Positions 1-64,000 of a stretch of DNA of 64,000 nt are shown here, piece after piece. This DNA comes from Algiphilus aromaticivorans DG1253 (GTDB taxonomy: Bacteria > Pseudomonadota > Gammaproteobacteria > Nevskiales > Nevskiaceae): the NCBI RefSeq assembly GCF_000733765.1, contig NZ_JPOG01000001.1:1364001-1428000 (forward strand), read 5' to 3'. A model generated the notes under the pieces. That model searched no databases. It was not told the DNA's origin and was given only the letters and a program-made list of their open reading frames with translations. A program made the position numbers and the translations under genes. Every line of letters begins with the position of its first letter. The stretch's first letter is position 1.

Positions 1-824
1 GCCTGCTGCGCCATCAGTGCGCGCTGCGGCCGCAGCTTTCGCCCTGCCTCTTCGAGTACGTCTACCTGGCGCGTCCCGACTCGGTGCTTGACGGTGTCTA
101 CGTCTACAAGGCGCGGCTGCGCATGGGCGAGAAGCTGGGAGACAAGCTGTTGCGCGAGTGGCCCGATCACGACATCGACGTAGTGATTCCCGTACCCGAA
201 TCCTCACGTACGGCCGCAGCCGAGATGGCCGGTCGGCTGGGCGTGAAGTATCGCGAAGGCTTCATCAAGAACCGTTACATCGGGCGCACCTTCATCATGC
301 CGGGGCAGGCCAAACGCAAGAAGAGCGTGCGCCAGAAGCTGAACCCCATCGACCTCGAGTTCTACGACAAGAACGTGCTGCTGGTCGACGACTCCATCGT
401 TCGCGGTACGACTTCGCGCGAGATCATCCAGATGGCCCGCGACGCCGGGGCGAAGAAGGTTTATTTCGCCTCTGCCGCGCCGCCGGTGCGCTTCCCGAAC
501 GTTTACGGCATCGACATGCCGACGGCCTCAGAGCTGGTGGCCAACGGCCTCAGCGAGGCGGAGATAGAAGAGGCGCTGGGTGCCGATCGTCTCGTCTTCC
601 AGGATCTGCAGGATCTGATGGATTCGGTGCGCGAGGGCAATGCCAAGCTGGAGCATTTCGACTGCTCTGTCTTCAACGGCGAGTACGTCACCAAGGACGT
701 CTCGCGCGACTATCTCGACCAGCTGGAACTCTTCCGTTCCGATGCGGCCAAAAACGGCCATTCGGAGAAGCCCGGCATGCCGATCGAGCTGCACAACTCT
801 GCCCATGGTGCCGCCCATGGCTGA
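1..824 (+). CDS. purF: Amidophosphoribosyltransferase, C-terminal part (5' end outside window)
   Basis: PurF catalyses the first step of purine synthesis, making phosphoribosylamine from PRPP and glutamine. The reading frame is open from base 3, giving 273 residues; the N-terminal glutaminase half with its catalytic Cys lies upstream of the window. Visible are the family segment [14 protein letters not shown] near the left edge and the PRPP-binding loop [14 protein letters not shown] (about bases 376-420). Family members are about 500 residues, so roughly the last 55% is present. The stop codon lies inside the start of metZ, the purF-metZ order known from Pseudomonas and relatives. Identity is secure; only completeness is limited. 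Confidence 0.97.
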
Positions 825-2004
825 CGACCCCGACCAGCCTCGCGCTTACGGCGCGGGCACGCTCGGCGTGCGCGCGGAGACGCTGCGCACACCCTGGCGC
901 GAGCACTCGCCGGCGATCTTCGCAACCTCCAGCTTCGTCTTTGATTCGGCCGCGCAGGCCGCCGAAATCTTCGCTGAGCGTGAGGCCGGCTACATCTATT
1001 CGCGCTTCACGAACCCGACGGTCGACGCCTTCGAGAAGCGGCTGGCAGCCATGGAAGGCGCCGAGGCGGGCATCGGCACGGCCTCCGGCATGAGCGCGAT
1101 CATGACGCTGTGTCTGGCGCTGTTGTCGGAAGGCGATCACGTCGTCGCTTCGCGCACGCTCTTCGGCTCTACGATCTCGCTCTTCGACAACATCCTGTCG
1201 CGCTTCGGCCTGCATTTCAGCTACGTCGATCCCTGCGATCTCGACGCTTGGCGCGATGCCTGCACGCCGGCTACACGCATGCTCTTCGTCGAGACGCCGA
1301 CCAACCCGCTCTGCGAGATCGTCGACATCGCCGGATTGGCGGCGATCGCGCGCGAGAAGCAGGCGCGGCTGGTGGTGGACAACTGCTTCCTGACGCCGGC
1401 GCTGCAGAAGCCACTGGCGCTGGGCGCGGATCTGGTCATGCATTCAGCCACCAAGTATCTGGACGGGCAGGGGCGCTGCGTGGGCGGCGCCATCGTCGGC
1501 GACGCCGAGACCGTTGCCGGCACGCTCTTCCGCTTCATGCGCACGGCCGGGCCCTGCATGAGCCCCTTTAATGCCTGGACCTTTCTGAAGGGCCTGGAGA
1601 CGCTGAAGGTGCGCATGGAGGCGCACGAAACTCGGGCCCAAGCGGTAGCCGAGGCGCTGCTGGCGCAGAACGCGGTGCAGCACGTCTACTATCCGGGGCT
1701 TCCGGAGCATCCGCAGCACGCGCTGGCCGCACGCCAGCAACGCGGCTTCGGCGGCATCGTCAGCTTCGATCTCTCCGATCAGGGCGCGGCCTGGCGCTTC
1801 ATCGACCGCCTGCAGCTCGCCTCCATCACGGCCAATCTCGGTGATACGAGGACTACCGTGACGCATCCGGCGTCGACCACGCATATGCGCATCGGCCCGG
1901 AAGCACGCGCGCGCGCCGGCATCGGTGACGGCCTGGTGCGCATCGCGGTGGGTCTGGAGGATGCCGAGGACCTGGTCGCAGATATTCGCGGCGCGCTGGC
2001 CTGA
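817..2004 (+). CDS. metZ: O-succinylhomoserine sulfhydrylase
   Basis: A PLP enzyme of the Cys/Met metabolism family, expected to make homocysteine directly from O-succinylhomoserine and sulfide. The 395 residues match the usual length. The PLP-binding lysine is K213 in [12 protein letters not shown], and the segments SRFTNPTV and [10 protein letters not shown] are family hallmarks. The ATG at 817 overlaps the purF stop by 8 bases; an in-frame ATG at 805 is an alternative, so the exact start is uncertain. No strong ribosome site precedes either, which suggests translational coupling to purF. MetZ rather than MetB is favoured by the purF neighbour and the DGQGR motif. A cystathionine gamma-synthase cannot be fully excluded from sequence. 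Confidence 0.93.
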
Positions 2005-2005
2005 G

Positions 2006-2827
2006 ATGTCAGCCGCGGCCGCGCGCCCGCAGTACGAGGCCGCGTGCACCGCGCTGCTGAGCGCCGACCCCGCCGACAAGTGCGCGCGCGTCGCAGCCCT
2101 CGATGCCGAGGCCGTGCCAGTACTCTCCGACGATCCGGCCTCGGCCCTGGCTGAAGCGCCCGGACGGCCCGAGCGCCCGGTTCTGCTGCACCCGCGCGAG
2201 GTTCCTCAGCGCGGACTGGGCAGCGAGGTGGGACGCATCGCGCTGCTGCACGCCGTGGCACACATCGAATTCAACGCCATCAATCTGGCACTGGATGCGA
2301 CGCTGCGCTTTCCCGACATGCCCGACGACTACTACCGCGACTGGCTGTCCGTGGCAGTCGATGAGGCTCGGCATTTCTGCATGCTGCGCGAGCGCTTGCG
2401 CGAGCATGGTGTCGACTACGGCGATCTCCCGGCGCACAACGGTCTGTGGGAAATGGCCGAGAAAACGGCCCACGACGTCCTGCACCGAATGGCGCTGGTG
2501 CCGCGCGTACTGGAAGCGCGCGGCCTCGACGTCACGCCCGGCATGATCGCGCGCCTGAAGCAGGCCGGCGACACACGCAGCGCCGGCATCCTGGAAGTGA
2601 TCCTCGAAGAAGAGGTCCGGCACGTGGCCATTGGAACGCGCTGGTTCCGCTTCAGCTGCGATCTTCGCGGTCTCGAGGCCGGTCCCACTTTCGAGGCACT
2701 TCTGCTGCGTTACGACACTGGCGTGCGCGCCCCACTCAATCTCGAGGCACGTCAGCGCGCAGGTTTTTCCGCGGATGAACTCAGGCGGCTCGACCCCGAA
2801 GGCGCCAACCGCATCGGGTTTGCCTAG
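2006..2827 (+). CDS. DUF455 family ferritin-like protein
   Basis: A 273-residue protein of the DUF455 family, whose biochemical role is not established. It begins one base after the metZ stop, so it is probably in the same transcript. The helical core carries a ferritin-like di-metal ligand pattern: E88, E120-x-x-H123, E170 and E203-x-x-H206, spaced as two EX2H helix pairs. The first ~60 residues, rich in Ala, Asp and Pro, are less conserved in appearance. MiaE-type tRNA hydroxylases share this fold, so a diiron oxidase or hydroxylase role is possible but is inference. Its stop codon overlaps by two bases the stop of the convergent gene. Confidence 0.8.
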   Translation: MSAAAARPQYEAACTALLSADPADKCARVAALDAEAVPVLSDDPASALAEAPGRPERPVLLHPREVPQRGLGSEVGRIALLHAVAHIEFNAINLALDATLRFPDMPDDYYRDWLSVAVDEARHFCMLRERLREHGVDYGDLPAHNGLWEMAEKTAHDVLHRMALVPRVLEARGLDVTPGMIARLKQAGDTRSAGILEVILEEEVRHVAIGTRWFRFSCDLRGLEAGPTFEALLLRYDTGVRAPLNLEARQRAGFSADELRRLDPEGANRIGFA

Positions 2828-4836
2828 TTGTCCTGCTGCTCGGGTACGCGTGTATCCACAAGGCGCGGATGCCCGATGCTGACTGTATCCATGGTGACCT
2901 CTGCCGTTCCGGTCTGAACACCCAGCGCCAACAACAGCGGGTCGATCAGCGTGGCGACCAGCCCGTTGACGACGTCGAGCAGGCCATCGATGAGATTCGT
3001 AACAGCGGTGGTCAGGGCTGCTAATAGATCACCAACCAGACCTACAAGGCCGCTGCCGTCGACTTTCTCGACATCTACGCCCATGGCGATGTTTATGTTG
3101 GTGGCCGCGCCGACCTGCTGCGGATTGTCCGGGCTGGGGGGCGCATCGGGCGCACCCTCGGCACGCCATACGGGCGGATGCCAATCCGGAATGGGGTTCC
3201 CAGCGTCGTCGGTCTCTACGCGCTGGAAGTCGCGGATTTCGTTCAGCGCAATCGGGTTCACGGCACCGCCGACACTGATGGTGGTCAGGTCCAGTGCGAT
3301 ATCAATGGTCGCGGAGCCTGCGCTGACGCCCGGAAGACAGAGCAGCCCTAACAAGGCTGGGCAGCTACCATCAATTTCAACTTGCGCCAACTGGATGCGT
3401 TTCTCGCTGCCGCTGTCGTCCAGCGGCGCGCCGTCGAAGGCGCCACCCGTAAAGCTGCCCACGCGCACTTCAGCCGTGCTCGGCTCTGCGCTCAGCGCTG
3501 CCACTGGCAAACCATCGTTGATGCCTTGCCGCGGGCAATCGAGCCGGTCCAGCCAGGCGCGCGCCTTGCCAGCTTCGACATCGATACCGATATTTAGAGG
3601 CGGAGACAAGGTATCGATGTCAATTGTGATGCCGGTCAGGACACCGATCAGTCCGAATATGATGTCGTTGAGAATGTCGTCGAGAACGCCGCTCAGTCCG
3701 GTGAGCAGCGCACCACCGGCGATGCGCACACCCAGTGTTAGCTGAGCCGTTTCGGCCATGGCCTGACCGGGTCTGCCCATGCCACTGAATTGCGGGCCTT
3801 CTAGTACCTTCAGGAAAACGCCAATGTCGGCTATTCCGGGGACGCTTAGGTTGATTGGCAGCTGTATCGGTGTGGTGCCGCTGGCGTCCGCCTTGGCGCT
3901 TTGGCCAAGTGCAAGGAGCAGATCAAAGAGATTGATCAGTGGAGCATTTGGCGTGTCCGCGCTGATGTCGTCGAAGAGCTCACCCATGGGCACGGCGCTG
4001 CCTTCCGCGGCGCCAGCAAGACTATCCAGCAGAGCCACAACCGTTCCGCTGGCGGTAGCACTCAGCGCGCCCGAAAGATCTGAGAGCACGTCGGGCAGCA
4101 ACGGGTTCATGAGCGATAGGGCCACCGGATCGGAGAGATCTGCCACTCGCACGCCCAGCGCAGTGGCAAGTTGAGCGACCGTGACGCTGGTTTCCAGCAG
4201 ACCTGAGGAAGCGCTGGCGACATCCAGAGCGATCACTGAGTTCTGGCAGGCGGTGTCGCCGGTCGGGCAGATCAGGCCTCCGATCACTGCATTGAGCAGG
4301 CCGTCGTCCACGGAGGCAAGGGTCGATCCCAAATAGAAGCTGCCTGCCGCAGGTTGCATGGCCGTTGCGGAAGCTCGCATCCGCTGCGAGCCAGCGGATG
4401 CGCCCCGCGGAAAAAGTGAGGCCGGCAGGTCCCGCGCCACCGTCACGCGTACGGCTGAAGCGGTCTCCATAGGCTCTGCTATCAGCTCACGGAAGCTGCT
4501 TTCTTCATCGCTGATGATGCGCCCGGCCGTGACCGTCAGATTCTCGGCGTCGATGTCTTCCAGCCCGTTGCGGGCGAGGCTCTGGCTAGCCGCGGCTTCA
4601 AGCTCGCCCTGTGTCGGCACCTCCGTCGCCGAGCAAGACGACACACGTCGGACGCTGTCGAGGGCCGCGATATCGGCCTGCTTCTGCAACTGCTGTTGGG
4701 CCAGATAGAGCCGGCCGATATCAATGACCAGCGTGGTGGCGGCCAGCATGGCGACCAAGGCGATGCCGGCGAATACAGCGGCCGCACCACGTTGCTGCGA
4801 ACGCTTCTGGAGCGAGCCGATGGCTTCCCTGCGCAT
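2824..4836 (-). CDS. TadG-like secreted or membrane-anchored protein
   Basis: A 670-residue protein whose N-terminus resembles TadE/TadG pilus-assembly proteins: a short basic region with QQRGAAAVFAG, one transmembrane helix (about residues 17-40), then IDIGRLYLAQQQLQKQAD and an A-rich helix. The remaining ~600 residues are probably exported. They are rich in Asp, Gly and Leu, with repeated amphipathic Leu-rich stretches and about six Cys, and I recognise no von Willebrand domain there. The start at 4836 is chosen because GGAGG lies about seven bases upstream; an upstream in-frame ATG at 4881 is possible. No tad secretion genes are nearby, so function is unknown. Base composition looks somewhat less GC-rich than its neighbours. 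Confidence 0.7.
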   Translation of the reverse strand: MRREAIGSLQKRSQQRGAAAVFAGIALVAMLAATTLVIDIGRLYLAQQQLQKQADIAALDSVRRVSSCSATEVPTQGELEAAASQSLARNGLEDIDAENLTVTAGRIISDEESSFRELIAEPMETASAVRVTVARDLPASLFPRGASAGSQRMRASATAMQPAAGSFYLGSTLASVDDGLLNAVIGGLICPTGDTACQNSVIALDVASASSGLLETSVTVAQLATALGVRVADLSDPVALSLMNPLLPDVLSDLSGALSATASGTVVALLDSLAGAAEGSAVPMGELFDDISADTPNAPLINLFDLLLALGQSAKADASGTTPIQLPINLSVPGIADIGVFLKVLEGPQFSGMGRPGQAMAETAQLTLGVRIAGGALLTGLSGVLDDILNDIIFGLIGVLTGITIDIDTLSPPLNIGIDVEAGKARAWLDRLDCPRQGINDGLPVAALSAEPSTAEVRVGSFTGGAFDGAPLDDSGSEKRIQLAQVEIDGSCPALLGLLCLPGVSAGSATIDIALDLTTISVGGAVNPIALNEIRDFQRVETDDAGNPIPDWHPPVWRAEGAPDAPPSPDNPQQVGAATNINIAMGVDVEKVDGSGLVGLVGDLLAALTTAVTNLIDGLLDVVNGLVATLIDPLLLALGVQTGTAEVTMDTVSIGHPRLVDTRVPEQQDN

Positions 4837-4914
4837 GACCGCCTCCGCTAATGAGAATCTGCGCCCAGAGTCGCATTGCATGAGTCAGGCATCGCCTTCC
4901 TGGCGACGGGCGGT

Positions 4915-5643
4915 TCAGTTCAGCTGATATTCGGCCAGACCGCCCCTGGTGGCCAGCAGATAGCGGTGCTCACCCGGGCGCCAGTCCGGCAGGACGATGC
5001 GCTCGCCGCCCGCGTGGCGGTGTCTCGCCGGACGATGGGTGTGGCCGTGAATGATGCGGGTGGCGCCATGGACGCGAAAGGCCTGTTCTACGGCATCTGT
5101 CTGCACATCGAGCAGGTCTTCGGGCATCCGGCGCTGACCCTGGCTGCTGCGCGTGCGCAGGCGTCGCGCGATCCGCCGACGCAGCGCCGCAGGCAGGTGC
5201 AGGAAGCCCTTCTGTGCAATCGGGTTGTGCGCGAAGCGCCGCCAACGCTGGTAGGCCGCGTCCTGCGTGCACCACTGGTCGCCGTGTGACAGCAGCGCCG
5301 GGCCATCGGGAAGCTGCACGGTAACCGGATCGGGCAAGGCGATGACGCCGTGTCGTGCCTGCGTGGTGGGGTCGAGCAGCAGATCGCGATTGCCGGCGAT
5401 GAAGTAGATACGCGTGCCGGCGGCGGCGCGAGCGGCCAGCGCCGCCAGCACGGGGCGATGATCGGGGCCCGATACATCCTCGCCCAGCCAGTACTCGAAG
5501 ATGTCGCCGAGCAGATAGATCGCGTCCACCGCGCGGCCGGGGCCTTCGAGCATCGCCAGGAATGCGTTGCGGTACTCGGAGGCGCCGGCCGGCAGATGAA
5601 TATCGGAGACCAACAGCGCTGTGTTGTGGCGAGTAGCCGTCAT
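4915..5643 (-). CDS. lpxH: UDP-2,3-diacylglucosamine diphosphatase
   Basis: LpxH hydrolyses UDP-2,3-diacylglucosamine to lipid X in lipid A synthesis, at the cytoplasmic face of the inner membrane. The 242 residues carry calcineurin-like metallophosphatase motifs in order: D14-x-H16 (SDIHLP), D47 ([11 protein letters not shown]), N85 (GNRD), H120 (SHGD) and HGHTHRP near residue 196. The FEYWLGED segment and length fit LpxH rather than LpxI or LpxG. The ATG overlaps the stop of the upstream cyclophilin gene as ATGA, indicating coupled translation in a dusA-cyclophilin-lpxH unit; the cyclophilin-lpxH pairing is common in gammaproteobacteria. Confidence 0.95.
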
Positions 5644-6206
5644 TCCTTCCCGGCCAGGATCTCCACGCGCTCGATGACGACGGCTTCCAGGGGAACATCA
5701 GCGTGGCCGCTGCGGCGACCCGTGGGTACGGCAGCAATGCGGTCGACGACATCCATGCCATCGGTGACGCGGCCGAAGACGGCGTAGCCGTGCGGATCAA
5801 CGCCGCCTGGATTGAGGAAGTCGTTGTCCTTGAGATTGATGAAGAACTGGCTCGTCGCCGAGTTCGGCGCACTGGTACGTGCCATGGCGAGGCTGCCGCG
5901 CTCGTTGTCGAGCTTGTTGCCAGCCTCGTTGGCGATGGGCGAGCGCGTCGGTCGTTGCTGCATGTCGGGGTCCATGCCACCACCCTGGATCATGAAGTCC
6001 GGGATGACGCGGTGAAAGACGGTGCCGTCGTAATGGCCGTCGCGGGCGTACTGCAGGAAGTTCTCGACGCTGGCGGGCGCCTCGTCGGGCGCCAGGGCGA
6101 CGGTGATGGCGCCTTCGCTGGTATGCAGCACGACAGAGGGTGCGGCCCCGGCACCGGCTGCGGCGGTGCCCATGGAAGCGGCGGCGAGGATGTGACGGAT
6201 CTTCAT
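5640..6206 (-). CDS. Peptidylprolyl cis-trans isomerase, cyclophilin type, with signal peptide
   Basis: A 188-residue cyclophilin. An N-terminal signal peptide (basic MKIRH, then an Ala-rich core, likely cleavage near GAGAAPS) points to the periplasm, like E. coli PpiA. The catalytic core shows [13 protein letters not shown], where the Arg is the active-site residue, and [10 protein letters not shown], both standard for the family. The start at 6206 forms ATGA with the stop of dusA, and the gene's own stop forms ATGA with lpxH. Longer readings of the frame lack a convincing start. Expected role: folding of exported proteins. Confidence 0.93.
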
Positions 6207-7231
6207 GCGGGGAGGGTCTCGGTGATGGGCGCCGATGGCGCGGAAAGGGGGTGTGGCACATCGCGCATGAGCGCAATGGCCTCGTCGATGAGGGCTGTGC
6301 CGTCGTCGCGACGGGTGGCTTCGCCGAGCAGGCGCCGAAAGGCGCGGCCGCGTGGCTGCCCGCGGTAAAGCCCGAGCATGTGGCGGGTTATGGCATGCAC
6401 GCGCGTGCCGGCGGCCTGCTCGCGGGCGATATAGTCGCGCATGCGCAGCAGCACGGCCTCGCGGGTGGCTGTGGGCGGTGTGCTGGCGTAGAGGCATTCG
6501 TCGACGTCGTGCAGCAGCCAGGGGTCGTCGATGGCGGTGCGGCCGAGCATGACGCCGTCGAGCGCCCCCAGCTGTGTGCAGGCGGTATCCAGCGTATCGA
6601 GCCCGCCGTTGATGACCACGCGCAGGTCCGGCCGCGCCGCGGCGAGCGCGTGTACGCGCTCGTAGACCAGGGGTGGAATCTCGCGATTCTGCTTCGGTGA
6701 CAGACCCTTCAGCCAGGCCTTGCGCGCGTGCACGATGAGCAGCTCGCAGCCGGCGGCAGCGACGGCATCCGCGAAGTCAGTGAGGAAGGCGGGTTCGTCC
6801 TGTTCGTCGACGCCGATGCGGCATTTCACGGTGACGGGCAGGCGCGTCGCGGCGCGCATGGCGGCCACGCAATCGGCGACCAGCGCGGGTTCGCGCATCA
6901 GGCAGGCGCCGAAGCCGCCACCTTGAACCCGGTCGGAGGGGCAGCCACAGTTGAGATTGACCTCGTCGTAGCCCCAGTCCTCGGCCATCGCGGCGCAGTG
7001 CGCCAGCGCGGCCGGGTCGCTGCCGCCGAGCTGCAGCGCCACCGGGTGCTCGGCCGCGTCGAAAGCGAGATGTCGATGCGCGTCGCCGTGCAACAACGCG
7101 CCGGTGGTGACCATTTCGGTATACAGCCGCGCGCGCGCGCTGATCTGCCGCAGGAAGTAGCGGCAGTGGCGATCCGTGTGCTCCATCATGGGTGCGACAC
7201 AGAATCGATGAGAGAGGGCGCTGGCGCTCAT
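6203..7231 (-). CDS. dusA: tRNA-dihydrouridine(20/20a) synthase
   Basis: A flavin enzyme reducing uridine to dihydrouridine at tRNA positions 20/20a. The 342 residues show the DusA start [13 protein letters not shown], the catalytic segment [11 protein letters not shown] (C97 expected to be the general acid) and [10 protein letters not shown]. The start at 7231 was chosen where homology begins; the frame runs further upstream without family resemblance. DusA rather than DusB/C is supported by the first motif. Head gene of a tight minus-strand unit with the cyclophilin and lpxH, divergent from the hydroquinone reductase gene across 73 bases. Confidence 0.95.
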
Positions 7232-7304
7232 GTCGCTATTGTAGCGGGCGGTGGCGCCGGGGCCTTCAATCTCCCGGTATCGACCAACCTCATAGGAGCA
7301 GATC

Positions 7305-8243
7305 ATGGGCAGGCTCGTTGACGGCGTTTGGTACGACGAGTGGTACGACACCGAGAGCACCGGCGGTGCCTTCCGACGCGAGGATGCGGGCTTCCGCCAT
7401 TGGGTGACCGCCGATGGCAGCCCGGGACCGAGCGGCGAGGGCGGCTTCGCCGCCGAATCCGGTCGCTATCACCTCTATGTCTCGATGGCCTGCCCGTGGG
7501 CGCACCGCACGCTGATCTTCCGCAAGATCAAGGCGCTGGAGCCGCACATCGGTGTCACGGTGGTGCATCCGCACATGCTGAGCAACGGCTGGGAGTATCG
7601 GCCGGAGCCCGAGCCGCTGCACGGCTATCACTTTCATTACCAGCTCTATACACACGTCAAGCCGGACTACAGCGGACGCGTGACCGTGCCGGTGCTGTGG
7701 GACAAGCAGCGCGACACCATCGTCTCGAACGAGTCGGCCGAGATCATCCGGATGTTTAACAGCGCCTTCGACGACATCACCGGTAATCGCGACGACTATT
7801 ATCCCGAGGCGCTGCGCGGCGACATCGATTCGATCAATGGCCTCGTCTACGACAGCGTCAACAATGGCGTTTATCGCTGCGGCTTCGCGACAACCCAGGA
7901 AGCCTACGAGAAGCCCTTCCACGAACTCTTCGGCGCGCTCGACGAGCTGGAGGCGCGGCTGCAGGCGCAGCGCTGGCTATGCGGCGAGCATCTGACCGAG
8001 GCGGACTGGCGGCTGTTCACCACGCTGATGCGCTTCGACGCCGTCTACTATGGCCACTTCAAGTGCAACAAGCGGCGCATCCGTGACTACCCGGCGCTGT
8101 ATCGCTATCTGCACGCGCTGCTGGCTGTGCCGGGTGTCTCCGAAACGGTGGATCTGGAGCAGTGCAAACAGCATTACTACTACAGCCACGCGACGATCAA
8201 TCCAACGCGCGTGGTGCCGCTGGGCCCGGATCCTCTCGTCTAA
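7305..8243 (+). CDS. yqjG: Glutathionyl-hydroquinone reductase (Xi-class glutathione transferase)
   Basis: This cytoplasmic enzyme removes glutathione from glutathionyl-hydroquinones using a second glutathione, protecting against quinone stress. The 312-residue protein carries the catalytic C63 in MACPWAHR, the family's CPWAH signature, and HPHMLSNGWEY downstream. An AGGAG ribosome site lies seven bases before the ATG. It stands alone on the plus strand and ends five bases from the convergent phosphorylase gene. Length and motifs are typical of the YqjG/PcpF group. Confidence 0.94.
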   Translation: MGRLVDGVWYDEWYDTESTGGAFRREDAGFRHWVTADGSPGPSGEGGFAAESGRYHLYVSMACPWAHRTLIFRKIKALEPHIGVTVVHPHMLSNGWEYRPEPEPLHGYHFHYQLYTHVKPDYSGRVTVPVLWDKQRDTIVSNESAEIIRMFNSAFDDITGNRDDYYPEALRGDIDSINGLVYDSVNNGVYRCGFATTQEAYEKPFHELFGALDELEARLQAQRWLCGEHLTEADWRLFTTLMRFDAVYYGHFKCNKRRIRDYPALYRYLHALLAVPGVSETVDLEQCKQHYYYSHATINPTRVVPLGPDPLV

Positions 8244-8248
8244 GACTC

Positions 8249-9691
8249 TCAGAAGATGCGTGAGATCATCCGGCCGGTGCGCTCATCGCGGTAGCGCACG
8301 GTGGTTTTCTTGAAATTGAGGTCGACGAAGAGCAGGGCCTTCGCGTCGCCGTTCTTCCACTGCATGCTGACGCTGGTGTCATTCGAATAGACCAACTCGA
8401 ACGTGCCGCGAAAGGCCGGATGCGAGCAGCGGAATTCCAGAAGCTGGATCAGTCGACGCACTACCGGCTTCTCGGTGGCCTCGGCCACCGCTTCCAGGTC
8501 GAAATAGGTGCGATTGATGTCGCGCAGCTCGCCGGTGTGCTCCATCAATTCCTCGTCATTGGTGCCCGCGAGCAGACCGACGTAGTAGATCTGCGGAATG
8601 CCTGGCGCGAAGAGCTGGATGGCGCGCGCGGCAATATAGGCGTCGTCGTTCTGCTTGAGGGCGTCGTAGAAGGTGCAGGTAAGCTGATAGATCGCCCCCA
8701 CGCTGTGCACATTTGCCGCTGATCGCCGCAGGATCGGATCGGCGCTGCGCTGCGAGACATTGTCGATGACGGCCTGGATCTTGTCGGCAGGCAGGATGCC
8801 CTCGACGTCCGGAATGCAGATGCCGTCGTGGGTGTCCAGCACCGTGATCTGGTTGCGCGGGCAGACGCGCAGCCAGTTCTTCAGATGCACGCTGTTGGCA
8901 TCGAGCAGGGAGTAGAGCAACAGCGGCGGCAGCGCAAAGCCGTAGGGCCGCATCCCGCGCATGCCGATGGCGAACTGGTAGCTGGAATGGTCGTGCACCT
9001 CGGGCAGCACTTCGGCGCCCATGCGGTTGGCGGTGCGGTGAAACCAACCCAGGATGTCGTAGACATCGGGCTCGACCAGGAAGCAGCTCGTGCCGATCTT
9101 CTTGGTGGTGTAGCCGAAGGCATCGAGCCGGAACAGCTTGACGCCATGACCGGTCATGACGCGGAGGTTTTCCTCCATGAAATCGTAGGTCGCCTCGGCG
9201 TCGTAATTCAGGTCGACCTGCTTCTCGGTGAAGGTGCACCAGACGCGCTTCTTCTCGCCATTGGCCAGGGTAACCTCGCGGAAGGGCTCCTTCTCCTTGC
9301 GAATGTGGATCTTCGCGAGGTCGTCGGATGTGATCTCGCCGAGGGCGTCAACGTCGACGAAGAGCTCGGCGTAGCGGCTGTCGCGGCCGTTGGCCAGGAA
9401 ATCCTTGAACTCTGGCGATTCGTCGGCGATGTGATTCAGCACCAGATCCAGGCAGAGGTCGTACTCGGCAGCCAGTGCCTCGACTTCCTCCCAGCTGCCG
9501 TAGCGCGGGTCGATCTCGCGATGCGTCAATGGCGAAAACCCACCGTCGGCATTGGAGGGAAAGGGCGGCAGCAGGTGCACGCCGCCGAAGCAGCGCGGGA
9601 AATGCTCGCGCATCACCTTGTGCAGGTCGCTGATGCTGCTGCCCATCCGGTCCGGATAGGCGATGAGGTGAGGCAGGTTGCGCAGGATCAT
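8249..9691 (-). CDS. GH13 subfamily 18 sugar phosphorylase (sucrose phosphorylase-like)
   Basis: A 480-residue alpha-retaining glucoside phosphorylase, which would split an alpha-glucoside with phosphate to glucose 1-phosphate. Predicted catalytic residues sit almost exactly where they do in Bifidobacterium sucrose phosphorylase: nucleophile D190 (FRLDAFGY), acid/base E231 (LPEVHDH) and D289 (LDTHDGI). FALPPLLLYSLL and the C-terminal PQIYYVGLLAGTND are also shared. The acceptor-side loop around residues 125-150 differs from sucrose phosphorylase, so the substrate may be sucrose, sucrose 6-phosphate, glucosylglycerol or glucosylglycerate; all four activities occur in GH13_18. It is last in a five-gene minus-strand cluster, 28 bases after the SDR. 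The ribosome site is weak. Confidence 0.9.
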   Translation of the reverse strand: MILRNLPHLIAYPDRMGSSISDLHKVMREHFPRCFGGVHLLPPFPSNADGGFSPLTHREIDPRYGSWEEVEALAAEYDLCLDLVLNHIADESPEFKDFLANGRDSRYAELFVDVDALGEITSDDLAKIHIRKEKEPFREVTLANGEKKRVWCTFTEKQVDLNYDAEATYDFMEENLRVMTGHGVKLFRLDAFGYTTKKIGTSCFLVEPDVYDILGWFHRTANRMGAEVLPEVHDHSSYQFAIGMRGMRPYGFALPPLLLYSLLDANSVHLKNWLRVCPRNQITVLDTHDGICIPDVEGILPADKIQAVIDNVSQRSADPILRRSAANVHSVGAIYQLTCTFYDALKQNDDAYIAARAIQLFAPGIPQIYYVGLLAGTNDEELMEHTGELRDINRTYFDLEAVAEATEKPVVRRLIQLLEFRCSHPAFRGTFELVYSNDTSVSMQWKNGDAKALLFVDLNFKKTTVRYRDERTGRMISRIF

Positions 9692-9719
9692 GGGCGAGGA
9701 ATGTGGGATGGAATGGGGG

Positions 9720-10481
9720 TCAGCTCAGGTAGCCGCCGTCGACGGTCAAGGAGGTGCCGGTAACATAGCTGGATGCGTCCGAGGCCAGGTAGAGCACGGC
9801 CGGCGCGATCTCTTCGGGTTGGGCCGTGCGCTTCATCGGGATGTATCGCAGGAATCGTTCCAGTTGCTCCTCGTCACGGGTCAGCGCGCTGGCGAACTTC
9901 GTCTCGGTCAGCCCTGGCAACACGCAGTTGCAACGAATGCCCCAGTCGGCGCACTCCTTGGCGAAGGCCTGCGTCATATTGATGACGGCAGCCTTGGTGA
10001 TGGAGTAGATGCCTTGATCGACCGCCGGGCGCACACCGTTGATGCTGGCGATATTCACGATGGCGCCACCGCCGTGCTCGCGCATTCGGTGCGCGACGCG
10101 GGACGACAGGTCGAAATAGCCGCGGATGTTCACCTGCAGCGTCTTGTCGACCATATTGAGGTCGGTATCCGCGATGTGCCCGAAGTAGGGGTTGGTCGCC
10201 GCGTTGTTGACGAGGATGCGGATCGGCCCGGCCTCGCTTTCAGCGCGCGCGACAAGGTCCTCCAGCGCCTCTGGGGTGCCTTGGTGCGCGGCGATGGCCG
10301 TCGCCTTGCCACCGGCGGAACGGATCGATTCGGCGACGGCGTCACAGGCTTCCTGCTTGCGGCTGGAGATGATGACGTGAGCGCCGTGCTCGGCGAGCAG
10401 GCGGGCGGTGGCTTCGCCGATGCCTCTGGAGGCGCCGGTGACGAGGGCAACCCGGTCGCTGAGGTCGAAAAGTTTATGCAT
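9720..10481 (-). CDS. Short-chain dehydrogenase/reductase
   Basis: A 253-residue classical SDR, an NAD(P)-dependent alcohol dehydrogenase or ketone reductase. The nucleotide-binding TGASRGIG is at residues 15-22, NNAA at 92-95, N118, and the catalytic triad S146, Y159 (YSITK) and K163 are all present. The C-terminus TGTSLTVDGGYLS is typical. Residues SSRKQ after the second strand favour NADP(H). AGGGAG precedes the ATG by six bases. The substrate is unknown. It lies between a BASS transporter and a sugar phosphorylase, 45 and 28 bases away, in one orientation. An APH-fold kinase two genes upstream recalls 4-hydroxyacyl-CoA pathways where an SDR makes the hydroxy group. Confidence 0.9.
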   Translation of the reverse strand: MHKLFDLSDRVALVTGASRGIGEATARLLAEHGAHVIISSRKQEACDAVAESIRSAGGKATAIAAHQGTPEALEDLVARAESEAGPIRILVNNAATNPYFGHIADTDLNMVDKTLQVNIRGYFDLSSRVAHRMREHGGGAIVNIASINGVRPAVDQGIYSITKAAVINMTQAFAKECADWGIRCNCVLPGLTETKFASALTRDEEQLERFLRYIPMKRTAQPEEIAPAVLYLASDASSYVTGTSLTVDGGYLS

Positions 10482-10526
10482 GGCGTCTCCCTGGGCGTTG
10501 GCCCCGGTTGTTTGAGGTGGAAGCGG

Positions 10527-11423
10527 TCAGGTCGCGACGGGTAGAGGTGGCAGGCGCCGACGGCCGATCACGATCAGGACGGTACCAAAGCCGAACATCA
10601 GCACTCCGTAGACCGCCGACGGCACCGACATCGCCGGTGATTCCAGCAGCGTCAGAGTGATGAGCAGGCCCAGGGTGCCGTTCTTGATGCCCAGCTCCAT
10701 GGCGCAGGTCAGCGCATCGCGCGGGCTGAGTCCGACGAAGGCGCCGCCGAACAGCCCCATAACGATTCCCGCGATATTGAGCAGCGCCACGGCAATGCCG
10801 GCGTCGCGGAACATTGGTATGGCGTCGGCGCCGAGCTGGGCAACGATCAGCACGATGAGCACGGCCAGTACGATGAGACCGAAGGCACCGACGACGCGCT
10901 CGGCACGTGCCGCCAACGCCGGCTTCCAGCCGCGCAGCGCCATACCAATGGCTACAGGCAGGATGACGATAGCGCCGAGGGTGCCGACGGTGCGCAGGAA
11001 GGGCAGGCGCAGCTCGGCCGCAGCCTCGGCGAGATCGGGCCGCAGCGGGAAGAGCTGAAGCGCCAGGTTGATGATCAGCGGCAGGCTCAGCACCGTGATC
11101 AGGCTGGCGGTGACGGTCAGCGTGATGGATAGCGCCACATTGCCGCGCGCGAAGAAGGTGAAGATGTTGGAGGTCGTCCCGCCCGGGCAAGCGGCGATGA
11201 CGACCAGGCCCACCGCCAGCGCCGGGTCCATGGGTAGCACCCACGCCAGCGCCAGCGCGATGAGTGGCATGAGCACTACCTGCGCCGCCGTCCCGAAGCT
11301 CGTCGCGCGCGGGTAGACCACGATTTCACGGAAATCACGCGGGCGCAGCGTCAGCCCGATGCCGGTCATGATGACGAAGAGCGCCAGCGGTAGGCCGATA
11401 TCGATCAGCAGCGAGCTTTCCAA
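10527..11423 (-). CDS. Bile acid:sodium symporter family (BASS) transporter
   Basis: An integral inner-membrane protein of 298 residues with about nine to ten hydrophobic helices. The segments GLVVIAACPGGTTSNIFTFFARGN and MELGIKNGTLGLLITL match the conserved crossing helices of sodium-coupled BASS transporters, which carry organic anions such as bile acids, pyruvate or pantoate. It appears to use a TTG start at 11423 preceded by GGAG at about seven bases; no ATG nearer the N-terminus fits. It lies 35 bases after the phosphotransferase gene and 45 before the SDR, suggesting import of an organic acid used by its neighbours. The substrate cannot be read from sequence. Confidence 0.88.
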   Translation of the reverse strand: MESSLLIDIGLPLALFVIMTGIGLTLRPRDFREIVVYPRATSFGTAAQVVLMPLIALALAWVLPMDPALAVGLVVIAACPGGTTSNIFTFFARGNVALSITLTVTASLITVLSLPLIINLALQLFPLRPDLAEAAAELRLPFLRTVGTLGAIVILPVAIGMALRGWKPALAARAERVVGAFGLIVLAVLIVLIVAQLGADAIPMFRDAGIAVALLNIAGIVMGLFGGAFVGLSPRDALTCAMELGIKNGTLGLLITLTLLESPAMSVPSAVYGVLMFGFGTVLIVIGRRRLPPLPVAT

Positions 11424-11458
11424 GCGAGGCTCCGGAAGAGGGGCGGGAGAGTTGGGGT

Positions 11459-12523
11459 CTAGATGCCGGCGACGTGCGCGGCGCGCTTGACCAGCAGATG
11501 CACCATCGGGCCGAAGTCGCGATAGCGGGGGTTGCTCGTCTGGCCGGCCGCGTAGCGGTAGTAGATCTGCTGCGCGATCACGCCCAGGCGAAACAGGCCG
11601 AAGGCGATGAGAAAGGCGGGATCTTCCACCTTCTGCCCGGTCTGCTTCTCATAGAAGGCGATCACCTCGTCGCGCGTCATCATTCCCGGCAGATGCGAGG
11701 GCTGCATGCGCAACGCGGCGAGCTCATCGTCATCCCCGGCTTCGATCCAGTAGGCCAGCGCGCAGCCGAGATCGAGCTGCGGATCGCCCACTGTGCACAT
11801 CTCCCAGTCCAGCACACCGATGATGCGCAGCTGCTCGTCGGGTGAAAGCACGACGTTGTCGAAGCGGTAATCGTTGTGGATCAGGCTGGCGCGGCCGTTC
11901 TCTGGTCGCTGATTCTCGTCGAGCCAGCGCATGATGGCGCTCGCTTCCGGGGCATCCTCGGTGGTCGCCCGCTCGTAGCGCTCGTTCCAGCCGCGCACCT
12001 GGCGCCCGACATAGCCTTCCGGCCGGCCGAGGTCGGTGAGGCCTACCTGCGCCGGATCCAACTGGTGCAGATCAATGAGCGTCTGCCAGAAGGCCTGGCA
12101 CAGGCGGCTGGCGGCCGGTGCGTCCAGCGTCATGCCCTCGGGCAGGTCGCGCCGGAGGATGATTCCCTCCAGCTTTTCCATGACGTAGAAAGGGGCGCCG
12201 ATGACGGATTCATCCTCGCACTCAGCCAGCGGCTCGGGTACCGGGAAATGGCCGTGCAGCCCGGACATGACGCGGTACTCGCGCCCCATGTCGTGACCGG
12301 ACTTGGGCCGCGTGCCGAAGGGCGGGCGGCGCAGAATCAGTGTGCGTCTGCCGAAGTCCAGGGCGTAGGTGATGTTGCTGGCCCCGCCGGGGTATTGCGC
12401 GGTTTCCGGCTCGCCTTCGGGAAGGTCGGGGATGTGCTCGTGCAACCAGGGGAGAAGGCGCTCCAGATCAAGAGCATCCTCGCTGCGGACGGCTTCGGGG
12501 CGGTCGACGAAGCGGTTGCTCAC
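11459..12523 (-). CDS. APH-fold phosphotransferase family protein (LvaA/ACAD10-11 kinase-like)
   Basis: A 354-residue kinase of the aminoglycoside/choline phosphotransferase fold. The catalytic segment HNDYRFDN (H216, N217, D218, N223) and metal-binding DWEMCTVGDP (D239) are intact, and the N-lobe has YPGGASNITY with LILRRPP. This subgroup is typically near or fused to acyl-CoA dehydrogenases; P. putida LvaA and mammalian ACAD10/11 phosphorylate 4-hydroxyacyl compounds. By analogy a hydroxyacyl-CoA or other small hydroxy acid is the likely substrate, but no acyl-CoA dehydrogenase is next to it here. TAGGAG precedes the ATG. It is second in the minus-strand cluster, nine bases after the membrane-anchored unknown. 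Confidence 0.88.
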   Translation of the reverse strand: MSNRFVDRPEAVRSEDALDLERLLPWLHEHIPDLPEGEPETAQYPGGASNITYALDFGRRTLILRRPPFGTRPKSGHDMGREYRVMSGLHGHFPVPEPLAECEDESVIGAPFYVMEKLEGIILRRDLPEGMTLDAPAASRLCQAFWQTLIDLHQLDPAQVGLTDLGRPEGYVGRQVRGWNERYERATTEDAPEASAIMRWLDENQRPENGRASLIHNDYRFDNVVLSPDEQLRIIGVLDWEMCTVGDPQLDLGCALAYWIEAGDDDELAALRMQPSHLPGMMTRDEVIAFYEKQTGQKVEDPAFLIAFGLFRLGVIAQQIYYRYAAGQTSNPRYRDFGPMVHLLVKRAAHVAGI

Positions 12524-12532
12524 GTGGCGCTC

Positions 12533-13159
12533 CTATTGAACGAAGACGGGGCCATGCATGTTCGCGCCCAGAGCGCGGCCGCGAACATCGGCGAGCTGGC
12601 CATCAACGATCAGCGTGTAGCGACCACTCTCCGGCACTGGCAGGGTTGCGATGCGGCTGTTGTTCTCCGGTACCTGCCACTGCGCATCCAGGGTATTGCC
12701 GGTGGCGTCGCGGACCGTGACGTGATCGGCGAGGTCGTCGGCGTGCACCGCACCGTGGAAAAGAATGGCAATCGCCTGCTCGCCACTCAGCGGACCGACG
12801 TGACGAATGCCGAAGCCGCTCTGCGCGGGTTCGGCTGGCCACCAGCGGCGCACGGCGGTGGCGGGGGGATGCTCGCCCGCAGCGACCGCCAGTAGCGAGC
12901 CGTGTGCCGGCCCGGTCTGCGCGATACCCACAGGATTGCGGTAGGGGTCGGAAAGTGCGGCGTCCTCCGAGGCCTCTGCCGATTCACCGGGCGGTACGCC
13001 CGCTTCCTCGAAAATGCGATCCAGCTGCTCCGCGCGCGTCGGGCCGGTCCGCGTTGAGCCCTCGTCGGCGAAGACGGTCTGCAGCCCCGTGAATACAACA
13101 AATGCGACGGCGGCAATGCAGGCTAGAACTAAGAATGAACGGACGATCGTATTCGCCAT
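12533..13159 (-). CDS. Hypothetical membrane-anchored or exported protein
   Basis: A 208-residue protein I do not recognise. An N-terminal hydrophobic helix (about residues 7-30, ending LQTVFADEG) could be an uncleaved anchor or signal peptide. An acidic linker follows, then a C-terminal beta-rich region (about 120-208) with strands around [22 protein letters not shown] and RYTLIVDG. That pattern is reminiscent of bacterial Ig-like or macroglobulin-type domains. The start at 13159 is preceded by an excellent AGGAGGGAG ribosome site; the longer frame upstream is rejected. It heads the five-gene minus-strand cluster and is divergent from ribA across 129 bases. Confidence 0.72.
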
Positions 13160-13288
13160 GGGTCTCCCTCCTGTTGTGTTGCGAAGCCGAACGAGTACGC
13201 CGATTGCCAGCACGCACCCGAGCACGCAGCGATAATAACGCGCATTGCCGCGCGCGCTTGGCGCGCGAGCCAGAAAACGGAGACCCTC

Positions 13289-13921
13289 TTGAGCGAGCAC
13301 AAGGCTGGAGAATCACCGGCGCCGCCCCCGCGCCAGGCGCAAGCGCGCTCCCGGCTGCCCACCCCCTTCGCCACCTTCGATCTTTCGGTCTACGCCGATG
13401 ACGAGGGCAAGGAACACCTTGCCATCACGCTGGGTGATATCCACGGCAGCGGCGAAGAGGCCCCCCTGCTGCGCATTCATTCCGAATGCTTGACCGGCGA
13501 CGCGCTCTTCTCGCTGCGCTGCGACTGTGGTTTCCAGCTGGAGCACGCGCTGCAGCGGATCGCCGTGGAAGGCCGTGGTGTGCTGCTCTATTTGCGCCAG
13601 GAAGGGCGAGGCATCGGCCTGGCCAACAAGATTCGGGCCTACGCGCTGCAGGACCAGGGACATGACACCGTGGAAGCCAACGTGCGGCTGGGCTTTCCGC
13701 CCGACGCCCGCGACTACGGCATCGCGCTGGAGATCCTCGCCGACCTGGGTGTACGCGCGGCGCGGCTTATGACCAACAACCCGCGCAAGATCGCGGCGCT
13801 GGAGGAAGCCGGCATTGAGATCGTCCAGCGCGTCCCGATCGAGTGTGGGCGCAATCCGCACAATGAGAACTATCTGACGACCAAGGCCGGCCGCCTCGGG
13901 CACCTGATGCAGAGCGAGTGA
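13289..13921 (+). CDS. ribA: GTP cyclohydrolase II
   Basis: The first committed enzyme of riboflavin synthesis, converting GTP to a diaminopyrimidine phosphate plus formate. The 210 residues are a stand-alone RibA, not fused to RibB. The zinc ligands are in SECLTGD and LRCDCG (three Cys), followed by [11 protein letters not shown] and MTNNPRK, all diagnostic. It uses a TTG start with GGAG upstream. An N-terminal Pro/Arg-rich extension of about 20 residues precedes the domain. It is followed after seven bases by the ABC1-type kinase gene. A 7-bp GC hairpin (13251-13267) lies in the short leader. Confidence 0.95.
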
Positions 13922-13928
13922 AACTGCC

Positions 13929-15929
13929 GTGACGCGCGAAGTCCAGAAAGCTCGGCGCGGCGTGCTCGGTGAGCTGGGCGCGCTGACGGTGCAGACCTAC
14001 CGTCTGTCGCGCGCCTTCTCGCCGCTGCTTCACTTGCTCGCGCACGAGCACGATGTCACGCGGGACGAGCTGTCGCAGGCGGTGGATACCGTCTTTGAGG
14101 GGCTCTACGCGCATCCGGCCACGCGCTCGCTGGAGCGCATCACTGACCACCTGCGTACGCGGCGCCTGATCCCGGACGAGCAGTCCACCGAGGACCTGAT
14201 CCGCTTCGTCGTCGATCAGCTGCTGCAACGCAGCCCCGTCCCCGTACCGCAGGCACTGATCGACGAGTTCTGGCTTTTCTTCGAGGAGCTGTTCTCCAGC
14301 GAAGAGATCAAGGGCCTCGGCGAAATGTCGCTGGACATGGTGCGGCTGGTGATCAGCACCTATGAGCCGCTGCTGACAGAGGTCGTGAACATCCTCAAGG
14401 CGGGGCGCCGCTTCAATCAGTGGCAGTTGCAGGAGTTGCTGCGCCGCGCCGCGACCGTGCGCGAGGACATCGTCATTGTCCGGCGCCAGCTGCGCGCCCT
14501 GCGCTGGGTGCGTCCCTTCTTCCAGGCCGACCCCAAGGACTTCCAGGCTCAGGCGCAGATCGTCGCCAGCATGGTGCGTGAATTCGGGCCCTTCTTCATC
14601 AAGATGGCGCAGGTTGCTGCCGCCAATAGCGATTTCCTTCCTGAGGAGATCGCGCGCGAGCTGGCAGTCTTCCACGAGGATGTCGCGCCGATGAGCCCGG
14701 AGGAGGTCGAGCAGGCCTTCCAGGAGAGCTTCGGCAAGTCGCCGCACGATCTCTATATGGGCTTCGACGCCGAGAAGCCGCTGCGCTCGGGTTCCATCGG
14801 CTCGGTCTATCTGGCCAAGAAGCCTTTCGTCGAGAACGGCATGGAGGTGCTGCGGCCCATCGTCGTCAAGGTCGGGCGGCACCATATCGACCGCGAGTTC
14901 GCCATCGGTAAACTGGTGATCGGCCTGGCCATTCTGTCCAGTCAGTACTGGGCGCCTCATTCCAAGCTCGCCCCCTTCCTGCGCGCGCTGCAGGAGCAGG
15001 TCGACGAGTTCGTTGCCGGCTTCCTGCAGGAGCTCGATTTCGAGGACGAAGCGGCCAATCAGGTGCGTTTCCACGCCCGTGCCCAGAACACCGGTGTATG
15101 GCGCGTGCCGGCGCTATACGGCAGCTCGCGGCGCATCCTGGAGATGGAGTTCCTCGCGGACGGCGAGAGCCTGGTGCGCGCGCTGCGCCGGCAGACGCCC
15201 GCAGCACGCAAGCGCTTTCGTGCGCAGGTTGCCGAACGCCTGCTGTACACGATCCTGCATCACGCGCTGGTGTATCGCGAGATGCATGGCGACCTGCATC
15301 CCGGCAACATCATGATCGGTTCGGATAACGCGCTCTATCTCATCGACTGGGGCAACACCGTGCCGCTGGACGGCAAGTGGGACGCAGTCTGGGATTACGT
15401 CTCGGGCGCCTGCCTGGCCGACGTCGACCTGCTCACCGATGCACTGATCCGCATGAGCACTTCGCCGCAGGCCAACGCCGGGCGCCGCGCCGAGATCCGC
15501 GCCCTGCTCGCCGAAACGCTGGCCAAGCGCGATATCCGGCCGCTGAAGGCGCGCAACCTGCTGCAGGAGCTGCATCGTGGCGGTGTCGAGGGCTTGCGCC
15601 AGCGCGGGCAGGCGATTCTTCACCTCATCTCGAACACACAGCATCTCGGCCTGGTGGTGAAGGGGGACTACACGCACCTGTCGCGCGCGTTGATGGCGGC
15701 TGCCGGCAGCTTTGGGGCGCTCTACGAGGGTGAGCCGCGTCGGCGGTTACTGCGCGATCTCATTGGTGGCGTGCTGCGCCTGCCGTTTCTGTACTCGCGC
15801 GACCGCGTGCGAATGGAGCTGCGTGCGCTGCGCGGCCGGCTGGCACTGCAGCCCGCCGCACGACCGGCGGCGTTGCCGGCACCGAGTCAGCCGGGACCAC
15901 CCACCGAAGGACGCTATCGCCATGGCTGA
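13929..15929 (+). CDS. ABC1/UbiB-family atypical kinase (AarF-like)
   Basis: A 666-residue member of the ABC1/UbiB/COQ8 family, about 120 residues longer than UbiB, with a helical N-terminal extension of roughly 180 residues. The catalytic loop HGDLHPGNIMI is intact. Three signature motifs differ from standard UbiB: KxGQ is IKMAQ, the Ala-rich loop AAAS is RSGS within PLRSGSIGSVYLA, and the DFG motif is IDWG. No C-terminal membrane helices like those of UbiB are obvious. It uses a GTG start with no strong ribosome site, seven bases after ribA, and its end overlaps pyrD by eight bases. A role in ubiquinone synthesis is not assured; the substrate is unknown. Confidence 0.85.
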   Translation: MTREVQKARRGVLGELGALTVQTYRLSRAFSPLLHLLAHEHDVTRDELSQAVDTVFEGLYAHPATRSLERITDHLRTRRLIPDEQSTEDLIRFVVDQLLQRSPVPVPQALIDEFWLFFEELFSSEEIKGLGEMSLDMVRLVISTYEPLLTEVVNILKAGRRFNQWQLQELLRRAATVREDIVIVRRQLRALRWVRPFFQADPKDFQAQAQIVASMVREFGPFFIKMAQVAAANSDFLPEEIARELAVFHEDVAPMSPEEVEQAFQESFGKSPHDLYMGFDAEKPLRSGSIGSVYLAKKPFVENGMEVLRPIVVKVGRHHIDREFAIGKLVIGLAILSSQYWAPHSKLAPFLRALQEQVDEFVAGFLQELDFEDEAANQVRFHARAQNTGVWRVPALYGSSRRILEMEFLADGESLVRALRRQTPAARKRFRAQVAERLLYTILHHALVYREMHGDLHPGNIMIGSDNALYLIDWGNTVPLDGKWDAVWDYVSGACLADVDLLTDALIRMSTSPQANAGRRAEIRALLAETLAKRDIRPLKARNLLQELHRGGVEGLRQRGQAILHLISNTQHLGLVVKGDYTHLSRALMAAAGSFGALYEGEPRRRLLRDLIGGVLRLPFLYSRDRVRMELRALRGRLALQPAARPAALPAPSQPGPPTEGRYRHG

Positions 15930-16947
15930 TGCCTTCTTCACCGCACTGCGTCCGCTCGTCTTCCGGCTGGATGCCGAGCGGGCGCACTGGCTGACGGTGC
16001 GCGCGCTCGCTGCCGCTCCGGCCGCGGCTGGCTGGATAGGAGAGCCGGTCGTGGACCCTGTCGAGTGCTTGGGCCTGCGCTTTCGCAACCGCGTCGGACT
16101 CGCCGCTGGCATGGACAAGGATGCACGCGCAGTTCGCGCCTTCGCGCGGCTGGGCTTCGGCTTCGTCGAAGTCGGAACGCTGACGCCACGTCCGCAGCCC
16201 GGCAATCCGAAACCGCGGTTGTTCCGCGACGTCGCCGCAAGGGCGGTGATCAATCGGCTGGGCTTCAACAACGCCGGTATCGACGCGGCCGTTCGCCGGC
16301 TGGAAAGCGAGCCGCGGGAATGCGTGGTGGGTGTCAATATCGGCAAGAACCGCGATACGCCGGTCGAGCGCGCCGCCGAGGACTACGTCTACTGCCTTCG
16401 GCGCGCCCACGCCACAGCGGATTACATCACCGTCAATGTCTCCTCGCCGAACACGCCAGGGCTGCGCGATCTGCAGGACGAGCAGGCGCTGATCGTGCTG
16501 CTCGACACTATTGCGCAGGAGCGCGAACGGCTGGCCGACGCCCAGGGCGCACGCACGCCGGTGCTGCTCAAGGTTGCGCCGGATCTGGCCGATGCCGCTC
16601 AGCACCGTATCGCGCTGGCCGCCCGCGAGCGTGGAATGGATGGGCTGATCGCCACCAATACCACCATCGAGCGCCCTCCGGGGCTGTCAGCGAAAGTGGC
16701 GAAGGAGGCGGGCGGCTTATCCGGGGTGCCGCTGGCTCCGCTGGCAGCGACGGCACTGAAGAGCTTGCGGGCGGCCTGCGGCGCGGACTTCCCGATCATC
16801 GGTGTTGGTGGCATCGACAGCCCGGCGGCCGCGCACCAGCGCATCGCCGACGGCGCCGACCTGATCCAGCTCTACACGGGCATCGTCTACGAAGGGCCCG
16901 GGCTGCCGGCACGGCTGGCGCGAGCGCTTCGCGACAAGGTCTCGTAA
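15922..16947 (+). CDS. pyrD: Dihydroorotate dehydrogenase, quinone-dependent (class 2)
   Basis: Membrane-associated flavoprotein oxidising dihydroorotate to orotate with quinone in pyrimidine synthesis. The 341 residues have the class 2 N-terminal membrane helix region, then NRVGLAAGMDKDA, GFVEVGTLTPRPQPGNPKPR, NRLGFNN, NVSSPNTPGLR with the catalytic Ser, and the FMN phosphate site GVGGIDS. AAGGA lies upstream of the ATG, which overlaps the preceding stop by eight bases. Length and motifs are typical of gammaproteobacterial PyrD. Confidence 0.97.
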   Translation: MADAFFTALRPLVFRLDAERAHWLTVRALAAAPAAAGWIGEPVVDPVECLGLRFRNRVGLAAGMDKDARAVRAFARLGFGFVEVGTLTPRPQPGNPKPRLFRDVAARAVINRLGFNNAGIDAAVRRLESEPRECVVGVNIGKNRDTPVERAAEDYVYCLRRAHATADYITVNVSSPNTPGLRDLQDEQALIVLLDTIAQERERLADAQGARTPVLLKVAPDLADAAQHRIALAARERGMDGLIATNTTIERPPGLSAKVAKEAGGLSGVPLAPLAATALKSLRAACGADFPIIGVGGIDSPAAAHQRIADGADLIQLYTGIVYEGPGLPARLARALRDKVS

Positions 16948-17007
16948 CGCTGGCAATGCCTGCTCACAGCCGGCACAATGATTTGATAACGACAGGGAGA
17001 AACCTTC

Positions 17008-18210
17008 ATGCAACTCAACAAAGTTCTTGCTGCAGCCGTGCTGGTCGCGGCTACCGGGACGGCACAAGCTGTCAACACGCCCGATAACGAGATTCCTTAC
17101 GCCGCCGGCTTCGGCAGCTATACCATCGTCGACAGCGAGCGCAACTGGGACGACGATTTCGGCTACCAGCTGACCTTCGGCCTGCCGCTGGCATGGGAGG
17201 ACACGGCGTTGGAACTGTCCTTCTTCAACGGTGGTTTCGAGCGCGATATCGACGGCGAGGATGACTACCACGCCGGCATTACGGTGGATTTGGTACGTGA
17301 TTTCGGCGGCATCAGCTTCCTGTCGCGCAACGACGTGACGCCCTATGCCCTGGCAGGTATTGGCGCTGTTCGCGACGATGTGCAGGGTGATACAGAAATT
17401 CGGCCGATGGCGAATGTCGGCGGTGGCGCGCTCATGGGGCTTCCGCTATGGGGCATGGGCCTGCGCACCGAGTTCCGCCTCGTTGGCCAGCACCAGTCGC
17501 TGTCCGCACCGGGCTCGAATCTCCTGCTCGACTATCGCTTCCTGGTCGGCCTGCAGGTTCCGCTGACGCCCTTCTTCGGTGAGAGCGAGCCGGACGAGCC
17601 GCTCCCCGAGGAAGAGGAATGCGAAGTCGCCGTGGTCGATCCCGTCACTGGCCGTACCGATTGCCGCAGCGATTCGGACGATGACGGTGTCGACGATACG
17701 CGCGACCAGTGCCCCGGCACGCAGGCAGGCGTCGAGGTCGACGACAGCGGCTGCCCGGTTCAGCAGGCGCAGAGCGATGCCGATGGTGACGGCGTGGCCG
17801 ATGTCGATGACGCCTGCCCGGATACCTACGAAGGTGTGACGGTCAACACGGCTGGTTGTGCCGAGCCGCAGCCGCTGGTTATTCCGCGCCTGACCTTCGA
17901 TCTGGACACCGCCCGCCTGACCCCGGATGCGCGAGAAGTCCTCGGCGACGTGGCGGCGATGCTGGAAGGGCAGCAGGATCTCACCGTCGAGATCATCGGC
18001 CACACCGATAGTCAGGGCGCCGATGACTACAACCAGACGCTCTCCGATCAGCGCGCGGCCTCCGTCAAGACGTATCTGACCTCGATGGGGGTCGACGGTA
18101 GCCGTATGGATACGACCGGTCGCGGCGAGAGCCAACCGGTTGCGAGCAATGAAACCGAAGAGGGACGGCAGGAGAATCGCCGTGTGACCTTCTGGCTCTA
18201 TCTCGACTGA
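17008..18210 (+). CDS. OmpA/OprF-like outer-membrane protein with calcium-binding-type repeats
   Basis: A 400-residue exported protein. A signal peptide (residues 1-22, ending AQA) is followed by an eight-strand-like barrel region (about 30-195). Next comes a linker with two thrombospondin type 3-like repeats rich in Asp and paired Cys (DSDDDGVDD..DQCP and DADGDGVAD..DACP). The C-terminal peptidoglycan-binding OmpA domain (about 285-400) has GHTDSQG, NQTLSDQRA and NRRVTFWL. This order matches OprF-type porins, which tie outer membrane to cell wall. GGGAGAAA precedes the ATG, and an intrinsic terminator follows 24 bases after the stop. Confidence 0.9.
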   Translation: MQLNKVLAAAVLVAATGTAQAVNTPDNEIPYAAGFGSYTIVDSERNWDDDFGYQLTFGLPLAWEDTALELSFFNGGFERDIDGEDDYHAGITVDLVRDFGGISFLSRNDVTPYALAGIGAVRDDVQGDTEIRPMANVGGGALMGLPLWGMGLRTEFRLVGQHQSLSAPGSNLLLDYRFLVGLQVPLTPFFGESEPDEPLPEEEECEVAVVDPVTGRTDCRSDSDDDGVDDTRDQCPGTQAGVEVDDSGCPVQQAQSDADGDGVADVDDACPDTYEGVTVNTAGCAEPQPLVIPRLTFDLDTARLTPDAREVLGDVAAMLEGQQDLTVEIIGHTDSQGADDYNQTLSDQRAASVKTYLTSMGVDGSRMDTTGRGESQPVASNETEEGRQENRRVTFWLYLD

Positions 18211-18234
18211 GCCCCATCGCAAGGATGGACGACG

Positions 18235-18259
18235 GGGCGGCCTCAGGGCCGCCCTTTCT
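18235..18259 (+). terminator. Intrinsic terminator after the OmpA-like gene
   Basis: An 8-bp perfect stem GGGCGGCC / GGCCGCCC with a TCAG loop is followed by TTTCT, starting 24 bases after the stop codon. The U-tract is short, so efficiency may be moderate. Confidence 0.75.
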
Positions 18260-18284
18260 ATTGCAAGCCCCGGAGATTCCGCCG

Positions 18285-18512
18285 ATGTCGCGACAATCCA
18301 CCGCAAGTACGCCAGTCAGCTCGCCGTGCACGGGCGTGTGCACGCTCGATGCGGCCGGCCAACTGTGCGTTGGTTGTCTGCGCAGCGGTACCGAGATCGC
18401 CGAATGGCCGCATGCCGACGAAGGGCGCCGGCGGGAGATTCTTGCGTCGGTACGCGCTCGGCGCGGGCACGCGCCGCTTGCAGCCAATCAGACGGAGCAG
18501 GGCGATGAATAA
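18285..18512 (+). CDS. DUF1289 family small Cys-rich protein
   Basis: A 75-residue protein of the DUF1289 family, function unknown. It has the family pattern SPCTGVCTLD...CVGCLRSGTEIAEW with four Cys (C15, C19, C28, C31) that could bind a metal, and a basic tail. GGAG lies about nine bases before the chosen ATG at 18285; an in-frame upstream ATG at 18225 would read through the terminator hairpin and is rejected. Its stop overlaps the thioesterase start by eight bases, so the two are probably coupled. Confidence 0.85.
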   Translation: MSRQSTASTPVSSPCTGVCTLDAAGQLCVGCLRSGTEIAEWPHADEGRRREILASVRARRGHAPLAANQTEQGDE

Positions 18513-18936
18513 GTTACAACAGCCACCGCACCGCGTCAGCGTGCCCGTGCGCTGGGGCGATATGGATTGCCTCGGGCACGTCAACAATGCCCGCTTCTTC
18601 ACCTATGACGAGGATGTGCGCTTGGGCTTCTTCAACCAGCTGATGGCCGACGATCCGCGCTTTTGGAAGGACTACGGCCTGATCCTGGCGCACATCGGCT
18701 GCGATTTCCTCGCCCAGCTGCATGCCCCCAACGATCTGGACGTGCACTACGGCATCAGCCGCATCGGCGGCAAGAGCTTCGAGACGCAGGCCCTGATGCA
18801 CGCGGGCGGAGAGCCGGTGGCGCGCACCCGCGCCATCGTCGTCTGGTTCGATTATCGCGAGCAGGCCACGCTGCCGATCCCCGACGGCGTCCGCGCCAAG
18901 CTTCAGACCTATCTGCTGCCGGATGCCGCGAAGTAG
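18505..18936 (+). CDS. Acyl-CoA thioesterase, 4-hydroxybenzoyl-CoA thioesterase (hotdog) family
   Basis: A 143-residue hotdog-fold thioesterase. The active-site segment RWGDMDCLGHVNNARFF, with the catalytic Asp, is at residues 17-33. It would hydrolyse acyl-CoA thioesters, but chain length and substrate are not predictable. The start at 18505 has GGAG upstream and lies inside the end of the DUF1289 gene. It is followed by a convergent purB and an inverted repeat between the two. Confidence 0.88.
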   Translation: MNKLQQPPHRVSVPVRWGDMDCLGHVNNARFFTYDEDVRLGFFNQLMADDPRFWKDYGLILAHIGCDFLAQLHAPNDLDVHYGISRIGGKSFETQALMHAGGEPVARTRAIVVWFDYREQATLPIPDGVRAKLQTYLLPDAAK

Positions 18937-18988
18937 CGGGTAGCTGTAAGGGCCAACTCTTCGCCAACCGGATCACGTTGGCATCCTT

Positions 18989-19014
18989 GTAGGCCGGACT
19001 GAAGCCCGACCTAC
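18989..19014. repeat. Imperfect palindromic intergenic element
   Basis: GTAGGCCGGA and CCCGACCTAC form an imperfect 10-bp inverted repeat around CTGAAG, between convergent genes. It resembles the GTAGGTCGGGCTTCAGCCCGAC type of REP-like element scattered in many gammaproteobacteria. It may act as a bidirectional transcript end; no T-tract is present. Confidence 0.55.
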
Positions 19015-19067
19015 CAGGCTCGGGACGACCCGGCCCTTCGTATCTGCGAGATCCGACGCTTTCGCGC

Positions 19068-21928
<2,861 letters not shown>

Positions 21929-22003
21929 GGCTCGACGCCCGTGATCGGCTAGCATGTCGCACTGCTACCGACCCCTTTTCAGCGAGCAGCGAGCCCGTTC
22001 CGC

Positions 22004-23524
22004 ATGACTACGATCCGCCAGGACGACTTCGTCACCTCCATCGCCGACGCCTTCCAGTACATCAGCTACTACCACCCGCAGGACTACATCCAGGCGCTGG
22101 GTGCGGCCTATGAGCGCGAGGAATCGCCAGCAGCGCGCGACGCCATCGCGCAGATCCTGACCAACTCGCGCATGTGCGCCGAGGGCCGTCGCCCGATCTG
22201 CCAGGACACCGGCATCGCGCTGGTCTTCCTGAAGGTCGGCATGAATGTGCAGTGGGATTCGACCCTGTCGGTACAGGAAATGGTCGACGAGGGCGTGCGC
22301 CGCGCCTACGGCAATCCGGACAACGTCCTGCGTGCCTCGGTGCTGCGCGACCCGGCCGGCGCGCGCCAGAACACGCGTGACAACACGCCGGCAGTGGTGC
22401 ACTACGAGATCGTGCCGGGCGATGACGTTGAGGTCATCTGCGCGGCCAAGGGTGGCGGCTCGGAGGCCAAGAGCAAGCTGGCCATGCTCAATCCTTCCGA
22501 TTCCATCGTCGACTGGGTGCTCAAGACCGTGCCGACGATGGGCGCCGGTTGGTGCCCACCGGGCATTCTCGGCATCGGCATCGGCGGCACGCCCGAGAAG
22601 GCGGCGCTGCTGGCCAAGGAATCGATCATGGCGCCGGTGGACATCCAGGATCTGATCGCGCGCGGCCCCAGCAACCGCGTCGAGGAACTGCGCCTGGAAC
22701 TCTACGAGAAGGTCAACGCGCTGGGCATCGGTGCGCAGGGTCTGGGCGGACTGACCACTGTGCTCGACGTCAAGATTCTCGACTACCCGACCCACGCCGC
22801 CAATCTGCCGGTGGCGATGATCCCGAACTGCGCCGCCACGCGGCACGTCCACTTCCATCTGGACGGCAGCGGGCCGGCCGCGCTGGCGCCGCCGAAGCTG
22901 GAGGACTGGCCCGACGTCACCTGGCAGGCGAACACCGAGGTCGCCACCCGCGTCGATCTCGATACGCTGACGCCGGAACAGGTCGCCAGCTGGAAGCCGG
23001 GCCAGACCCTGCTGCTCAACGGCAAGATGCTCACCGGCCGCGATGCCGCGCACAAGCGCATCGCCGACATGCTCGCCCGTGGCGAGGAACTGCCGGTGGA
23101 TTTCACCAATCGCGTGATCTACTACGTCGGCCCGGTGGATCCGGTGCGCGACGAGGCCGTCGGCCCAGCGGGTCCGACCACGGCCACGCGCATGGACAAG
23201 TTCACCGAAACCATGCTGTCGCAGACCGGCCTCATCGCCATGGTGGGCAAGGCGGAGCGCGGGCCCGAGGCCATCGCGGCTATCCGCGCTCACGGCTCGG
23301 CCTATCTCATGGCTGTCGGTGGCGCGGCTTACCTGGTTTCCAAGGCCATCCGCTCGGCGAAGGTGGTTGGTTTCGAAGACCTCGGCATGGAGGCGATCTA
23401 CGAGTTCGAGGTCGCGGATATGCCCGTGACCGTGGCCGTGGACGCCCAGGGCGAGTCAGTGCATCAGACAGGCCCGCGCGAGTGGCAGGCGCGCATCGGC
23501 AAGATTCCGGTCGTCACCGCCTGA
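22004..23524 (+). CDS. fumA: Fumarate hydratase, class I (iron-sulfur)
   Basis: A 506-residue class I fumarase that needs a [4Fe-4S] cluster. The N-terminal alpha domain includes C66 in ICQDTGIALVF and AKGGGSEAKSK. The C-terminal beta domain has GQTLLLNGKMLTGRD and GPTTATRMDKF. Single-chain length fits the FumA/B group. It lies just downstream of fumC in the same direction, so two unrelated enzymes for one reaction sit together. No strong ribosome site is obvious before the ATG. A repeated CGCAGAT element follows the stop. Confidence 0.94.
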   Translation: MTTIRQDDFVTSIADAFQYISYYHPQDYIQALGAAYEREESPAARDAIAQILTNSRMCAEGRRPICQDTGIALVFLKVGMNVQWDSTLSVQEMVDEGVRRAYGNPDNVLRASVLRDPAGARQNTRDNTPAVVHYEIVPGDDVEVICAAKGGGSEAKSKLAMLNPSDSIVDWVLKTVPTMGAGWCPPGILGIGIGGTPEKAALLAKESIMAPVDIQDLIARGPSNRVEELRLELYEKVNALGIGAQGLGGLTTVLDVKILDYPTHAANLPVAMIPNCAATRHVHFHLDGSGPAALAPPKLEDWPDVTWQANTEVATRVDLDTLTPEQVASWKPGQTLLLNGKMLTGRDAAHKRIADMLARGEELPVDFTNRVIYYVGPVDPVRDEAVGPAGPTTATRMDKFTETMLSQTGLIAMVGKAERGPEAIAAIRAHGSAYLMAVGGAAYLVSKAIRSAKVVGFEDLGMEAIYEFEVADMPVTVAVDAQGESVHQTGPREWQARIGKIPVVTA

Positions 23525-23534
23525 ATCATTCAAC

Positions 23535-23560
23535 CGCAGATTTCGCAGATCGGCGCAGAT
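23535..23560. repeat. Three CGCAGAT direct repeats
   Basis: CGCAGAT occurs at 23535, 23544 and 23554, spaced 9 and 10 bases, just after the fumarase stop. The series resembles the CGCAGAT-iterated intergenic repeats found in multiple copies in other proteobacterial genomes. No function is established. Confidence 0.55.
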
Positions 23561-23629
23561 CCTTCTAGAGATTAATCCCTTGAATCTCCGCATTCTGGAG
23601 TTATTCGCTGAACCACCTCTCGGGGTCAC

Positions 23630-24124
23630 ATGAACTTTCGCTTATTCAGTTTGCTGGGATTCTTGGCTACCGTCGGCGCGATGGGTTTCGCGCTGTGGCT
23701 GGAGCATGTGCAGGGCCTGGAGCCGTGTCCGCTCTGCATCTTCCAGCGCGTGGCGATGATCGCCACCGGCCTGGTCTTTCTGCTCGCGGCGTTGCACGGG
23801 CCGAGGGGCACCGGTCGCTGGGTCTACGCGCTGCTGGTCTGGTTGAGCGCCGGGGCCGGGATGGCGATCGCGGGCCGCCACGTCTGGCTGCAGAGCCTGC
23901 CCGAGGATCAGGTACCGGCTTGCGGCCCGACCCTCGACTTTCTGACGGACAGCCTGCCGCTCTGGGATGTCGTCGCCACGGTACTGCGCGGCGACGGCAA
24001 CTGCGCGGTCATCGATGCGGCCTGGCTTGGCATATCTCTGCCGGCGTGGACGCTGATCGGTTTCGTCGGGCTCGTGCTCTGGGCCGGTGTCGCGCTGCTG
24101 GCCACACGCCCCGACAATCGCTGA
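23630..24124 (+). CDS. dsbB: Disulfide bond formation protein B
   Basis: Inner-membrane quinone reductase that reoxidises DsbA. The 164 residues have four hydrophobic helices and both redox Cys pairs: C33/C36 in [10 protein letters not shown] after the first helix, and C98/C125 (VPACGPT, GNCAV) in the second periplasmic loop. Length is standard. The ribosome site is weak. It lies 105 bases after the fumarase gene; DsbA is not in the window. Confidence 0.95.
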
Positions 24125-24167
24125 GCCCCTTTCACCCCATTACCACGCATATCCGGGAGTCCCCGCA

Positions 24168-24650
24168 ATGTCCTACGCCACGACTGATCTATCCGACGCC
24201 CATCCCGAAGCCGCCGTTCTGGAGCCCATGTTCGGGGACTTCGGCGGCAACATCGATTTCCACGGGCCGGCGCATACCCTCAAGATTCACGAGGACAACT
24301 CGCTGGTGCGCGCCGCGCTGGAGCAACCGGGCGAGGGCAAGGTGCTGGTGGTCGACGGCGGCGGCAGCATGCGCTGCGCGCTACTGGGCGACCAGCTCGC
24401 CGAATTGGGCGTGAAGAACGGCTGGGCCGGCGTCGTTGTGTACGGCTGCATCCGCGATTCGGCGGTCATCGAGGGTATGGCCATCGGCGTCAAGGCGCTG
24501 GACACACACCCGCGCAAGTCCGAGAAGCGCGGTGCCGGCATCGAGAACAAGGCGGTGCACTTCGCCGGTGCCACGATTCGTCCCGGCGACTACGTCTATT
24601 GCGATGCCGACGGCATCCTCGTATCGCCGGAGGCGCTGCCGGAAGCATGA
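24168..24650 (+). CDS. rraA: Ribonuclease E activity regulator RraA-like protein
   Basis: A 160-residue member of the RraA/MenG-like family. In E. coli RraA binds RNase E and inhibits it; other members are aldolases, and the fold is shared. Motifs include [30 protein letters not shown] and [13 protein letters not shown]. The last two are typical of RraA, and the R-D pair of class II HMG/CHA aldolases is also present, so aldolase activity cannot be excluded. GGGAG precedes the ATG. Its stop overlaps the MerR gene start as ATGA. Confidence 0.88.
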
Positions 24651-25405
24651 GTCGTGATGCCGGGCAGGCGGCGGTAGATCGGCCCGCGCCCGCACGCTAC
24701 CGGATGGCCGAGCTGGAGCGCCTCTCCGGCGTCGGTCGCGAGGCCATCCGCTTCTACATCCGCAAAGGGCTGTTGCCCGAACCGGAGCGCCCGTCGCGCA
24801 CCATGGCCTGGTACTCGGAGGAACACCTCCGCCTGCTGCGCACCATTCGGCGACTTCGCGAGGAAGAACTGCTGCCGCTGGCGGCAATTCGCGCAGTCCT
24901 GCATGACGTTGCCTCACATCCCTTCAGTCAACGGCAGCAGCGCATGCTGCGCCGCATGCGGCAGCGCGTGCATCGCGAAGGTGGGGTGGCCCGCTCCAGC
25001 CGTGGGCGCGCGGAGCTCGCCGAGGCACTTGGTCTGGATCGCGAGGCGCTTCGTCAGGCCGAGGAAGCGGGGCTGATCCGCGAAGGTGCTGATGATCTCA
25101 GCGGAGAAGAAGAGGAGCTGCTAGCCCTGTGGGCGGAAGTTCGCGATGCCGGCCTCAGTCGCGAGCGCGGGCTGGGCCCGCGCGATATGGCGATGGTGGC
25201 GCAAGCGGTGGATAAAGTCTTCGGCGCGGAGCTGGATATCTTCAGCGAGCGGCTCGGCGATCTTTCCGACGCCGAGACCGATGCCTTGCTGGAGGTCGTA
25301 ATCCCGAATATCAACCGGATGTTCGCGCTGCTCCACGGTCGGCGCGTGCGCAGCTTCGTGGAATCGGCCAATGCAGCCGGCGACACGCCGGCCGACGACG
25401 ATTAG
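24647..25405 (+). CDS. MerR family transcriptional regulator
   Basis: A 252-residue regulator. The N-terminal MerR winged helix (about residues 18-90) has [20 protein letters not shown] and IRKGLLPEP, then a helical dimerisation region and an acidic C-terminal domain without a recognisable Cys metal site. The second half (about 105-240) is longer than in metal sensors, suggesting an organic ligand. The ATGA overlap with rraA implies coupled expression. Its stop overlaps the stop of the convergent rubredoxin gene, so alkB-rubA is a plausible but unproven target. Confidence 0.86.
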
Positions 25406-25584
25406 GCGGCGTCGCTACCCAGCCGCTCGAAGTCCGGCTTCTCTCGCACCGCGCAGTCCGGACAGGCCCAGTTTTCCGGAACCTGATCCCAGGATGTTCC
25501 CGGAGGAAAACCTTCCTCCGGGCAGCCGGCAGCTTCGTCGTAGATGAAGCCGCAGCCGGGGCAGCGATAGCGCTCTGCGCTCAT
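25402..25584 (-). CDS. rubA: Rubredoxin
   Basis: A 60-residue electron carrier. The iron is bound by C8, C11 ([11 protein letters not shown]) and C41, C44 (WACPDCAV), with the conserved YDEAAG and PPGTSW. It would pass electrons from a rubredoxin reductase to AlkB. The reductase is not in the window. Its ATG forms ATGA with the alkB stop, so the two are translated together. Confidence 0.96.
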
Positions 25585-26774
25585 TGCGCCACTTCCTCTG
25601 CCGGGCGGTGCAGGCGGGCGAAGATCTCGTCACGCCGCTCCGGGAGCACATTGGCCAGCCGCATATCGTGTCCGTACAGCTCGGCGACCCGCTCGTCCAT
25701 GATGCGCCGCCACAGCGGCGGGACCAGCGCGGCCATGAACATGCCCGGATAGCCGCTGGGCAACTGCGGGAGTCCCTCGAAGTTGCGCAGAGCCTGATAG
25801 CGACGGGTCGGATTCGCGTGATGGTCCGAGTGCCGCTGCAGCTGGAAGAGCACCAGATTCGACACCAGATGGTTGGTATTCCAGGAATGCTCGGGCCGAG
25901 GGCGTTCGTAGCGCCCGTCCTTGCCGCGCTGGCGGCAGAGCCCGTAGTGCTCAATGTAGTTGGCCTGGCTCAGCAGCATATAGCCCAGGAATGCCTGCAT
26001 GAACAGGAAGGGGAGGGCCAGCCAGCCGAAGAACACGGTAACGCCGATGTAGAGCACCACGGTCATCAGGCCGGCCTGAACTATTTCGTTCTCCAGGCTC
26101 AGCGTGGGCTTGCCAATGCGACTAAGTCGCTCGCGCTCGATGTTCCAGGCGCGGCGCATGGTCAGCGGAATCTCGCGCGTGAAGGCGAAGCGATAGAAAT
26201 TCTCACCCAACCGCGAACTGGCGGGATCCTCCGGCGTGGCGACATCACGGTGATGCCCCTTGTTGTGCTCGATAAAGAAGTGGCCGTAGCCAGGCATGGC
26301 AAGCACGATCTTGGCCATCCAGCGCTCAAGCTTGGTTTTCTTGTGGCCAAGCTCATGGCCGGTGTTGATGGCCAGACCGCTGATGATGCCCACCGTCCAT
26401 ACCAGGCCCACGAGTGACCAGATCGGGAAGGCGCCACTGGTGAATGCCCAGGCACCGAGTAGCAGCGTCACGAAGTGCCCCGGCACCGCCACGAAAACGA
26501 CCCAGCGGTAGTAGGGGTCCTCGTGCATGGCCTCGACGACGTCCTCGGGCGGATTGCTGAGATCCTCACCGAAGAGATGATCGAGCAGAAAGATGCCGAC
26601 GTAGAAGAGCACCGGAGTTGCCCAGAACAGCCACGGCCAGTTGCCAACGATGCCGAGCACGATCAGCAGTGCCGGAGCCAGGGGATACGCCGAACTGAGG
26701 AGCCAGAGCGCCCGCTTGCGGTCGCGATAGTGCACGCCGCTAGCAGCATCCGAAAAAGTCTTGCTAAGAAGCAT
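25581..26774 (-). CDS. alkB: Alkane 1-monooxygenase
   Basis: Integral membrane non-haem diiron enzyme hydroxylating the terminal carbon of n-alkanes. The 397 residues show about six hydrophobic helices and the His boxes HELGHK (H140, H144), EHNKGHH (H170, H174, H175) and LQRHSDHH (H315, H318, H319), plus the AlkB-specific NYIEHYG (272-278). Length matches characterised AlkB proteins. Rubredoxin follows with overlap. A purine-rich AGGAGAGGAG sequence lies just before the ATG. A TTGACA-type promoter with an inverted repeat is found 30-60 bases upstream. Confidence 0.96.
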
Positions 26775-26800
26775 CTCCTCTCCTTTACGTAGTAGTAGTA

Positions 26801-26836
26801 CGCAACACTATTGCGCCTCTACACGGCTACTGTCAA
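26801..26836 (-). promoter_or_regulatory. Candidate alkB promoter with overlapping operator
   Basis: On the minus strand a perfect -35 TTGACA (26831-26836) is followed after 18 bases by AATAGT (26807-26812), 4 of 6 to the -10 consensus. The inverted repeat CGCAA-N5-TTGCG (26801-26815) covers the -10. This suggests a regulator site that blocks or remodels the promoter. The 18-base spacing is near the long spacers used by MerR-type activators. Confidence 0.5.
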
Positions 26837-27054
26837 TAGACCCATAGCCGAACGGTAGCTTGCGCAGGAACGGCCGGTGCTTCGCTGCGGGCCGAAGGCC
26901 CACCAAGCTGCAATACCAGCGCTTTTCAGGCCCTCCCGGCGCTTTCGCCCGCTGCAGCTGCCGGCATTCAGGTGGGCGCGCCTTGCGGTGGACGATCGGG
27001 CCCGGCATGCCTGCACGGGGGCTTGCAAGCCGGAATCCCTGCCTTCTGCGCCGA
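26837..27054. other. Intergenic region between alkB and aceA, no gene recognised
   Basis: Together with the flanking control elements this forms a 497-base gap. Open frames crossing it lack ribosome sites and family resemblance. A small hairpin GGGCC-GAA-GGCCC lies at 26889-26901. The aceA leader from about 27105 to 27271 is around 165 bases and shows a GAAGGAG sequence at 27113 with no good start codon after it. I see no tRNA or known riboswitch. Confidence 0.4.
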
Positions 27055-27099
27055 AATTGCTGCAGTGCGATTGCAGCAATTGGGGACGTCGGGTATATT
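27055..27099 (+). promoter_or_regulatory. Candidate aceA promoter with 10-bp inverted repeat
   Basis: AATTGCTGCA (27055-27064) and TGCAGCAATT (27072-27081) are a perfect 10-bp inverted repeat separated by seven bases. TTGCAG (27071-27076) and TATATT (27094-27099) are spaced 17 bases and would be -35 and -10; the -10 is 5 of 6 to consensus, the -35 only 3 of 6. The repeat covers the -35, as an operator would. Confidence 0.5.
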
Positions 27100-27271
27100 C
27101 GCGCCCCTTTTTGAAGGAGCCTCGGCGGCGCTGGTCGCGGTGGGGGCCCCTTCGAGAAGAGGCGGATCGGGGGCAAGCCCTGTAGGGCACGCAGGTGCCT
27201 TCTCTGCGAGTTCGCAGGATTGCCGCTCGCTACCGTCCACGCCTACCTCAACTGAAGGACGACTAAACCCT

Positions 27272-28591
27272 ATGAGCATGTCCCGCGAAGAGCAGATCAA
27301 GCAACTCGAGAACGATTGGGCGACCAATCCCCGGTGGAAGGGTGTGAAGCGCCCCTACAGCGCCACTGACGTCGTACGTCTGCGCGGCTCGGTGCAGCCC
27401 GAGTACACCCTCGCCCGTCAGGGCGCCGAGAAGCTCTGGAATCTCGTCAACGGCGGTGCCAAGAAGGGTTACGTCAACAGCTTCGGCGCCATCTCCGCGG
27501 GGCAGGCCATGCAGCAGGCCAAGGCCGGTCTCGAAGCCGTCTACCTGTCGGGCTGGCAGGTCGCTGCCGACGGCAACACTTCCGAGACCATGTACCCCGA
27601 CCAGTCGCTCTACGCCTACGACTCGGTGCCGGCGATGGTCCGTCGCATCAACAACACCTTCCAGCGCGCCGACGAGATCCAGTGGAAGAAGCTCTGCGAC
27701 GGCGAGATGAGCGAGAAGGATGCCATCGACTACTTCCTGCCCATCGTCGCGGACGCCGAGGCCGGTTTCGGTGGCGTGCTGAACGGCTTCGAGCTGATGA
27801 AGAACATGATCCGCAATGGTGCCGCTGGTGCGCACTACGAGGATCAGCTGGCGGCCGTCAAGAAGTGCGGCCACATGGGCGGCAAGGTGCTCGTGCCGAC
27901 CAAGGAAGCCATCGAGAAGCTGGTCGCCGCACGGCTGGCCGCGGACGTTCTGAACGTTCCGACGCTGGTCTTCGCCCGCACCGACGCCGAGGCGGCGAAC
28001 CTGATCACTTCCGATCACGACGCCAACGACGCGCCCTTCCTCACCGGTGATCGCACCGCCGAGGGCTTCTACCGCGTCAAGAACGGCCTTGAGCAGGCTA
28101 TCTCGCGCGGCGTTGCTTACGCGCCCTTCGCCGATATGGTGTGGTGCGAGACCGGCACGCCGGACCTCGGCTTCGCCAAGGAGTTCGCCGACGCCGTTCG
28201 CAAGGAGAACCCGGGGCAGCTGCTGGCCTACAACTGCTCGCCTTCCTTCAACTGGAAGAAGAACCTGGACGACAAGACCATCGCCAAGTTCCAGGAAGAA
28301 CTCTCCAGCTACGGATACAAGTACCAGTTCATCACGCTGGCCGGTATCCACATCAACTGGTACAACACCTTCGAATTCGCGCACAAGTACGCGCAGGGCG
28401 AGGGCATGAAGCACTACACCGAGATGGTCCAGCAGCCGGAGTTCGAGGCGCGCGAGAAGGGCTACACCTTCGTGTCGCACCAGCAGGAGGTCGGCGCCGG
28501 CTACTTCGACGACGTCACCACCGTCATCCAGGGCGGCGCCTCCTCGGTGACCGCGCTGACCGGCTCGACCGAGGAAGAGCAGTTCCAGTAA
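27272..28591 (+). CDS. aceA: Isocitrate lyase
   Basis: First enzyme of the glyoxylate shunt, cleaving isocitrate to glyoxylate and succinate and allowing growth on acetate, fatty acids or alkanes. The 439 residues match the short E. coli type. The catalytic [14 protein letters not shown] loop, [21 protein letters not shown] and NCSPSFNW are all present. The ATG at 27272 follows AAGGA by 12 bases; an in-frame ATG at 27278 shortens that gap. Upstream in-frame extension is rejected. A strong terminator follows. Malate synthase is not in the window. Confidence 0.97.
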
Positions 28592-28620
28592 GGACTGTCT
28601 GCCTCTGAAGGCTGATCCTG

Positions 28621-28655
28621 AAAGGCCCGGTCATCGACCGGGCCTTTCTTGTTTT
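28621..28655 (+). terminator. Intrinsic terminator after aceA
   Basis: A 12-bp stem AAAGGCCCGGTC / GACCGGGCCTTT with an ATC loop is followed by a T-rich run (TTTCTTGTTTT), 29 bases after the stop. This is a textbook strong terminator. Confidence 0.93.
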
Positions 28656-28709
28656 GGGGCGTAAAAGCCTTGTGCGGGATACCATGAGACAGGCAAAGGA
28701 GAGCCAATC

Positions 28710-29369
28710 ATGATCACCATCATTCTCGTCGACGATCATCGTCTCGTAAGGGCGGGGCTGCGCCGGGTCGTTTCCGAACAGCCGGACATGGAAGTGCTGG
28801 CCGAGGCCGCGTCGGGCGAGGAAGCCATCGAGCTCGTACGCGTGCAGGAGCCGGACATCATGCTGCTCGACGTCAATATGCCCGGTCTGGGAGGGCTGGA
28901 GGCCACGCGCCGTATCCATCAGCGCTTTGCCGACGTCAAGATCATCGGCGTCTCCATGCATATCGACGAACCCTATCCGTCGCGGCTGCTTGCCGCCGGC
29001 GCGGTGGGCTACATCGGCAAGGACTCTGCGGCCGACGAAGTCGTGACGGCCATCCGGCGCGTGCACGCGGGCGGTCATTACGTCGCCTCGGCGGTGGCCG
29101 GCAATCTGGCTGCGCATCTGTCGCGTGGCAGCAACGCTTCACCCTTCGATGCGCTATCGCAACGCGAGCTGCAGGTCATGTACATGCTGACCCAGGGTCT
29201 GGGCACGCAGGCCATCTCCGACCGGCTCTGCCTGAGCCCGAAGACCGTGAGCACCTACCGCTATCGCCTGTTCGAGAAGCTCGGGGTGCACAACGATGTC
29301 GAGCTGACGCGACTGGCCATGCGCTACGACATGCTGGATGACGCCAAGGGGCAGAACAACGCGTCATGA
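28710..29369 (+). CDS. uvrY: LuxR/NarL-family response regulator (UvrY/GacA)
   Basis: A 219-residue response regulator. The receiver has D8, D9, phospho-acceptor D54 (IMLLDVNMPG) and K104 (YIGKDSA). The C-terminal LuxR helix-turn-helix has LSQRELQVMYML and LSPKTVSTYRYRLFEKL. Position directly before uvrC with ATGA overlap, and then pgsA, identifies it as the UvrY/GacA orthologue, which with BarA/GacS controls Csr/Rsm small RNAs. AAGGAGAG precedes the ATG. Neither the sensor kinase nor a csr RNA is in the window. Confidence 0.94.
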   Translation: MITIILVDDHRLVRAGLRRVVSEQPDMEVLAEAASGEEAIELVRVQEPDIMLLDVNMPGLGGLEATRRIHQRFADVKIIGVSMHIDEPYPSRLLAAGAVGYIGKDSAADEVVTAIRRVHAGGHYVASAVAGNLAAHLSRGSNASPFDALSQRELQVMYMLTQGLGTQAISDRLCLSPKTVSTYRYRLFEKLGVHNDVELTRLAMRYDMLDDAKGQNNAS

Positions 29370-31174
29370 GCGCGGACTTCGATAGCCGCTCCTATCTCGC
29401 TCAGCTCACGACTTCTCCCGGCGTCTACCGCATGTACGACGCCAAGGAGGCGCTGCTTTACGTGGGCAAGGCGCGCAATCTGCGCAAGCGGGTAGGGAGC
29501 TACTTCCTGCGCGCCTCGGGCAATCCCCGCATCGAGGCCATGGTCGACCAGATCGCGCGCATCGAGGTTACCGTCACGCACAGCGAGGACGAGGCGCTGC
29601 TGCTCGAGGCCACGCTCATCAAGGAGCAGCGGCCGCGTTACAACATCCTCTACCGCGACGACAAGAGCTACCCCTATGTGCGCATCAGCGCCGATCGCTA
29701 TCCGCGCATCAGCTTCTATCGGGGGCGAAAGAACCGGCAGGACCACTTCATCGGGCCTTTTCCCTCGGCGGCCTCGGTGAAGGAGACGCTGGACTCGCTA
29801 CAGCGTCTCTTCCAGCTCCGACCCTGCCGCGACAGCTATTTCAACAATCGCACGCGGCCCTGCCTTCAGCATCAGATCAAGCGTTGCTCGGCGCCCTGCG
29901 TCGGCCGCATCAGCGAGGCGGACTATGCCCGCGATGTGCAGCGCGCCATGCAGCTGCTCAACGGTCGTGCCGACGCGCTGATGCGTGAGCTGGAGAAGGA
30001 GATGGAGCGCGCCGCCGAGGAACTGGCCTTCGAGCGCGCGGCGCGATTGCGCGACCAGATTGCGGCCCTCAAGCGCATCCAGCAGCACCGCGGTGTCTCG
30101 GGTGGCACGCGCAATACCGATGTCGTCGCGCTCGCCCCGCACGCGGGTAGCAGCACGGTTGTCGTGATGTCGGTGCGCGACGGGCTCAACCTGGGGCATC
30201 GCAGCTTCTATCCGCAGCACCCGGGGGATACCGAGCCGGAGGAACTGATGGAGGCCTTCCTGTCACAGCATTACGCCGAGCATCCGCCGCCGGCCGAGAT
30301 CCTGATCAGTCATCCGCTGACCGCCGACACCGGGCTCACCCAGGCGCTGAGCGCGCGTGCCGGTCGCGAGGTGCACGTACGCATGCCACAGCGCGGTTTC
30401 AAGAAGAAGCTGCTGGAGATGGCTGCCAATACCGCCAACCAGGCCTTGTCGAGCCATCTGACCGAAGCCGCAAGCATGCAGGAGCGCTTGATGGCCATCG
30501 CCGAGCACCTGGAGCTGCCGGCGGCGCCACAGCGCATCGAATGCTTCGACATTTCGCACACGGGCGGCGAGGGCACCGTGGCGTCCTGTGTCGTCTTCAA
30601 CGAGGAGGGCGCTGCGCGCAGCGCCTATCGCCGTTACAACATCAGCGACATCACGCCGGGCGACGACTACGCGGCGCTGGCACAGGCGGTGCGCCGCCGC
30701 TTCCGGACCGGCAAGAGCGAGGGGGCCGTGCTGCCGGATCTCTTGCTCATCGACGGCGGCCGCGGGCAGGTACAGATCGTGGCCGGGGTGCTCGCCGAGC
30801 TCGGGCTGGAGGAAATGCCGCTCTACGGCATTGCCAAGGGGGTGACGCGCAAGCCGGGTCTGGAGGTCTTCATTCGGCCAGACAGCCGTCAGGAGCTGCG
30901 TCTGCCAGCAGATTCGCCGGCGCTTCACCTGCTGCAACAGGTGCGCGACGAGGCGCATCGCTTCGCCATCGGTGGGCATCGTGCGCGCCGCGGCAAGGCG
31001 CGCACGCAGTCCCAGCTGGAGGGCATCGACGGCTTGGGGCCGACGCGGCGGCGCGCGCTGCTACAGCACTTCGGGGGCATCACGCAGGTGCGAGCCGCCA
31101 GCATCGATGCGCTAACCGCGGTGCCCGGCATCAGCCGCCGAATGGCCGAGCGGATTCACACGCAGCTACGTTGA
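29366..31174 (+). CDS. uvrC: UvrABC excinuclease subunit C
   Basis: Makes both incisions in nucleotide excision repair. The 602 residues include the N-terminal GIY-YIG nuclease (PGVYRMYDAKEALLYVGKA), a UVR motif in the middle (about residues 205-235), the RNase H-like domain with IECFDISHTGGEGTVAS and LLIDGGRGQVQ, and C-terminal helix-hairpin-helix repeats (LEGIDGLGPTRRRALL, AVPGISRRMAERI). The start overlaps the uvrY stop as ATGA. Confidence 0.97.
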   Translation: MSADFDSRSYLAQLTTSPGVYRMYDAKEALLYVGKARNLRKRVGSYFLRASGNPRIEAMVDQIARIEVTVTHSEDEALLLEATLIKEQRPRYNILYRDDKSYPYVRISADRYPRISFYRGRKNRQDHFIGPFPSAASVKETLDSLQRLFQLRPCRDSYFNNRTRPCLQHQIKRCSAPCVGRISEADYARDVQRAMQLLNGRADALMRELEKEMERAAEELAFERAARLRDQIAALKRIQQHRGVSGGTRNTDVVALAPHAGSSTVVVMSVRDGLNLGHRSFYPQHPGDTEPEELMEAFLSQHYAEHPPPAEILISHPLTADTGLTQALSARAGREVHVRMPQRGFKKKLLEMAANTANQALSSHLTEAASMQERLMAIAEHLELPAAPQRIECFDISHTGGEGTVASCVVFNEEGAARSAYRRYNISDITPGDDYAALAQAVRRRFRTGKSEGAVLPDLLLIDGGRGQVQIVAGVLAELGLEEMPLYGIAKGVTRKPGLEVFIRPDSRQELRLPADSPALHLLQQVRDEAHRFAIGGHRARRGKARTQSQLEGIDGLGPTRRRALLQHFGGITQVRAASIDALTAVPGISRRMAERIHTQLR

Positions 31175-31222
31175 GCATGTTGTCGGCGCGATACGCCCAC
31201 AGCGCATAAACTTGCGCTCCCT

Positions 31223-31819
31223 GTGACTCGCGGGCGCATCTCCTTGCAATTGACGCTGCCACTGCTGCTCACCATCGGCCGGGTCGGTGCGATTCCGGTG
31301 GTCATGCTGCTCTTCTACCTGCCGGTGCCCTACGCGCGCCAGGCGGCGATGATTCTCTTCGTGCTCGCCAGCGTTACCGATTGGCTGGACGGTTGGCTGG
31401 CGCGTCGCTGGCAGCAGGAGAGCCGTTTCGGCGCCTTCCTGGATCCGGTGGCCGACAAGCTCTTGGTGGTCGCGGCGCTGATTCTGCTGCTCTACGATCG
31501 CCCCGGTATCGTGCTTGCGCTGTTGGCGACGGTGATCATCGGCCGCGAGATCGCAATATCCGCCCTTCGCGAGTGGATGGCGGAGCTGGGCGCGCGCAAG
31601 AGTGTTGCGGTGAGCTGGCTCGGCAAGCTCAAGACCGGCTTCCAGATGACGGCAATTGCCTTGATGCTGTGGGAGCAGCCCCTCGGCGAATTGCCGGTCT
31701 ATCAAGTGGGATACGCGTTATTGATCGTGTCGGCGGTGCTGACGCTGCAGTCGATGTTCGCCTACCTCCGGGCTGCCTGGCCGCAGATGCAGGGCGACAG
31801 CGATGCCGATCACTCTTGA
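31223..31819 (+). CDS. pgsA: CDP-diacylglycerol-glycerol-3-phosphate 3-phosphatidyltransferase
   Basis: Inner-membrane enzyme making phosphatidylglycerol phosphate. The CDP-alcohol phosphotransferase motif is complete: DWLDGWLARRWQQESRFG then AFLDPVADK. The 198 residues have about four to six hydrophobic helices. A GTG at 31223 opens the frame, but a TTG at 31244 gives LQLTLPLLLT, which lines up with the MQFNIPTLLT start of E. coli PgsA; neither has a clear ribosome site, so the start is uncertain. The tRNA promoter overlaps the end of the gene. Confidence 0.94.
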   Translation: MTRGRISLQLTLPLLLTIGRVGAIPVVMLLFYLPVPYARQAAMILFVLASVTDWLDGWLARRWQQESRFGAFLDPVADKLLVVAALILLLYDRPGIVLALLATVIIGREIAISALREWMAELGARKSVAVSWLGKLKTGFQMTAIALMLWEQPLGELPVYQVGYALLIVSAVLTLQSMFAYLRAAWPQMQGDSDADHS

Positions 31820-31843
31820 CTTCACGCGGCAGGCCTCTAGAAT
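31816..31843 (+). promoter_or_regulatory. Promoter of the tRNA Gly-Cys-Leu cluster
   Basis: TTGACT (31816-31821), a 16-base spacer and TAGAAT (31838-31843) are each 5 of 6 to the sigma-70 consensus. A GC-rich discriminator follows, as in stringently controlled stable RNA promoters. The -35 overlaps the pgsA stop codon. The start point would be about 31850, just before tRNA-Gly. Confidence 0.75.
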
Positions 31844-31856
31844 ACGCCTCCGTTGC

Positions 31857-31932
31857 GCGGGAATAGCTCAGTTGGTAGAGCGCAACCTTGCCAAGGTTGA
31901 GGTCGCCGGTTCGAGCCCGGTTTCCCGCTCCA
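31857..31932 (+). tRNA. tRNA-Gly (anticodon GCC)
   Basis: A 76-base cloverleaf. The acceptor stem GCGGGAA pairs with TTCCCGC, the anticodon loop is CTTGCCAAG, the T-loop is GGTTCGAGCC, and CCA is encoded. This is the glyW equivalent in the pgsA-glyW-cysT-leuZ order. Confidence 0.97.
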
Positions 31933-31939
31933 GATCGGC

Positions 31940-31970
31940 AAACCCCGGCGCAGCCGGGGTTTTTGCTTTT
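31940..31970 (+). terminator. Intrinsic terminator between tRNA-Gly and tRNA-Cys
   Basis: AAACCCCGGC and GCCGGGGTTT form a 10-bp stem with a GCA loop, running into TTTTTGCTTTT. It starts eight bases after the tRNA-Gly CCA and ends 13 bases before tRNA-Cys. By form it is a strong terminator, yet two tRNAs follow with no visible new promoter. Confidence 0.85.
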
Positions 31971-31983
31971 GGCCCTGCGAATC

Positions 31984-32057
31984 GGCTCGGTGGCAGAGTG
32001 GTGATGCAGCGGACTGCAAATCCGCGTACGTCGGTTCAATTCCGGCCCGAGCCTCCA
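31984..32057 (+). tRNA. tRNA-Cys (anticodon GCA)
   Basis: A 74-base cloverleaf. The acceptor GGCTCGG pairs with CCGAGCC, the anticodon loop is ACTGCAAAT, the T-loop is GGTTCAATTCC, and CCA is encoded. It is the cysT equivalent. Confidence 0.97.
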
Positions 32058-32100
32058 GTTTCCCGCTACATGCGCAAGACGCCATACTGGGCCATCGCCC

Positions 32101-32187
32101 GCCCGAGTGGCGAAATTGGTAGACGCACGGGACTTAAAATCCTGTGGCCGCAAGGCCGTGCCGGTTCGACTCCGGCCTCGGGCACCA
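32101..32187 (+). tRNA. tRNA-Leu (anticodon TAA)
   Basis: An 87-base tRNA with a long variable arm (TGGCCGCAAGGCCGTG region). The acceptor GCCCGAG pairs with CTCGGGC, the anticodon loop is ACTTAAAAT, and CCA is encoded. It is the leuZ equivalent. ccmA starts only 16 bases after it. Confidence 0.97.
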
Positions 32188-32203
32188 ACGTCTCCGCGCC
32201 ATA

Positions 32204-32830
32204 GTGAACGCCCCGTCAATCTCGCCCGAACCGGTCCCCGCGACCACGGAGCTGCTGCGTCTTGAAGCCCTGACGATTGGCCGCGGCCTACGTGTGCTGC
32301 AGCGCGATCTCGCACTGAGCCTGTCGCCCGGCGAGGTCGTTCACCTGGCCGGCCCCAACGGTTGCGGCAAGACAACGCTGCTGGAAACCATCGCCGGTCT
32401 GCATCTCGCCGAGAGCGGCAGCGTGCAGGCGCCGGACACTGCGGACAGTCTCTGGATCGGTCATCGTCACGGCTTCGCTCTGGAGCTGGACGGTCGTCGC
32501 AATCTCGCGCTGTGGTGCCAGCTGCAGGAGGGCGAGGCCGGGCGCATCGACGAGGCGCTGGACTACTGGCGCATCCGTCGCGCAGCGCGTCGCGCGGTAG
32601 GCGTGCTCAGCGCCGGGCAGCAACAGCGCCTGGCGCTGGCCACGCTGCGCCTGAAGCCGGGCGTGCAACTCTGGCTGCTCGATGAGCCGCTGGCTGCGCT
32701 CGACCGTCAGGCCGTGCCGCTGCTCGCCGAGGAGATCAGCCGCTTCACGGCCAGCGGCGGTGCGGTACTGATGACCACGCACCAGCCACTGCCGGGCGTA
32801 ACGGCTCGCGAATACGAGCTCTCGGCATGA
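32204..32830 (+). CDS. ccmA: Cytochrome c maturation ATP-binding protein CcmA
   Basis: ATPase of the CcmABCD complex that releases holo-CcmE. The 208 residues show Walker A GPNGCGKTT, the ABC signature LSAGQQQR and Walker B LWLLDEP. The GTG at 32204 is the only reasonable start and gives an N-terminus about 15 residues longer than E. coli CcmA. It has no ribosome site, and tRNA-Leu ends just 16 bases upstream, so its mRNA must come from tRNA read-through or processing. First gene of a nine-gene ccm operon. Confidence 0.93.
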   Translation: MNAPSISPEPVPATTELLRLEALTIGRGLRVLQRDLALSLSPGEVVHLAGPNGCGKTTLLETIAGLHLAESGSVQAPDTADSLWIGHRHGFALELDGRRNLALWCQLQEGEAGRIDEALDYWRIRRAARRAVGVLSAGQQQRLALATLRLKPGVQLWLLDEPLAALDRQAVPLLAEEISRFTASGGAVLMTTHQPLPGVTAREYELSA

Positions 32831-33495
32831 CCGGCGCAGCACTGGCAATCCTGCAGCGAGAGTGGCTGCTCACGCGGCAACGCGGGGCGGCGTGGATGCA
32901 GCCACTGGTCTTCTTCGCGGTGGTGATTACCGCCTTCGTGCTCGGCACCGAGCCGGGCGCGCCCTGGCTGAGTGCGGCCGCACCGGCGCTGATCTGGGTA
33001 GCGCTGTTGCTGGCGCTCATCATCGGCAGCGAGCGTGCCTTCCGGGACGACGCGCGCAGCGGCTTCCTGCAGCAGATGATGCGCAGCCCGGCGCCGCTGC
33101 CGCTGCTCATGCTCGCCAAGCTCGCGGCGCAGTGGCTGCTGGTTGCCGTTCCATTGCTGTTGGCAGCGCCGCTCGGCATGGCCGCGCTGGATATGTCGGC
33201 GCGCGCGATGCTGAGTTGCTGGCTGGCGCTGCTGCTCGGCTCGCCGGCACTGTCGGCCATCGCCGGGCTCGGTGCGGCACTCACCGCGAGCCTTCCACGC
33301 GCAGGCATCCTGCTTCCGCTCTGCGTTCTGCCGCTGTGCCTGCCCGTCATCATCTTCGGCAGTGGCGTTGCGCGCACCGCAGATGCCGGCCTGGACAGCG
33401 CCGGCGCCTTATACTTCGTCGCGAGCATTTCATTGCTCTGCCTCTGCGGGCTTCCATTCGCCTGCAGCGCTGCCGCCAAACTGCAAGGACCATGA
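32827..33495 (+). CDS. ccmB: Heme exporter protein CcmB
   Basis: Membrane subunit of CcmABCD; 222 residues with six hydrophobic helices. The N-terminal REWLLTRQRGAAWMQPLVFF and the SERAFRDDARSGFLQQMM loop are characteristic of CcmB. The start overlaps the ccmA stop as ATGA and the end overlaps ccmC in the same way. Confidence 0.95.
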   Translation: MTGAALAILQREWLLTRQRGAAWMQPLVFFAVVITAFVLGTEPGAPWLSAAAPALIWVALLLALIIGSERAFRDDARSGFLQQMMRSPAPLPLLMLAKLAAQWLLVAVPLLLAAPLGMAALDMSARAMLSCWLALLLGSPALSAIAGLGAALTASLPRAGILLPLCVLPLCLPVIIFGSGVARTADAGLDSAGALYFVASISLLCLCGLPFACSAAAKLQGP

Positions 33496-34238
33496 ACTGG
33501 AGCTGGTTCCACAAGCTGGGCTCGCCGCCGTATTTCGACCAGCGAGCGCGCACCTGGGCGCCCTGGCTGGAGCTGATCGCGCTGGCGCTTGTGGCTTATG
33601 GGCTCCTGGGTGGCCTGTGGCTGGCGCCGCCCGATTACCAGCAGGGCGAGGTCTACCGCATCATCTATGTTCACGTGCCGGCCGCATGGCTGTCGCTGGC
33701 GCTGTACACCGCGATGGCCGTCGCTAGTGTGGTCGTGGTGGTCTGGCGCATGAAGCTCGCCGAGAGCGCTCTGGTCTGCCTGGCACCTGTTGGCGCGAGC
33801 TTTACCGCGCTCGCGCTTGCCACCGGCATGATCTGGGGCAAGCCGACCTGGGGCGCATATTGGGTCTGGGACGCGCGGCTGACCTCGGAGCTGGTACTGC
33901 TCTTCCTTTATCTGGGTGTCATCGCGCTCAACAACGCCATGCCCGATGCCCGGCGTGGTGCACGCGCGGCGGCGCTGCTCGCCATCGTCGGCTGGGTGAA
34001 TGTGCCCATCGTTCACTACTCCGTGGAGTGGTGGAACAGCCTGCACCAGACGGCGAGCATCATGCGTATGGGCAGGCCGGCTCTGGATGCGAGCATGCTC
34101 TGGCCACTGTTGGCAATGGCCCTGGGCTTGAGCTTCTTCAGCGCTGGCAATGTGCTGCGCCGCATGCGTGCAGAGAACCTGCGTCGCAATGCGCGACAGC
34201 GCTGGACGCGTGAACAAGTGGAGGGCGCCGGTGTCTGA
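33492..34238 (+). CDS. ccmC: Heme-handling protein CcmC
   Basis: Inner-membrane protein that loads haem onto CcmE. The 248 residues have six helices and the Trp-rich haem-binding segment WGAYWVWDARLTSEL, with flanking His in VHVPAAW and VHYSVEWWN. The start overlaps ccmB by ATGA; the frame extends upstream only as a shadow of ccmB. Confidence 0.96.
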   Translation: MNWSWFHKLGSPPYFDQRARTWAPWLELIALALVAYGLLGGLWLAPPDYQQGEVYRIIYVHVPAAWLSLALYTAMAVASVVVVVWRMKLAESALVCLAPVGASFTALALATGMIWGKPTWGAYWVWDARLTSELVLLFLYLGVIALNNAMPDARRGARAAALLAIVGWVNVPIVHYSVEWWNSLHQTASIMRMGRPALDASMLWPLLAMALGLSFFSAGNVLRRMRAENLRRNARQRWTREQVEGAGV

Positions 34239-34392
34239 ATGGCTGGCAATGGGGGGGCATGCGGCCTACGTGTGGTCGAGCTTTGCCTTGACGGCAAGCG
34301 TGGTTGCGTGGAATGTGCTCGCCGCGCGGCTGCAGCTGAGCCGCGCCCGGCAGGAAGTCATGGAGATCTTGGATGAAGATGACGGCGCGTAG
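34231..34392 (+). CDS. ccmD: Heme exporter protein CcmD
   Basis: A small 53-residue membrane protein with one helix (AAYVWSSFALTASVVAWNVL), then a basic and acidic tail. CcmD keeps CcmABC bound to holo-CcmE. A GTG start at 34231 is supported by GGAGG about six bases upstream and overlaps the ccmC stop. Size, single helix and position make the call; sequence conservation in this family is low. Confidence 0.9.
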   Translation: MSEWLAMGGHAAYVWSSFALTASVVAWNVLAARLQLSRARQEVMEILDEDDGA

Positions 34393-34849
34393 ACAGCGGC
34401 TGGCATGGGTTGGCGTGCTGCTGATCGCGGTGGCGGTGGCGGTGGCGCTGGGCTCTATGGCTTTTCGCGAGAACCTTATGTATTTCCACACGCCCAGCGA
34501 TATCGCTGCCGGCGAAGTGCCCAGCAGCAGCAGCTTCCGGCTGGGCGGTCTGGTCGCCAGGGACAGCGTCGAGCGTGACTCGGATTCGCTGAAGGTGGCG
34601 TTCCGGATCGCGGACTGCAACAACGAGGTTCAGGTCGAGTACTCGGGCATCCTCCCCGACCTTTTCCGAGAGGGGCAAGGCATCGTGACGACGGGCTATC
34701 TGGACGATCAGCAGCGCTTCATCGCATCGCAGGTTCTTGCCAAGCACGACGAGAATTACATGCCTCCGGCACTGGCCGAAGCGCTGGATGACGGAACCGG
34801 CCACAGCTGCGATCCCTTCAAGCCCGTACGCGCGGCGAACGCCTCCTGA
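34373..34849 (+). CDS. ccmE: Cytochrome c-type biogenesis haem chaperone CcmE
   Basis: Periplasmic haem chaperone anchored by one N-terminal helix; 158 residues. The covalent haem-binding H125 and Y129 lie in AKHDENYMPP, the HxxxY motif. Start MKMTARRQRL overlaps the end of ccmD by 20 bases; a second ATG at 34379 is an alternative. Its stop shares one base with the ccmF start (TGATG). Confidence 0.96.
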   Translation: MKMTARRQRLAWVGVLLIAVAVAVALGSMAFRENLMYFHTPSDIAAGEVPSSSSFRLGGLVARDSVERDSDSLKVAFRIADCNNEVQVEYSGILPDLFREGQGIVTTGYLDDQQRFIASQVLAKHDENYMPPALAEALDDGTGHSCDPFKPVRAANAS

Positions 34850-36810
34850 TGCTGGCAGCAACCGGAGAAATCGCGCTGGCGGCAGCGGTCTGCATCTGCG
34901 TGCTGCAGATGCTCTTTGCTGCACGAGTCGCCACCAGCGGCCAGCCCGAACGCGATCTGCCGCTGGTGCGCGGCATGATCAGCGCACAGCTGCTGCTGCT
35001 GATCGTGGCCTATGTAGTGATGTCGGCGCTCTTCGTGCGCGATGACTTTGCCGTGGCCTTTGTTGCCGGTAACAGCCACGCGAATCTGCCGGTGATTTAC
35101 AAGCTCACCGCGGTCTGGGGCGGCCACGAAGGCAGCCTGCTGCTCTGGATGTTGATGCTCGCCGGCTGGAGCTGGATGGTGAGCCTGCGCAGCAGCAGCC
35201 TGCCGCCGGTGACCGCCGGCGTCGTCATGGGCGTGCTGGGTTTCGTGTCGCTGGGCTTTCTCAGCTTCACGCTGTGGACCTCGAACCCCTTCGATCTGCA
35301 GTTCCCGGTACCGAGCGAGGGCAGGGATCTGAATCCACTGTTGCAGGACCCCGGCATGATCATCCATCCGCCGCTGCTCTACATGGGCTACGTCGGATTC
35401 GCGGTGGCCTTCGCTTTCGCAGTGGCAGCACTCATAGAAGGACGGCTCGACAGCCAGTGGGCGCGCTGGACACGGCCCTGGACAACCTCGGCCTGGGCCT
35501 TCCTCACCGCCGGCATCGCGCTGGGCTCCTGGTGGGCCTACCACGAGCTTGGCTGGGGCGGCTGGTGGTTCTGGGATCCGGTGGAGAACGCCTCCTTCAT
35601 GCCCTGGCTGATCGGTACCGCGCTGATCCATTCGCTGGCCGTCACGGACAAGCGCGGCGTGCTCAAATCCTGGACCGTGCTGCTGGCCATCATCGCCTTC
35701 GCTCTGTCGCTGCTCGGAACCTTCCTGGTGCGCTCGGGCGTGCTGGTGTCGGTGCATTCCTTCGCCAGCGATCCGGAACGCGGCCTCTTCATCCTGGCCT
35801 TCCTGGCCATTGTCGTCGGCGGCGCGCTCGGACTCTATGCCTGGCGGGCCAGCCAGCTGCAAGCCGAAGCACAAGTGGTGGCTGTGTCGCGCGAAGGTCT
35901 GATGTTGCTGAACAATGTCTTCCTGACGGTTCTGGCCGGTGTCGTTTTCATCGGCACGCTCTATCCGCTGCTGATCGATAGCCTCGGTCTGGGCAGCATC
36001 TCGGTTGGCCCGCCTTTCTTCGAGGCACTGTTCGCGCCGCTCGGCTTGCCGCTGGTTCTGCTGGTCGGCTTCGCTGGTGTGATCGGCTGGAAGCGCGCGC
36101 GCGCCGGTGAGGCTCTACGCGCAATGGCACTGCCCGCGGCGATCGCCGTCGTCGCCGGAGTCGCGCTCTGGCTGGGCGTCTATCACGCCGCCAGCGGCAT
36201 GGCGCTGGCAGGCATCATTCTGGGCTTCTGGGCGATCGTTGCCTCACTGCGCGACCTCTGGCTGCGCGCGCGCGGCGGTCGTGGTATCGGCAGCATTCCG
36301 AGTTCGCTATGGGGCATGAGCCTGGCGCACATCGGTCTCGGCATCTTCGTGCTGGGCGTGACGGTAGTCTCCAGCTTCGATGTAGAGCGCGACGTGCGGC
36401 TGGGCCCAGGAGATTCCGCCGAAGTTGCAGGCTACGATTTCCAGTTCCAGGGCACGCGTGTTGTGGATGGCCCCAACTGGCGGGCAGATCGCGCCAGTGT
36501 GCTCGTGCGCCGCGGCGATCACGTGATCCGCGAGCTGCAGCCCGAGAAGCGCCACTATCCGGTACGCGGCGACGTCATGACGCAGTCGGCGGTGACCTAT
36601 ACGCCGATGCGAGACATCTATGTCTCGCTGGGTGAGCCGCTCGGCAGCGGCAACTGGTCGCTGCGCGTGCAGTACAAGCCGATGATGCGCATGGTCTGGA
36701 TCGGCGCGGCGCTCATGATGCTCGGCGGCTTCATTGCCGCCACCGACCCGCGCTACCGTCGGCGCGAGGCACGTCCGGCCGATGGCGCCGTGGCATCGGA
36801 GACCGCATGA
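34849..36810 (+). CDS. ccmF: Cytochrome c haem lyase subunit CcmF
   Basis: Large membrane subunit of the haem ligation complex; 653 residues and about 13-15 helices. The WWD haem domain is present as LGWGGWWFWDPVENASFMPW, with conserved His in VWGGHEGSLLLW, MIIHPPLLYMGY and TALIHSLAV. Start overlaps the ccmE stop by one base and the end overlaps ccmG by ATGA. Confidence 0.97.
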   Translation: MLAATGEIALAAAVCICVLQMLFAARVATSGQPERDLPLVRGMISAQLLLLIVAYVVMSALFVRDDFAVAFVAGNSHANLPVIYKLTAVWGGHEGSLLLWMLMLAGWSWMVSLRSSSLPPVTAGVVMGVLGFVSLGFLSFTLWTSNPFDLQFPVPSEGRDLNPLLQDPGMIIHPPLLYMGYVGFAVAFAFAVAALIEGRLDSQWARWTRPWTTSAWAFLTAGIALGSWWAYHELGWGGWWFWDPVENASFMPWLIGTALIHSLAVTDKRGVLKSWTVLLAIIAFALSLLGTFLVRSGVLVSVHSFASDPERGLFILAFLAIVVGGALGLYAWRASQLQAEAQVVAVSREGLMLLNNVFLTVLAGVVFIGTLYPLLIDSLGLGSISVGPPFFEALFAPLGLPLVLLVGFAGVIGWKRARAGEALRAMALPAAIAVVAGVALWLGVYHAASGMALAGIILGFWAIVASLRDLWLRARGGRGIGSIPSSLWGMSLAHIGLGIFVLGVTVVSSFDVERDVRLGPGDSAEVAGYDFQFQGTRVVDGPNWRADRASVLVRRGDHVIRELQPEKRHYPVRGDVMTQSAVTYTPMRDIYVSLGEPLGSGNWSLRVQYKPMMRMVWIGAALMMLGGFIAATDPRYRRREARPADGAVASETA

Positions 36811-37334
36811 TGCGCCGCGTGCTGCTCTACGGCATCCCGCTGGTCACGCTTGTCGGCCTTGTCGCTTTGCTCTTCGCCGGCATGCAGGATCGCGACCACA
36901 GTCTGCCGTCGCCGCTGATCGGCAAGCAGCCGCCGGCGCTTCCGGAACCGCCGGTCGGCGGCGCGGAAGCACTCGCCAGCGCGCGCGAGCAGCTGCATCT
37001 GGTCAACTTCTGGGCCAGCTGGTGCCAGCCCTGCCTGGTGGAACACCCGCGACTGATGGCGCTGTCGCGCGAAGGCGTATCCATCATCGGGGTCAACTAC
37101 AAGGATCGCCCCCGGGCCGCCGAGCGCTGGCTGCAGCAGCACGGTGATCCTTTCAGCATCGTGCTGCGCGACGAGGCCGGTGGTCACGCCATCGACTGGG
37201 GGGTTTACGGCGTGCCGGAGACCTATGTCATCGGCGCAGACGGGCGAGTGCTGCGCAAGCACGTCGGCGAGATCGACGCCGAGTTCGAGCGCGAGGTCCT
37301 GCAGGCGATACGCGACCAACAGGAGACTTCCTGA
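36807..37334 (+). CDS. ccmG: Thiol:disulfide interchange protein CcmG (DsbE)
   Basis: Membrane-anchored periplasmic thioredoxin that reduces apocytochrome c Cys. The 175 residues have one N-terminal helix, the active site NFWASWCQPC, and GVYGVPETYVIG with the cis-Pro. Length is standard. Overlaps ccmF (ATGA) and shares its last base with the ccmH start. Confidence 0.96.
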   Translation: MMRRVLLYGIPLVTLVGLVALLFAGMQDRDHSLPSPLIGKQPPALPEPPVGGAEALASAREQLHLVNFWASWCQPCLVEHPRLMALSREGVSIIGVNYKDRPRAAERWLQQHGDPFSIVLRDEAGGHAIDWGVYGVPETYVIGADGRVLRKHVGEIDAEFEREVLQAIRDQQETS

Positions 37335-37777
37335 TGCGTCGCGGGCTGCAGTGGCTGCTGGTGGTATTCGTCGTGATCGGCAGCTTCGGCGCGCCGCTGC
37401 AGGCGCAGGAGCATGAGAGAATCCCGCTGACGGCCGAGCAGGAGCAGCGCTTTCACCGCCTCGCCAACGAATTGCGCTGTCTGGTCTGTCAGAACCAGAG
37501 CATTGCCGAGTCGAACGCGCCGCTGGCGCAGGATCTCAAGGAGCGCGTGCGCCGGCAGATCAGCGAGGGACGCAGCGACGAAGAGATCAAGAACTACATG
37601 CGTGATCGTTACGGCGATTTCGTTCTCTACAAGCCGCCTTTCAATGCGGTCACCGCGGTGCTCTGGATCAGCCCACTGATTCTGCTCGGCGTGGGCGCGA
37701 TCTGGCTGGCTCTGCGCATGCGGCGCGCGCGCGCCGACGATCTTCCCGACGACGAGCCGGAGCACCTCGAGCGATGA
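37334..37777 (+). CDS. ccmH: Cytochrome c-type biogenesis protein CcmH
   Basis: A 147-residue CcmH/CycL protein with signal peptide (about 1-24), redox motif LRCLVCQNQSI and a C-terminal helix (about 102-122). It holds or reduces the apocytochrome for ligation. It corresponds to the N-terminal half of E. coli CcmH; the TPR half is the separate next gene ccmI, as in Pseudomonas. Confidence 0.96.
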   Translation: MRRGLQWLLVVFVVIGSFGAPLQAQEHERIPLTAEQEQRFHRLANELRCLVCQNQSIAESNAPLAQDLKERVRRQISEGRSDEEIKNYMRDRYGDFVLYKPPFNAVTAVLWISPLILLGVGAIWLALRMRRARADDLPDDEPEHLER

Positions 37778-38808
37778 CGACTACGCTGCTCTTGCCGGTG
37801 CTGATCATCGCCGGCGCTGTCGCCCTCGGGCTGATCCCCATCCTGTTGCGTCGCCGGGCAGCGCCGGCACGGGTGGCAGGCGTATCCGCCGCGATTGCGT
37901 TGATTGCCGCGGGCTTTGGCGGACTGGCCTATCTGGCAAGCGACAACCGCGATACCGCCAAGCGCGTCGCGCTCTACGAGTCGAACCCGCACGCCGCCAT
38001 GCGCAGTTTCGCCGGCGACCTGCGCGAACGCATTCGCAGTCAGGGCGAATCTGCGCAGGCGGAACTCCATTTTCGCCTTGGCCGCGCGCTGTCGGCAGCC
38101 GGCGACCGCCAGGACGCCATCGCGGCGTACGCTGAGGCCAACCGTCGCTCGAAGGACGACGACCCCGGCTTCCTGGTGGCGGAGGCGGAGGCGCGACTCA
38201 ACGACTCGCAGCGCAGCGTGGATTCGCACCGCATCGCCGAACGTCGTATCGAACAGGCGCTGACTGTCGCGCCTCGCCATCCGGCGGCGAATTTCTATGC
38301 TGGAGCACTAGCTCTCGGAGAAGGAAATGAGGTCGAGGCCCTGCCGCATCTGCGTATCGTGCTGGACTCCGGTCTGCTGGAAGGCGGCGCGCGCGAACGG
38401 CTGGCGCAGCGCATTGAATCCATCGCCGCGAGCCGGGACGAGAGCGCGAGCGACACCGACGAGGACGCGCCCAGTCTGCGCGTGACAGTCCACCCGCCCG
38501 AGGACGGTGCGCCACCCGAGGGTGGGACGCTTTTCGTGTTCCTGCGACGGCCTGACGGCCCGCCTATGCCGCTGGCGGCCCGGCGTCTGAATGCGCCGCA
38601 GTGGCCGGTGACCGTGCAGCTGCGCGACAGCGATCGCCTGTCCGGCGGGCCATCCTTGTTCAGCTACGAGGCCCTCGTGGTGGCTGCGCGCTGGTCGGCA
38701 AGTGGCGACGCATTGAGTGGACGCGACGGTCCGCAGGCGCAGCAGAATATCGATCCGGGAAGCGATCGTGCGCTCGAACTACGGCTAGGCGGAAGGGCGC
38801 CGGACTAG
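37774..38808 (+). CDS. ccmI: Cytochrome c maturation TPR protein CcmI
   Basis: A 344-residue protein with two N-terminal helices (about 5-27 and 33-55), a TPR-like region (about 85-200: LHFRLGRALSAAGDRQDAIAAYAEA) and a C-terminal beta-rich domain (about 235-340: LFVFLRRPDGPPMPLAARRL) typical of CcmI. It chaperones apocytochrome c to the ligase. It is last in the ccm operon; start overlaps ccmH as ATGA. Confidence 0.92.
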   Translation: MTTTLLLPVLIIAGAVALGLIPILLRRRAAPARVAGVSAAIALIAAGFGGLAYLASDNRDTAKRVALYESNPHAAMRSFAGDLRERIRSQGESAQAELHFRLGRALSAAGDRQDAIAAYAEANRRSKDDDPGFLVAEAEARLNDSQRSVDSHRIAERRIEQALTVAPRHPAANFYAGALALGEGNEVEALPHLRIVLDSGLLEGGARERLAQRIESIAASRDESASDTDEDAPSLRVTVHPPEDGAPPEGGTLFVFLRRPDGPPMPLAARRLNAPQWPVTVQLRDSDRLSGGPSLFSYEALVVAARWSASGDALSGRDGPQAQQNIDPGSDRALELRLGGRAPD

Positions 38809-38880
38809 GTCTTTCAGCCCCCGGCAATCGGGCGCGTTACACTCGGCAACAACATCGAAGAAGACATCAAGGTTCGAGTC

Positions 38881-39792
38881 ATGCGCATCCGCAAAGCCGT
38901 TTTCCCCGTCGCCGGCCTCGGCACGCGATTCCTGCCGGCTACCAAGGCCAGCGCCAAGGAAATGTTGCCGGTCGTGGATAAGCCGCTGATCCAGTACGCC
39001 GTGGCCGAAGCCGTCAGTGCCGGCGCCGAAGAGCTTGTCTTCATCACCGGCCGCTCGAAGAACTCCATCATGGACCACTTCGACAAGGCCTATGAGCTGG
39101 AGAACGAGCTGCAAGAGCGTGGCAAGACCAAGCTTCTGGAGGTCGTTCAGGAGATCCTTCCGCCCGGCATCACCTGCATTTTCATCCGTCAGGCGGAAGC
39201 CCTCGGCCTAGGCCACGCTGTGCTCTGCGCCTGGCCGGCGGTGGGCGACGAGGATTTCTACGTGATCCTCGCCGACGACCTCATCGACGGCCAGCTACGC
39301 CCTTGCCTGGCACAGATGCACCGCGTGTATCAGGAATATGGCACCAGCGTGCTTGCCTGCGAACAGGTCCCGCACGATGAGATCGGCAGCTATGGCGTGG
39401 TTGACGTCAAGCCGGTCGGACCGGGCCTCGGCGAAATCAAGAAGATCGTCGAGAAGCCGAAGCCGGACGAAGCGCCATCGAATCTCGCAGTCGTCGGGCG
39501 CTACATCCTGACGCCACGCATCTTCAAGATCCTGCAGCGCACACAGGCCGGCTCCGGCGGCGAGATCCAGCTGACCGATGCCATCAGTCAGATGATGCAG
39601 GAACAGACCGTGCTCGCGTACGAATTCGACGGCAAGCGCTACGACTGCGGCTCCAAGCTCGGCTACCTGAAGGCGAATGTCGAGTACGCCCTGAAGCACC
39701 CGGAAGTCGGCGAAGACTTCCGCAATTACCTGCATGAGCTGTCCATCGAAGAGCACTTCGAGGAAGGCAAGAAGGACCACGCTGCGGGCTGA
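38881..39792 (+). CDS. galU: UTP-glucose-1-phosphate uridylyltransferase
   Basis: Makes UDP-glucose for glycans and surface polysaccharides. The 303 residues show the nucleotidyl motif AGLGTRFLPATKASAKEML, the LADDLID metal site, EKPKPDEAPSNLAVVGRYIL and GKRYDCGSKLGYL. It starts 72 bases after ccmI with a weak AAGG site. sucA begins 19 bases downstream, so read-through into sucA is possible although the functions are unrelated. It could use glucose 1-phosphate from the GH13_18 enzyme; that link is inference. Confidence 0.97.
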   Translation: MRIRKAVFPVAGLGTRFLPATKASAKEMLPVVDKPLIQYAVAEAVSAGAEELVFITGRSKNSIMDHFDKAYELENELQERGKTKLLEVVQEILPPGITCIFIRQAEALGLGHAVLCAWPAVGDEDFYVILADDLIDGQLRPCLAQMHRVYQEYGTSVLACEQVPHDEIGSYGVVDVKPVGPGLGEIKKIVEKPKPDEAPSNLAVVGRYILTPRIFKILQRTQAGSGGEIQLTDAISQMMQEQTVLAYEFDGKRYDCGSKLGYLKANVEYALKHPEVGEDFRNYLHELSIEEHFEEGKKDHAAG

Positions 39793-39811
39793 CCCCACCC
39801 AAGCTAACGCC

Positions 39812-42670
<2,859 letters not shown>

Positions 42671-42716
42671 ACCGGGCAACCGGTCGGCACATCATTCAAC
42701 GTTCACAGGTTAGATC

Positions 42717-43952
42717 ATGAGTATCGAAGTCAAGGTTCCCGCGCTGCCCGAATCCGTATCCGAAGCCACCGTGGCAACTTGGCACAAGGCAGCCGGGGAC
42801 GCTGTGAAGCGGGACGAGACCCTCGTCGAGTTGGAAACCGACAAGGTGATGCTGGAAGTGCCGGCACCGGCCGACGGCACCCTCGGCGAGATCAAGCATG
42901 CCGAAGGCGCCTCGGTGACCGCTGACACAGTTCTGGCGCTGATCGAGGAGGGTGGGGCCGCTGCCGCGCCCGAGCCCGCGCCGGCCGCCGGCAAGAAGGA
43001 AGCCGCCAAGGAAGCCGCGCCCGCCGCCGAGCCCGAACCAGCCGAAGCGGACGCACCGCAGAGCCCTGCCGTGCGCAAGCTGCTGTCCGAGCACAACCTC
43101 AACGCAGCCGATATCAAGGGCAGCGGCAAGGGCGGCCGGCTTACCAAGGCCGACGTCGAGGCGCATCTCGAAGGCGGCGGCGAGCCAGCAGCCGCGCCCG
43201 AGCCGGCACCGGCGGCGAAGACCGAAGCTGCGCCGCAGGCTGCTGCCGGCGCACGCGAAGAGCAGCGCGTGCCGATGACGCGCATCCGGACCCGCATTGC
43301 CGAGCGGCTTGTGGAGGCACAGAGCACGGCGGCCATGCTGACGACCTTCAACGAGGTCGACCTGCAGGCCGTGGGCGATTTACGCAAGCGCTACAAGGAA
43401 ACCTTCGAGAAGGAGCACGGCGTCAAGCTCGGCTATATGAGCTTCTTCGTGAAGGCAGCTTGTGAGGCGCTGAAGCGCTTCCCGGTCGTCAATGCCTCCA
43501 TCGACGGCAACGATATTGTCTACCACGCCTACTACGACGTCGGCATCGCCGTCTCGGCACCGCGCGGGCTGGTGGTCCCGATCCTGCGTGATGCCGACAC
43601 CCTCGGCTTCGGCGAAGTCGAGAAGCGCATCGGCGAATTCGGTCAGCGCGCGCGCGACAACAAGCTGACCATGGATGAGCTGACCGGGGGGACATTCTCG
43701 ATCACCAATGGCGGTGTCTTCGGGTCGCTGGTGTCCACACCGATTCTGAATCCTCCGCAGAGCGCGATTCTCGGCATGCACGGCATCAACGAGCGGCCGG
43801 TGGTTGTCGATGGCGAGATCACCATCCGTCCCATGATGTGGCTGGCGCTGACCTACGACCACCGCATCATCGACGGCCGCGACGCAGTGCTCTTCCTGCG
43901 TGCCATCAAGGACTTCCTCGAAGACCCTGCGAAGCTGCTCTTGGACATCTAA
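42717..43952 (+). CDS. sucB: 2-oxoglutarate dehydrogenase E2, dihydrolipoyl succinyltransferase
   Basis: Core of the same complex, 411 residues. One lipoyl domain (1-80) has the lipoylated K43 in [12 protein letters not shown] flexible Ala/Pro/Glu linker follows, then the E3-binding domain ([18 protein letters not shown], about 115-150), a second linker, and the catalytic domain (about 180-411) ending with the active-site His in [15 protein letters not shown]. It begins 46 bases after sucA. Instead of lpdA, a hairpin and a porin gene follow. Confidence 0.97.
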
Positions 43953-43987
43953 AGACCCTGTCACATATGGCGCGCTAATATCCCGTC

Positions 43988-44008
43988 CGCGAGCCAGCTT
44001 GGCTCGCG
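43988..44008. repeat. Perfect 9-bp hairpin upstream of the porin gene
   Basis: CGCGAGCCA-GCT-TGGCTCGCG folds into a perfect 9-bp stem with a 3-base loop, 32 bases before the porin ATG. No T-tract follows, so it may act as an mRNA stabiliser or attenuator rather than a simple terminator. Confidence 0.65.
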
Positions 44009-44040
44009 TTACACACAACTATTAGGCACGGGAGAAGTAA

Positions 44041-45141
44041 ATGAAGCGAAGCATCGCAGCCAGCTGTGCGCTGGGTCTGCTGTCGGCGCCTGCCGCAGCG
44101 TTAGAGACCTCCGTCGACCTCGACGGGCACGTCGGCTTTTCAGGGAGCTATTTCGATAGCGACGCCGGTGACAACACCAATCTGCATAACAACGCCTCGC
44201 GCATCGGTCTGACCGCCAAGGTCGCCGAAGGGGGCGTTACCGGTTTCGCGCGCTACGAGCGCGGCATGGACATCTACAACCCGGATTCCGATTTCACGGG
44301 CGGCCTCAACGGCTCCGGCTCGCTGGGCGAGGATTTCGTGCGTGAGTTCTACGCCGGCATCGAATCCGACTATGGTCGCATCACGCTGGGTCGTTTCCGT
44401 GCCGCGTATGCACGCGCCGGTCAGCGTGTCGATCCCTTCTACGACACCTCCGTCGCCGGCTTCTCCGGCACGGCTGCCACCGTGGCTGGCCAGGGCGCCA
44501 ACTACGGTCTGTCGAATCTGAGCAACGGCTTCTCCGACCGCGTCGTCGAGCTGCAATCGGGCAACTACGATGGCTTCAAGGTCAACGCCAACCTCTACCC
44601 GGACGGCAGCACGGAGAATGACCACGACTATGGTGCGGGCGTGAGCTATGCCAGCGAGCTGGCGCGCGATATGCCCTTCGAGGTCAGCCTGCAGTACCTC
44701 GAGATCCGCAACGAGGCCATCTCCGGCGTGCCCTTCAACAGCGACGCCTCCGTGGGTGGTTCGCCGGGCGAGAGCACCAACTTCCGCGCCTCCGGCATCA
44801 TCGATCTGGACGGGATCTCGATCGGCGCCAACTACGAGTACGTCGACGTCGACGCTGAATCGCGCGAGCGCCACTACTCCACGGTGACCGCCACCATGCC
44901 GCTCGATGCGCGCCTCAGCCTGGCGGCTGCCGTCAGCTACCTCGACTTTGCGGATGACGCGCCGGCACCGGCCATCAGCGGTCTCGGCGGCTCGATCGGC
45001 GCCTTCTACGAGGTGCTGCCCGGTCTCAACACCTACGCCGCGCTGCGCTATATCGACTTCGACGACGATCGCAATCCCAGCGACGATTCGCTGGCCGTCG
45101 CCATCGGCGCGGGCTACAGCTTCGATATGTCGCTGCGCTGA
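44041..45141 (+). CDS. Gram-negative trimeric-type porin
   Basis: A 366-residue outer-membrane porin. The signal peptide ends near APAAALE. Then come alternating amphipathic strands with YFDSD, FARYERGMDIY, REFYAGIESDYGRITLGRF (a porin hallmark) and the constriction-loop region after FYDTSVAGFSG. It ends in a short strand MSLR rather than the classic terminal Phe, which is slightly unusual for BAM recognition. GGGAGAAG precedes the ATG. It sits between sucB and lpdA with its own terminator. Channel specificity is unknown. Confidence 0.87.
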   Translation: MKRSIAASCALGLLSAPAAALETSVDLDGHVGFSGSYFDSDAGDNTNLHNNASRIGLTAKVAEGGVTGFARYERGMDIYNPDSDFTGGLNGSGSLGEDFVREFYAGIESDYGRITLGRFRAAYARAGQRVDPFYDTSVAGFSGTAATVAGQGANYGLSNLSNGFSDRVVELQSGNYDGFKVNANLYPDGSTENDHDYGAGVSYASELARDMPFEVSLQYLEIRNEAISGVPFNSDASVGGSPGESTNFRASGIIDLDGISIGANYEYVDVDAESRERHYSTVTATMPLDARLSLAAAVSYLDFADDAPAPAISGLGGSIGAFYEVLPGLNTYAALRYIDFDDDRNPSDDSLAVAIGAGYSFDMSLR

Positions 45142-45167
45142 TCGACAGCCTGCTTCCGAAGCACGAG

Positions 45168-45197
45168 AAAGGCCGGTTCCGACCGGCCTTTTTCTTT
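45168..45197 (+). terminator. Intrinsic terminator after the porin gene
   Basis: AAAGGCCGGT / ACCGGCCTTT forms a 10-bp stem with a TCCG loop, followed by TTTCTTT, 26 bases after the stop. It separates lpdA from sucAB and the porin. Confidence 0.92.
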
Positions 45198-45205
45198 GTG
45201 GGGCC

Positions 45206-45211
45206 TATAAT
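45206..45211 (+). promoter_or_regulatory. Candidate -10 box of lpdA
   Basis: A perfect TATAAT in GC-rich surroundings lies 41 bases before the lpdA ATG and nine bases after the terminator T-run. No good -35 is seen 16-18 bases upstream, where the terminator stem lies, so an activator may be needed. Confidence 0.5.
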
Positions 45212-45252
45212 GCGTGCGCGCTGACAAATACGTTTTCCGGAGGTTGGGCGAG

Positions 45253-46698
45253 ATGAGCGATTCCTACGATGTCGTGGTCATTGGCGGCGGGCCCGCGGGC
45301 TACCCCTGCGCGATCCGCGCGGCCCAGCTCGGCCTGTCGGTGGCATGCATCGACAACTGGCTGAACCGGGACGGCGGCCATGCCTTCGGCGGCACCTGTC
45401 TCAACGCCGGCTGCATCCCCTCCAAGGCCTTGCTGGAGTCCAGTGAGCTCTATCACCGGGCCCAGCACGAGTTCGCCACCCACGGCATCAACATCAGCAA
45501 GGCGAGCCTCGACCTGGCCGCCATGCAGAAGCGCAAGAACGATATCTCGGGCCAGCTCACCGGCGGCATCCGCACGCTCTTCAAGGCCAATGGCGTGGAA
45601 GGACTGCCCGGCACCGGCAGCCTCGCCGGCAAGGGCAAGGTGCGTTACGAGCCCATGGAAGGCGAGGCGCGCGAGCTTTCTGCCAAGCACATCGTCATCG
45701 CCACCGGATCGAAGCCCGTCGAGCTGAAGAAGATCGCGCCCTTCGACGGCGACCGCGTCGTAGATTCCTGGGGTGCGCTGGATTTCGAGTCCGTCCCCAA
45801 GCGCCTGGGCGTCATCGGTGCCGGCGTCATCGGCGTCGAGCTGGGCAGTGTCTGGAGCCGTTTGGGCGCCGAAGTGACCATTCTGGAGGCCATGCCCGAT
45901 TTCCTGCCGATGGTGGATCAGGCCGTATCCAAGGATTCACTCCGCCAGTTCGGCAAGCAGGGCATGGACATCAAACTCGGCGCCAAGGTGACCGGCGCCA
46001 AGGTCATGAAGTCCAAGGTCAGTCTCAGCTACGAGCTGAAAGGCGAGGAGCAGTCACTGGATGTCGACAAGCTCATCGTCGCCGTCGGCCGTGCCCCCAA
46101 CACCGATAATCTCGGTGCCGAGGAAGCAGGCGTCGAGCGCGACGATCGCGGCTTCGTAGTCGTCGACGAGAACTATCGCTCCAGTGCCGAAGGTGTCTAC
46201 GCGGTCGGCGACGTCATCGGCGGTCAGATGCTGGCGCACAAGGCCATCGAAGAGGGCGTGGTGCTCGCCGAGCAGCTCGCCGGCCACAAGGGTGTGGCCG
46301 TCAATTACAACGCCGTGCCCTGCGTCATCTACACCAGTCCCGAGATCGCCTGGGTGGGCATGTCCGAAAAGCAGGCCACCGAGGCCGGCTTCGAGGTCAA
46401 GACCGGCCAGGCGCCCTTCGCCGCCAACGGCCGCGCCAAGGCGCTGGAAATGACCGCCGGCATGGTGCGCGTGATATCCGACGTCAAGACCGACCGCATT
46501 CTTGGCGTGCACATGAGCGGGCCCTACGTCTCGGAGCTACTCGCCGAGGCCGTGCTCGCGCTGGAGTATGGCGCCACCACCGAGGACGTCGCGCTGACCA
46601 TGCACAGTCACCCGACGCTGTCGGAAACCTTGCACGAAGCCGTGTTGTCTGTGGATGGGCTTGCCATCCACGCGGTCAACAAGAAGCGCGGCAAGTAA
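45253..46698 (+). CDS. lpdA: Dihydrolipoyl dehydrogenase (E3)
   Basis: FAD enzyme that reoxidises lipoamide in 2-oxoacid dehydrogenase complexes. The 481 residues have VIGGGPAGYPCAIRAAQLG, the redox disulfide C49/C54 in GGTCLNAGCIPSK, NAD-binding GVIGAGVIGVELG, FAD motif GVYAVGDVIGG and the catalytic C-terminal HSHPTLSET. GGAGG precedes the ATG by about ten bases. Genes downstream follow with short gaps. Confidence 0.97.
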   Translation: MSDSYDVVVIGGGPAGYPCAIRAAQLGLSVACIDNWLNRDGGHAFGGTCLNAGCIPSKALLESSELYHRAQHEFATHGINISKASLDLAAMQKRKNDISGQLTGGIRTLFKANGVEGLPGTGSLAGKGKVRYEPMEGEARELSAKHIVIATGSKPVELKKIAPFDGDRVVDSWGALDFESVPKRLGVIGAGVIGVELGSVWSRLGAEVTILEAMPDFLPMVDQAVSKDSLRQFGKQGMDIKLGAKVTGAKVMKSKVSLSYELKGEEQSLDVDKLIVAVGRAPNTDNLGAEEAGVERDDRGFVVVDENYRSSAEGVYAVGDVIGGQMLAHKAIEEGVVLAEQLAGHKGVAVNYNAVPCVIYTSPEIAWVGMSEKQATEAGFEVKTGQAPFAANGRAKALEMTAGMVRVISDVKTDRILGVHMSGPYVSELLAEAVLALEYGATTEDVALTMHSHPTLSETLHEAVLSVDGLAIHAVNKKRGK

Positions 46699-46730
46699 CC
46701 GTCATTCATTCCTGCTCTAAGGAGTAGTCC

Positions 46731-47306
46731 TTGCTGAAGAAAGCTCTTTCCGCGGCAGCGCTCCTGCTGCTATCCACCACCGCCGGCGCCGAGACGCTCG
46801 ATCTGAATGTCTCCAGTGATGCGGTTCGTGCGGCGCTGTCCGGGCCGCTGTCCTTTGGCCAGCGCGACAACGCGCGCTACGACCTCGGTTACCTCTACAG
46901 CGATAAGCGCGATGCGCGTCTCAACATCGGCCACGCGGCGCTGATGGTTAGCGGTGACGCCGGCGCGCGTAACGCCGACGTCCAGGTGGGTCTCGGACTG
47001 CGTGCAGCCGGCATCGACCAGCGCGGTGGCTCCGGTGGCGCGGTCGCCGTCGGCGGCGACTTCGACCTGCGGCTCCCGGATTTCAACCGTATCGGCCTCG
47101 TCGGCTACGCCTTCTACGCACCGAGCGTGCTCTCCTTTGGGGACATCGAGCGCTACATCGACGCCGCCATCACGCTGGACTACGAGATCATCCGCGATGC
47201 CTCTGTCTACGCCGGCGTGCGCCAAGTGCGCGTGGAAGTCGAGGATATTCCCGGCAGCGATCTGCGCGACAACAGCGCGATCGTAGGGTTGCGCCTGAAC
47301 TTCTAG
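46731..47306 (+). CDS. YfaZ-like outer-membrane protein
   Basis: A 191-residue exported protein. The signal peptide ends at TTAGAE, and the mature part has alternating beta strands with Gly/Asp turns, ending in LRLNF with the terminal Phe of outer-membrane barrels. It resembles the YfaZ family, whose function is unknown. It starts with TTG, supported by AAGGAG seven bases upstream. It lies between lpdA and yebC, with gaps of 32 and 13 bases. Confidence 0.65.
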   Translation: MLKKALSAAALLLLSTTAGAETLDLNVSSDAVRAALSGPLSFGQRDNARYDLGYLYSDKRDARLNIGHAALMVSGDAGARNADVQVGLGLRAAGIDQRGGSGGAVAVGGDFDLRLPDFNRIGLVGYAFYAPSVLSFGDIERYIDAAITLDYEIIRDASVYAGVRQVRVEVEDIPGSDLRDNSAIVGLRLNF

Positions 47307-47319
47307 ATCGGGGCTGCCC

Positions 47320-48072
47320 ATGGCCGGACATTCCAAGTGGTCCAACATCCAGCATCGCAAGAACGCGCAGGACAAGAAGCGTGGCGCGATCTTCACGAAG
47401 CTGGTGCGCGAAATCACCGTTGCCGCCCGCATGGGCGGTGCCGATATCGAGGGCAACCCGCGGCTGCGCCTGGCCGTCGACAAGGCTTTGGCCGTGTCCA
47501 TGCCCAAGGAGAATATCGAGCGGGCCGTGCGGCGCGGTTCCGGCGAAGCGGGTGGTGATCAGGTCGAGGAGGTCCGCTACGAGGGCTACGCGCCGGGCGG
47601 TATCGCGGTAATGGTCGACTGCATGACCGACAACCGCACGCGCACCGTGGCCGATGTCCGTCACGCCTTCTCCAAGCACGGCGGCAATCTCGGCGAGGAT
47701 GGCTCGGTGGGCTATCTCTTCTCGCGTCAGGGCGTCATCCAGGTGACGCTGCACGAGTCCGGCGCGCTGGACGGCCTTCTGGAAGCCGCGCTCGAAGCCG
47801 GCGCCGAGGACCTGGCCGAGGACGAGGAAGGCGTCAGCGCCGAAGTGCTGACAACACCCGAGAATTTCCAGCAGGTGCGCGACACCCTTGCCGAGGCAGG
47901 TTTCAGCATCGAGGAAGCGGACGTCACCGAGCGGCCGGCCGTGACCGTGGAGGTCGACACGGACAACGTCGAACGTGTCCTCAAGCTGCTGGAACGCCTC
48001 GACGAGCTGGACGATGTGCAGAACGTCTACAGCAACGCCAGCTTCCCGGCCAACGCCTTTTCCGAAGCCTGA
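47320..48072 (+). CDS. yebC: YebC/PmpR family regulatory protein
   Basis: A 250-residue YebC/TACO1 family protein, once described as a DNA-binding regulator and now linked in several bacteria to translation of difficult peptide stretches. It starts MAGHSKWSNIQHRK and has ARMGGADIEGNPRLR, VDCMTDNRTRT and ADVRHAFSKHGGNLGEDGSV. Its place just before ruvC is conserved in gammaproteobacteria. Confidence 0.95.
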   Translation: MAGHSKWSNIQHRKNAQDKKRGAIFTKLVREITVAARMGGADIEGNPRLRLAVDKALAVSMPKENIERAVRRGSGEAGGDQVEEVRYEGYAPGGIAVMVDCMTDNRTRTVADVRHAFSKHGGNLGEDGSVGYLFSRQGVIQVTLHESGALDGLLEAALEAGAEDLAEDEEGVSAEVLTTPENFQQVRDTLAEAGFSIEEADVTERPAVTVEVDTDNVERVLKLLERLDELDDVQNVYSNASFPANAFSEA

Positions 48073-48084
48073 GGCAGCCGGACC

Positions 48085-48618
48085 ATGCGCATTCTTGGGG
48101 TGGATCCGGGATCGCGCGTGGCCGGCTACGGCATCATCGACGGCGGTTTGCGTGACAGCACCTGTATCGCGGCAGGTGTGCTTCGTGCCGATGGCGCCGA
48201 CATTGCCGCGCGCCTGGGCAGCATCCAGACGGAACTCGCCGCGCTCATCCGCCAGCATCAACCCGAAGTGCTATCCATCGAGAAGGTCTTCGTCGGCCGC
48301 AACATCGCCAGCGCCCTCATGCTGGGCCAGTCGCGTGGCGCACTGCTCGCGTGCAGCGGCCAGGCTGGCCTGGGCCTCGCCGAATACAGCGCCTCGCAGA
48401 TCAAGAAGGCCGTCGTCGGCAGCGGGCGGGCCAGCAAGGAGCAGGTACGGCACATGGTCGGCATACTGCTGAAGATGGACGCCAGCCAACAGGAGCTCGA
48501 CTGCACGGATGCGCTCGCGGTGGCGCTGTGCCACGCGCACAGCGCGCCGCTCGCCGCACGCACCGGCATGCCCGCTGGCGCGCGCTGGACGCGGCGCTCG
48601 CAGCGTTCGAAGCGATGA
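48085..48618 (+). CDS. ruvC: Holliday junction resolvase RuvC
   Basis: Dimeric endonuclease resolving recombination junctions. The 177 residues start MRILGVDPGSRVAGYG with catalytic D7, then LSIEKVFVGRN with the second acidic residue, and DCTDALAVALCHAH with the last Asp. Its stop overlaps the ruvA start as ATGA. Confidence 0.97.
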   Translation: MRILGVDPGSRVAGYGIIDGGLRDSTCIAAGVLRADGADIAARLGSIQTELAALIRQHQPEVLSIEKVFVGRNIASALMLGQSRGALLACSGQAGLGLAEYSASQIKKAVVGSGRASKEQVRHMVGILLKMDASQQELDCTDALAVALCHAHSAPLAARTGMPAGARWTRRSQRSKR

Positions 48619-49207
48619 TCGGCCGTATCCGGGGCACGCTTGCCGCCAAGCAGCCGCCGTGGCTGCTGGTTGACGTCGCGGGCGTCGGCTACGAAATCGA
48701 GGCGCCGCTGTCGACGATCTTCCAGCTCGGCGAAACCGGCAGCGAAGTGACGCTGCTCACGCATATGGTCGTCCGCGAGGACGCGCAGTTGCTCTACGGC
48801 TTCGCCAGCGAGGCTGAGCGCCGGCTGTTCCGGAATCTCATCCGCACCACCGGCGTCGGTCCCAAGCTGGCGCTGACCATTCTCTCCGGCATGGGCGCGG
48901 AAGCCTTCTGGCAGGCCGTGCGCGATGACGACACCGCGCTGCTCGTCAAGCTGCCCGGCGTCGGGCGCAAGACGGCCGAGCGGCTGCTCGTGGAAATGCG
49001 CGACCGCGCTGAGGCCGAGGGCACGCCGGTAACGCCGGCGACTGTCGGCGCGGTCGGCGACGCCGCTGATCCGCGTGACGAGGCGCGCGCCGCACTGCTG
49101 TCTCTCGGCTACAAGCCCGCCGAGGCCGAACGCATGATCGGCAAGGTCTGGGAGGACGGCATGGGCGCCGACAATCTGCTGCGCGCGGCACTGCGGAGCG
49201 CGGTGCG

Positions 49208-49211
<4 letters not shown>
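48615..49211 (+). CDS. ruvA: Holliday junction branch migration protein RuvA
   Basis: Junction-binding partner of RuvB; 198 residues. Domain I starts MIGRIRGTL. Two helix-hairpin-helix motifs are seen in [15 protein letters not shown] and [13 protein letters not shown]. The C-terminal UBA-like domain that contacts RuvB is [19 protein letters not shown] overlaps join it to ruvC and ruvB. Confidence 0.97.
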
Positions 49212-50246
<1,035 letters not shown>

Positions 50247-50254
<8 letters not shown>

Positions 50255-50672
50255 CATGGCTCTCACCGATCCCGAAGCCGCGCTGAGCGTACGTGTCTAC
50301 TACGAAGACACCGATGCCAGCGGCGTCGCGTACCACACCAGCTACCTGCGCTGGATGGAACGCGCGCGCACCGAATGGATGCGCGCCCGCGGCGGCGATC
50401 ACCGCGCATTCATGAGCGCGCAAGGCGTCGCCTTTACCCTTAGCCGCGTCGACGTAAACTTTGTCGCGCCGGCCCGCCTGGACGATCTGGTGGAAGTGCA
50501 CACGCAAGTCACGCGCTTGCGGCGCGCGAGCATCGATTTCACGCAGACCGTCCAGATCGGCACCCGGACGCTGGCTTCCGCTAACGTGCGGGTAGCCTGC
50601 GTCGACGCCGCCAGTTTCCGTCCTGCAGCGCTTCCTTCACCCATCGCCCCGCAAAGGAACTCCCGCGCATGA
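50247..50672 (+). CDS. ybgC: Tol-Pal system acyl-CoA thioesterase YbgC
   Basis: A 141-residue hotdog thioesterase, first gene of the tol-pal operon. The active site [28 protein letters not shown]-type segment includes the catalytic Asp in YYEDTD. In E. coli it acts on acyl-CoA or acyl-ACP and associates with phospholipid enzymes. Start at 50247 overlaps ruvB; ATG 50256 is an alternative. The stop overlaps tolQ (ATGA). Confidence 0.94.
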
Positions 50673-51352
50673 GCGACAACATGTCCATTGCCAGCCTCGT
50701 CGGCCAGGCCAGCCTTCTCGTCCAGATCGTGATGGCGATCCTGCTCATCGCCTCCGTGATCTCCTGGGCACTGATCCTCGCCAAGCGGAATCACATCCGC
50801 AACAGCACCCAGGCCTCCGATCGCTTCGAGGACCGCTTCTGGTCCGGCGGCAAGCTCTCGGAGCTGCACGAGCAGATCGGGCGCGACAAGCAGCCGCAGG
50901 GTCTGGCCGCACTCTTCCAGCACGGTTACGAGGCGTTCCAGCGCGCCCGCGACACACCGGATGCGGACGTCGAGGATGTCGTCAACGCCACGCATCGCGG
51001 GCTGCGCGTCAGTCACGCACGCGAGTCGGAGCGACTGGATTCCGGCCTCGCCATGCTTGCCACCATCGGCTCGGTGAGCCCCTATATCGGCCTCTTCGGC
51101 ACGGTCTGGGGAATCATGAACGCCTTCATTGCCATCGGGCAGGTGAAGCAGGCCACGGTGGCAATGGTCGCCCCCGGTATCGCCGAGGCGCTGATCGCTA
51201 CCGCCATGGGCCTGTTCGCGGCGATCCCCGCGGTCATCGCCTACAACCTCTTCACCAGCCGCATCGGCCAGCTTGACGCGCGCTATCGCACTTTCGCGGA
51301 TGAGTTTGCCGGCATCCTGGAGCGGGGGCTCCGTCACGGAGGCGAACGATGA
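50669..51352 (+). CDS. tolQ: Tol-Pal system protein TolQ
   Basis: Proton-channel subunit of the Tol motor, an ExbB/MotA homologue. The 227 residues have three helices; the second and third (about 135-155 and 170-195) hold the conserved GLFGTVWGIMNAF and PGIAEALIATAMGLFAAIPAV segments. Acts with TolR and TolA to constrict the outer membrane during division. ATGA overlaps on both sides. Confidence 0.97.
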   Translation: MSDNMSIASLVGQASLLVQIVMAILLIASVISWALILAKRNHIRNSTQASDRFEDRFWSGGKLSELHEQIGRDKQPQGLAALFQHGYEAFQRARDTPDADVEDVVNATHRGLRVSHARESERLDSGLAMLATIGSVSPYIGLFGTVWGIMNAFIAIGQVKQATVAMVAPGIAEALIATAMGLFAAIPAVIAYNLFTSRIGQLDARYRTFADEFAGILERGLRHGGER

Positions 51353-51792
51353 GCGCGGCCCCCATTCCAGCACCCTCGGCGCGGCGCAAGCTCGCGCACG
51401 AGATGAACGTCGTGCCCTACATCGACGTCATGCTCGTGCTGCTGGTCATCTTCATGGTGACGGCGCCGCTGATGCAGCCCGGTATCGAGGTCAACCTTCC
51501 CGAAGTCGGCGGCGAGACCATGTCCGGTGAGGACAACGAGCCGGTCACGCTCTATGTCGACGCCGAGGGCCGCTATTTCCTCGACATCGGGGAAAACCAG
51601 GATCAGGCCCTAAGCCCCGACGAGATCGAGGGCCGCCTGGGGGCGGTGCTGCGCAACCAGCCGGAGCGCATGATTCTCGTGCGCGCCGATGCCTCCGTGG
51701 CCTATGAAGCCGTGGCTCGCGGTGGCGTGCTGCTGCAATCCGCCGGTGCCAAGCGCATCGGCTTCGTCACCGACCCGGATTCGCGTCGCTGA
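51349..51792 (+). CDS. tolR: Tol-Pal system protein TolR
   Basis: ExbD-like partner of TolQ; 147 residues. One N-terminal helix contains the proton-carrying Asp in VVPYIDVMLVLLVIFMV, and a periplasmic domain follows. Overlaps tolQ by ATGA and tolA by TGATG. Confidence 0.97.
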   Translation: MSAAPIPAPSARRKLAHEMNVVPYIDVMLVLLVIFMVTAPLMQPGIEVNLPEVGGETMSGEDNEPVTLYVDAEGRYFLDIGENQDQALSPDEIEGRLGAVLRNQPERMILVRADASVAYEAVARGGVLLQSAGAKRIGFVTDPDSRR

Positions 51793-52796
51793 TGCCGGAG
51801 CGGCGCTACGTTATTGCGGCCGTGCTGCTGCATCTGGCCGTGGCGCTGGGGGTGTTGCTGTCCAACGCCCTCGCGCCGCGACATGTGCAGAAGCCGCCGG
51901 TGATCGAGGCCGTCATGCTCGATCCCACCTTCAAGCAGCAACAGCAGCAGGCTGCCGAGGTCGAGCGGCAGCGCGAGGCCGAAGCCCAGCAGCAGGAGCG
52001 CGAGGCCGAGCAGCGCCGCCAGAAAGAGGCCGAGGCTGAAGCCCGCCGTCGCGCCGAAGCCGACCGCCGCCAACGCGAAGAGGAACAGCGGCAGCGCGAG
52101 CAGGAAAAGCAGGAGCGCCAGGAAGAGCAGCGCCGACAGGAGCAGGCCGAACGCGAGCGCCGCCAAGCCGAAGAGCGCGAGCGTCAGGCCGAGGCCGAAC
52201 GGAAGCGCAAGGCGGAGGAACAGCGCAAAGCCGAGGAAGAACGCGAGCGCAAAGCTGCGGAACAGCGTCGCAAGGAAGAAGAAGCGCGCAAGCAGCGCGA
52301 GGCCGAGGAACGCCGTAAGGCCGAAGAGGAGCGCAAACGCAAGGAAGCCGAAGAACGTCGCAAGGCCGAGGAAGAGCGCAAGCGCAAGGAGGCCGAGGAG
52401 CGTCGCAAGCGCGAGGAAGCCGAGCGCAAGCGTCAAGAGGAGGAAGAGCGGCGCCGGCAGGAAGCGGCCGAGCGCCGACGCGCCATGGAAGAGCAGATGC
52501 GCGCAGAAGAGCGGCAGCGTACGCTGAACCGTTGGGGTTCCGGGCTGCCGTCGCACATCGAGCGCTACTGGCGGCGCCCGCCGGGCCTCTCCAGCGACGG
52601 CTCGCTGGAAGCCAAATTGCGGCTGATCGTGCTGCCCAACGGGGAGGTGGCATCGGTGCAAGTCATCGAGAGTTCAGGCAATGCGTTGTTTGATCGTTCG
52701 GCGGAACGCGCCGTCGATGCCGCTTCGCCGCTACCGTTGCCGGAAGGCGAAACGCCCCCACGCGAAATGTCGATTTATTTCCAGGAACCGCGATGA
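51792..52796 (+). CDS. tolA: Tol-Pal system protein TolA
   Basis: Spans the periplasm from inner membrane to Pal. The 334 residues comprise a helix (about 5-27), a very long charged helical domain rich in Glu, Arg, Gln, Ala and Lys (about 48-245), and a C-terminal TonB-like domain (about 250-334: GLPSHIERYWRRPPG, LIVLPNGEVASVQV). The helical part includes two adjacent 15-residue copies of EAEERRKAEEERKRK (52299-52388). Overlaps tolR and tolB. Confidence 0.96.
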   Translation: MPERRYVIAAVLLHLAVALGVLLSNALAPRHVQKPPVIEAVMLDPTFKQQQQQAAEVERQREAEAQQQEREAEQRRQKEAEAEARRRAEADRRQREEEQRQREQEKQERQEEQRRQEQAERERRQAEERERQAEAERKRKAEEQRKAEEERERKAAEQRRKEEEARKQREAEERRKAEEERKRKEAEERRKAEEERKRKEAEERRKREEAERKRQEEEERRRQEAAERRRAMEEQMRAEERQRTLNRWGSGLPSHIERYWRRPPGLSSDGSLEAKLRLIVLPNGEVASVQVIESSGNALFDRSAERAVDAASPLPLPEGETPPREMSIYFQEPR

Positions 52797-54130
52797 CCGC
52801 TGTAGACCGCATGACCGACCGGCTTTCCTTCCGCGAGTGGCGCCTTGCCGGCCCGCTGCTGCTGGGCCTTCTCCTGCTTCTTGCCACTGCCAGCGCGCGC
52901 GCCGAGTTCGAGATCACCGTGCGCGGCGGCGAGGAGCGAGCCATCCCCATCGCCATCGTGCCATTCGCCGGTAACCAGGGCGGCCAGGTCGATATCGCCC
53001 GCGTCATTGCCGACAACTTCAATCGCAGCGGCCTCTTCGAGGCGCTGCCGCGCGGCGACATGCTGGAAAAGCCCAGCAAGCCCGACGATGTCAGCCTGCG
53101 CAACTGGCGCACGCTGGGTGTGGAGTACGTGGTCATCGGCGAGCTGCGCGCCAACAACGTCACGCGCTTTCATCTCATCGACGTCTTCAAGGGCGAGCGC
53201 ATCATGGCCTACGACATGCCTGCGCCGCGTCAGGAAGAGCGCCTGCGCTATACCGCGCACGACATCTCCGATCTTGTCTTCGAGGGCATCACGGGCAATG
53301 CCGGCGTCTTCAACACCCGCATCGCCTACATCACCTCAATCGGGGCAGGCGACGACCAGCGCTTCAGTCTCATGGTCTCGGACGCCGACGGCTACAACCC
53401 GCGCACCCTCGTGAAATCCGACGAGCCGATCATGTCCCCGGCCTGGTCGCCGGATGCGCGCAAGCTGGCCTATGTGGCCTATCGCGCCGGACGCTCCTCG
53501 GTGCGCACGATCGACGTCGCTAGCGGAAACGAGCGCGAGGTCGCGCGCGAAAAGGGCATCAACGGCTCGCCGGCCTGGTCGCCGGACGGCAAGAAACTGG
53601 CCGTGACACTGTCCTACGAGGACAATCCGGATATCTACGTCATCGACCTGAACTCCGGCAACAAGAACCGGCTGACCACGCACTGGGGCATCGACACCGA
53701 GGCCTCCTGGTCGCCCGACGGCAAGCAGATCGTCTTCACCTCGGATCGCGGTGGCTCACCACATATCTACCGCATGCGGTCAGACGGCCAGGGCGACCCC
53801 GAACGCCTGACTTTCGAAGGGCGCCAGAACCTGGCAGCCAGATACTCGCCCAAGGGCGAAGAACTGGTATTGGTACACGCGCCCGAAAATGGCGGCTATC
53901 AGATTGCGCTCTTCGACCTGAAGCGCGAATCGCTGCTGCCGCTGACCAATGGGCGCCTGGATGAAAGCCCCTCCTTCGCTCCCAATGGCCAGATGGTGAT
54001 CTACGCCACGCGCGGTGCGGGCGGCGCCGAGCTGGCCACGGTGACAACCGACGCGCGCGTCCGGCAGAATCTTAGACAGACGGCGAACGTGCGCGAACCG
54101 GCCTGGTCACCTTTTCTCGACCCGCGCTAG
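52793..54130 (+). CDS. tolB: Tol-Pal system protein TolB
   Basis: Periplasmic protein that binds Pal and TolA; 445 residues. Signal peptide ends near ASARAE; the N-terminal domain follows (about 40-165), then a six-bladed beta-propeller with repeated AWSPDARKLAYV, AWSPDGKKLAVT and SWSPDGKQIVFTSDR. Start overlaps tolA by ATGA; a second ATG at 52811 would also keep the signal peptide. Confidence 0.97.
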   Translation: MTAVDRMTDRLSFREWRLAGPLLLGLLLLLATASARAEFEITVRGGEERAIPIAIVPFAGNQGGQVDIARVIADNFNRSGLFEALPRGDMLEKPSKPDDVSLRNWRTLGVEYVVIGELRANNVTRFHLIDVFKGERIMAYDMPAPRQEERLRYTAHDISDLVFEGITGNAGVFNTRIAYITSIGAGDDQRFSLMVSDADGYNPRTLVKSDEPIMSPAWSPDARKLAYVAYRAGRSSVRTIDVASGNEREVAREKGINGSPAWSPDGKKLAVTLSYEDNPDIYVIDLNSGNKNRLTTHWGIDTEASWSPDGKQIVFTSDRGGSPHIYRMRSDGQGDPERLTFEGRQNLAARYSPKGEELVLVHAPENGGYQIALFDLKRESLLPLTNGRLDESPSFAPNGQMVIYATRGAGGAELATVTTDARVRQNLRQTANVREPAWSPFLDPR

Positions 54131-54198
54131 ACATTTGCCGGGTCCCAACCGCCTAGCCGCCGTACCCATACCTTCTCAACAACACACAGGGAACCGTC

Positions 54199-54744
54199 AT
54201 GAAAATCCGTTATTTGATGCTTTCGGCTTGCGCCGCCCTCCTGCTTTCGGCTTGCGCCAGCACCGGTGAGCGTTCGACCAGCGACGCCAGCAGCGCCGAT
54301 ACCTCCCAGACCAGCGAGCGCGATACCAGCGGCATGGGCGACGAGCGCCGTGGTTCGGCCGAGCCGCTGCCGATGTCCGAAGAAGAGAAGATGGCGCAGA
54401 AGAAGGCCGAGCTGGAACGCGAGAACACCGTCTACTTCGAGTTCGACAGCTCCGACCTCTCGCGTGAAGGGCGCAGCACCGTCGAGAAGCACGCCGATTT
54501 CCTGACCCGTAACCCGGATGTCCGCGTGCGCCTGGAAGGCCACACCGACGAGCGCGGAACGCGCGAGTACAACATCGGCCTCGGCGAGCGTCGTGCGCAG
54601 GCGGTTGCCCGCGTGCTGACCGCCCGCGGTGTGTCGAGCGATCAGTTCAGCGTGGTTAGCTATGGCGAAGAGCGCCCGGCGGTTTCCGGTTCCAATGAGG
54701 AAGCCTGGGCCAAGAACCGCCGCGTGGAGATCGTCTACCGATGA
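54199..54744 (+). CDS. pal: Peptidoglycan-associated lipoprotein Pal
   Basis: Outer-membrane lipoprotein anchoring the envelope to peptidoglycan; 181 residues. The lipobox is LLSAC with C19 as the likely lipidated residue; C11 also sits in an LSAC context. A Ser/Thr/Asp-rich linker leads to the OmpA domain (about 75-181) with YFEFDSSDLS, GHTDERGTREYN and NRRVEIVY. It starts 68 bases after tolB, the largest gap in the operon. Confidence 0.97.
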   Translation: MKIRYLMLSACAALLLSACASTGERSTSDASSADTSQTSERDTSGMGDERRGSAEPLPMSEEEKMAQKKAELERENTVYFEFDSSDLSREGRSTVEKHADFLTRNPDVRVRLEGHTDERGTREYNIGLGERRAQAVARVLTARGVSSDQFSVVSYGEERPAVSGSNEEAWAKNRRVEIVYR

Positions 54745-55574
54745 GTCTCCGCCGCGATATCGCAGCCCTGCGACATCGGACGTGGGCGCCCGCTGCCGCA
54801 ACGGCACTGGCGCTCGCGCTTTCCGGTTGCGCCGGCTTTGGCGGCCCGATCAATGAAGGCGATGAGATCAGCCCCGAGGAACGCCGGCTGCGCGACATCG
54901 AGTCGCAGCTGGAGCAGAACACGCGTCGCATCGACAACATCGGCGACGCGCAGCTCTCCGGCGGTCCGATGGCGCTGGCCGACGAGATGCGTGCCCTGCG
55001 CGGCGAAGTCGAGCGGTTGAGCAATACCGTCGAGCGCCTGCGTCAACGCAGTACGAGCCGGCTGGATGACATGGAGCGCCGTATTGCCGGGCTGGAAGGC
55101 GGCGAACGGCCGTCCGCCCGCAGCGGGGGTGATACACCTGATGTCACCACCGGCTCGCTGGGTGGCGGCAGCAGCCAGCCCGCCGAGCGCGACCCCAAGG
55201 AGGAGCAGGCCTACCTGAAAGCCTTCGATCTGCTCAAGCAGGGCAACTACTCCGACGCCATCCTCGGCTTCGAGAACGTTGTCAGCAACTGGCCCGACGG
55301 CCGTTATGCGGACACCGCACTCTATTGGGCCGGTGAGTCGCACTACGTGCAGCGCAACTACGAGAAGGCGCTCGACAAGTTCGATCGTCTGCTTGAGGAT
55401 CATCCGGGTTCTTCCCGTAAGCCGGATGCACTGCTGAAGGCGGGCTTTGCCCTGGAAGAGCTCGAACGCCCCGAGGATGCACGGAAGCGCTTCCAGGCGA
55501 TCGTCGACAATCACGGCGACTCCAGCGCGGCGAACCTCGCGAAGCAGCGACTGCAACGCCTGTCCCAACGTTGA
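54741..55574 (+). CDS. cpoB: Cell division coordinator CpoB (YbgF)
   Basis: Periplasmic protein linking Tol with peptidoglycan synthesis; 277 residues. A coiled coil (about 50-120: RRLRDIESQLEQNTRRID, GEVERLSNTVERLRQR) is followed by a linker and three TPR repeats (about 150-275: AYLKAFDLLKQGNYSDAI, YWAGESHYVQRNYEKAL). Unlike E. coli CpoB, the leader ends ALSGCAG with C30 in a good lipobox, so it may be a lipoprotein. Overlaps pal by ATGA. Confidence 0.93.
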   Translation: MSLRRDIAALRHRTWAPAAATALALALSGCAGFGGPINEGDEISPEERRLRDIESQLEQNTRRIDNIGDAQLSGGPMALADEMRALRGEVERLSNTVERLRQRSTSRLDDMERRIAGLEGGERPSARSGGDTPDVTTGSLGGGSSQPAERDPKEEQAYLKAFDLLKQGNYSDAILGFENVVSNWPDGRYADTALYWAGESHYVQRNYEKALDKFDRLLEDHPGSSRKPDALLKAGFALEELERPEDARKRFQAIVDNHGDSSAANLAKQRLQRLSQR

Positions 55575-56275
55575 GTGGCCTGCCGGACACCGAGGCGCTC
55601 GGTGCTGTGGGCGCGGCACCTGCCCGCAGTGGGCAGGCGCTTCTTCGCATCACGGAGATCTTCCGCTCGCTGCAGGGGGAAGGCCGACACACCGGCCTTC
55701 CCACCTGTTTCGTTCGCCTGACCGGCTGCCCGCTGCGTTGCAGCTACTGCGATACCGAGTACGCCTTCCACGGCGGTGAGCGCATGGCCATGGACGACGT
55801 GCTGCAGCACGTTGCCGACACCGGCGTTCGTCATGTCTGCGTTACCGGCGGCGAGCCGCTGGCGCAGAAGGAATGCAAGAAGCTGCTCGCGGCGCTGTGC
55901 GACGCCGGCTACCAGGTCTCCATCGAGACCAGCGGGGCCATCGATTTCCGTGACCTGGACCCGCGCGTGCTGCGCGTGGTGGATATCAAGACGCCGGCTT
56001 CCGGCGAGTCCGAGCGTCAGCTCTGGGAGGCTTTGGGCGAGCTGCGCGCCGAGGAGCAGGTGAAGTTCGTCATTGCCTCGCGCGCCGATTACGACTGGGC
56101 ACTGCAGGTGCTGCGCGAGCGGCTGGATGACTGTGCGGCCGAGGTTCTCTTCTCGCCGGCCGTGCCCGCGCTGAACCCGGCGCAGCTGGCGGACTGGGTG
56201 GTGGCCGACGCCCCGCCGGTGCGCTTCCAGGTACAGCTGCACAAGGTCCTGTGGGGCGATGTCGCAGGCCGCTGA
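55571..56275 (+). CDS. queE: 7-carboxy-7-deazaguanine synthase
   Basis: Radical SAM enzyme of queuosine and 7-deazaguanine synthesis; 234 residues. The cluster Cys are in [15 protein letters not shown] (CxxxCxxC), preceded by [13 protein letters not shown], with VTGGEPL as the SAM-binding GGE motif. It appears to start with TTG overlapping the cpoB stop (TTGA). It overlaps queC by 17 bases; the tol-pal-queE-queC order is conserved. Confidence 0.95.
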
Positions 56276-56972
56276 CGACCGGCCGCGCGCAGTCGTTCTG
56301 CTTTCCGGCGGACTGGATTCGGCCACCGTGCTGGCCATGGCCCGCGCCGACGGTTTCGACTGCCACTGCCTCGCCGTGCACTACGGCCAACGCCACAACG
56401 CCGAGCTGCGCGCCTCGCGCCAGCTGGCAGAAACGCATGGCGCGGCCAGCCACCGGGAAATCGACGTCTCCGATGTTGGCCGCTTCGGTGGTTCGGCACT
56501 CACCGATGCCGCCATCGACGTGCCCGAGGACGGCGGGCAAGGCATCCCGGTCACCTACGTGCCGGCGCGCAACACGCTGTTCCTTTCCATAGCACTGGGC
56601 TGGGCCGAGGTGCTGGAAGCCGAGGCCATCTACATCGGCGTCAACGCCGTCGACTTCTCCGGCTACCCGGACTGCCGGCCGGACTTCATCGAAGCCTTCC
56701 GCGCGCTCGCCAGGGTGGCAACCAAGGCCGGCGTCGAGGGCCGTCCGACCGATATCCGCGCCCCGCTTATCGACCTGCCCAAGGCCGAAATCATCCGCCG
56801 TGGCAGCGCGCTTGGTGTGGATTACAGCCAGACCGTCTCCTGCTACCAGGCCGACGACGACGGCCGCGCCTGTGGCGCCTGCGACGCCTGCCGCCTGCGC
56901 CGCGAAGGCTTCGAGGTTGCCGGTGTGCCGGACCCGACGCGCTATCAAGGCCATCCCCAGGCGCACGCCTGA
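56259..56972 (+). CDS. queC: 7-cyano-7-deazaguanine synthase
   Basis: ATP-dependent enzyme converting carboxydeazaguanine to preQ0; 237 residues. PP-loop [23 protein letters not shown] and the zinc Cys cluster SCYQ...[10 protein letters not shown] are present. The ATG lies inside the end of queE, suggesting coupled translation. QueD and QueF are not in the window. Confidence 0.96.
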
Positions 56973-57147
56973 GAGCGCAGTTTCCTCTCCTCAGTCCTCG
57001 GAGGAGAAAGGCGTTCAGACCCGCTCTTTGCAATTCATGGATTGAGGGCTTGTCGCGAGAAACCCGGCGTTTCGGCACAGGCTTTGCTACCTGATGTGCT
57101 GTCACTGATGCCATCGGCATAATGCAGGGACACAAAGGGAGACACGC

Positions 57148-60100
57148 ATGCAGATCCGCAAGCTGCTGGTAGCCAACCGTTCCGAGATCGCGATCCGCGT
57201 CATGCGTGCCGCGGCGGAGCTGGGCATCCGTACCGTCGCCATTTATGCGCGCGAGGACCGCTTCTCGCTGCACCGCTTCAAGGCGGACGAAAGCTACGTG
57301 GTGGGCGAGGGCGACAAGCCCATCGCCGCGTACCAGAACATCGACGACATCCTGCGCATCGCGCGCCAATGCGGCGCCGATGCCATCCATCCGGGCTACG
57401 GCTTCCTCTCCGAGAGCCCCGAATTCGCCGATGCCTGCGCCGAAGCCGGCATTGCCTTCATCGGCCCCAGCGCCAACGTCATGCGCACGCTGGGCAACAA
57501 GATCGCCGCGCGCAACGCCGCAGAGGCAGCCGGTGTACCGGTGATGCCGGCCAGCGCCGCGCTGCCCGATGACATGGCGCAGGTGCGCGAGATCGCCGAG
57601 GGCATCGGCTACCCGCTGATGCTCAAGGCCAGCTGGGGCGGCGGCGGCCGCGGCATGCGCATCGTCGAAAGCAGCGACGATCTGGAATCCACCGTGCCGG
57701 TGGCCAAGCGCGAGGCGCAATCCGCCTTCGGTAACGGCGAGGTCTACTTCGAGAAGCTCGTCCAGCGCGCGCGCCACATCGAGGTGCAGCTGCTCGGCGA
57801 CCAGTACGGCAATCTGGTGCATCTCTACGAGCGTGACTGCTCCGTGCAGCGACGCAACCAGAAGGTGGTCGAGCGCGCGCCGGCAGCCTTCCTGACCGAG
57901 GACCAGCGCGAGCAGCTTTGCGCGGCCGCGCTCAAGCTGGGCAGGGCGGTGGGCTACACCCATGCCGGCACCGTCGAATTCCTGATGGATGCCGACACCG
58001 ACGCCTTCTACTTCATCGAGGTCAATCCGCGCGTCCAGGTCGAGCACACCGTGACCGAGGAAATCACGGGCATTGACATCGTCAAGGCGCAGATCCGCAT
58101 CACCGAGGGCCAGCGCATCGGCGACGGAATCTGTGGCGTGCCGGAACAGGCGCAGATCACTCACGACGGCTTCGCGCTGCAGTGCCGCGTCACCACCGAG
58201 GATCCGGAGAACGATTTCCGCCCGGACTACGGGCGGCTGGCCGTCTACCGCAGCGCCTCCGGTTTCGGCGTGCGCTTGGACGGCGGCACGGCCTATTCCG
58301 GCGCGGTCATCACGCCCTTCTACGACTCGCTGCTGGTCAAGGTCACCACCTGGGCGCCGACCAACGAAGAGACGGTGCAGCGCATGGACCGCGCGCTGCG
58401 CGAGTTCCGCATCCGCGGGCTGGCCTGCAATCTCCAGTTCCTGGAGAACGTCATCAACCACCCGACTTTCCAGAGCGGCGAAGCCACCACACGTTTCATC
58501 GATCAGACGCCGGAGCTGTTCCAGTTCACCAAGCGCCGCGATCGCGCCACCAAGCTGCTCGACTTCATCGGTGAGGTCACCGTCAACGGCAACCCGGAGA
58601 TGAAGGGCAGAGCGCCGCTGGGCGAACGCCCGCCAGCGCCGATCCTGCCGCGCACGGATCTGTCCGTGCCGCCGACGCCCGGTACGCGCGAGCGCCTGCA
58701 GCAGCTAGGCCCGGAGGGCTTCGCGAAATGGATGCTGGAGCAGCCACAGGTGCTGCTCACCGACACCACGATGCGCGACGCCCACCAGTCGCTCTTCGCC
58801 ACGCGCATGCGCAGCCAGGACATGCGCGTCATCGCGCCCTACTACGCGCGCATGTTGCCGCAGATGTTTTCCATGGAGTGCTGGGGCGGGGCGACCTTCG
58901 ACGTCGCCATGCGCTTCCTGCGCGAAGATCCTTGGCAGCGCCTGCGCGAACTGCGCTGGGCCATGCCGAACGTGCTGCTGCAGATGCTGCTGCGCGCTTC
59001 CAACGCGGTCGGCTACACCAACTACCCGGACAACGTGGTCAAGCACTTCGTGCAGCAAGCCGCGGACAATGGCATCGACTTGTTCCGCGTCTTCGACGCG
59101 CTCAACAGCGTCGACAACATGCGCGTCGCCATCGACGCCGTGCGCGAGACCGGCATGCTCTGCGAAGCGGCCATCTGCTACACGGGCGATATCTTTGATT
59201 CGTCGCGGCCCAAGTACAACCTCGACTACTACCTGCGCCTGGCCAGGGAAATGGGAGCCGCCGGTGCGCACGTGCTGGGCATCAAGGACATGGCCGGCGT
59301 CTGCAAGCCCGAGGCCGCGCGCACGCTGGTCAAGGCGCTGAAGGACACCGTCGGTCTGCCCATCCATTTCCACACGCACGACACCAGCGGCATCAGCGCC
59401 GCCAGCGTGCTGGCAGCCGTCGAGGCCGGCGCCGACGCCGTCGACGGCGCCATGGACGCCATGAGCGGGCTCACCTCGCAGCCCAACCTCGGCGCCATCG
59501 CCGCGGCCCTGCGCGGCGGCCCGCGCGACCCGGGCGTCGACCCCGAGGCCATGCGTGCGATCTCACAGTACTGGGAAGGCGCGCGCCGCTACTACGGCGC
59601 CTTCGAGCCGGACATCCGTTCCGGCACCGCCGACGTCTACCGCCACGAGATGCCCGGCGGGCAGTACACCAATCTGCGCGAGCAGGCGCGCGGCCTCGGC
59701 CTGGAATCGCGCTGGCCGGAAGTCGCGCAGGCCTATGCCGACGTCAACCAGCTCTTCGGCGACATCGTCAAGGTCACACCCACCTCCAAGGTAGTCGGCG
59801 ACATGGCGCTGTTCATGATCGCCAACAACCTCACGCCCGAGGACGTGCTGGACCCGGAGCGCGACATCGCCTTCCCGGAATCGGTGGTCTCGCTGATGCG
59901 TGGCGAGCTGGGCTTCCCCGCGGACGGCTTCCCGGAAGCCATCCAGAAGAAGGTGCTGGGCGACGAGAAGCCGCTCACCGAACGTCCGGGCGCGGTGCTG
60001 CCGCCCACCGACCTCGACGCCGAGCGCAAGAAGCTGGCCGAGCAGCTGGAGCAGGAGGAAGTCGACGAAACCGACCTGGCCTCGCATCTGATGTACCCCA

Positions 60101-60594
60101 AGGTCTTCGCCGACTACGCCGCCCAGCGCAAGACGTACGGTGACGTCTCCGTGCTGCCCACCACGGTCTTCTTCGAAGGCATGCAGGAGAACGAGGAAAC
60201 CGCCGTCGACCTGGAGCCCGGCAAGACCCTGGTCATTCGGCTATTGGGCCGGGCCGAGGCGGCCGAGCAGGGCGTGGTCAAGCTCTTCTTCGAGCTCAAC
60301 GGCCAGCCCCGCACCGCGCGCATCAAGATGGAAGGCGCCGAAGCCGCCGACGAAGCCCGCGTCGCCGAGCCCGGCAACCCGGCGCACGTCGGTGCTCCCA
60401 TGCCCGGCATGATTGCCTCGGTCAGCGTCGAAGTACGCAAGAAGGTACGCAAGGGCGATTCGCTGCTCTCCATCGAGGCGATGAAGATGGAAACCCAGAT
60501 CCGTGCCGAACGCGAAGGCACCATCAAGGAAGTCATCGCCCAGTCCGGCCGCACCGTCAACGCCCAGGACCTGCTTCTGGTCTACGAAGACTGA
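57148..60594 (+). CDS. pyc: Pyruvate carboxylase, single-chain
   Basis: Biotin enzyme that makes oxaloacetate from pyruvate, refilling the TCA cycle. The 1148 residues hold all domains in one chain: biotin carboxylase (1-~455: GYGFLSESPEFA, KASWGGGGRGMR, EVNPRVQVEHTVTEE), carboxyltransferase (about 530-830: TDTTMRDAHQSLFATRMR from D539), the pyruvate-carboxylase allosteric/PC domain, and the C-terminal biotinyl domain with K1113 in EAMKMETQ. GGGAG precedes the ATG. A CATAAT -10-like box lies at 57118-57123 in the 175-base gap after queC. Confidence 0.96.
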   Translation: MQIRKLLVANRSEIAIRVMRAAAELGIRTVAIYAREDRFSLHRFKADESYVVGEGDKPIAAYQNIDDILRIARQCGADAIHPGYGFLSESPEFADACAEAGIAFIGPSANVMRTLGNKIAARNAAEAAGVPVMPASAALPDDMAQVREIAEGIGYPLMLKASWGGGGRGMRIVESSDDLESTVPVAKREAQSAFGNGEVYFEKLVQRARHIEVQLLGDQYGNLVHLYERDCSVQRRNQKVVERAPAAFLTEDQREQLCAAALKLGRAVGYTHAGTVEFLMDADTDAFYFIEVNPRVQVEHTVTEEITGIDIVKAQIRITEGQRIGDGICGVPEQAQITHDGFALQCRVTTEDPENDFRPDYGRLAVYRSASGFGVRLDGGTAYSGAVITPFYDSLLVKVTTWAPTNEETVQRMDRALREFRIRGLACNLQFLENVINHPTFQSGEATTRFIDQTPELFQFTKRRDRATKLLDFIGEVTVNGNPEMKGRAPLGERPPAPILPRTDLSVPPTPGTRERLQQLGPEGFAKWMLEQPQVLLTDTTMRDAHQSLFATRMRSQDMRVIAPYYARMLPQMFSMECWGGATFDVAMRFLREDPWQRLRELRWAMPNVLLQMLLRASNAVGYTNYPDNVVKHFVQQAADNGIDLFRVFDALNSVDNMRVAIDAVRETGMLCEAAICYTGDIFDSSRPKYNLDYYLRLAREMGAAGAHVLGIKDMAGVCKPEAARTLVKALKDTVGLPIHFHTHDTSGISAASVLAAVEAGADAVDGAMDAMSGLTSQPNLGAIAAALRGGPRDPGVDPEAMRAISQYWEGARRYYGAFEPDIRSGTADVYRHEMPGGQYTNLREQARGLGLESRWPEVAQAYADVNQLFGDIVKVTPTSKVVGDMALFMIANNLTPEDVLDPERDIAFPESVVSLMRGELGFPADGFPEAIQKKVLGDEKPLTERPGAVLPPTDLDAERKKLAEQLEQEEVDETDLASHLMYPKVFADYAAQRKTYGDVSVLPTTVFFEGMQENEETAVDLEPGKTLVIRLLGRAEAAEQGVVKLFFELNGQPRTARIKMEGAEAADEARVAEPGNPAHVGAPMPGMIASVSVEVRKKVRKGDSLLSIEAMKMETQIRAEREGTIKEVIAQSGRTVNAQDLLLVYED

Positions 60595-60630
60595 GTCAGC
60601 ATCGTTTCCCCTGCACCCCACACCCCACTT

Positions 60631-60656
60631 CCCCTCTCCCGCTAGCGGGAGAGGGG
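60631..60656. repeat. 26-bp perfect palindrome (REP-like)
   Basis: CCCCTCTCCCGCT is followed directly by its reverse complement AGCGGGAGAGGGG, then by TTAGGGGAGAGGG. Elements with the CTCTCCCGC..GCGGGAGAG core are common interspersed repeats in proteobacteria. It begins 36 bases after the pyc stop and could end or protect the transcript, though it lacks a T-tract. Confidence 0.7.
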
Positions 60657-60739
60657 TTAGGGGAGAGGGCCCAGGAGAAGGGAAACCGCCGGGGCAAAAG
60701 CACCCGCAGCAGATCCGCACGGCCCCCACGGCCGTACTC

Positions 60740-60759
60740 ACTATGATGTAATACATAGT
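60740..60759. promoter_or_regulatory. Candidate operator of the toxin-antitoxin operon
   Basis: ACTATG (60740-60745) and CATAGT (60754-60759) are inverted arms enclosing ATGTA-A-TACAT (60746-60756), itself a palindrome. TATGAT (60742-60747) could be the -10. It lies 24 bases before the antitoxin ATG, where ribbon-helix-helix antitoxins usually bind to repress their own operon. Confidence 0.55.
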
Positions 60760-60783
60760 AGTCGCGCTTCAGGAGCCCAGCCG

Positions 60784-61056
60784 ATGGCAGTAACAACCGT
60801 CCGTTTGCGGCCGGAAATCGAAAAAAGCCTGGCGGATACCGCTGTCCAGCTCAAACGAAGCAAGGGCTGGATCATCAACCAAGCGCTCTCCGAGTATCTG
60901 GCGCAACATCAGCAGGAGCAGCAGCGCTGGCAAGAGACGCTCGCTGCCGTTGAATCCGCGGCCAATGGCAAGGTGATTGCCGGAGAGAAGGTGCACGACT
61001 GGCTGCAAAGCTGGGGCCGCGATGACGAGCTGCCGCCACCAGAAAGCGGGAAGTGA
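60784..61056 (+). CDS. Ribbon-helix-helix antitoxin
   Basis: A 90-residue protein. The N-terminal RHH DNA-binding fold is seen in TTVRLRPEIEKSLADTA and KRSKGWIINQALSEYLAQ, like CopG/ParD-type antitoxins. The C-terminal half, Gln/Glu-rich then acidic, should bind the toxin. AGGAG precedes the ATG by nine bases. Its stop overlaps the toxin start as GTGA, the usual antitoxin-first order. Confidence 0.88.
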   Translation: MAVTTVRLRPEIEKSLADTAVQLKRSKGWIINQALSEYLAQHQQEQQRWQETLAAVESAANGKVIAGEKVHDWLQSWGRDDELPPPESGK

Positions 61057-61346
61057 AGCTCAGTTACAGCGCAGAAGCGGTCGCCGATCTTCGTCGGCTT
61101 CGCGAGTTCATCGCCGAGCACGACCCTCACGCAGCGGCTCGCGTCGGTGCCGAGCTGTTGGCACGCCTGGAACACATCCGCGACTTTCCGAGAATGGGGC
61201 GCCCCGTTTCGCTCGCCCCCGAACCGCGATCCATTCGCGACGTCGTATTCGGCAATTACGTCGTGCGTTATCTGGTGCACAACGATGCAGTCGTGGTTCT
61301 TCGCATATGGCACCACTTCGAGGACCGTGGGCTGCCCACGGATTAA
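61053..61346 (+). CDS. RelE/ParE family toxin
   Basis: A 97-residue protein of the RelE/ParE superfamily: YSAEAVADLRRLREFIAEH, then FPRMGRPVSLAPEPRSI and the terminal strands NYVVRYLVHNDAVVVLRIWH. RelE members cut mRNA on the ribosome and ParE members poison gyrase; the family alone cannot decide, and the RHH partner slightly favours ParE. GTG start overlapping the antitoxin stop. Confidence 0.87.
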   Translation: MKLSYSAEAVADLRRLREFIAEHDPHAAARVGAELLARLEHIRDFPRMGRPVSLAPEPRSIRDVVFGNYVVRYLVHNDAVVVLRIWHHFEDRGLPTD

Positions 61347-61471
61347 TGTGGCGCGAAGCGACCCTCACTTGGCCGATACTTGAACGCCACGATCGAGCTT
61401 CCGCCCCGCACAGCCAAAGCAACGCTCCCGGCCAATCCATAATTTAGAAATGCGAATAGCTCGCATCAGCA

Positions 61472-61513
61472 TTGACAACTGCCCTGCATTCGTATCAAAT
61501 GCGAATCATTATT
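61472..61513 (+). promoter_or_regulatory. Candidate promoter and Fur box of the TonB receptor
   Basis: TTGACA (61472-61477), 17 bases, then TCAAAT (61495-61500) form a sigma-70-like promoter. The 19 bases at 61495-61513, ending AATCATTAT, match the Fur consensus at 13 of 19 positions and cover the -10. Iron-loaded Fur would therefore block transcription. AAATGCGAAT occurs twice (61448 and 61497). Confidence 0.6.
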
Positions 61514-61529
61514 ATTCGATGCAGAGCAG

Positions 61530-63575
61530 ATGCCGATGGGGGTCCGATGTGCAGCAGGCGATGGCCGAGCCGGTCAGGCGACCGGCGTCGTGCTATGCGC
61601 CGCGCTGCTGGCCAGCGCTACGCCGGCCGCGCTTGCCGCGACCGAGCTTGATGACGTCGTCGTCACCGGCACGCGCGATGAGCGGCCGGTGGTCGAGACC
61701 CCCGTGCGCACCGAGCTGGTCCGCCGCGAGGAACTGGAGCGCACCCACGCCCGCACGCTGAAGGAAGGCCTGGAGAACGTCCCCGGCCTGCAGCTGCGCG
61801 AGATTCACGGCAAGGCCGGGCACGAGGTTTCGCTGCAGGGATTGTCCGGCGAGCAGGTGCTGGTGCTGGTCGATGGCCTGCCGCTGACCGCGACCACCGG
61901 CTCCACCGTCGACGTCAGCCAGCTCGCGCTGATGGACATCGAGCGCATCGAGATCGTCAAGGGCGCGTTGTCGGCGCAGTACGGCAGCGAGGCCATGGGT
62001 GGGGTCATCAACGTCATCACGCGCCGCATCGCGCCGGGCCTGTCCGGCGAGCTGCGCGGCGATCTCGGCAGCTTCGGCGACCAGAACCCCTCCGGCGAAG
62101 CCGCCGACGCCGGCGACCGCCACGCCGCGCTGCGCCTGGAAGGCGGCAGCGAGCGCTGGCGCCTGCGTCTGACCGGCGACCGCCGCGAGCGCGACGGCAT
62201 CGACCCGCAGCCGGAGAGCTGGCCGCAGCCGGGCGACGCCGTCGACCGCCAGCAGCTCGACCTGCGCGGCGAATGGCATCCGTCACCGGCCGGCGCCTTC
62301 CGCCTGCAGGCCGGCCGCTTCACCGAAGACGCCGAAAGCCGCTACGAGCTAGCGTTGCCTGGCCGCAACGCGCCGCAATCCAAGTACGAGGACGTCACTC
62401 GCGACCGCATCCAAGGCGGCGGGCGCTGGCAGTGGTACAACGGCATCGGCGTGGAGGGGCGCTTCCTCGAGGAGCGCCTGGCCATCGACAGCATCAAGCG
62501 CGCCGAGGCCCAGCGCTTCGACGACCGCGACGCCGACATCGGCCTCGGCCAGTACAGCCTGCAGACCAACTTGCCGCTGCCGGCCGGCCAGCGCCTGCAG
62601 CTGGGCGCCGACCTGCGCCGCGAAAGCCTGCAACAGACCAAGGACGGCGCCACCGAGCTGGACGGTGCACGCGTGCGCCGCGACAGCCGCGAGCTGTGGA
62701 CGCAGCTGACGCTGACGCCGCCACCGGGGTGGGGCGACCAGCTTCTCGGCGGCGACGCCGTGGAGCTGCTGCTCGGCGTGCGAGCGCAGGAGGATTCCGA
62801 CTTCGGCGGCCACACGGTCGGCAGCGCCAATCTGCGCCTGCGCCTGTGGCAGGGCGACGCCTCCACCGGCAGCCTGCGTCTCGGCTGGGGGCAGGGCTAC
62901 CGCGTGCCCAATCTGAAGGAGCGCCACTACCGCTTCGACCACAGCCAGCTCGGTTACGTCGTCATCGGCAACCCGGATCTTCAGCCGGAGGAATCCAACA
63001 GCTTCCAGATCGGCTGGACGCAGAGCTGGGGACGCGCCTTCTGGCTGGAGCTGGGCGCCTTCGACAACCAGCTGCGCAATCTCATCCAGGTCGACGCCGA
63101 CAACGCCGAGGTCGAGGACGGAATTCAGCAGTTCCGCTACGACAACGTCGAGCGCGCCCGCACGCGCGGCATTGAGCTCGGCGCCCAGGCTCGGCTGGCC
63201 AGCTGGCTACGCCTGAGCGGCGGCTATACCTATATGCAGACCCGCGACCGCACCAGCGGCGACGAGCTGACGCGCCGACCGCGCCATCAGGGGCGCCTCG
63301 GCCTGGACTGGACGCTGTTGAGAGCCACCGAGATCGGCCTGCGCGGCCGTTACCAGAGCGACGAGCTGGTCGACAGCGCCACCGGCGCGCGTTCGCCGGC
63401 CTGGACTGTGCTCGATCTGCGCCTGAATCACGACCTCACTTCCGCCGTCGCCGTCTACGGCGGCATCGACAACCTCTTCGATCGCCAGCGCGACTTCGCC
63501 GACCCGGATGACTTCGGGCCGGTGAGCGGGCGTTTCGTCTACCTCGGCGCCCGTTACCGCTTCGGCAGCCGATGA
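61530..63575 (+). CDS. TonB-dependent outer-membrane receptor, probably for haem
   Basis: A 681-residue receptor. The signal peptide ends near PAALAA and the TonB box is DDVVVTGTR. The plug domain (about 45-165) has GLQLREIHGK, LSGEQVLVLVDGLPL and AQYGSEAMGGVINVIT. A 22-strand barrel follows, with YRVPNLKERHYRF and GNPDLQPEESNSF near residue 460, ending in YLGARYRFGSR. The YRVP...His...NPDL arrangement resembles the YRAP/NPDL boxes of haem receptors such as HmuR. Start at 61530 or 61536 is uncertain. A HmuY-like gene follows after 26 bases, supporting haem as ligand; cobalamin or siderophores remain possible. Confidence 0.9.
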   Translation: MPMGVRCAAGDGRAGQATGVVLCAALLASATPAALAATELDDVVVTGTRDERPVVETPVRTELVRREELERTHARTLKEGLENVPGLQLREIHGKAGHEVSLQGLSGEQVLVLVDGLPLTATTGSTVDVSQLALMDIERIEIVKGALSAQYGSEAMGGVINVITRRIAPGLSGELRGDLGSFGDQNPSGEAADAGDRHAALRLEGGSERWRLRLTGDRRERDGIDPQPESWPQPGDAVDRQQLDLRGEWHPSPAGAFRLQAGRFTEDAESRYELALPGRNAPQSKYEDVTRDRIQGGGRWQWYNGIGVEGRFLEERLAIDSIKRAEAQRFDDRDADIGLGQYSLQTNLPLPAGQRLQLGADLRRESLQQTKDGATELDGARVRRDSRELWTQLTLTPPPGWGDQLLGGDAVELLLGVRAQEDSDFGGHTVGSANLRLRLWQGDASTGSLRLGWGQGYRVPNLKERHYRFDHSQLGYVVIGNPDLQPEESNSFQIGWTQSWGRAFWLELGAFDNQLRNLIQVDADNAEVEDGIQQFRYDNVERARTRGIELGAQARLASWLRLSGGYTYMQTRDRTSGDELTRRPRHQGRLGLDWTLLRATEIGLRGRYQSDELVDSATGARSPAWTVLDLRLNHDLTSAVAVYGGIDNLFDRQRDFADPDDFGPVSGRFVYLGARYRFGSR

Positions 63576-63601
63576 CCCTTTCCACGATGGAGCCAAGCAA
63601 C

Positions 63602-64000
63602 ATGAATGACGCAACGATTTTCCGATTCTCCCGCCTGGGCCTGACGGCGCTGACGCTGCTGACCGTCGCCGCCTGCAGCAGTGGCGGCGGCGGTGACGGT
63701 GGCGACAACGGCGGCAGCGACGATCCGCCCGATCCCGACCTGCCGGAAGGCGTCGAGCAGCGCCGCGTCGACGCCAGCGACAGCGAGGCCTGGGTCTACA
63801 TCGACCTCGCCACCGGCGACGTCCTGGACATGGACGCCGCCGACGCGGCCGAATCCACGGCCTGGCATGTCGCCCTGCGCCGTTTCAACATCGCCGTCAA
63901 CGGCGGGACTTCCGGCCCCGGCAGCGCCGCCGGCGGCCTCATCGCGCCGCAGGAGGACTTCTACGACGACGAAGGCGAGCCCAACGCCAGCGTCTTTCTC
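63602..64000 (+). CDS. HmuY-like haem-binding lipoprotein, N-terminal part (3' end outside window)
   Basis: The first 133 codons of a lipoprotein. The leader ends LTVAAC with C25 in a lipobox, followed by a Gly/Asp/Pro-rich linker. The domain begins with VDASDSEAWVYIDLATGDV, WHVALRRFNIAVNGGTSGPG, a pattern typical of the HmuY family, which takes haem from host or environmental haemoproteins and hands it to a TonB receptor. It lies 26 bases after the receptor gene. Known HmuY proteins bind haem by His or Met residues beyond this region, so binding cannot be checked here. Confidence 0.82.
   Translation, partial: MNDATIFRFSRLGLTALTLLTVAACSSGGGGDGGDNGGSDDPPDPDLPEGVEQRRVDASDSEAWVYIDLATGDVLDMDAADAAESTAWHVALRRFNIAVNGGTSGPGSAAGGLIAPQEDFYDDEGEPNASVFL

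Follow-up and report, generated by a model that had tools for sequence, protein, structure and literature searches.

The five minus-strand genes examined here in Algiphilus aromaticivorans DG1253 are best explained as two known pathways placed in one operon, an osmolyte recycling enzyme and a probable oxo-/hydroxy-fatty-acid set, a reading to which we assign a probability of about 0.6. The cluster lies within a 64,000-nucleotide stretch of the genome, which we refer to as the window. Each part is of a known kind and the combination is lineage-specific; a literature search gave, among the matches listed, no report of this gene combination, which does not prove its absence. The original prediction offered two readings: the cell imports and consumes a glucosylated organic acid, or two pathways have been joined. 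Comparison of gene order and the identity of the phosphorylase favor the second.

Gene Layout and Conservation of the Cluster

Table 1. Genes of the cluster and its two flanking neighbors (window coordinates)
Feature	Position	Strand	Basis
GH13_18 phosphorylase, 480 aa	8249-9691	-	TIGR03852 model, solved relatives, loop motif
SDR, PRK07035 type, 253 aa	9720-10481	-	NCBIfam model
BASS/SBF-family carrier, 298 aa	10527-11423	-	Pfam SBF
APH-fold kinase, ACAD10/11 sort, 354 aa	11459-12523	-	Pfam APH, PDB matches
Anchored protein, 208 aa	12533-13159	-	AlphaFold2 model, fold match
ribA, conserved divergent-side neighbor, outside the operon	13289-13921	+	
dusA, opposite-side neighbor here and in several relatives, outside the operon	6203-7360	-	

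The five open reading frames were confirmed as predicted, with gaps of 9, 35, 45, and 28 bases, and the families proposed for four of the genes were borne out, with the TIGR03852, PRK07035, SBF, and APH models all scoring over their cut-offs. Judged from this spacing, a single transcript of the five genes is likely. A scan of positions 8100-13500 returned no sigma-70-like promoter anywhere, so it says little about where transcription begins; the same scan found four terminator-like sites against 2.4 expected.

In the sister Algiphilus genome (G001) the order kinase, BASS carrier, SDR, phosphorylase is kept, with identities of 72, 71, 79, and 88%, respectively, and the anchored protein is reduced to a stub. 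None of the other 59 genomes in the set of relatives holds the full gene set within 6 kb. A search for the same five families within 6 kb elsewhere thus recovered the four ordered enzymes in the sister genome and the full set in none of the remainder, and we rejected five-gene conservation as a general rule.

The carrier exceeds the Pfam SBF cut-off (119.4 bits) and falls under the curated cut-offs of the TIGR00841 bass subfamily (168 vs 326.3 bits) and of the PanS pantoate carrier (96 vs 400 bits). Its nearest structures are bacterial bile-acid-symporter homologues, and by family it would be an organic-anion importer. With BASS rows counted to about E 1e-40 (22 rows), G001, G003, and G014 likewise have a carrier gene beside the SDR, and 4 of 20 genomes with both genes place them within 6 kb. 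The position of the phosphorylase also varies among relatives; of 16 genomes that have it together with the SDR, 3 place the two no more than 6 kb apart. The carrier and the phosphorylase therefore look like additions to an older core, as far as gene order can tell.

These patterns also bear on the possibility that the genes are chance neighbors, separately transcribed or regulated, with the phosphorylase a stray insertion that ended up last in a kinase-SDR operon. The variable placement of the phosphorylase and the scarcity of carriers beside the SDR fit this reading, as do the GC content of the phosphorylase gene (0.617, versus 0.646-0.666 in the other four) and the lack of any Shine-Dalgarno-like sequence seen ahead of it. 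We regard chance neighborhood as unlikely, if deserving of real weight, since the gaps span only 9-45 bases, the order is the same in both Algiphilus genomes, and a simple scan found no minus-strand terminator-like site between the five genes.

The Kinase and SDR Form a Recurrent Pair

The kinase has PDB matches to 9o56 (7.2e-84), 3dxp (3.5e-48), and ACAD11 (8v3v, 1.6e-43), the last covering residues 15-331, and it contains HxDxxxxN and DWE, which we take to be APH-kinase motifs. Its domain is like the kinase domain of ACAD10 and ACAD11, but here it stands alone, without a fused dehydrogenase. The SDR scores 381.5 against the NCBIfam PRK07035 cut-off of 373 and carries TGxxxGIG and YxxxK, presumably the classical SDR motifs; its nearest solved structures are those of DHRS4 (E 1e-45).

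With the 84 kinase rows up to about E 1e-41 counted, 50 genomes encode both an SDR and an APH kinase; in 30 the two lie no more than 6 kb apart, on one strand in all 30, and in the other 20 they are further apart. Nine genomes of the class sample have the SDR, and just 3 of them carry a same-strand kinase no more than 3 kb away. In the kinase tree, which may be affected by long branches joining in another part of it, the window kinase groups with that of G001 and nine others (95/95). Adding G042 gives a group of 12 rows with weak support (84/62), of which 11 are SDR-linked and one, G029b, is not. By these comparisons, the kinase-SDR pair is an older unit in its own right.

The pair recalls the Pseudomonas lva operon (LvaA kinase, LvaC dehydrogenase, LvaD SDR, LvaE CoA ligase), which likewise has an APH kinase and an SDR on one strand, a likeness judged from gene content and PDB matches. 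Background on such levulinate and 4-hydroxy acid clusters comes from PMC6692424, PMC11342911, and PMC12440821; in the first of these, the lva genes of P. citronellolis encode LvaA-, histidine phosphatase-, LvaC-, and LvaD-like proteins. Pseudomonas lva also includes LvaG, whereas the window cluster has the BASS carrier instead. From the genes that neighbor it in relatives, we infer an LvaD-like role for the SDR.

Twenty further loci were picked for a close SDR and kinase, 17 from the 61 genomes and three from the class sample. An acyl-CoA dehydrogenase (56-65% identity) is near the pair in 16 of the 20, a proportion that is not a base rate because the loci were chosen for SDR-kinase closeness, and a histidine phosphatase is near it in 11. 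The relative G021 has a one-strand row of histidine phosphatase, acyl-CoA dehydrogenase, APH kinase, SDR, glucosylglycerol phosphorylase, and CoA ligase; the best copy of its dehydrogenase in the Algiphilus genome studied here reaches only 41% identity. Within the window-type kinase group, a dehydrogenase accompanies only 2 of the 11 SDR-linked loci (G013 and G021), so the kinase of this group may do something else; a CoA ligase is present at 6 of the 11, within the sequence retrieved around each locus.

The original prediction held that a missing acyl-CoA dehydrogenase separates the cluster from lva-type pathways. The absence itself stands, as the open reading frames and Pfam matches of the window cluster include neither an LvaC-type acyl-CoA dehydrogenase nor a CoA ligase. 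The separation is weakened by the relatives, some of which have a dehydrogenase, CoA ligase, or histidine phosphatase beside the kinase-SDR pair, and by this very genome, in which a second kinase and a dehydrogenase share an lva-like cluster.

The Anchored Protein Carries an MG0-like Domain

The fifth gene product has no Pfam or NCBIfam match at E 0.001. Its AlphaFold2 model (mean pLDDT 80.1, about 95-97 from residue 121 onward) consists of an N-terminal helix (residues 2-33), a low-confidence linker, and an MG0/Ig-like domain at about 113-208. The best fold matches are the alpha-2-macroglobulins of E. coli and Salmonella (Z 13.3 and 12.9), ahead of CopC (Z 8.9). Residues 113-208 superpose on the bacterial MG0 domain with an rmsd of 2.1 over 95 residues at 10% identity, but here the single domain is borne on a membrane-anchored linker and the rest of the large protein is absent. 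The protein belongs to a wider family built of a helix, a linker, and an alpha-2-macroglobulin-MG0-like domain. Relatives, for which every row except one weak one was counted, occur in 41 of the 61 genomes, and they lie within 6 kb of the SDR in 19 of 38 genomes with both, always on one strand (19/19).

Of 16 genomes that have both the phosphorylase and a relative of the anchored protein, 7 carry the two on one strand and no more than 6 kb apart. Together with the tight gaps, the order kept in two Algiphilus genomes, and the phosphorylase that follows the SDR in G021 as well, this might suggest that all five genes serve one purpose, glucosylglycerol salvage, in which the phosphorylase would free glycerol, the SDR would oxidize it or the kinase phosphorylate it, and the BASS protein would carry the solute or a product. 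We consider such a single purpose improbable: 27 of the 30 genomes with a close kinase-SDR pair have no phosphorylase within 6 kb of it, many of those 27 have acyl-CoA enzymes beside the pair, the kinase resembles ACAD11, and the phosphorylase is more than 6 kb from any kinase row in 15 of 18 phosphorylase genomes.

The Phosphorylase Is Probably of the Glucosylglycerol Type

The GH13_18 protein scores 478.6 against a cut-off of 334.4 with TIGR03852, the NCBIfam sucrose-phosphorylase model. Its best solved relatives are 9j1u, 7xdq (MaGGP), and 7xdr (E 1.5e-233 to 1.9e-231). The first of these is labeled a sucrose phosphorylase in the PDB, yet it is the MsGGP entry of PMC11787520. Like Marinobacter MaGGP/GGoP and MsGGP, with which it shares a near full-length match (residues 1-474), the protein has the loop-A motif VGAIYQ, starting at residue 331 and ending in Gln336; this motif, taken from PMC7178133, is diagnostic of glucosylglycerol phosphorylase. 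All 14 of the MsGGP catalytic or ligand residues checked are matched (D49, H87, R131, R188, D190, Y194, E231, H233, H288, D289, Y335, Q336, R390, and R394). Several of these are common to all GH13_18 enzymes, and the glycerol-binding acceptor residues are Arg131, Tyr194, Tyr335, and Gln336, according to PMC11787520.

Sucrose phosphorylase, the NCBIfam name, was rejected, as loop A has VGAIYQ and lacks the sucrose phosphorylase motif given in PMC7178133. Glucosylglycerate phosphorylases, which the same paper includes in GH13_18 and describes with a Glu in loop A, were rejected because the loop here ends in Gln, on the inferred equivalence of the two positions. From these sequence features, the gene most likely encodes a 2-O-alpha-glucosylglycerol phosphorylase (EC 2.4.1.359). 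VGAIYQ is kept in 26 of 27 phosphorylase loci of relatives, a set that excludes the window and four named loci repeating genomes already counted; the exception, L093, has VGSIYQ. Close homologues in the order that are modeled as "sucrose phosphorylase" are thus most likely glucosylglycerol phosphorylases.

The genome also encodes a fused S6PP-GT20 protein (ggpPS) that scores 741.9 with TIGR02398, the glucosylglycerol phosphate synthase model (cut-off 569), and 428.6 with OtsA (cut-off 564.85), and we rejected trehalose synthase for this gene. Counting phosphorylase rows at E < 1e-150 (18), we found the enzyme in 18 of the 22 genomes with a synthase over the cut-off and in none of the other 39, so that all 18 phosphorylase genomes, own included, have the synthase (Fisher p 5.6e-12 over 61 genomes that are not independent). 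This count rests on scoring all 61 genomes, because the GT20 rows used for neighborhoods were limited to one per phosphorylase genome; by those rows, just 2 of the 18 genomes that have both place a GT20 gene no more than 6 kb from the phosphorylase. Of the 274 genomes in the class sample, just 2 have a phosphorylase that passes E 1e-150.

As described in PMC10873239, Marinobacter also has a fused synthase/phosphatase, with the synthase directly upstream of the phosphorylase in 44 of 49 isolates and the other five at contig ends. Here, unlike in Marinobacter, ggpPS lies 0.72 Mb from the phosphorylase gene, adjoining an MFS gene, and the phosphorylase closes the kinase-SDR operon.

The first reading originally proposed, in which a glucosylated organic acid (glucosylglycerate, for example) is taken in and broken down, would suit the presence of a BASS carrier, by family an organic-anion importer, and the fact that GH13_18 includes glucosylglycerate phosphorylases (PMC7178133), but it is very improbable given Gln336 in the loop, the glycerol-binding acceptor residues (PMC11787520 and PMC7178133), a synthase model for glucosylglycerol phosphate, and the presence of that synthase in every phosphorylase genome.

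Proposed Scheme and Implications

In the two-pathway reading that we prefer, and for which comparative gene order speaks, the cluster would be a composite operon that occupies a conserved place in the chromosome, from the dusA side to ribA. Its old core would comprise the anchored MG0-like protein, the lva/ACAD11-type kinase, and the PRK07035 SDR. Like LvaD, the SDR would probably turn an oxo-acyl-CoA into a hydroxyacyl-CoA, whose hydroxyl the kinase would phosphorylate in the manner of LvaA and ACAD10/11. An acyl-CoA dehydrogenase would then remove the phosphate and pass the product to β-oxidation; with none in the window cluster, the dehydrogenase encoded at G000:C1 3314957-3316027, in the genome's second lva-like cluster, could serve, which is a guess. 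The added BASS carrier may import the carboxylate. The phosphorylase, added at the operon end, would use phosphate to cleave glucosylglycerol, yielding glucose 1-phosphate and glycerol; its most likely role is to recycle glucosylglycerol that the cell itself has produced with the fused synthase/phosphatase.

A bolder proposal, which we think rather improbable, is that Algiphilus has fused osmolyte salvage and hydroxy-/oxo-acid catabolism in one regulated unit, with one signal starting both. If true, a signal such as falling salinity or an encounter with algal cells would lead to use of both carbon stores, and the anchored MG0-like protein would act at the surface or in the periplasm as a partner of the substrate being imported. 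A tight cluster in one genus need not equal one pathway. More broadly, the comparisons show that a kinase-SDR unit with ties to lva and ACAD10/11 metabolism recurs in these bacteria, often at one chromosomal site.

Gene Order of the Cluster

An ORF check of the window reproduced the arrangement described in the original prediction, with five ORFs on a shared strand separated by gaps of 9, 35, 45, and 28 bases. A convergent glutathione-transferase-like gene lies 5 bases beyond the end of the phosphorylase gene, and ribA faces the gene of the anchored protein at the other edge. The 3.8 Mb genome is read as Algiphilus (Gammaproteobacteria, Nevskiales); its nearest relative, from the same genus, carries a phosphorylase 88% identical to that of the window.

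Identity and Co-occurrence of the Phosphorylase

The NCBIfam model names the window enzyme a sucrose phosphorylase, and PDB comparison gives Marinobacter glucosylglycerol phosphorylases as its best solved relatives. Entry 9j1u is labeled sucrose phosphorylase in the PDB, yet it is the MsGGP entry of PMC11787520. According to PMC7178133, VGAIYQ in loop A marks glucosylglycerol specificity, and glucosylglycerate phosphorylases have a Glu in this loop; the window phosphorylase has VGAIYQ at 331. Residues binding glucose, glycerol, and phosphate in MsGGP are listed in PMC11787520. All 14 checked residues of the window phosphorylase agree with this set, the glucose-binding ones being common to GH13_18 enzymes.

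The genome also encodes a fused S6PP-GT20 protein (754 residues) that scores 741.9 with the glucosylglycerol-phosphate synthase model (cut-off 569). This model is passed in 22 of 61 genomes of the relatives set, own included, and all 18 phosphorylase genomes fall within those 22 (Fisher p 5.6e-12, kinship of genomes ignored). Here, the phosphorylase was counted as present at E below 1e-150, which leaves out distant GH13_18 relatives in the set (about 30-36% identity). Genomes G007, G018, G030, and G032 pass the synthase model but are without such a phosphorylase at E 1e-150. Synthase adjoins phosphorylase in Marinobacter, as described in PMC10873239. Of the 27 phosphorylase loci examined in the present analysis, 6 have a synthase match inside their fetched stretch (L071, L083, L091-L094).

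Additional genes were observed at these and other loci (Table). In L086, the synthase locus of the window genome, an MFS gene adjoins the fused synthase gene, with a sodium:solute symporter gene at the opposite side; a relative of this MFS protein (44%) flanks the phosphorylase in L091 and L093. The gene of a PA-domain-like protein (541 aa, Pfam score just below the cut-off) adjoins the phosphorylase in the sister Algiphilus and sits between the anchored protein and phosphorylase genes in G015 (42% identical). At the window phosphorylase, the next gene is just 5 bases off.

Table. Loci outside the window, in coordinates of the fetched stretches
Feature	Locus	Coordinates	Genes
Second lva-like cluster	L084	3502-11953	beta-lactamase-family serine hydrolase, LysR, acyl-CoA dehydrogenase, two alpha/beta hydrolases, kinase, SDR, polyketide-cyclase-like
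Fused synthase and MFS genes	L086	7229-12570	
PA-domain-like protein	L067	7558-9183	
PA-domain-like protein	L069	7795-9183	

The Kinase-SDR Unit and Its Likeness to lva Clusters

PDB matches of the kinase include ACAD11 (1.6e-43) and 9o56, named aminoglycoside phosphotransferase (7.2e-84). The SDR passes the PRK07035 model, with DHRS4 as its nearest structure. In the 61-genome set, SDR and kinase genes lie within 6 kb of each other in 30 of the 50 genomes having both, SDR and anchored protein in 19 of 38, and anchored protein and phosphorylase in 7 of 16, on one strand in all cases. The corresponding fractions are 4/20 for BASS and SDR and 3/16 for phosphorylase and SDR. The kinase-SDR link weakens outside the order. 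Among 9 SDR genomes of the class sample, the kinase is within 3 kb of the SDR on the same strand in 3 and on the opposite strand in 1 more.

Phosphorylation of 4-hydroxyacyl-CoAs by LvaA and ACAD10/11 is reported in PMC12440821 and PMC11342911. Twenty further loci were picked for SDR-kinase closeness; an acyl-CoA dehydrogenase (56-65% identity) is near the pair in 16, which is therefore no base rate, and a histidine phosphatase in 11. The SDR-kinase loci of relatives with dehydrogenase and phosphatase share the gene make-up that PMC6692424 gives for the Pseudomonas citronellolis lva region, namely, an LvaA-like kinase, histidine phosphatase, LvaC-like dehydrogenase, and LvaD-like SDR. The most telling gene order is that of G021, where phosphatase, dehydrogenase, kinase, SDR, phosphorylase, and CoA ligase follow one another on one strand.

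In the kinase tree, the window group comprises 12 rows (support 84/62), with an inner 11 rows at 95/95. Fetched stretches of its 11 SDR-linked loci contain a CoA ligase in 6 and a dehydrogenase in 2, and both parts therefore come and go. Another kinase, 51% identical to the first, is encoded at 3.318 Mb of the window genome within a second lva-like cluster (Table), whose SDR is of the PRK08251 type. The dehydrogenase of this cluster is the genome's best match to the G021 cluster dehydrogenase (41%); thus, the genome has the kind of enzyme missing from the window cluster.

The Anchored Protein

With a cut-off of E 0.001, relatives of the anchored protein are present in 41 of the 61 genomes. No model matched the family in searches of the window protein against Pfam and NCBIfam and of one relative against Pfam. 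In an alignment of 24 sequences, the family has a helix at the N terminus and a conserved domain at the C terminus, joined by a variable linker. In the part starting at residue 121, the pLDDT of the structure model is about 95-97. The closest structural counterpart of the predicted fold is the MG0 region of bacterial alpha-2-macroglobulin (Z 13.3; 2.1 A across 95 residues), with S-layer SbsC (Z 10.9) and CopC (Z 8.9) ranking lower; a profile search also gave a weak alpha-2-macroglobulin match (2.3e-4). This predicted likeness is one of fold only, and a shared fold reveals no function. The SDR operon begins with this gene in many relatives, at a site adjoining ribA and, in several, also dusA-PPI-lpxH. 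Across several families of the order, members of this protein family keep a place beside ribA or the SDR. Because a stop shortens the protein in the sister Algiphilus, the other four genes probably do not need it.

A Proposed Composite Operon

One refutation named by the original prediction, that the homologues would never occur together in related genomes, holds in part: pairs do so widely, although the four-enzyme set was found in one genus only. The anchored protein, kinase, and SDR would form the core at an old site, with the BASS carrier inserted between kinase and SDR and the phosphorylase placed at the operon end. The BASS-SDR pairing is also found in G003 and G014. The phosphorylase gene has a GC content of 0.617, below that of the other four genes, with no clear ribosome site before it. 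This layering of a core, an added BASS carrier, and an added phosphorylase favors the reading of the cluster as two joined pathways.
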